Shown here: in pieces, positions 1-32,041 of the stretch
Layout of the letters: every line of letters begins with the position of its first letter
Numbering within the stretch: position 1 is the stretch's first letter
Source: Acetofilamentum sp.
Lineage (GTDB): Bacteria > Bacteroidota > Bacteroidia > Bacteroidales > JAFGXI01
Length of the DNA: 32,041 nucleotides
NCBI GenBank assembly: GCA_020720565.1
Contig: DYOK01000006.1
Coordinates: 1 to 32,041 of the forward strand
Direction: 5' to 3'
Notes under the pieces: generated by a model
The model's input: the letters and a program-made list of their open reading frames with translations, nothing else
Databases searched by the model: none
Told to the model about the DNA's origin: nothing
Position numbers and translations under genes: made by a program

Positions 1-414
1 ATGCAAAAAGTGTAAAGTATAATTTTTTCATATGGTTATGGTTTTAAATGTTTCAAGCGCATTCAAGTAATAAATGCAATTTATCCTTTATTATTAATAA
101 AGTGTAAATATACTTGATTTGGCGATAAAAAACCAAATCATTTTCTTGGTCTGATATTTAGTTTATTTTCTACCATATTTTATATCATTTTCTGTTAATT
201 AACAGAACGTAAAGTTAATTAAGAGCTATTTATAGTAGTGGGTTAAGTAATTTCGGAATTAAATTGCAAGTTTTCATATCGGACAGCGATATGTTTTTGT
301 TGCCGATTTCGGAGCATGTCACTGTCAAGCCACGATGAAGTTTGAAGCGAGCCACAGACGTTGATTTCAGCACTATCTCGGCAATAAAAAATACCGCATG
401 TTACCAGTAGGCAT

Positions 415-1086
415 TTATTCATGTTTTAAGTTATATCTGAGTCCAAAATTTACTGTCAACCATTTTGTCAACCAAGGATAATCCCAACCACCCATTTCAT
501 GTGCAAATGTGCCATAAGTTATTAATCCGGCATTTATTCTTGAAAAAAGGCTTATTCTTTCAACCACAACTGATTTTATTTCAAATTCAATAAATATGTC
601 CAATCCTATTCGATTATTTTTATTATAGGTTGATTCTGATACAGTCTGTCGAATAAAGTTGTCTGGATATGGTCGGTAATGTGTCAATTCTGTTTTTCTG
701 TCATAAAAAAAGTAGTAGTAAGACAGTCCCGATCCAATTCCTAAAGATGAATTATCATTTTCTATCAAATTGTGGCAGAAATTGATATGCAAGCCAAGTC
801 TCTGATTCTTGGAATTTATTTTATAAAAATAATACTCTGGAAATTGAGGACCATTACTTTCTTTATCTACATTTATGTCGTTATACAATGCGTCCTTTAA
901 GCAATGTGTGAAATGAAAAGAAATTCGATTTTGATTGTGGTTTTTTAAACCATAGCCTAAGTCATAACCAAATGCATTCTTAAAATCATTTATTTCAGTT
1001 GTGGTAAAGAGTCCTGATAATTCAAATGATTGTCCTGTCAGGGAGCAATAACTTATGGCAAATAATATGGTCAATAAATTTTTCAA
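415..1086 (-). CDS. exported / putative outer-membrane beta-barrel protein, function unknown
   Basis: ORF track 415..1203. A TTG start at 1086 gives (M)KNLLTILFAISYCSLTGQS, a good signal peptide, followed by alternating hydrophobic/aromatic strands ending ...WLTVNFGLRYNLKHE. The upstream ATG of the ORF track would lie inside the terminator hairpin. Confidence 0.6.
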   Translation of the reverse strand: MKNLLTILFAISYCSLTGQSFELSGLFTTTEINDFKNAFGYDLGYGLKNHNQNRISFHFTHCLKDALYNDINVDKESNGPQFPEYYFYKINSKNQRLGLHINFCHNLIENDNSSLGIGSGLSYYYFFYDRKTELTHYRPYPDNFIRQTVSESTYNKNNRIGLDIFIEFEIKSVVVERISLFSRINAGLITYGTFAHEMGGWDYPWLTKWLTVNFGLRYNLKHE

Positions 1087-1192
1087 ATCTGTCTGTCTTT
1101 TATGCTTACTGGTAACTAACAAATATAAGGATATAAATAAATTACCCACCGCTCTCATTTTTATGTTTAACAGCAGGTTTTGTAAAAACATA

Positions 1193-1228
1193 AAAGAAGC
1201 CATCTACAAAAGGGTAGATGGCTTCTTT
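1193..1228 (-). terminator. intrinsic terminator of the tuf-rpoBC-DUF3467 superoperon
   Basis: Perfect 15-bp stem AAAGAAGCCATCTAC / GTAGATGGCTTCTTT with 6-nt loop, T-rich on the minus-strand exit (TTTTATGTTTTT), 17 bp after the last operon gene. Confidence 0.85.
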
Positions 1229-1244
1229 ATTTCACGGATTACGA

Positions 1245-1553
1245 CTATGCTTGTCCCTTTGGTGTTCCAAAGTTTAATGGCATCATTGGGGCGGAGTCTA
1301 CTTTAATGGTACCATGAGTCGATTCAAACTTACGAATATTGTCTTGCAGTGCCATCATTAAACGTTTTGCATGTTCGGGTGTCATAATAATTCTCGACTT
1401 TACCTTTGCTTTGGGAACGCCTGGCATTAATCGAACAAAGTCGATTACAAATTCGCTGTGCGAGTGTGTAATAACAGCCAAATTAGAATAAGTACCTTCG
1501 GCAACTTGCTCATCTAACTCAATGTTAATTTGTTGTTCTTTATTCTCGCTCAT
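1245..1553 (-). CDS. DUF3467 family protein
   Basis: 102 aa; SNLAVITHSHSEFVIDFVRLMPGVPKAKVKSRIIMTPEHAKRLMMALQDNI resembles the DUF3467 family; directly downstream of rpoC. Confidence 0.8.
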   Translation of the reverse strand: MSENKEQQINIELDEQVAEGTYSNLAVITHSHSEFVIDFVRLMPGVPKAKVKSRIIMTPEHAKRLMMALQDNIRKFESTHGTIKVDSAPMMPLNFGTPKGQA

Positions 1554-1555
1554 AT

Positions 1556-4500
1556 TTATTCAGAATCGGTATAATTAGCACTTACTAAAATATTATCGTA
1601 GATACGAGCCCCAGTACCAGCGGGGATTTTGTGTCCAACAATAACGTTTTCTTTCAAACCTTCTAAACCATCGACTTTACCGCTAATAGCTGCTTCGTTA
1701 AGCACTTTGGTAGTCTCTTGGAACGATGCTGCAGAAATAAAGCTTTGTGTTTGAAGCGCTGCTCGAGTAATACCTTGTAAAATCTGATTCGATGTGGCAG
1801 GTACTGCATCGCGAGCATCAACTGGTTTTAAATCTTTACGTTTAAGTTGCGAATTTTCGTCGCGTAATTTACGTGCAGAAATTATTTGACCAGCTTTGAA
1901 ATTCTCAGAGTCACCAGCATCTACTACTACTTTCTTTCCATAAATTGAATCGTTCTCTTCGAAGAATTCCCATTTATCGACAATCTGATTTTCCAAGAAG
2001 ATGGTATCGCCTGGTTCAACAATGCTAACTTTACGCATCATTTGTCGAACAATGACTTCGAAGTGTTTATCGTTAATTTTAACACCTTGTAAGCGGTAAA
2101 CGTCTTGAACCTCGTTAACGATGTATTCTTGAACTTTTGTAGGTCCTTGAATCGCTAAGATATCGGCTGGCGTAATGGCTCCATCAGAAAGTGGTATTCC
2201 AGAACGAATGTAATCGTTTTCTTGAACCAAAATCTGTTTTGATAAGGATACCAAATACTTTTTAATTTCACCAGTTTTCGATGTAATTACAATTTCGCGG
2301 TTACCTCTTTTAATTTTACCAAAAGTAACTTCTCCATCAATTTCGGAAACAACTGCGGGGTTAGAAGGGTTACGTGCTTCGAATAATTCGGTTACACGAG
2401 GCAAACCTCCAGTGATATCGCCTGCTTTACCAATTGCTCTTGGGATTTTAACCAAAACCTGTCCTTGTTCAACTTCAGATTTTTCGTTCACCACAATGTG
2501 AGCACCCACTGGCAAGTTGTAAGTTTTCAAAGTATCTTTCGACTTACTTACAATCAATAACTCAGGGTTTTTAGTTTTATCTTTAGTTTCGATAATTACT
2601 TTCTCGGTAAATCCAGTTTGCTCGTCCGATTCTTCGCGGAAAGTAATCCCTTGAATCAAATTTTCAAAAACAATACGTCCAGAAGTTTCTGCAATAATAA
2701 CCGCGTTATAGGGATCCCAATCGCAAATGGTGGTACCTTTTTTAACTTCGGAATTATTTTCGACATACAATTTAGATCCGTAAGGCACAGAGTGAGTCGA
2801 ATAAACCACTTTAGTTTTCTTATCAATCAATCGTAATTCGCCCATTCGACCAATAACAACTTTCGAAACTTCGCCTTGTTCAGAGGTTGAATCGATGGTA
2901 CGTAGCTCGTCAATTTCGACAAATGCATCATAATTTGATACGATACTGGAGTTGGTTCCGATGTTACCGGCAGTACCCCCAACGTGGAATGTTCGAAGAG
3001 TCAACTGAGTACCTGGCTCACCAATTGATTGAGCGGCGATTACACCAACAGCCTCTCCTATCTGTACTTTTCGTGCTGTGGCTAAATTTCTACCATAGCA
3101 TTTTGCACAAGCACCTTTACGAGCTTCGCAAGTTAATACCGATCGAATCTCGACTTGGTCGATAGGTGATTGGTCTATTAATGCGGCAATATTTTCTGTA
3201 ATTTCTTGACCAGAATGTACCAATACGTCTCCTGTTAAAGGATGAATCACATCGTGTACACTGGTTCTACCAACGATACGCTCATTAAGGGTTTGAACCA
3301 CGTCTTGGTTCTTTTTAATGGCTGTTGCCACAATACCTCTTAACGTTCCGCAATCGTCTTCGTTAATAATCACATCTTGAGCCACATCGACCAAACGACG
3401 TGTTAAATATCCTGCATCGGCAGTTTTAAGTGCTGTATCGGCCAAACCTTTACGAGCACCGTGAGTTGAAATAAAGTACTCTAATACAGAAAGGCCTTCT
3501 TTAAAGTTCGAAAGAATTGGATTTTCGATAATCTGACCAGTGGTAGCACCCGACTTTTGTGGTTTCGCCATCAAACCCCTCATACCCGAAAGCTGACGAA
3601 TTTGTTCGCGTGAACCCCGTGCACCAGAATCCAACATCATGTAAACAGAATTAAATCCTTGATTGTCAGATTTCAACTGATTCATTAATGTGGTTGTTAA
3701 GCTGGCGTTAACGTGTGTCCAAATATCAATAATCTGATTATAACGTTCGTTGTTGGTAATGAAACCCATGTTATAGTTGTTCAATACCTCTTCGACTTGC
3801 TCGTATCCATCTTGAACCATCGCCTCTTTTTCTTCTGGAATAATAATATCCCCTAAGTTAAACGACAGACCGCCTTTAAAGGCCATGAAATAACCCATGT
3901 CTTTGATGTCGTCGAGGAATTTAGCCGCTTTGGCAGTTCCCGAAACTTGAAGAACAAGAGCAATGATATCGCGCAACGATTTTTTTGTTAATACGGTATT
4001 AATAAAACCTACCTCGTCGGGTACATGTTCATTAAATAGAACTCTACCAACTGTCGATTCGATAATGGTCGTACCTTTTTCCCCTTTTTCGTTGTAAGGA
4101 TAACGTACTTTAACGCGAGCATGCAAATCTACAGCTTTCTCGTTGTACGCAATAATAACCTCTTCGGGTGAATAAAAAATAAGACCTTCTCCTTTAGCAC
4201 CAGGACGTTCTTTGGTGATGTAATATAAACCTAAAACCATGTCTTGCGAAGGAACTGTAATAGGTGCTCCGTTGGCAGGGTTTAGAATGTTGTGCGACCC
4301 CAACATCAACATTTGAGCTTCCATAACAGCAGCGTTACCCAAAGGTAAGTGAACAGCCATTTGGTCACCGTCGAAGTCGGCGTTGAATGCAGTACAAGCT
4401 AAAGGATGGAGTTGAATGGCTTTACCCTCGATCAATTTAGGTTGGAAAGCCTGAATACCCAGACGGTGCAGTGTTGGAGCACGGTTTAGCAATACAGGAT

Positions 4501-5800
4501 GACCTTTTAAAACATTTTCGAGAATGTCCCAAACGACTGCATCTCTACGGTCGATAATTTTTTTAGCTGATTTAACGGTTTTTACAATACCACGTTCAAT
4601 CAACTTACGAATAATAAATGGTTTATATAATTCGGCAGCCATATCTTTTGGCATACCGCATTCGTGCATTTTTAAATCTGGACCAACGACGATAACCGAA
4701 CGAGCCGAATAATCGACACGTTTACCGAGCAAGTTTTGACGGAAACGACCTTGTTTACCTTTCAAACTATCGCTCAAAGATTTCAAGGGTCTGTTGGCAT
4801 CTGTTTTTACAGCGTTCGATTTACGTGAGTTATCGAACAAAGAATCAACTGCCTCTTGTAACATACGTTTTTCGTTACGTAAGATGACTTCTGGTGCTTT
4901 AATTTCGATAAGTCTTTTCAAACGGTTGTTTCTGATGATAACACGACGGTACAAATCGTTTAAGTCGGAAGTTGCAAAACGGCCACCATCGAGAGGCACC
5001 AAGGGGCGTAACTCAGGAGGAATAACAGGAACGATTTTAATTACCATCCATTCTGGTCTGTTTTTGCCTTTAGATGCACGGAAAGCCTCAATAACTTGTA
5101 GTCTTTTAAGTGCTTCATTTTTACGTTGTTGCGAAGTTTCTGTATTGGCTTGATGTCTTAAATCGTAGGATAATACATCGAGGTTAACACGAGACAGCAA
5201 CATATGTAAAGCATCGGCACCCATTTTGGCAATAAATTTCTCGGGATCTGCGTCATCTTTATAATGGTTATCGGCAGGGAGACGCTCTAAAATATCGAGA
5301 TATTCCTCTTCCGATAAAAATTCAAGATACTTAATGGGTTCTCCATCGGCAGTTACTGCTCTACCCGCTTGAATAACTACATACTTTTCGTAGTAGATAA
5401 TTGAATCGAGTTTTTTAGATGGTAAACCTAATAAGTAACCAATTTTATTTGGTAAAGAACGAAAATACCATATATGAGCTACAGGAACCACCAATTCGAT
5501 GTGTCCCATACGCTCACGTCGTACTTTCTTTTCGGTTACCTCAACCCCGCAGCGATCGCATACGATACCTTTGTAGCGAATACGTTTGTATTTACCACAA
5601 TGACACTCATAGTCCTTAACAGGTCCAAAAATCTTTTCGCAGAAAAGACCTTCGCGCTCAGGCTTATAGGTTCTATAGTTAATCGTTTCGGGTTTGAGCA
5701 CTTCGCCTTGCGAACGCTCTAAAATTTCTTCTGGAGAAGCCAAACCGATACGGATTTTTGAAAAACTTTGGTTTGTTTGTTTATCCTTTCTAAATGCCAT
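1556..5800 (-). CDS. rpoC: DNA-directed RNA polymerase subunit beta'
   Basis: 1414 aa; N-terminal zinc finger [23 protein letters not shown]; catalytic [12 protein letters not shown]; trigger-loop and rudder regions recognisable. Confidence 0.99.
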
Positions 5801-5825
5801 GTGAAGGAAAAGTTTATGGATTAAG

Positions 5826-5849
5826 GGAGCAAGCCAAAGGGCTTGCTCC
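5826..5849 (-). other. stable RNA hairpin in the rpoB-rpoC intergenic gap
   Basis: Perfect 10-bp stem GGAGCAAGCC / GGCTTGCTCC with 4-nt loop; no U-tract on the minus-strand exit. Confidence 0.7.
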
Positions 5850-5854
5850 TAAAA

Positions 5855-8800
5855 TTATTCTTCTAAATTGATACTTAGGCCTAAACCTCGTAATTCGTGC
5901 ATCAACACGTTGAACGACTCAGGGATACCAGGTGCTGGCATACTTTCGCCTTTAACGATTGCTTCGTAAGTTTTAGCACGTCCAATCACATCATCGGATT
6001 TGACGGTCAAAATCTCTTGTAGAATATTAGACGCTCCGAAAGCTTCGAGGGCCCATACCTCCATCTCTCCAAATCGCTGACCTCCAAAGTGTGCTTTACC
6101 ACCAAGCGGTTGCTGTGTAATAAGCGAATAGGGGCCAATAGAACGTGCGTGCATTTTGTCGTCAACCAAGTGACCTAACTTAAGCATGTAGATGACACCA
6201 ACAGTTGCTGGTTGGTCGAATCGCTCGCCAGTACCACCATCGTGTAGATAGGTTTTACCAAATTGAGGTACACCCGCTTTGTGGGTATAACTAGTAATCT
6301 CGTCTAAAGTTGCTCCATCAAAAATTGGTGTCGAAAACTTCATACCTAATTCCAATCCAGCCCATCCAAGTACAGTTTCGTAAATCTGTCCAAGGTTCAT
6401 ACGCGAAGGTACACCAAGTGGGTTAAGTACAATGTCAACAGGCGTTCCGTCTTCGAGGAAAGGCATATCTTCTTGGCGAACAATTCGCGATACAATACCT
6501 TTATTTCCGTGGCGACCTGCCATTTTATCACCTACTTTTAGTACACGTTTTTGTGCAATGTATACTTTAGCTAATTTAATAATTCCTGTGGGGAGCTCAT
6601 CACCTACTGTAAGATTGAACTTTTTACGTTTGGCTTCACCTTCAATTTCTTTGAATTTTAATAAGAAATTATTGATTAATCGAATAATCAAATCGTTTTT
6701 ATCTTTATCGGTAGTCCACTTAGTCGGGTCGATATTCATATAATCGATTTCTTGTAAGGCTTTAAGAGTAATTTTAGAACCTTTTGCAATAATTTCGATA
6801 CCTAAGAAATCGGTAATTCCTTGTGAAGTTTTTCCGTTTACAAGACCAAACAATTTTTCGATAAATACAGAACGTAAATCGGTAATTTTCGCAATTGCTT
6901 CGTCATCGATTCTATCCATCAATGGTTTCTCGAGTTTTTTCGACTTACGATCTTTATTGGCTCTAGAAAATAATTGTTTTCCAATGATAACACCTTGCAT
7001 CGATGGAGTGGCTTTAAGCGAAGCATCTTTCACGTCGCCAGCCTTGTCACCAAAAATTGCACGAAGTAATTTTTCTTCAGGTGTAGGGTCAGATTCGCCT
7101 TTTGGAGTAATCTTTCCTATTAGAATATCGCCTGGTCTAACTTCGGCACCAATACGAATGATACCATTTTCGTCGAGGTCTTTTGTGGCCTCTTCGTTAA
7201 CGTTTGGTATATCGGACGTTAATTCTTCAACCCCTAGCTTGGTATCACGTACTTCCAAGGTATGTTCCGAAATATGGATAGAAGTGAAAATATCATTTCT
7301 AACAATTTTTTCAGATATTACAATTGCATCCTCAAAGTTATAACCTTTCCATGGCATAAACGCCACTTTTAGGTTACGACCCAATGCCAACTCGCCATCT
7401 TGTGTGGCGTAACCTTCGGTTAATACGGTACCCTTGCTTAATTTTTGACCCCTTGTTACAATTGGAATCAAATTCATGCAAGTGTTTTGATTGGTTTTGC
7501 GATATTTTGGCAAATTATATATGGTAGCTTCGTCGACAAAGGAAACAAATTTTTCTTCTTCGGTTCTTTCGTAACGAACTACAATTTTATTAGCATCAAC
7601 GTACTCAACAACGCCATCGCCTTCAGCTACAATCTGAATACGAGAATCGTGAATCACATGACGTTCGATACCCGTTCCAACAATTGGAGATTCTGCTTTG
7701 AGCAACGGTACAGCTTGACGCATCATGTTTGATCCCATCAATGCACGGTTCGCATCATCATGTTCCAAAAAAGGAATTAAAGAGGCTGCAATTGAAGCGA
7801 TCTGATTAGGTGCAACGTCCATAAGTGCAACTTCTTCGGGAGTCGAAACTGGGAAATCTCCGTTGAAACGAGATTTGATACGATTATTTAAGAAGTTACC
7901 ATGATCGTCAATTGCGGCATTGGCTTGTGCAATAACTACACCTTCTTCGTTTTCGGCACTCAAATAAACCGTATTAGAATCCTCTAAATTGACCACTCCT
8001 GTTTCAACTTTACGGTAGGGAGTTTCGATAAAACCTAACACATTAATTTTAGCATAAACGCACAACGAAGAAATCAAACCAATATTGGGTCCTTCAGGAG
8101 TTTCGATGGGGCACAAACGTCCATAGTGTGTATAGTGAACGTCACGAACCTCGAAACCTGCACGCTCTCTCGATAAACCACCTGGTCCGAGTGCAGACAA
8201 ACGACGTTTATGAGTCATTTCTGCCAATGGATTGGTTTGATCCATAAACTGAGACAGCTGATTGGTACCAAAGAACGAATTAATAACTGAAGATAAGGTT
8301 CTTGAATTAATCAAATCGACTGGTGTAAACACCTCGTTATCACGTACATTCATGCGTTCGCGAATGGTACGAGCCATACGAGCTAAACCTACGCCAAACT
8401 GGTTGGCCAATTGCTCGCCAACTGTTCGTACACGGCGATTACTTAAGTGGTCGATATCATCTACCACCGTTTTGTCGTTGATTAATTGAATAAGATACTT
8501 AATAATTTCTATGATGTCAGCTTTGGTTAAAATACTCACATCCATTTCGACATTAAGACCTAATTTTTTATTTATACGATAACGACCTACGTCACCTAAA
8601 TCGTAACGTTTATCAGAGAAAAATAGTTTATCAAATACGTCACGAGCAGTAGCCTCATCTGGTGGTTCAGAATTACGCAACTGTCGATAAATATGCATTA
8701 CTGCTTCTTTTTCCGAGTTACAAGGGTCTTTTTGTAATGTATTATATATTATTGCAAAGTCAGATGTATTAACATCTTCTTTGTGTAATAAAATCGATTT

Positions 8801-9667
8801 TACACCTGCATCAACAATAAGATCGATATGATCTTTATCGAGAATGGTTTCGCGATCGATAATCAATTCGTTACGTTCGATAGATACCAATTCACCAGTA
8901 TCTTCGTCGACGAAGTCTTCGATCCAAGATTTTAAAACTCGAGCAGCAAGTCTACGACCCACTACTTTTTTAAGTCCAGTTTTGGACACTTTGAACTCGT
9001 CGGCCAAATTAAAAATTTCGAGGATATCTTTATCACTCTCGTAACCGATTGCACGAAGCAAGGTAGTTACAGGTAATTTTTTCTTACGATCGATATAAGC
9101 GTACATCACATTATTAATGTCAGTAGCAAATTCAATCCAAGAACCTCTAAAAGGGATAATACGTGCCGAGTAAAGTGTTGTACCATTGGCATGGACATTT
9201 TGGCCAAAAAATACACCAGGAGAACGGTGTAATTGGGACACAACAATACGTTCAGCACCGTTAATCACAAAGCTACCAGCAGGAGTCATATATGGCACAG
9301 TACCCAAGTAAACATCTTGGATAACAGTTTCGAAATCTTCGTGATCTTCGTCTGTACAATATAACTTTAGCTTAGCTTTGAGCGGCACACTGTACGTGAG
9401 TCCTCTGTCGATACATTCGTCAATTGAATAACGAGGCGGTTCGACTTGATAGTCCAAAAACTCTAATACAAAGTTATTTCGGGTATCGGAAATTGGAAAG
9501 TTCTCGGCAAAAACTTGATACAATCCCTCGTGTTTACGTTTTTCGGAAGTTGTATCTTGTTGGAAAAAATCTGCAAATGATTTTAATTGAACCTCGAGAA
9601 AATCGGGATAGTTCAATTTCTTTTTAATCGAAGCAAAATCGATTCTTTCGTGACTTGTTATTGGCAT
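5855..9667 (-). CDS. rpoB: DNA-directed RNA polymerase subunit beta
   Basis: 1270 aa; [47 protein letters not shown] (rifampicin region) and [10 protein letters not shown] motif. Confidence 0.99.
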
Positions 9668-9707
9668 TTTAGAATATTTTAAAGAACTTAAAGAAATAAC
9701 GACAAAA

Positions 9708-9736
9708 GGTTTAGAACCCTAAACAGGTTCTAAACC
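9708..9736 (-). terminator. putative attenuator / partial terminator between rplL and rpoB
   Basis: On the minus strand GGTTTAGAACC-TGTTTAG-GGTTCTAAACC followed by TTTT: perfect 11-bp stem, 7-nt loop, short U-tract. Confidence 0.65.
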
Positions 9737-9759
9737 CCTAAATATTGTAAAAGATACAA

Positions 9760-10131
9760 TTATTTAAGTTCAACTTCTGCTCCTGCTTCTTCAAGTTTAG
9801 CTTTCAATGATTCAGCTTCTTCTTTAGAGCAACCTTCTTTAATGGCTTTAGGTGCAGCGTCAACTACTTCTTTAGCTTCTTTTAATCCAAGACCAGTTAA
9901 TTCTTTAACTAATTTTACTACTTGTAACTTTGCAGCACCACCGTTAACAAGAATTACATCGAATTCAGTTTTTTCGGCAACAGCGGCACCAGCAGCAGCA
10001 GCAGGAGCAGCTACTACAGCAGCAGCAGCAGGTTCAATACCGTACTCATCTTTAAGTACATTAGCTAACTCGTTTACTTCCTTAACAGTTAAATTAACCA
10101 ATTCTTCTGCAAGTTTTTTAATATCTGCCAT
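9760..10131 (-). CDS. rplL: 50S ribosomal protein L7/L12
   Basis: 123 aa with Ala-rich hinge and conserved C-terminal [43 protein letters not shown]. Confidence 0.99.
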
Positions 10132-10161
10132 TTTATAAAAATTTATTTATTTCTACTTTAA

Positions 10162-10686
10162 TTATTTTTCAGCTCTTTCTTGTAATGTTTTAACTAGGCC
10201 ACCAATAGTATTGGGTGCTGATTGTAATGCTCCAAGTACATTTTTGATAGGAGACTGTAAGATATTGATAATATCCCCAATAACCTCTTCTTTCGACTTG
10301 ATGCTAACAAGTGTATCAATTTGGTTGTCACCAATATAAATACCATCTTGTACAAAAGCGCCTTTTAAAATAGGTTTATCACCAGTTTTACGTAGTTCTT
10401 TGATCATTTTAGCCGGCTGAGTGGCATTTTCAGAGAACATAATGGTGGTATTGCCTTTAAGAATCGTGTAAAGTTGTTCGAAATCGCCATTGGCTTGCTC
10501 TAAAGCTTTTTTGACTAAAGTGTTTTTAGCCATTACCAATTCAACATTATTTTCGTAACAACTACGACGTAGGGAGGTAGTACGTGCAGCATTTAAACTT
10601 TCGATATCTGTGATATAGAAATGTGCTGCATTATTGATCTGCTCGGTTAAGCTGTCGATAATGATTGTCTTTTCTGCTCTATTCAT
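10162..10686 (-). CDS. rplJ: 50S ribosomal protein L10
   Basis: 174 aa; position between rplA and rplL; VMAKNTLVKKAL and NVLGALQSAPNTIGGLVKTLQERAEK. Confidence 0.97.
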   Translation of the reverse strand: MNRAEKTIIIDSLTEQINNAAHFYITDIESLNAARTTSLRRSCYENNVELVMAKNTLVKKALEQANGDFEQLYTILKGNTTIMFSENATQPAKMIKELRKTGDKPILKGAFVQDGIYIGDNQIDTLVSIKSKEEVIGDIINILQSPIKNVLGALQSAPNTIGGLVKTLQERAEK

Positions 10687-10697
10687 GTTGATTCAGA

Positions 10698-11393
10698 TTA
10701 AAGATTCATAGATTTAGGATCAACTTGAATGCCCGGGCTCATTGTAGACGATAAGTATATACTAAGTACATAAGTTCCTTTTGCTGCAACAGGTTTTAAT
10801 TTCTGTATAGTTTGTAAGAACTCGTGGACATTTTCTTCTATTTTTAAAGCCTCGAATGATACTTTACCAATATTTGAATGTACAATACCGTATTTGTCTA
10901 CTTTAAAATCGATTTTACCAGCTTTAACTTCTTGTACGGCTTTACCGACTTCCATTGTAACTGTACCAGTTTTGGGGTTAGGCATTAAACCACGTGGTCC
11001 TAAAACTCGACCTAGTTTACCTACTTTGGCCATAGCCGAAGGCATAGTAATTACTACGTCGAAGTCGGTCCAACCCTTTTCGATTTTTTCGATCATGTCA
11101 TCCATACCCACAAAGTCTGCACCAGCTGCGGTAGCCTCTGCTGCTTTATCGGGAGTACAAAGAACAAGTACTTTAGTATCTTTACCTGTACCGTGTGGTA
11201 AAGTAACGATACCTCTAACCATTTGATTAGCTTTACGTGGATCGACACCTAAACGAACTGCTACATCAACCGAGGCATCAAATTTTGCATAGTTAACTTC
11301 TTTAACTAATTTTGATGCTTCTTGTAATGTGTATTGTTTGTTCGGCTCAATCTTAGCGTTTGCTAATTTTTGCTTTTTTGTTAATTTTGCCAT
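10698..11393 (-). CDS. rplA: 50S ribosomal protein L1
   Basis: 231 aa; [19 protein letters not shown] signature. Confidence 0.99.
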
Positions 11394-11405
11394 TGCCTTT
11401 ACCTT

Positions 11406-11852
11406 TTAGTTAATTTCTGCAGGTACATTGCCTTCGACACGTAAACCCATACTTCGCGCTGTTCCGGCAACCATTTTCATGGCTGAACCGATAGTAAAAG
11501 CGTTTAAATCGGGCATCTTATTTTCGGCAATTGCTCTCACTTGTTCCCAAGTTACGTTACCTACTTTTTTACGATTCGACTCAGGTGATCCTGATTTAAT
11601 CTTGGCGGCTTCTAGCAATTGAACAGCTGCAGGTGGTGTTTTTACCACGAAATCGAAAGACTTATCACTGTAATATGTGATTAACACTGGTAATACTTTA
11701 CCGGGTTGGTCTTGAGTTCTGGCATTAAACTGCTTGCAAAATTCCATAATATTCACACCTTTAGAACCCAATGCTGGTCCTACTGGAGGAGATGGATTTG
11801 CGGCGGCACCTTTAATCTGTAGTTTGATAAAACCTAGTACTTCTTTCGCCAT
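11406..11852 (-). CDS. rplK: 50S ribosomal protein L11
   Basis: 148 aa; [36 protein letters not shown]. Confidence 0.99.
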
Positions 11853-11880
11853 AATTTATAATTAAAATAATTCAAGTTGA

Positions 11881-12432
11881 TTAATTTTCTTTTTCAACTT
11901 GTAAAAAACTTAGCTCTACAGGTGTTTTACGATTGAAGATTTTAACAGTAACCGTGAGTTTTTTCTTCTCATTGTCAACCTCTTCAATTATACCAGTAAA
12001 GGTGTTGAATGGACCATCAATAACTTTGACAGTTTCTCCAACGAAAAACGGAATGGTTATCTCTTCGGAACTATCAGAAAGCTCGTCGACTGTACCTAAA
12101 ATTCTTTTAACCTCTGCAGGCCTCAAGGGTACAGGCTGACCACCTCTTTCTTCTCCAAGAAATCCAATCACGCCAGTGATACTTTTGATAACGTGCAGTA
12201 CTTCTCCTTCGATGTTGGCTTCAACCAAAATATAACCAGGAAAAAAACTTCGTTCTTTACTAATTTTTTTTCCGTTACGAATTTGGTACACCTTCTCTTT
12301 TGGAATAAGTACTTGAGATACTTGATTAACGAGATTAAATGCAGCAACTTCACTTTCGATGAGTTCTTTCACCTTCATTTCTTTGCCACTAACCGCACGA
12401 ACCACGTACCATTTTTTATCGATATCTGCCAT
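11881..12432 (-). CDS. nusG: transcription termination/antitermination protein NusG
   Basis: 183 aa; WYVVRAVSGKEMKVKE N-terminus, FFPGYILVEA, C-terminal KOW FVGETVKVIDGPFNTFTGIIEEV. Confidence 0.98.
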   Translation of the reverse strand: MADIDKKWYVVRAVSGKEMKVKELIESEVAAFNLVNQVSQVLIPKEKVYQIRNGKKISKERSFFPGYILVEANIEGEVLHVIKSITGVIGFLGEERGGQPVPLRPAEVKRILGTVDELSDSSEEITIPFFVGETVKVIDGPFNTFTGIIEEVDNEKKKLTVTVKIFNRKTPVELSFLQVEKEN

Positions 12433-12449
12433 GATAATTTTTTAAATGA

Positions 12450-12641
12450 TTAAAACATGGAATATACCACCTGCATAGCATTGCGGAAAGAGTAATCCAT
12501 GAGCGCGATAACTATCGCAATCATGAAGGAAGCAACCATCACCACAATACCACTACTTTGTAATTCCTTCCAAGTAGGCCAAGTCACTTTGTTGACCAAC
12601 TCGTTATAGGACTCTTCAAAATAAGCTTTTATTCTCAACAT
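12450..12641 (-). CDS. secE: preprotein translocase subunit SecE
   Basis: Short single-TM protein FEESYNELVNKVTWPTWKELQSSGIVVMVASFMIAIVIALMD. Internal Met (residue 16 of the ORF) chosen because the longer ORF runs into tRNA-Trp. Confidence 0.93.
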   Translation of the reverse strand: MLRIKAYFEESYNELVNKVTWPTWKELQSSGIVVMVASFMIAIVIALMDYSFRNAMQVVYSMF

Positions 12642-12655
12642 ATTGAATAATTTTG

Positions 12656-12728
12656 CACGGGCGGAGAGGCTCGAACTCCCGACCAACGGTTTTGGAGACC
12701 GCTATTCTACCAACTGAACTACACCCGT
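12656..12728 (-). tRNA. tRNA-Trp (CCA)
   Basis: Minus-strand cloverleaf ACGGGTGTAGTTCAGTTGGTAGAATAGCGGTCTCCAAAACCGTTGGTCGGGAGTTCGAGCCTCTCCGCCCGTG; anticodon CCA. Confidence 0.96.
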
Positions 12729-12733
12729 ATAAA

Positions 12734-12763
12734 AACTCCTACCCAAAGATTTGAGTAGAAGTT
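12734..12763 (-). terminator. hairpin + T-run between tuf and tRNA-Trp
   Basis: Minus strand AACTTCTACTCAAA...TTTGGGTAGGAGTT followed by TTT; stem contains G-U pairs. Confidence 0.5.
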
Positions 12764-12777
12764 TAATATTATAATAA

Positions 12778-13962
12778 TTACTTAATAATTTCGATAACCT
12801 GACCAGCACCAACTGTACGACCACCTTCGCGGATAGCGAAACGTAATCCTTTGTCGATAGCAACTTCGGTAATCAATTCTACAGTAATGGTTACGTTATC
12901 ACCTGGCATTACCATTTCAACACCATCACCTAAAGTAATTTCACCTGTTACGTCAAGCGTACGCAAGTAGAATTGAGGACGGTATTTGTTATGGAATGGA
13001 GTGTGACGTCCACCTTCTTCTTTTTTCAAGATATAAACCTCAGCTTTAAAGGTAGTGTGTGGAGTAATAGAACCTGGTTTGGCCAAAACCATACCTCTTC
13101 TAATATCTTTTTTATCTACACCACGAAGTAAAAGACCAACGTTATCACCAGCTTCGCCAGTATCGAGAATTTTACGGAACATTTCAACACCAGTACAAAC
13201 TGTTTTCTTGTTCTCTGCACCTAATCCGATAATGTGGATTTCGTCTCCAGTGTGAACAACACCAGTTTCGATTCTACCAGTAGCAACAGTTCCACGACCA
13301 GTGATTGAGAATACGTCCTCAACAGGCATCAAGAAAGGTTTTTCGATATCACGAGGAGGAATTGGAATCCATGAGTCTACAGCATCCATTAATTGCATAA
13401 TGCTATCAACCCATTTAGGATCGTTGTTCAATCCACCAAGTGCCGAACCACGAATGATAGGTGTCTCACCTTCGTATCCGTAGAACTCCAAAAGGTCAAT
13501 CATTTCCATTTCGACAAGTTCGAGCATCTCTGCATCATCAACCATGTCTACTTTGTTCAAGAAAATAACCAATTTTGGTACGTTAACCTGACGAGCTAAA
13601 AGAATGTGCTCGCGTGTTTGTGGCATTGGACCATCGGTAGCAGCAACTACAACAATAGCACCGTCCATTTGAGCCGCACCAGTAACCATGTTTTTAACAT
13701 AGTCAGCGTGACCTGGACAGTCTACGTGAGCGTAGTGACGCTTCTCAGTAGTGTACTCTACGTGAGCGGTATTGATGGTGATACCTCTTTCTTTTTCCTC
13801 TGGTGCGTTATCGATTGAATCGAATGAACGCAATTCTGACAAACCTTTGCTAGCTAAAACGGTTGTAATAGCGGCAGTTAAGGTGGTCTTACCGTGGTCA
13901 ACGTGACCAATAGTTCCAATGTTTACGTGTGGTTTGGATCTATCAAATTTTTCTTTAGCCAT
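12778..13962 (-). CDS. tuf: elongation factor Tu
   Basis: 394 aa; [41 protein letters not shown]-like (here [16 protein letters not shown]), NKVDM. Confidence 0.99.
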
Positions 13963-14037
13963 AACTTAAATTTATTTAACTACTTTTAACAATTTACTAT
14001 TTAATATCTTTAAAATCAATTACTTGATAAAAAAAAG

Positions 14038-14109
14038 AGCCAACGATGGGAATTGAACCCATGACCTTTTCCTTACCAAGGAAACGCTCTACCCCTGAGC
14101 TACGTCGGC
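14038..14109 (-). tRNA. tRNA-Thr (GGT)
   Basis: Minus-strand cloverleaf GCCGACGTAGCTCAGGGGTAGAGCGTTTCCTTGGTAAGGAAAAGGTCATGGGTTCAATTCCCATCGTTGGCT; anticodon GGT. Confidence 0.96.
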
Positions 14110-14119
14110 TTGTAATAAG

Positions 14120-14192
14120 AGCGGGCAACGAGGTTCGAACTCGCGACCCTCAGCTTGGAAGGCTGATGCTCTACCAACTGAGCTACACCCGC
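14120..14192 (-). tRNA. tRNA-Gly (TCC)
   Basis: Minus-strand cloverleaf with anticodon arm CAGCCTTCCAAGCTG; anticodon TCC. Confidence 0.96.
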
Positions 14193-14202
14193 TTATTACT
14201 CG

Positions 14203-14285
14203 TGGGAAGAGCAGGGTTCGAACCTACGTAGGCGTATGCCAACAGATTTACAGTCTGCCCCGTTTAACCACTTCGGTATCTTCCC
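14203..14285 (-). tRNA. tRNA-Tyr (GTA)
   Basis: 83-nt class II cloverleaf with long variable arm; anticodon arm CAGACTGTAAATCTG; anticodon GTA. Confidence 0.96.
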
Positions 14286-14312
14286 GGTTATTTTTACTAT
14301 CTTAAAGAACTG

Positions 14313-14386
14313 AGCCGGTGGAGGGATTCGAACCCCCGACCAGCTGATTACAAATCAGCTGCTCTGGCCAACTGAGCTACACCGGC
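14313..14386 (-). tRNA. tRNA-Thr (TGT)
   Basis: Minus-strand cloverleaf GCCGGTGTAGCTCAGTTGGCCAGAGCAGCTGATTTGTAATCAGCTGGTCGGGGGTTCGAATCCCTCCACCGGCT; anticodon TGT. Confidence 0.96.
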
Positions 14387-14413
14387 ATTCCTTTTCCATT
14401 TTCAAAAGGTTTG

Positions 14414-14444
14414 CAAATTTATTAAATATTTTAATTGTAAACAA
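14414..14444 (-). promoter_or_regulatory. Bacteroidota-type promoter of the tRNA-tuf-rpo superoperon
   Basis: Minus strand TTG-N20-TAAATTTG immediately upstream of tRNA-Thr(TGT); fits the TTG / TAnnTTTG consensus. Confidence 0.65.
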
Positions 14445-14481
14445 GGTTTTGTAATCTTTTTTCTTGCTATTTATTAACCAA

Positions 14482-14526
14482 AGCAAATTCCTTAGTTATA
14501 CTATGGTAATAACTAAGGAATTTGCT
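14482..14526. repeat. perfect 18-bp inverted repeat (hairpin)
   Basis: AGCAAATTCCTTAGTTAT - 9 nt - ATAACTAAGGAATTTGCT, lying between divergent transcription units. Confidence 0.85.
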
Positions 14527-14775
14527 CCCAATAAATATCGAAAAAAATTGATGGGATCACCCACTCTTGTTTATTCCTATTATACTTATTCAAGTGTAAC
14601 TCGTCACAAAAGTACACTTTTAAATTGAATTCGAAAGCATCTTTTTTCAATTTGATTGTTCCCTTTAGCTTAAAACTACCATTTTTCAATTATGATTTTA
14701 AGCCCGTTTCAACAACAGCACATTTCTACGCTTAGTGTTATTCTTTGTTCAAATGTTGTATCTATTTGTATTTCT

Positions 14776-14793
14776 TATCATTATATAATGATA
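14776..14793. repeat. perfect 18-bp palindrome
   Basis: TATCATTATATAATGATA equals its own reverse complement. Confidence 0.8.
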
Positions 14794-14836
14794 TTAAAAA
14801 TTTAACTATTTTTTATCAAAATTATAGTACTATGTA

Positions 14837-14868
14837 TTGCACAATACTATTGTTTGTATATATCTTTG
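14837..14868 (+). promoter_or_regulatory. promoter of the padR-pspC operon, overlapped by a dyad operator candidate
   Basis: TTG (14837-14839)-N21-TATCTTTG (14861-14868). Dyad GTATTG-CA-CAATAC (14834-14847) overlaps the -33 TTG. Confidence 0.6.
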
Positions 14869-14889
14869 CATTATAAAATTTAAAAGCGT

Positions 14890-15222
14890 ATGTCGGAACG
14901 TCAAAACTTTGAATCGCAAATTCGAAAAGGAATTTTGGAATATTGCATCCTCAGCGTTCTTGGGAACGAGAGGGCTTATGCATCAGATATCATAAAAAAA
15001 TTGAAAGAAGCTAAACTGATAGTGGTCGAAGGAACGCTTTATCCACTTCTTACCCGCATGAAAAATGCCGAACTTTTAACCTACGAATGGGAAGAAAGCA
15101 ACTCAGGGCCACCGCGTAAATATTATTTTTTGACTGCTAAAGGCGGCGAATTTCAAAAAGAATTACACCAATATTGGCAAGAATTAGTAGAATCGGTTGC
15201 ATTAATCACTCAAAAACAATAA
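14890..15222 (+). CDS. PadR family transcriptional regulator
   Basis: 110 aa; IRKGILEYCILSVLGNERAYASDIIKKLKEAKLIVVEGTLYPLLTRMKNAELLTYEWEESNSGPPRKYYFLTAKG, the PadR winged-helix signature. Confidence 0.95.
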   Translation: MSERQNFESQIRKGILEYCILSVLGNERAYASDIIKKLKEAKLIVVEGTLYPLLTRMKNAELLTYEWEESNSGPPRKYYFLTAKGGEFQKELHQYWQELVESVALITQKQ

Positions 15223-15227
15223 TCACC

Positions 15228-16727
15228 ATGAATAAAACTTTTAACGTCAACATAGCAGGCCAAGTGTTTCATATTAACGACGACGCCTATCAAAATTTGG
15301 AACAGTATTTAGACAATATTAAGCGGCATTTCGAAACAGAAACTGGAGGGCAAGAGATTGTAGCCGACATTGAAAGCCGTATGGCCGAAATATTTACAGA
15401 ACGTTTTGCAGGACGACGCTCAATAATTGAATTTGCCGATGTCGAAGCCGCAGTTGTAATATTGGGAAAGGTAAACGACATGGAATCTAACGGGGTCGAA
15501 GAAAATGGCAATCCTACGTCAAACGAAACTCAAGATACAGAAGAAAAGAAATTGTTTCGCGACATCGACGATAAATATTTTGGAGGCGTGTCGACTGGCT
15601 TGTCGCATTATTTTGGTTTAGACGCCAACATTATCAGAATTATATTTGTGATTTTGGCATTTAGCACCGCTGGGATTTTAATTTACTTAATTTTATGGGC
15701 TGCCATACCAGGTGCAAAAACGAATCTCGAAAAAATGCAAATGAAAGGCGAACCCATTACCTTATCGAACTTAGAAAAGAACATCACTAAACAAATAAAC
15801 GAGGTTGCTGATGGATTTAAAAAGAAAAATATTGGGATAACGATTAGCTCTCTTATATCAAGAATTATCAAAGGAATTGTAACAATATTAAATGGGATCT
15901 GGAAAATTGTCAGTAAGATATTTGGAATATTCTCTATATTAATAGGTATTATATTGCTTGCTATCATGGTTAATATTTGGTTTTTCGATGCTCAAGCCAT
16001 GGTACACATTAACGACAGCGAATTGGAATTTGTTGCGATTAAGCCTTTTGTAACACATTTTTTCCAACCCAATTCGAGTACCTTATTTATATTGACTACT
16101 TTGGGATTGGCCTTGATACCTATTATCAGCATGTTGTCGGTGGGGGTCAAAATTCTTTTGAATATCAAAAAATCGTTTAAAGCATTTTATCTAAGTCTAG
16201 GAATGGCTTGGTTTTTCTTAGCCATCATGTTGGCTTTTTACATGATACCATTTGCCAAGGAGTTTAAACACGAACGTGTCGTGACACAAGTTATCCACGA
16301 TTCACTAGAGCACTCTAAAATTTATGTACAGTTTAACGATAATAAGGCAAATCTAACGAACCCTCATTGGATATTATCGCTGTCGGATGACGCTTTGTAT
16401 ATGAATGAAAGTTCGACATGGATGCATCCGGAGATGGAAATTTTGGAAAGTGAAGACAGTTTATGGCATTTCGAATTGGTAAACGAATCGAAAGGAAGGT
16501 CGGTAAAAGATGCATTAAAACGTGCCGAATCTATTCAAAACTCAATGGTTTTTCGGTCGGATACCTTGTTTGTTAACGAATTTACAGTATTCCCTAATCC
16601 TTACCGTGGGCAAATGAGTCGATTAAAGATATATAAGCCATTTTCATCTGAAATTCAGAGCAATAGGCCAGAGCTGATTATTGAAGCACTTGAAGATTGT
16701 AACAATGATGTCGAAATGGATTTCTAA
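15228..16727 (+). CDS. PspC domain-containing multi-pass membrane protein
   Basis: ATG at 15228 in the 15174..16727 ORF; KLFRDIDDKYFGGVSTGLSHYFGLDANIIRIIFVILAFSTAGILIYLILWAAIP is a PspC domain, followed by further TM segments. Confidence 0.9.
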   Translation: MNKTFNVNIAGQVFHINDDAYQNLEQYLDNIKRHFETETGGQEIVADIESRMAEIFTERFAGRRSIIEFADVEAAVVILGKVNDMESNGVEENGNPTSNETQDTEEKKLFRDIDDKYFGGVSTGLSHYFGLDANIIRIIFVILAFSTAGILIYLILWAAIPGAKTNLEKMQMKGEPITLSNLEKNITKQINEVADGFKKKNIGITISSLISRIIKGIVTILNGIWKIVSKIFGIFSILIGIILLAIMVNIWFFDAQAMVHINDSELEFVAIKPFVTHFFQPNSSTLFILTTLGLALIPIISMLSVGVKILLNIKKSFKAFYLSLGMAWFFLAIMLAFYMIPFAKEFKHERVVTQVIHDSLEHSKIYVQFNDNKANLTNPHWILSLSDDALYMNESSTWMHPEMEILESEDSLWHFELVNESKGRSVKDALKRAESIQNSMVFRSDTLFVNEFTVFPNPYRGQMSRLKIYKPFSSEIQSNRPELIIEALEDCNNDVEMDF

Positions 16728-16806
16728 TCGTGACATAATGCAAAATTCAATCCTCTAAAATAAATTGAGTCAAATCGACAATAGGTGGATAATTCCATTT
16801 GCTTAC

Positions 16807-16842
16807 AATCCGTTTTAGAAAAAACTAAAGCGGATTCTTTTT
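16807..16842 (+). terminator. terminator after the padR-pspC operon
   Basis: AATCCG-T-TTTAG-AAAAAA-CTAAA-G-CGGATT followed by CTTTTT. Confidence 0.75.
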
Positions 16843-16923
16843 GCAAGCATGTTTAAGGCATATCGACAATCCACACAAATGATTATCTTTGCAAATTATT
16901 TGAGTTAAAGCATACATCCACAT

Positions 16924-18711
16924 ATGAAGCACATTAGAAATTTTTGTATTATAGCCCACATCGACCATGGCAAAAGCACTTTAGCCGACAGGCTTTTGGA
17001 ATATACAGGCACTGTTACCGGACGCGATGCCCAAGAACAAGTTCTCGACAACATGGATTTAGAGCGTGAACGAGGCATTACCATTAAGAGCCACGCCATA
17101 CAAATGGATTATAAATACAATAACGAAAAATATGTTCTTAATCTAATCGATACCCCTGGACACGTCGATTTTTCGTACGAGGTATCACGTTCTATTGCGG
17201 CATGCGAGGGCGCTTTATTGATTGTGGATGCTACTCAAGGTATTCAAGCACAGACCATTTCTAATTTATATCTGGCCATCGAAAACGATTTGGAGATTAT
17301 TCCAGTTATGAACAAAATGGATCTTGACAGTGCCATGCCCGACGAAGTTGAAGAGCAAATAATCGACTTAATCGGATGCAAGCGCGAAGACATTATCAGA
17401 GCTTCTGGCAAAACGGGCATGGGTGTGATGGATATTTTGGCACAAATAGTTGAACGTGTCCCCTCGCCTTCTGGAGACCCCAACGCACCGCTTCAAGCTT
17501 TGGTTTTCGATTCGGTTTTCAACTCGTTCCGCGGCATTATCGCTTATTTTAAAATCACCAATGGCGAAATTCGCAAAAATGATTTGGTTAAATTTTTCAA
17601 TACCAAAAAAGAGTACAATGCAGACGAGGTTGGAATTTTACGTTTAAAACCAGAACCCCGCGATGTAGTCAAAACAGGCGATGTAGGTTATATTATTTCG
17701 GGTATCAAAACCTCGAAAGAAGTTAAAGTTGGCGATACCATTACCCACCCCCACCGCTCTTGCGACAAAGCTATTGATGGTTTCGAAGATGTAAAGCCAA
17801 TGGTATTTGCAGGGGTTTACCCGATTGACGCCGAAGATTATGAAGACCTGCGTGCTTCGCTCGAAAAACTACAATTAAACGACGCCTCTTTAACATTCGA
17901 GCCCGAATCGTCGGCCGCATTGGGTTTTGGATTCCGTTGCGGTTTTTTAGGTCTTTTGCACATGGAGATAATTCAGGAGCGTCTCGACAGAGAATTCGAA
18001 ATGAATGTAATTACAACAGTTCCCAACGTGTCGTATTTGGTTTACACCAAAAAAGGCGAAGTTACGGAAGTTCATAATCCTTCGAGCTTACCCGATTTAA
18101 ACTTGCTCGAGAAAATTGAAGAGCCATTTATTAAAGCCCAGATTATCACCAAATCGGACTATTTGGGAAATATTATGACACTTTGTTTATCGAAAAGGGG
18201 GATATTGAATAACCAAACATTTATAACGGGTAATCGTGTCGATTTAAGTTTTGATATGCCATTAGGCGAAATTGTGATCGACTTTTACGATAAACTCAAA
18301 AGCATTTCGAAAGGGTATGCTTCGTTCGACTATTACAGAATTGGATACCGACCAGCTAACCTGGTCAAATTAGATATTTTACTCAACGGCGATGGCGTCG
18401 ATGCTCTTTCTGCCTTAATCCACCAGGACAATGCTCAAAACTTTGGCCGAAGAATTTGCGAAAAACTAAAAGATTTAATTCCTAGGCAACAATTCGACAT
18501 TGCCATACAAGCGGCCATTGGCGTCAAAGTGATTGCTCGCGAAACCATTAAAGCCGTTCGTAAAGACGTTACCGCAAAATGTTATGGTGGCGACATTACT
18601 CGTAAGCGCAAACTACTCGAAAAACAGAAAAAAGGTAAAAAACGAATGAAACAAATTGGTAATGTCGAAGTGCCACAAAATGCCTTTTTAGCGGTATTAA
18701 AACTAGATTAA
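16924..18711 (+). CDS. lepA: elongation factor 4 (LepA)
   Basis: 595 aa; [53 protein letters not shown]-terminal [40 protein letters not shown]. Confidence 0.99.
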
Positions 18712-18728
18712 GGTTTTTAAATTTGACT

Positions 18729-18762
18729 TCTATACATACCTTAAATCATGGTATAGATTTTT
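18729..18762 (+). terminator. terminator after lepA
   Basis: TCTATAC...GTATAGA followed by TTTTT. Confidence 0.65.
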
Positions 18763-18788
18763 GAAATTGCAGTTAACTTGTCAAAAAT

Positions 18789-18928
18789 ATATCGTTGATT
18801 TCGACGATAATCTGAAATATCGTTAATTTCGACGATAATCCGAAATATCGTTAATTTCGACGATAATCTGAAATATCGTTGATTTCGACGATATTTTGAA
18901 ATATCGATAATTTAAACGATATTTGTTG
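18789..18928. repeat. tandem array, 5 units with exact 28-bp period, each an imperfect dyad (ATATCGT-N8-ACGATAT-like)
   Basis: Units start at 18789, 18817, 18845, 18873 and 18901: ATATCGTTGATTTCGACGATAATCTGAA and variants. The array ends 1 bp before the SatD-like start codon. Confidence 0.95.
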
Positions 18929-18929
18929 C

Positions 18930-19574
18930 ATGATAGCAGTTATTACAGGCGATATAATCGCGTCGAGGCATTTGGTGAACCAAGAAATATGGTTAGCACC
19001 ACTTAAAACGCTATTATCTACATGGGGTGAAAGACCCAAAACATGGAATCTGGATCGTGGTGATTTCTTTCAAATTGAGATTTCTAATCCAGAAGATGCT
19101 CTTATAAAAGCGTTTGAAATAAAGTCGTTAATCAAAAAAGCAACTCCACTCAATAACCACAAGAAAATAAGCACTATAGATGTTCGAATGGCTATTGGAA
19201 TAGGCGATAAAACATATTCTGGCGAAACCATATCGGAGAGTAACGGCCAAGCGTTCATATATTCTGGCGAAAAGTTTGATGTTTTAAAAAAAGAAGGCAT
19301 AACGATCGGCATTAAAACGCCATGGATAAATTTAGATGAAGAAATCAATTTATACCTAAAATTATCTCAAACTTTTATCGATAGTTGGTCGGTTTCATCA
19401 GCCGAATTAGTTAATCTAATCTTAAAAAACGGAAACACAAGCCAAGAAGAAATCGGACAAAAATTAAGTATAAAACAAAATTCTGTAAGCGGCCGATGGA
19501 ATAGATCTCATGCTGAAGAATTATTGGAGGTTGAAAAGATGTTTCGAAAAAAAGTAATGACGATACTCAAGTGA
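18930..19574 (+). CDS. SatD family protein with C-terminal helix-turn-helix
   Basis: 214 aa; MIAVITGDIIASR N-terminus, RGDFFQIEI, VRMAIGIGDKTYSGETISESNGQAFIYSGEKF, then an HTH-like C-terminus LVNLILKNGNTSQEEIGQKLSIKQNSVSGRWNR. Confidence 0.85.
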   Translation: MIAVITGDIIASRHLVNQEIWLAPLKTLLSTWGERPKTWNLDRGDFFQIEISNPEDALIKAFEIKSLIKKATPLNNHKKISTIDVRMAIGIGDKTYSGETISESNGQAFIYSGEKFDVLKKEGITIGIKTPWINLDEEINLYLKLSQTFIDSWSVSSAELVNLILKNGNTSQEEIGQKLSIKQNSVSGRWNRSHAEELLEVEKMFRKKVMTILK

Positions 19575-20296
19575 TAATACTCATCAAACTAATATTAGCA
19601 CATTTAATTGGAGATTTTCTTCTACAGCCAAAATCTTGGGTAGAGGACAAAGAAAGAGCCAAAATCAAATCAAACAAATTATACCTGCACACATTAATCC
19701 ATGGGCTATTAATCTTAATATTATTATGGAGTTTTAACAATTGGCTTTTAATGATATCTATAATGCTTAGCCACTATTTTATAGATCTTATAAAAGTATA
19801 TGCCCAAACTAAAAAAAATAATGCAAAATGGTTTTTGATCGATCAAATATTGCATTTTATTAGTATTTTAATTCTTTGTAAATTATTATTAAAGTGTGAT
19901 TTGCAATTGATTACGTTATTTCAAGATGTTACTATATGGATATATTTAGTGGCATTACTATTAATTACCAATGTTTCAAGGATACTTATACAAACCGTCT
20001 TACAAAATTGGGCAAAAGCATTAGAAACAAATAATAACGAAGCCTTAAACGATGCTGGTAAATATATAGGAATATTAGAACGCTTATTTGTCTTCATTTT
20101 TGTAATTACTAACAATTGGGAAGGAATTGGATTTTTATTGGCTGCAAAGTCGGTCTTCCGCTTTGGCGATTTAAAAGAATCAAAAGACCGAAAATTGACA
20201 GAATATGTACTTATTGGGACATTATTAAGTTTTGGACTGGCAATTCTAACGGGCTTAGCAGTGTTAAAATTAATTACAATAGTTAATGCTTTGTAA
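19571..20296 (+). CDS. DUF3307 family membrane protein
   Basis: GTG start overlapping the SatD stop (GTGA); LILAHLIGDFLLQPKSWVEDKE...LHTLIHGLLILILL...SHYFIDLIK and multiple TM segments. Confidence 0.85.
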   Translation: MIILIKLILAHLIGDFLLQPKSWVEDKERAKIKSNKLYLHTLIHGLLILILLWSFNNWLLMISIMLSHYFIDLIKVYAQTKKNNAKWFLIDQILHFISILILCKLLLKCDLQLITLFQDVTIWIYLVALLLITNVSRILIQTVLQNWAKALETNNNEALNDAGKYIGILERLFVFIFVITNNWEGIGFLLAAKSVFRFGDLKESKDRKLTEYVLIGTLLSFGLAILTGLAVLKLITIVNAL

Positions 20297-20490
20297 ACAA
20301 TTTCCAAACAACAGAGATCTTTTTAACAAACGTTTAAATGAAATGAAACGAGAGATAAAATGAATATTTATGAACTAAAAACTTGAAACATTCAACGTAT
20401 AACAAATTAACAATAAAACCATTTAAGACATAAGAATCATTAGGAACTTCTGAATTAACACTTAGAACTTTCAACAAATAAACAACTCAA

Positions 20491-20505
20491 TCTACCTAAG
20501 GTAGA
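20491..20505. repeat. palindrome TCTACCT-A-AGGTAGA upstream of rdgB
   Basis: 7-bp perfect arms with 1-nt centre. Confidence 0.6.
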
Positions 20506-20551
20506 CGGGCAACTCAACAATCGTCAATCAAAAATCGTAAATTACAAACAG

Positions 20552-21127
20552 ATGAGACTTGTACTGGCATCAAATAACGCACACAAACTGGAGGAAATAC
20601 GTTCTGCCGTAGGTTCGAAACACGAGATTTTAAGTTTAAGCGACATTGGTTTTGTTGGCGAAATACCTGAGACCCACGACACATTGCAAGGCAATGCTTT
20701 CGAAAAAGCCGAATATATTTATAGCCGATTTGGATTAAACTGCTTTGCAGACGATACTGGTCTCGAAATAGAAGTATTGAATGGCGAGCCTGGAGTCTAC
20801 TCGGCACGTTATGCAGGAGAAAAACCAAGTTTCGACGACAACATGAACAAAGTGTTGCTAAAAATGGAAGGCAAAAGTAACCGTAAAGCTGTTTTCCGTA
20901 CTATAATTTCGTGTATTATCGAAGGAAGAGAATATACTTTTGAAGGCAAGTGCCCAGGTCAAATTGTAACCAGTAAGCAAGGTGAAGTAGGTTTTGGTTA
21001 CGATCCTATTTTTCGACCCGATGGATTTGAACAAACCTTTGCTCAAATGTCGATTGAAGTTAAAAATAAAATTTCGCACAGAGGCTTAGCTATGGTGCAA
21101 CTGATTCAATTTTTAAATTCGATTTAA
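20552..21127 (+). CDS. rdgB: XTP/dITP diphosphatase (RdgB/HAM1 family)
   Basis: 191 aa; LVLASNNAHKLEEIRS, DTLQGNAFEKAEYI, CFADDTGLEIEVLNGEPGVYSARYAGE, ISHRGLAM. Confidence 0.98.
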   Translation: MRLVLASNNAHKLEEIRSAVGSKHEILSLSDIGFVGEIPETHDTLQGNAFEKAEYIYSRFGLNCFADDTGLEIEVLNGEPGVYSARYAGEKPSFDDNMNKVLLKMEGKSNRKAVFRTIISCIIEGREYTFEGKCPGQIVTSKQGEVGFGYDPIFRPDGFEQTFAQMSIEVKNKISHRGLAMVQLIQFLNSI

Positions 21128-21184
21128 GCCACATTTTATTATTTACATCCAACAACATCCACCCAAAACACATCAATTAAAACC

Positions 21185-21475
21185 ATGAATCAAATTCAAT
21201 TAAACGATAGAATAATACCTCGCCAAGATATGATCGAAAGCAAGATTGATGGCGATTTAGTGATGATGAATCTCGAATTAGAACATTATTTTGGTTTAAA
21301 TTCTGTCGGGACAGCTATTTGGGACATGTTGCCTAAACAACCCACTTTTAACAGTTTGATAGAACAATTGATGCTCAAGTTTGAAATTGACCACGATACT
21401 TGTGTGAAAGAAACATCGGATTTTATAACGCTTCTCGAAACTCAAAAGTTAATAAGCATTGAAAAAGCGCATTAA
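21185..21475 (+). CDS. PqqD family protein (RiPP recognition element-like)
   Basis: 96 aa; DGDLVMMNLELEHYFGLNSVGTAIWDML...LIEQLMLKFEIDHDTCVKETSDFITLLETQKLI matches the PqqD-like pattern. Confidence 0.88.
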   Translation: MNQIQLNDRIIPRQDMIESKIDGDLVMMNLELEHYFGLNSVGTAIWDMLPKQPTFNSLIEQLMLKFEIDHDTCVKETSDFITLLETQKLISIEKAH

Positions 21476-21881
21476 ATGGAGCCGTTTTTCAAAATGGTCG
21501 AGCATAGAGTACCGATACTGGTTAAAAGGTCTTGGCTTAAGCATATGGTATCTCATAGCTATCAAAATTTTAAGTTTTAAAACCATTGCCCAAAACAAAA
21601 AAAACAGTTCGATAGTTACAAACAGCATCTCTACAGAATTACTCATCAAAACCCTTGGGCGAGTAGAACGAACAGCTCCTTGGCCAGTTACCTGCTTAAG
21701 TATTGCCCTTGTGGCACGCAATTTATTTCGTTCTCAAGGATTAGATTTGACCATACATTTAGGAGTTTCGAAACAAAAAACCGACACTTTAGCAGCACAT
21801 GCTTGGACCATTTCGAACGAACACATTATTACAGGAGGAGGTAATTTGCAAAACTACACAGAACTGTTTACCTTTGAATAA
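21459..21881 (+). CDS. lasso peptide biosynthesis B2-like protein (McjB-type transglutaminase-like cysteine protease)
   Basis: TTG start overlapping the PqqD 3' end; RTAPWPVTCLSIALVARNLFRSQGLDLTIHLGVSKQKTDTLAAHAWTIS contains the Cys and AHAW motifs of the family. Confidence 0.85.
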   Translation: MKKRIKWSRFSKWSSIEYRYWLKGLGLSIWYLIAIKILSFKTIAQNKKNSSIVTNSISTELLIKTLGRVERTAPWPVTCLSIALVARNLFRSQGLDLTIHLGVSKQKTDTLAAHAWTISNEHIITGGGNLQNYTELFTFE

Positions 21882-21930
21882 CAAAGTTTTAGTTTTTGCT
21901 AATTCACTCGCTTAATCAATCTTTAGGAAC

Positions 21931-22731
21931 ATGTCTGGTAAGAATTTTCGTATTGCTGTAGTATTGCTTCAAATTGGCATAAATACTCATCTGCTGACTG
22001 GTCAGGTTTTATACAACAAAGCACCAGAGAATAAAGGGGTTGACCATTTAAAACAAATTTATCAACTCGACCAACAAATATTAACGAAATATACCGAAAA
22101 AGACACACTTTCTTATCGGAATATCATGTTGGGCACCATAGATGCAGTTGACATAAGTAATCCTTTACGAATTTTAGTTTTTTCGAAAAGTTCAAATTCT
22201 TTGGTCTTTTTAGATAACACCTTGTCGCCAATTGGCGATGTTATTTTACTCGATCAATTAAATGCGTTTGATGTAGCGGCGGTCTGCAATGCCCAAACAA
22301 ACGGCTTTTGGCTATATAATACTCACAAAAGATGCTTAGAGCATTACGATAGCCAACTTAAACTGACCCATCAAAGTGCACAAATTGCGTCCGAACAAGC
22401 ATTTAAATTCTCAGACATGATGCTTCAAAGCCAGAATGGCAATGTGTTCTTGTATCAACCCAATAAAGGAATCTTAAAATTTGACCGATTTGGATTGTAT
22501 CTTAAAACTTATTTTTTAAACAATGTGACCTATTTCGAACCTTTAGAAAAAGGTTTACTAATTGTTCTCGGCCAACAAATTTTGTTTTGGGCCTGGCAAA
22601 ATGCCGATTCTGAGGTTATATTAGAGTCGGAAAGTACAATTACTTGGGCTAGCAGAATCGGAAATCAGGTATGGTATACCGAAGGTAACACCTTAAAAAG
22701 CAAGCTGATAAAAAAAGCTGAACTTGAATAA
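21931..22731 (+). CDS. exported hypothetical protein (possible beta-propeller-like)
   Basis: 266 aa; hydrophobic N-terminal segment; regularly spaced GFWLYNTHKR / GNVFLYQPNKGILKFDRFG / NQVWYTEGN strands. Confidence 0.7.
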   Translation: MSGKNFRIAVVLLQIGINTHLLTGQVLYNKAPENKGVDHLKQIYQLDQQILTKYTEKDTLSYRNIMLGTIDAVDISNPLRILVFSKSSNSLVFLDNTLSPIGDVILLDQLNAFDVAAVCNAQTNGFWLYNTHKRCLEHYDSQLKLTHQSAQIASEQAFKFSDMMLQSQNGNVFLYQPNKGILKFDRFGLYLKTYFLNNVTYFEPLEKGLLIVLGQQILFWAWQNADSEVILESESTITWASRIGNQVWYTEGNTLKSKLIKKAELE

Positions 22732-22742
22732 GTCCAGCTTTG

Positions 22743-22817
22743 GGTGAAAAATGGGGCTCGAACCCACGACCCCCGGAACCACAATCCGGTGCTCTAACCA
22801 ACTGAGCTATTCTCACC
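22743..22817 (-). tRNA. tRNA-His (GTG)
   Basis: Minus-strand cloverleaf G-GTGAGAATAGCTCAGTTGGTTAGAGCACCGGATTGTGGTTCCGGGGGTCGTGGGTTCGAGCCCCATTTTTCAC-C; anticodon GTG; encoded G-1 opposite C73. Confidence 0.96.
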
Positions 22818-22830
22818 ATTTTTGCGGCTG

Positions 22831-22860
22831 CAAATATAGAAGGATTTATCGACGCTTCAA
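22831..22860 (-). promoter_or_regulatory. promoter of tRNA-His
   Basis: Minus strand TTG-N19-TATATTTG, canonical Bacteroidota spacing. Confidence 0.7.
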
Positions 22861-23031
22861 AATTTAAACAGAATATTTTTATACATTTGTTTCAAGTTTA
22901 AAAATCACTCTAAAATCTGGTTGCATCAGACCAGAATAATGTTTAAAAGTAACGAACTGTATTTTTCGAGAACCAACACTTAACCAAACCGCTTAAGCAT
23001 CATCACCCAAAACGATACAGATCTAAAACAA

Positions 23032-23505
23032 ATGAAAATAAGACTGATACAAATAGGGAAAACCGACGATAAATCGATTCAAGCATTAGTCGATTTGTAT
23101 CATCTGAGAATAAAAAAATATCATCCTTTCGAAAGCCTGATTATTCCCGACATTAAAAATTCGAAAAATCTACAAGCCGAACAACAAAAAAAACTCGAAG
23201 CCGAATTAATACTGAAGCAAATATCGACCACTGACCGCGTGATACTTTTAGACGAGAATGGGCTTACACCCGATTCGGTAGGTTTTGCAAAATTTATCGA
23301 ACAACAAGCTTTGCAATCGGTCAAAACACTTGTTTTTATTATTGGAGGCCCCTATGGTTTCGACCAAAGTGTATACCAACGAGCCAATGAGCGTATTGCT
23401 TTATCTAAAATGACATTTTCGCATCAATTGGTGCGAGTGATTTTTGCAGAGCAATTGTATAGAGCCAATACCATCATCAAAAAAGAGCCTTACCACCATG
23501 TTTAA
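23032..23505 (+). CDS. rlmH: 23S rRNA (pseudouridine(1915)-N(3))-methyltransferase RlmH
   Basis: 157 aa; VFIIGGPYGFDQSVYQRANERIALSKMTFSHQLVRVIFAEQLYRANTIIKKEPYHH. Confidence 0.98.
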   Translation: MKIRLIQIGKTDDKSIQALVDLYHLRIKKYHPFESLIIPDIKNSKNLQAEQQKKLEAELILKQISTTDRVILLDENGLTPDSVGFAKFIEQQALQSVKTLVFIIGGPYGFDQSVYQRANERIALSKMTFSHQLVRVIFAEQLYRANTIIKKEPYHHV

Positions 23506-26500
23506 CTATTTAAAAATATCGGGACTGATTGTAGGTATTATGCTTGGTTTGTTTGTGGCTTCATACCTATCGAACCACCCAATAAATTGGATGTACGAAC
23601 ATCTCGATGTACAGTTGGTACAACAAGAAATTATTGAAAAAACAGAAACTTCGAAACCCTTTGAAGTGCTATTAATTTCGAAAAAGTCTGAATATCATAT
23701 TCGCCAATTGCGTCAAGAAAGTGACTGTATTTATGTGTTGTACGAACATCAAAAATTACTGTATTGGACTAGTAATGAGCTCAATTTCGAAGTGTTACCC
23801 ACCATTAGCACCGACGGATTGTACAATTTAGCCGGTCGGGTTTATTTGGTTTGGATTAAACGAGCCGAAAATAGAATTTTGTATAGTTTGTTACCTCTAA
23901 AAACAAATTTTAGAATCGAAAATGCTTTTCTCAAAAACAAAGCCTTATCGGGTTTAAGTATTCCCGATAATTTCTTACCCACCGCACATGCGGGGTCGCA
24001 AAAAATCACCATTCCCATCAATGGGAAATCGACCCGATTTAGTTTTATTCAAACTTCCGAGAATAAAATTTATCCCTATATTTATTACACGTTAAGCGGC
24101 TTGTACCTGCTATTGGCTGCTCTATTTTTGATTATACTTACTCGATTTGTTTTGTATCAAAACAATTTAAACCATTGGCTCAAGCTACTTATCTGGACCG
24201 TATTGTATCTAATCCTATTTACCTTTGTGCTTAATACAGAACAAATCCCATTCTCAAGTACCTATCCCATATTTAATGCTTTTGATTTTGCCAATCTATA
24301 CATCAGTTCTTTGGGGCAGCTGTTTATTTATGTCATTGGTTTCTTTATATGGGTATTTATCATTTTAAATTTTTGCAAAACATTCTGCATTTTTCCAAGA
24401 TTTTCGTCTTGGTTGATTCACGCTGGTGCAATGCTGTTATTGATTTTATGGAGCATATTTATCGAAAATATTATTCAAAATTCGACCAGTCAATTTGTCA
24501 ACTTTGATTCGGTCATTATGCGATGGCAAGATATTTTGCTTTTAATTTTATTTGGTCTGCCCATACTGTCAATCATCAGAATCCAACAATTTGCCATTAA
24601 TCAACAGAAGATTTTAAAACGAACCGATTGGTATGTGTATTTTGGTTTAATAACAGTTTTTGGGCTGATGCTTTACATTTTTCAAAAACAACTCATGGTT
24701 GTGATTGTGTTGAGTAGTTTAACGGCATTCTTACTTCACATTCATCAAAACCGCCCCAACAACAAAGAAACGTGGCGACTTATCATCATCATGCTGGTAA
24801 GCTTTTTCTTGACCATTCATATTTTGCACATTGCCAACATTAAAGATGCAAAGCAAAGCGATTTGTATCTTGAAAAAAGCAAAAGCGATTACAACCGTCT
24901 GGCCGAATATTTATTGCACGAACTCGATCACAAAATAAGTAGCGACACAGAGCTTTCGCTTTTAATGGAACAGCTTCCTGGTAATGAATCGGATATTTAT
25001 CAATATATTAGGATGCAATACCTGACGGGTTATTGGTCGCAATTTCTGTCAGAGATTACAATATGTGGTTCAAAAGAAATATACGAGTCGCCCAATGACT
25101 TAAGCAGTTGTGATGCTTTTTTTGAGCATAAAACCCAAAACCGCGAAAAACAAATAGAAAAAACACAATTTGTGTCGATTAACGAAGGTGGTGTTTCGCA
25201 TTATTTGGGTCGGTTTGCATATAAAATTAAAAACAATTCGATCGATATCAACCTTTATGTGTTTCTGCAAGCCAACGAGACCCACAAAAGCATGGGCTAT
25301 CCATCGGTTTTGCTTAACCACGAAATTGATTTAAATTATCAATCTGATCGACAGTCGTTTGCCAAATATGTCGATGGTGTTTTGGTAAACCAGCAAGGGG
25401 CCTACAATTACTCGACGCGGTTTAAGTCCAATTCGAAAGACGCCGTTTATGCTTTCGAAGAAAACAATTACGAACATTTGGTCGAGAACGTCGACAAACA
25501 TGTGGTGAATATCGTCAGCAGACCTAAACTCAATTTCTGGGCTTTGGTGGTGGCTTTTTCTTATATCTTTATACTATACACAGCCATTTTCTACAGTATT
25601 GGTTTTGTGATTAAACTCTTTAACTTTAACACAAAAGTCCAAAATACAAGTTTAAAAGATAAGCTAAGATGGTCGTTTATTGGCGTTTTAAGCGTCTCTT
25701 TTGTTTTGACCGCAACGGCCATTCTCTACAAAAGCACCGAAATATCGGAAAACAAAGAGCAACATTTGTTGAACGAAAAAATGCAGTCGATTTTGGTCGA
25801 AATCAAACATAAATTTTCGGAAAATAACACCATCAACACCAATAACGCCAACTATTACAATTACCTGCTTACCAAATTTTCGTATGTGTTTTTTTCCGAC
25901 ATTAATTTGTACGATTTAAACGGTAAAATTTTAGCTTCGTCGAGACCCGAAATCTTCGAAAAAGACCTAATTGGCAATCAAATGCACCCCGAAGCATACG
26001 AGCATATGCACTTTAAAAACGAGTCTGAGTTTTTACATCACGAGCAATTGGGAGAGCAAAATTATTTGTCGGCCTATATTCCCGTTAGAGACTCTAAAAA
26101 CGTGACCGTTGCTTATCTTAATTTGCCATTTTTTGCCAGAAATAACGAAATACAACGCGACATAAAAGATTTGATAACAGCCTTTCTTAACCTTTTTATT
26201 ATTCTGTTTATCATTACAGGTGTGTTTACTGTGTTTATTTCGAGTCGGATTACATCGCCTTTAAGCATCATACAGCAAAAGCTTAAAACTTTTAGTTTAG
26301 ACCAACCCAACGAACCTATTGCCTATCAATCGAAAGACGAAATTGGAGATTTGGTAAAACAATACAACTTAATGGCCGAAGAACTTAATAAAAACATTGC
26401 TCTGTTAGCTCAAAAAGAACGCGAAGGCGCTTGGAAAGAGATGGCCAAGCAAATTGCACATGAGATTAAAAATCCGCTCACACCCATGAAGTTAAGCTTG

Positions 26501-27088
26501 CAACACCTGCAATATATTTGGAATTCTGACAAGCCCGATAAAAACGAAAAAGTGATTAGTACCACCGAATTGGTTATTAAACAAATCGACCGCTTAGCCG
26601 AAATTGCTTCGGCATTTTCCGATTTCTCGAAAATGACCCAATCGAACCGAAAACCAATGGAATTGTGGCCTCTAATCATCGAAACAGCCGAACTATACCA
26701 TAACGAAATCGAAATTATTTTTGATGCTCAACTAAACCAAAAAGCACTGATTCTTGGCGACGAAAAACAAGTATCTCGCGTGTTGCAAAACCTAATTACC
26801 AACGCCATTCAAGCGGCACATCCAGAACGCAAACCCGCATTAACCATTCGACTGATGGCTTTGGAACCCAGTTGGCGGCTTTCGTTATGCGACAATGGAA
26901 TGGGAATCGAGGCCCAAGTGATGGAACATATTTTTGAGCCCAATTTTACGACCAAAACCAGCGGAATGGGGCTTGGCTTGGCTATCGTAAAACAAATAAT
27001 CGACCATCACAATGGAAAAATATATATCGAGTCGATCCCCGAAAAGGGTACTTGTATTACCATAGATTGGCCAATTTTTGAGGGGTAA
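23498..27088 (+). CDS. large multi-pass membrane sensor histidine kinase (NtrY-like, HAMP + HisKA + HATPase)
   Basis: ATG at 23498 overlapping the rlmH 3' end; HAMP SRITSPLSIIQQKLK...KDEIGDLVKQYNLM, H-box MAKQIAHEIKNPLTPMKLSLQ, N-box LQNLITNAIQAA, G-box DNGMGIE / TSGMGLGLAIVKQII. Confidence 0.95.
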   Translation: MFNYLKISGLIVGIMLGLFVASYLSNHPINWMYEHLDVQLVQQEIIEKTETSKPFEVLLISKKSEYHIRQLRQESDCIYVLYEHQKLLYWTSNELNFEVLPTISTDGLYNLAGRVYLVWIKRAENRILYSLLPLKTNFRIENAFLKNKALSGLSIPDNFLPTAHAGSQKITIPINGKSTRFSFIQTSENKIYPYIYYTLSGLYLLLAALFLIILTRFVLYQNNLNHWLKLLIWTVLYLILFTFVLNTEQIPFSSTYPIFNAFDFANLYISSLGQLFIYVIGFFIWVFIILNFCKTFCIFPRFSSWLIHAGAMLLLILWSIFIENIIQNSTSQFVNFDSVIMRWQDILLLILFGLPILSIIRIQQFAINQQKILKRTDWYVYFGLITVFGLMLYIFQKQLMVVIVLSSLTAFLLHIHQNRPNNKETWRLIIIMLVSFFLTIHILHIANIKDAKQSDLYLEKSKSDYNRLAEYLLHELDHKISSDTELSLLMEQLPGNESDIYQYIRMQYLTGYWSQFLSEITICGSKEIYESPNDLSSCDAFFEHKTQNREKQIEKTQFVSINEGGVSHYLGRFAYKIKNNSIDINLYVFLQANETHKSMGYPSVLLNHEIDLNYQSDRQSFAKYVDGVLVNQQGAYNYSTRFKSNSKDAVYAFEENNYEHLVENVDKHVVNIVSRPKLNFWALVVAFSYIFILYTAIFYSIGFVIKLFNFNTKVQNTSLKDKLRWSFIGVLSVSFVLTATAILYKSTEISENKEQHLLNEKMQSILVEIKHKFSENNTINTNNANYYNYLLTKFSYVFFSDINLYDLNGKILASSRPEIFEKDLIGNQMHPEAYEHMHFKNESEFLHHEQLGEQNYLSAYIPVRDSKNVTVAYLNLPFFARNNEIQRDIKDLITAFLNLFIILFIITGVFTVFISSRITSPLSIIQQKLKTFSLDQPNEPIAYQSKDEIGDLVKQYNLMAEELNKNIALLAQKEREGAWKEMAKQIAHEIKNPLTPMKLSLQHLQYIWNSDKPDKNEKVISTTELVIKQIDRLAEIASAFSDFSKMTQSNRKPMELWPLIIETAELYHNEIEIIFDAQLNQKALILGDEKQVSRVLQNLITNAIQAAHPERKPALTIRLMALEPSWRLSLCDNGMGIEAQVMEHIFEPNFTTKTSGMGLGLAIVKQIIDHHNGKIYIESIPEKGTCITIDWPIFEG

Positions 27089-27186
27089 ATTCATTAATTA
27101 AAACTTTGTGATTATTTATCCTAATGACAAGGCATATGCCCGTAACATTTTGCGTATGTATGTCGTCAAAACGCAAAACTTTGAGA

Positions 27187-27849
27187 ATGGTCCATTTAAA
27201 AAACATTCATAAATACTACCAGACGGCTAGTTCGTCGTTGCATGTCTTAAAAGGTATCGATTTAACTATTGAACAAGGCGAACTGGTTTCGATTATGGGT
27301 GCATCGGGCTCAGGCAAATCGACCTTATTAAATATTCTTGGTATTCTTGATAATTACGACCAAGGCTTGTACGAACTCGACCGCATACCCGTACTCAACC
27401 TGAGCGAAAAGAAAGCGGCAGAATACCGCAACCAATATATTGGTTTTGTGTTTCAATCGTTTAATTTAATCAGTTATAAAACCGCCGTCGAAAATGTGGC
27501 GCTGCCCCTCTATTACAGAAAAGTTTCTCGTAAAAAAAGGAATCAAATTGCATTAGAATACCTCGAAATGTTAGGTATAGCCGACCGAGCCAACCACTTA
27601 CCCAACGAATTATCGGGTGGACAAAAGCAAAGGGTCGCTATTGCGAGAGCCTTGATTTCGAATCCGAAAATTATTTTGGCCGATGAGCCCACTGGGGCAT
27701 TAGATAGTCAAACGTCGGTCGAAGTAATGGATTTATTCAAACAAATACACCGGCAAGGTAAAACCGTCATAATCGTAACCCACGAAGCCGACGTAGCCTC
27801 GCAAACCGATCGAATTATTCGCATAAAAGACGGTCTAATTCAAGATTAA
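27187..27849 (+). CDS. ABC transporter ATP-binding protein (MacB/LolD-type)
   Basis: Walker A MGASGSGKSTLLNILG, signature ELSGGQKQRVAIARALI, Walker B IILADEPTGALD. ATG at 27187 preferred to the ORF-track start at 27124. Confidence 0.96.
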   Translation: MVHLKNIHKYYQTASSSLHVLKGIDLTIEQGELVSIMGASGSGKSTLLNILGILDNYDQGLYELDRIPVLNLSEKKAAEYRNQYIGFVFQSFNLISYKTAVENVALPLYYRKVSRKKRNQIALEYLEMLGIADRANHLPNELSGGQKQRVAIARALISNPKIILADEPTGALDSQTSVEVMDLFKQIHRQGKTVIIVTHEADVASQTDRIIRIKDGLIQD

Positions 27850-27946
27850 GTATGATAGTCGTGTTTTTTATATTAGAAGGCTGATATATGGCAAGTTATA
27901 ATAACAAAAAATAGGTCGAAGACCTTAATTTTTAAACTATTCGAGC

Positions 27947-29176
27947 ATGTTCGATTACGACAAATGGACAGAGGTCTATTATTCGATAAAACAAAATAAA
28001 CTCAGAGCTTTTTTGACGGGGTTTAGCGTAGCATGGGGAATTTTTATGCTCATAATCTTGTTAGGAGCAGGACAAGGTTTGCAAAATGGGGTCGAAAAAC
28101 AATTCGAATCGGATGCTGTCAATAGCGTTTGGATTGGAGCTGGCACCACCGAAAAACCATTCGAAGGCTATAAATCGGGTCGTCAAATTATATTTAAAAA
28201 TAAAGATTTCGAAAGTGTAAAAGCCGATTTCCCTGAGGTTAGCAACGTTTCTGCTCGATTAAACGTTTGGGGAGGTAGCTCTATTGTTTACAAAAACGAA
28301 TACGCCACTTTCGATTTAAAGGCGGTTCATCCAGACCACAGATATGTCGAAAATGTTAAAATAAGTAGTGGCCGCTTTATCAATCAAACCGACATTGACG
28401 ATTATAGAAAAACGGCTGTAATTGGTAAATTAGCTGCCGAAATATTGTTTAAGGAAGAAGACCCTATCGGGAAATTTGTTCAGATTTATGGCATTAACTT
28501 TTTAATTGTCGGTGTTTTTGTCGACAAACAAGAACAAGAAATGAAGCGATTGTATTTGCCCATTTCTGTGTTTCAAAAACTGATGTCGGGCAACGAAGAC
28601 ATTGGACAAATTTCGATGACAGCCCCATTACAAAACCAATCCGAAATGGATAGTTTAGAAAAAACCCTTCGCACCTATTTGGCTACACGCCATCAATTTG
28701 ACCCTACCGACCAAAGAGCTATTTGGGTTTGGAGCAATTTTAAAGAATATTTACAAGTCATGAAGTTGTTTGGTGGGATTAAAATGTTTGTTTGGATTGT
28801 GGGCTTACTCACCATTATTGCAGGTATTGTAGGCGTCAGTAATATTATGCTGGTAGTAGTTAAAGAACGAACTAAAGAGATTGGGATAAGGAAAGCCATT
28901 GGTGCACAACCATCGCATATTATAGGTCTGATTGTTTTCGAATCTGTTGTGATTACTTCGGTAGCCGGATATATGGGCATGTTGCCTGGAATATTAATTT
29001 TAGAATTGATTTCGAAAAATCTACCTGCAGGAGATTTTTTTGCCAATCCTTCGGTCAGTCTCGAAGTGGTATTATTAGCTATGTTTATTTTAGTTGCGGC
29101 TGGTGTAATAGCAAGTTATCTTCCTGCTCGGCACGCAGCACTTATCAAACCAATTGAGGCCCTCAACGAAAAATAA
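27947..29176 (+). CDS. ABC transporter permease (MacB-like periplasmic core + FtsX domain)
   Basis: 409 aa; NKLRAFLTGFSVAWGIFMLIILLGAGQGLQNGV; C-terminal VSNIMLVVVKERTKEIGIRKAIGAQPSHII. Confidence 0.95.
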   Translation: MFDYDKWTEVYYSIKQNKLRAFLTGFSVAWGIFMLIILLGAGQGLQNGVEKQFESDAVNSVWIGAGTTEKPFEGYKSGRQIIFKNKDFESVKADFPEVSNVSARLNVWGGSSIVYKNEYATFDLKAVHPDHRYVENVKISSGRFINQTDIDDYRKTAVIGKLAAEILFKEEDPIGKFVQIYGINFLIVGVFVDKQEQEMKRLYLPISVFQKLMSGNEDIGQISMTAPLQNQSEMDSLEKTLRTYLATRHQFDPTDQRAIWVWSNFKEYLQVMKLFGGIKMFVWIVGLLTIIAGIVGVSNIMLVVVKERTKEIGIRKAIGAQPSHIIGLIVFESVVITSVAGYMGMLPGILILELISKNLPAGDFFANPSVSLEVVLLAMFILVAAGVIASYLPARHAALIKPIEALNEK

Positions 29177-29184
29177 AAACCAAC

Positions 29185-30450
29185 ATGATACTATTCGAAA
29201 GAGACACCTGGCACGAAATCTACATCTCACTAAAAAAGAACAAATTACGTACTTTTTTAACTGGATTTGGGGTATCATGGGGCATTTTTATGTTAGTACT
29301 GATGCTTGGTGCTGGCACTGGCTTGAAAAATGGGGTAACAGCCGGATTTGGTCAATTTGCAACCAATAGTTTTTTTGTATGGACACAAACCACTACCATT
29401 CCGTACAAAGGTTTTCCGCGAGGACGAAATTTTAATTTCAATACCGACGACATCAAAGCTATTAAAGAACAAGTTCCCGAAGTTGGTTTATTAGCACCCA
29501 AATTAACCGCTGGTAATTGGGGTTCGGAAGGAGGCAATGTCATTCGAGGTAAATTCAATGGAACTTTTACCATTAACGGCGATTATCCTGAGACTTTTTT
29601 AATCGACCCCGTTCATGTGGATGCGGGAAGAACTTTAAATATTAAAGATATTGACCAAAACCGAAAAGTAGCTGTAATTGGTATTCGTGTAAAAGAACTA
29701 TTATTTGAGCCAAACGAAGATCCCATAGGCGAATTAATCACCATTCAAGGCGTCTATTTTACAGTTATAGGCATCATTTCGCCCAAAGGTAACGCCAACA
29801 TGAATGGTGACAAAAAAGAAATGATATGGGTGCCTTTTAGCACCTTGCAACAAGTGTTTAACTATGGCAATATTGTGGGCTATTTTGCTATAACAAGCAA
29901 AGACCATATTCCGGCATCGGTTGCAGAAGCCAAAGTTAGGGCGCTTTTAGCCGAACGTCACCAAATTTCGCCCGAAGACCATATGGCCCTGGGTGGTTTT
30001 AATATCGAAAACGAATTCAACAAAATGAATGGCTTATTTATGGCTATCAACCTGATTATTTGGCTTGTAGGCAGTGGCACATTAATGGCTGGTGCCATTG
30101 GCATCAGTAATATTATGTTAATTGTAGTGAGAGAACGAACCAAAGAAATCGGTGTCAGACGGGCTATAGGTGCAACACCACGTTCGATTATTGTTCAAAT
30201 TATGGCCGAATCGACCACATTAACCATCGTAGCCGGACTAGCCGGAATGCTAATTGGGGTTTGGATTCTGGAGGCTATCAGTCCATTTTTCGCAGGTGGC
30301 GAGGACAGTTTTTTTAAAAACCCGAGTGCCGATATTGGTGTAGTAAGTACTTCATTGGTTATTTTGGTTTTTGCAGGTGCTTTCGCCGGTTTTTTACCAG
30401 CCCGACGTGCGCTTAAAATCAAGGCTATCGATGCACTCAGAGATGAATAA
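29185..30450 (+). CDS. ABC transporter permease (MacB-like periplasmic core + FtsX domain), paralog of the preceding gene
   Basis: 421 aa; NKLRTFLTGFGVSWGIFMLVLMLGAGTGLKNGV; ISNIMLIVVRERTKEIGVRRAIGATPRSII. Confidence 0.95.
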   Translation: MILFERDTWHEIYISLKKNKLRTFLTGFGVSWGIFMLVLMLGAGTGLKNGVTAGFGQFATNSFFVWTQTTTIPYKGFPRGRNFNFNTDDIKAIKEQVPEVGLLAPKLTAGNWGSEGGNVIRGKFNGTFTINGDYPETFLIDPVHVDAGRTLNIKDIDQNRKVAVIGIRVKELLFEPNEDPIGELITIQGVYFTVIGIISPKGNANMNGDKKEMIWVPFSTLQQVFNYGNIVGYFAITSKDHIPASVAEAKVRALLAERHQISPEDHMALGGFNIENEFNKMNGLFMAINLIIWLVGSGTLMAGAIGISNIMLIVVRERTKEIGVRRAIGATPRSIIVQIMAESTTLTIVAGLAGMLIGVWILEAISPFFAGGEDSFFKNPSADIGVVSTSLVILVFAGAFAGFLPARRALKIKAIDALRDE

Positions 30451-30576
30451 TTTTTGAATTATCAATTTTCTATTATGAATTAAAGATTAAAGATTTAAAA
30501 TTAAAGATTAAGAATTAATAATGAATCAACAAAAGAATTACCCTGCAACATTAAACCTGAAACCTTCAACAAATCG

Positions 30577-30593
30577 ATCTACAAGAGGTAGAT
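30577..30593. repeat. inverted repeat ATCTAC-N5-GTAGAT
   Basis: 6-bp perfect arms between the second permease gene and the HlyD-like gene; resembles the palindrome upstream of rdgB. Confidence 0.5.
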
Positions 30594-30721
30594 TTATCGA
30601 CCGAAGGTAGACCAGCAAATCAACAAACTAATCACGACAAACTTTTAACTTGAAACTTTAAACAAAACAACAAACCGCACTCAATTCCCCATTCGGGGGT
30701 CAGGGGGCTAAATACAAACAG

Positions 30722-31807
30722 ATGAAAAAGATTATTAGAATTTCGGGAATTGCATTGTTCTTTATTACAGTTATTTATACCATTTACTACTTATACCAAA
30801 AAGACCAAAAGTCGCCGATAAAATACGAATTGGTAAATGTTGAAAAAAACGTAATCACTAAAAGAACTGTGGCTACAGGATCGGTGGTGCCAAGAAAAGA
30901 AATCGAAATTAAGCCTAAGATTTCGGGAATTGTCGAAGTGCTCTATGTGCAACCCGGCGACTTGGTTAAAGCAGGCGATTTAATTGCTAAAGTAAGGGTA
31001 ATCCCTAATATGCTCAGTTTGAACGAAGCCGAGTCGAGACTCAATCGTGCAAAGCTCAGTTTAAAAGAAGTTGAACTCGAATTCAACAGAAAAAAACTGC
31101 TTTACGACCAAAAAGTAATTGCAAAAGCCGAATTTGAAACCATCGAACTCAAATTAGACAACACCAAAGAAGAATTAAGTACTTCGGAATCGAACTTACA
31201 ATTGGTAAAAGAAGGTGTCGCTAAAAGTCAAGGTGCAATTACCAACACGCTAATTCGTTCGACCATAACCGGAATGGTTTTGCAAGTGCCTATCGAAGAG
31301 GGAAATTCAATAATTGAAAGTAATAACTTTAACGACGGAACAACTATTGCGACAGTGGCCAACATGAGCGAAATGATATTTAAAGGCAAAATCGACGAAT
31401 CGGAAGTCGGAAAACTAAAAATTGGCATGGATCTTATTTTGCGTATTGGTGCACTCGAAGGCCACGATATCGAGGCCAAATTAGAATACATCTCGCCCAA
31501 AGGGGTTCAAGAAAACGGTGCGATACAGTTCGAAATTAAAGCAGCCGTAAAATTGACCGATGCTGCATTTATTCGGGCAGGATACTCGGCCAACGCCGAC
31601 ATTGTACTGGCTAAAACCGACAGCGTTTTGGTAATTCCTGAGCGTCTTTTGATTATCGAAAATGGAAAAAATTATGTCGAAATCGAAATCAAACCACAAG
31701 TTTTCGAACGAAAAGAAATTCAAACGGGCCTATCGGATGGCATATCGGTTGAAATTAAATCGGGCTTACAGCTTAACGACAAACTCAAAGGTAAAAGCTT
31801 AGAATAG
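30722..31807 (+). CDS. HlyD/MacA-like efflux periplasmic adaptor subunit
   Basis: 361 aa; N-terminal TM, GSVVPRKEIEIKPKISGIVEVLYVQPGDLVKAGDLIAKV lipoyl half-motif, coiled coil, IRSTITGMVLQVPIEEGNSI second half-motif. Confidence 0.95.
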   Translation: MKKIIRISGIALFFITVIYTIYYLYQKDQKSPIKYELVNVEKNVITKRTVATGSVVPRKEIEIKPKISGIVEVLYVQPGDLVKAGDLIAKVRVIPNMLSLNEAESRLNRAKLSLKEVELEFNRKKLLYDQKVIAKAEFETIELKLDNTKEELSTSESNLQLVKEGVAKSQGAITNTLIRSTITGMVLQVPIEEGNSIIESNNFNDGTTIATVANMSEMIFKGKIDESEVGKLKIGMDLILRIGALEGHDIEAKLEYISPKGVQENGAIQFEIKAAVKLTDAAFIRAGYSANADIVLAKTDSVLVIPERLLIIENGKNYVEIEIKPQVFERKEIQTGLSDGISVEIKSGLQLNDKLKGKSLE

Positions 31808-31829
31808 GGCTGTTGACTGTATTAATGAA

Positions 31830-31971
31830 TTAACGGGAGTTCTAAAAATTGCTTTTTCTCCGTTGGACTTCAGAATTTATAAACGTAGCAAGCTACACGC
31901 AGGTGGAGATTCAAAAGAGCAAAATTTTCAAGTTAAAACTAATGAACTTAATAATTCAGAACTCCCCTTAA
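31830..31971. repeat. ~142-nt foldback element with nested inverted repeats
   Basis: Outer arms TTAACGGGAGTTCT / AGAACTCCCCTTAA (13 of 14 complementary), middle TCTCC (31857-31861) / GGAGA (31905-31909), inner GTAGC-AA-GCTAC (31885-31896); no ORF. Confidence 0.55.
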
Positions 31972-32041
31972 CACATAACTCCCTATTGGGTTTGTGCCTT
32001 TGTTAGCACCTGGACTTTTATTTACCTTGAAAGTTGATAAT

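Follow-up and report, generated by a model that had tools for sequence, protein, structure and literature searches.

Five tandem 28-bp repeats stand directly in front of a two-gene unit, satD-DUF3307, in the 32,041-nt stretch of DNA analyzed here (the window; contig DYOK01000006.1). Indirect but strong evidence indicates that they are the operator at which the SatD-like protein controls its own unit, a reading in which we have high confidence. The same 28-bp layout, with DNA letters changing in step with the predicted DNA-reading helix of the protein, recurs in front of this gene pair across Bacteroidota and on plasmids of other bacteria. Multi-site autoregulatory operators have precedent; what differs here is a family-wide helix-to-site code, for which we found no description in the literature library searched.

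The 28-bp dyad array of satD-DUF3307

The array reported in the original prediction is real. Tandem Repeats Finder scored it at 210 with 4.8 copies, and a repeat search gave five in-register copies at exactly 28-bp steps. The repeated element is best written as a 20-bp dyad, TATCGT-N8-ACGATA, followed by an 8-bp linker (28 = 6+8+6+8), so that half-sites lie every 14 bp in alternating orientation. The last dyad ends 8 bp before the satD ATG. A dyad finder with no spacing constraint scored 57 here, against a maximum of 15 in shuffled sequence. One condition set in advance for rejecting an operator was that the array be found at many unrelated loci of the same genome. Instead, in the 2.85-Mb assembly exact dyads occurred only in this array, one-mismatch sites were scattered singletons, and a longer pattern allowing 3 mismatches clustered only here. 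There was thus no second cluster that would indicate a genome-wide regulon.

Table 1. Coordinates and supporting evidence for features of the satD-DUF3307 locus in the window
Feature	Position	Strand	Basis and remarks
Whole operator array, five 28-bp units	18789..18928	+	Tandem repeat and repeat searches
Dyad 1, TATCGT-TGATTTCG-ACGATA	18790..18809	.	Exact match
Dyad 2, TATCGT-TAATTTCG-ACGATA	18818..18837	.	Exact match
Dyad 3, TATCGT-TAATTTCG-ACGATA	18846..18865	.	Exact match
Dyad 4, TATCGT-TGATTTCG-ACGATA	18874..18893	.	Exact match
Dyad 5, TATCGA-TAATTTAA-ACGATA	18902..18921	.	One mismatch; promoter-proximal unit, overlaps the candidate -7 element; equivalent last dyads in homologues
Candidate Bacteroidota-type promoter	18896..18925	+	TTG 18896-18898, N19, GATATTTG 18918-18925 (TAnnTTTG consensus with one change); start codon 5 nt further, so the mRNA would be leaderless or nearly so
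SatD-like protein, 214 aa	18930..19574	+	Predicted N-terminal palm domain (about 1-150) and C-terminal HTH (helices 172-179 and 183-192); 17-row alignment, AF2 model (pLDDT 83), Foldseek
Codons of the predicted recognition helix, residues 183-192 (QNSVSGRWNR)	19476..19505	+	183, 184, 185 and 188 covary with the half-site letters
DUF3307 membrane protein, 241 aa	19571..20296	+	PF11750, E 3.6e-31, 108.3 bits against a cut-off of 23; start overlaps the satD stop by 4 bp; same position in the great majority of homologous loci

The gene pair sits between lepA and an rdgB-like gene, named by sequence resemblance. The first protein matched the Pfam SatD profile (PF16264) over most of its length (2-193 of 214), but at 17.4 bits (E 0.0037) it fell below the 29-bit curated cut-off, so that "SatD-like" is the safe name. 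It does show the layout that we judged from our own alignment and the structural model, an N-terminal GD...GDxFQ...R...GxG...E domain followed by a C-terminal HTH. A PF16264 search of this and control genomes gave no match anywhere and was uninformative.

We assembled 86 non-redundant SatD homologues from genome collections and relatives; Firmicutes satD loci were not among them. Absence of the array from all orthologous loci was another named ground for rejection, and it too was not borne out. Without imposing any spacing, 172 of 180 intervals between successive dyads upstream of satD were 28 bp (147) or 29 bp (25), and 82 of 86 loci had at least one such interval. By contrast, upstream of 120 neighboring genes the figure was 6 of 68. 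Apparent exceptions partly dissolved on reading: homologous locus L029 has ATCAAC-type dyads at 28 bp, and locus L045 has a TATTAC array displaced to about 180–300 bp upstream of satD, separated from the gene by extra sequence in what may be a natural insertion between operator and gene. SatD-DUF3307 pairs on plasmids of Vibrio (three dyads at 28 bp), Pseudoalteromonas and Salinivibrio (two at 28 bp) and Enterobacter (two at 29 bp) showed the same layout, while those of Sphingomonas and P. fragi did not give a clear array.

A functionless minisatellite or slippage product is very unlikely. Units 1–4 in the window are nearly identical and copy number varies up to 8 among loci, so slippage probably helps to add units. 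However, linker and inner bases drift while half-sites stay symmetric, the same spacing persists with entirely different half-sites across phyla, and the co-variation described below contradicts this reading.

Co-variation of half-site letters with the SatD helix

The outer TAT of the half-site is nearly constant, while the next three letters differ between lineages (TATCGT, TATTGC, TATTAC, TATCGG, TATAAG, TATTCC). Co-variation of the dyad with the SatD HTH had been proposed as a test of the operator reading, and it was strongly positive. When every SatD column was scanned for mutual information with the half-site letters, residue 188 (Gly in the window) ranked first for positions 4, 5 and 6; S185 was second for positions 4 and 5, N184 was second for position 6, and Q183 was first for position 2, although position 2 varies in two loci only. 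Triplets at 184/185/188 paired with sites as NSG-TATCGT in 16 of 17 cases, SGG-TATTGC in 5 of 5, AAR-TATTAC in 9 of 9, SSE-TATCGG in 11 of 11, SSQ-TATAAG in 6 of 6 and SNE-TATCTG in 3 of 3. Two Flavobacterium-type loci with Arg for Gln at 183 have TGTTAC instead of TATTAC (2 of 2). Residue 188 alone is not a complete code, since SSD occurs with TATCGG, TATCGA and TATCGT, and SAQ with three sites. Two loci may have been caught in a change of specificity: L015 has an intact ATCG-type array and a possible remnant of a GGAAT-type unit closer to the start, and L009 has an ATCG-type dyad upstream of its TATTAC-type array.

Shared descent was examined in three ways. Controlling for N-domain divergence, the partial correlation was 0.66, while 3000 entropy-matched sets of other columns reached at most 0.33. 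On a tree built from the N-domain alone, 17 of 25 site changes fell on branches where the helix also changes (150 branches, p = 7e-11), with control column sets reaching at most 11. Some helix and site changes are nonetheless shared by descent, and an independent-pairs sign test restricted to well-supported branches had too few pairs to reach significance. In the AF2 model the covarying residues lie at the N-terminus of the second HTH helix, where a recognition helix meets the major groove.

These results make SatD itself the predicted reader. That another DNA-binding factor reads the array and SatD is only a neighbor is very unlikely: HTH proteins are common in these genomes, but the best-covarying positions are exactly the predicted DNA-contact residues of SatD, above every control set of columns, and the array travels with satD between phyla and onto plasmids. 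The co-variation leaves undecided whether SatD physically occupies the sites, as no binding was measured.

Candidate promoter position and proposed mode of control

The original prediction had placed a promoter at TTG 18767 with its -7 element in unit 1. That position is not supported; it would put most of the array downstream of its start, and we saw no counterpart in homologues. The better candidate is at the 3′ end of the array, overlapping unit 5 (Table 1). A TTTG-type element lies at or after the last dyad in 47 of 76 homologous loci, and in Flavobacterium-type loci TATATTTG lies inside the last dyad. No transcription start data were used.

In our favored model, SatD dimers bind each TATnnn-N8-nnnATA dyad through the C-terminal HTH, with residue 183 (Gln) reading the constant TAT part and residues 184, 185 and 188 reading the three variable letters. 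A 28-bp step is 2.67 turns of B-DNA, placing successive dimers about 240 degrees apart by calculation; the fixed step would imply contacts between neighboring bound SatD (or SatD/DUF3307) molecules. When the last unit is filled it would cover the -7 element just in front of the start codon, holding the operon at a low autoregulated level. The array, its conservation, its 28/29-bp spacing and its co-variation with the SatD helix are demonstrated here, whereas direct binding, cooperativity and the repressing sign, which rests on overlap with a predicted promoter in the absence of expression data, are inferences from geometry and sequence. The main inference of the original prediction, a multi-site operator read by the HTH of the SatD-like protein, is therefore supported, but its cooperative autoregulation was not shown. 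The signal that would relieve repression is not known; the cyclase-like palm domain predicted for SatD suggests a nucleotide.

It is possible, though we think unlikely, that SatD uses the array mainly to activate its operon or as a sensing platform. In about half the loci the array lies further than 10 bp from the ATG, so geometry relative to the start codon varies, and the predicted palm domain suggests that SatD responds to or makes a nucleotide. Against this, the last dyad overlaps the -7 element in the window and in many homologues, which together with the Flavobacterium-type arrangement favors occlusion, and the operon of closest design, hipBA, is repressed (PMC3376134).

RNA hairpins in the leader, acting as a riboregulator or terminator, are very unlikely. 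The stretch folds well as RNA (-47.8 kcal/mol, z -4.5), as any dyad array must. But G-U pairs are not enriched among non-Watson-Crick dyad pairs (0.15 against 0.23 by shuffling), the TATTAC/GGAATA class has consistent A/G mismatches, the letters covary with a protein HTH, and the likely start site is at or beyond the array's end, so the array would not be transcribed from it.

Predicted SatD domains, related systems and genomic context

Foldseek placed the SatD N-domain with GGDEF, class III cyclase and Cas10/Csm1 palms. The best E was 5.8e-3 at a TM of about 0.4, suggestive rather than significant, and too little to settle the fold assignment either way. Both candidate metal-binding Asp residues are conserved, D8 in 84 and D45 in 86 of 86 homologues; their equivalence to OptS D6/D57 is inferred, and enzyme activity was not assayed. 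The DUF3307 model was too poor to use (pLDDT 68.7), and its PDB search was uninformative.

The closest known design is hipBA, in which the Xre-type antitoxin HipB, an HTH protein encoded in its own operon, represses by cooperative binding to four TATCC-N8-GGATA sites; in the O1-O2 oligonucleotide the sites are exactly 28 bp apart, start to start (PMC3376134). The best PDB sequence match of the SatD HTH profile is HipB (E 0.0065). The satD locus likewise has several HTH-type sites in the module's own promoter region. The systems differ in that HipB is a small HTH protein while SatD has an additional N-terminal domain, the partner is a membrane protein rather than the HipA kinase, the dyad is 20 bp rather than 18, and the half-site letters vary across a large family. 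MetJ-type operators also have tandem sites filled by neighboring repressor dimers, but with 8-bp boxes, a ribbon-helix-helix protein and no 28-bp lattice.

Panoptes (mCpol/OptS plus 2TM-beta/OptE) pairs a palm enzyme with a membrane effector in toxin-antitoxin fashion (PMC12657218, PMC12657230). OptS has two metal-binding Asp and matches to GGDEF and Cas10 (PMC12657218); SatD has two conserved candidate metal-binding Asp, and its matches to such palms are suggestive only. SatD-DUF3307 lacks the 2TM-beta effector of Panoptes, its partner being DUF3307, and no HTH or operator array appeared in the Panoptes descriptions we consulted. In S. pyogenes satD is accessory yet essential where present (PMC11323703), as expected if it restrains a toxic partner; adjacency of a DUF3307 gene there was not checked. 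Together these comparisons suggest, but do not show, that SatD restrains DUF3307; toxicity of the partner without SatD was not measured, and a toxin-antitoxin or Panoptes-like identity is inference. A more speculative and rather unlikely reading, not excluded by the evidence, is a mobile two-gene guard or toxin-antitoxin module in which one protein both makes, with its palm domain, a nucleotide signal that restrains the membrane protein DUF3307 and, through its HTH, gauges its own level on the 28-bp lattice, in effect a Panoptes-like module with built-in transcriptional feedback.

Almost nothing is published on the SatD-DUF3307 pair in the library searched, which yielded no operator or DNA site for the streptococcal satD. 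The present results give the pair a predicted DNA target, a readable helix-to-letter code and a candidate promoter, and the co-variation amounts to a natural library of matched HTH-operator pairs in one fold. The form of the module (predicted palm enzyme-like domain plus HTH, coupled to a membrane protein, patchy, on small plasmids, sometimes inside type I restriction operons) makes it a candidate toxin-antitoxin or defense system, and offers a reading of why satD is essential where present in S. pyogenes.

Distribution of the module is patchy. Only 6 of 295 genomes of the window's order, the window's own included, carry a close SatD, while 55–72% identical relatives occur in other orders and one Chlorobiota MAG. 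SatD and DUF3307 were absent from the phage collection searched, and neither protein matched a PADLOC defense family, apart from E 0.023 to SAVED. Among 49 close neighbors scanned, five are type I specificity subunits and four are type I restriction subunits. The pair lies inside or beside type I restriction operons at loci L009, L012 and L014, and also at L013 and L018, and between hsdS and hsdR in the first three, where both are on the contig; exact assignment by locus came partly from gene position and length. Such hsdS/hsdR neighbors occur in a minority of loci and elsewhere neighbors are mixed or housekeeping genes, so we rejected defense-island membership as a general rule. Two small enterobacterial plasmids, pEC34A (3770 bp) and one of 4424 bp, carry a SatD-like/DUF3307 pair as their main cargo. 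A Sphingomonas plasmid (locus L112, 2742-7193) has the pair directly beside an annotated Pycsar effector and a cyclase gene, with a TIR-domain gene nearby. Two further repeats were seen in the window, a short A/T-rich tandem repeat of period 7/14/21 at 30478-30518 and a GCA-type trinucleotide repeat at 9977-10031, with 18 copies at 76% matches.
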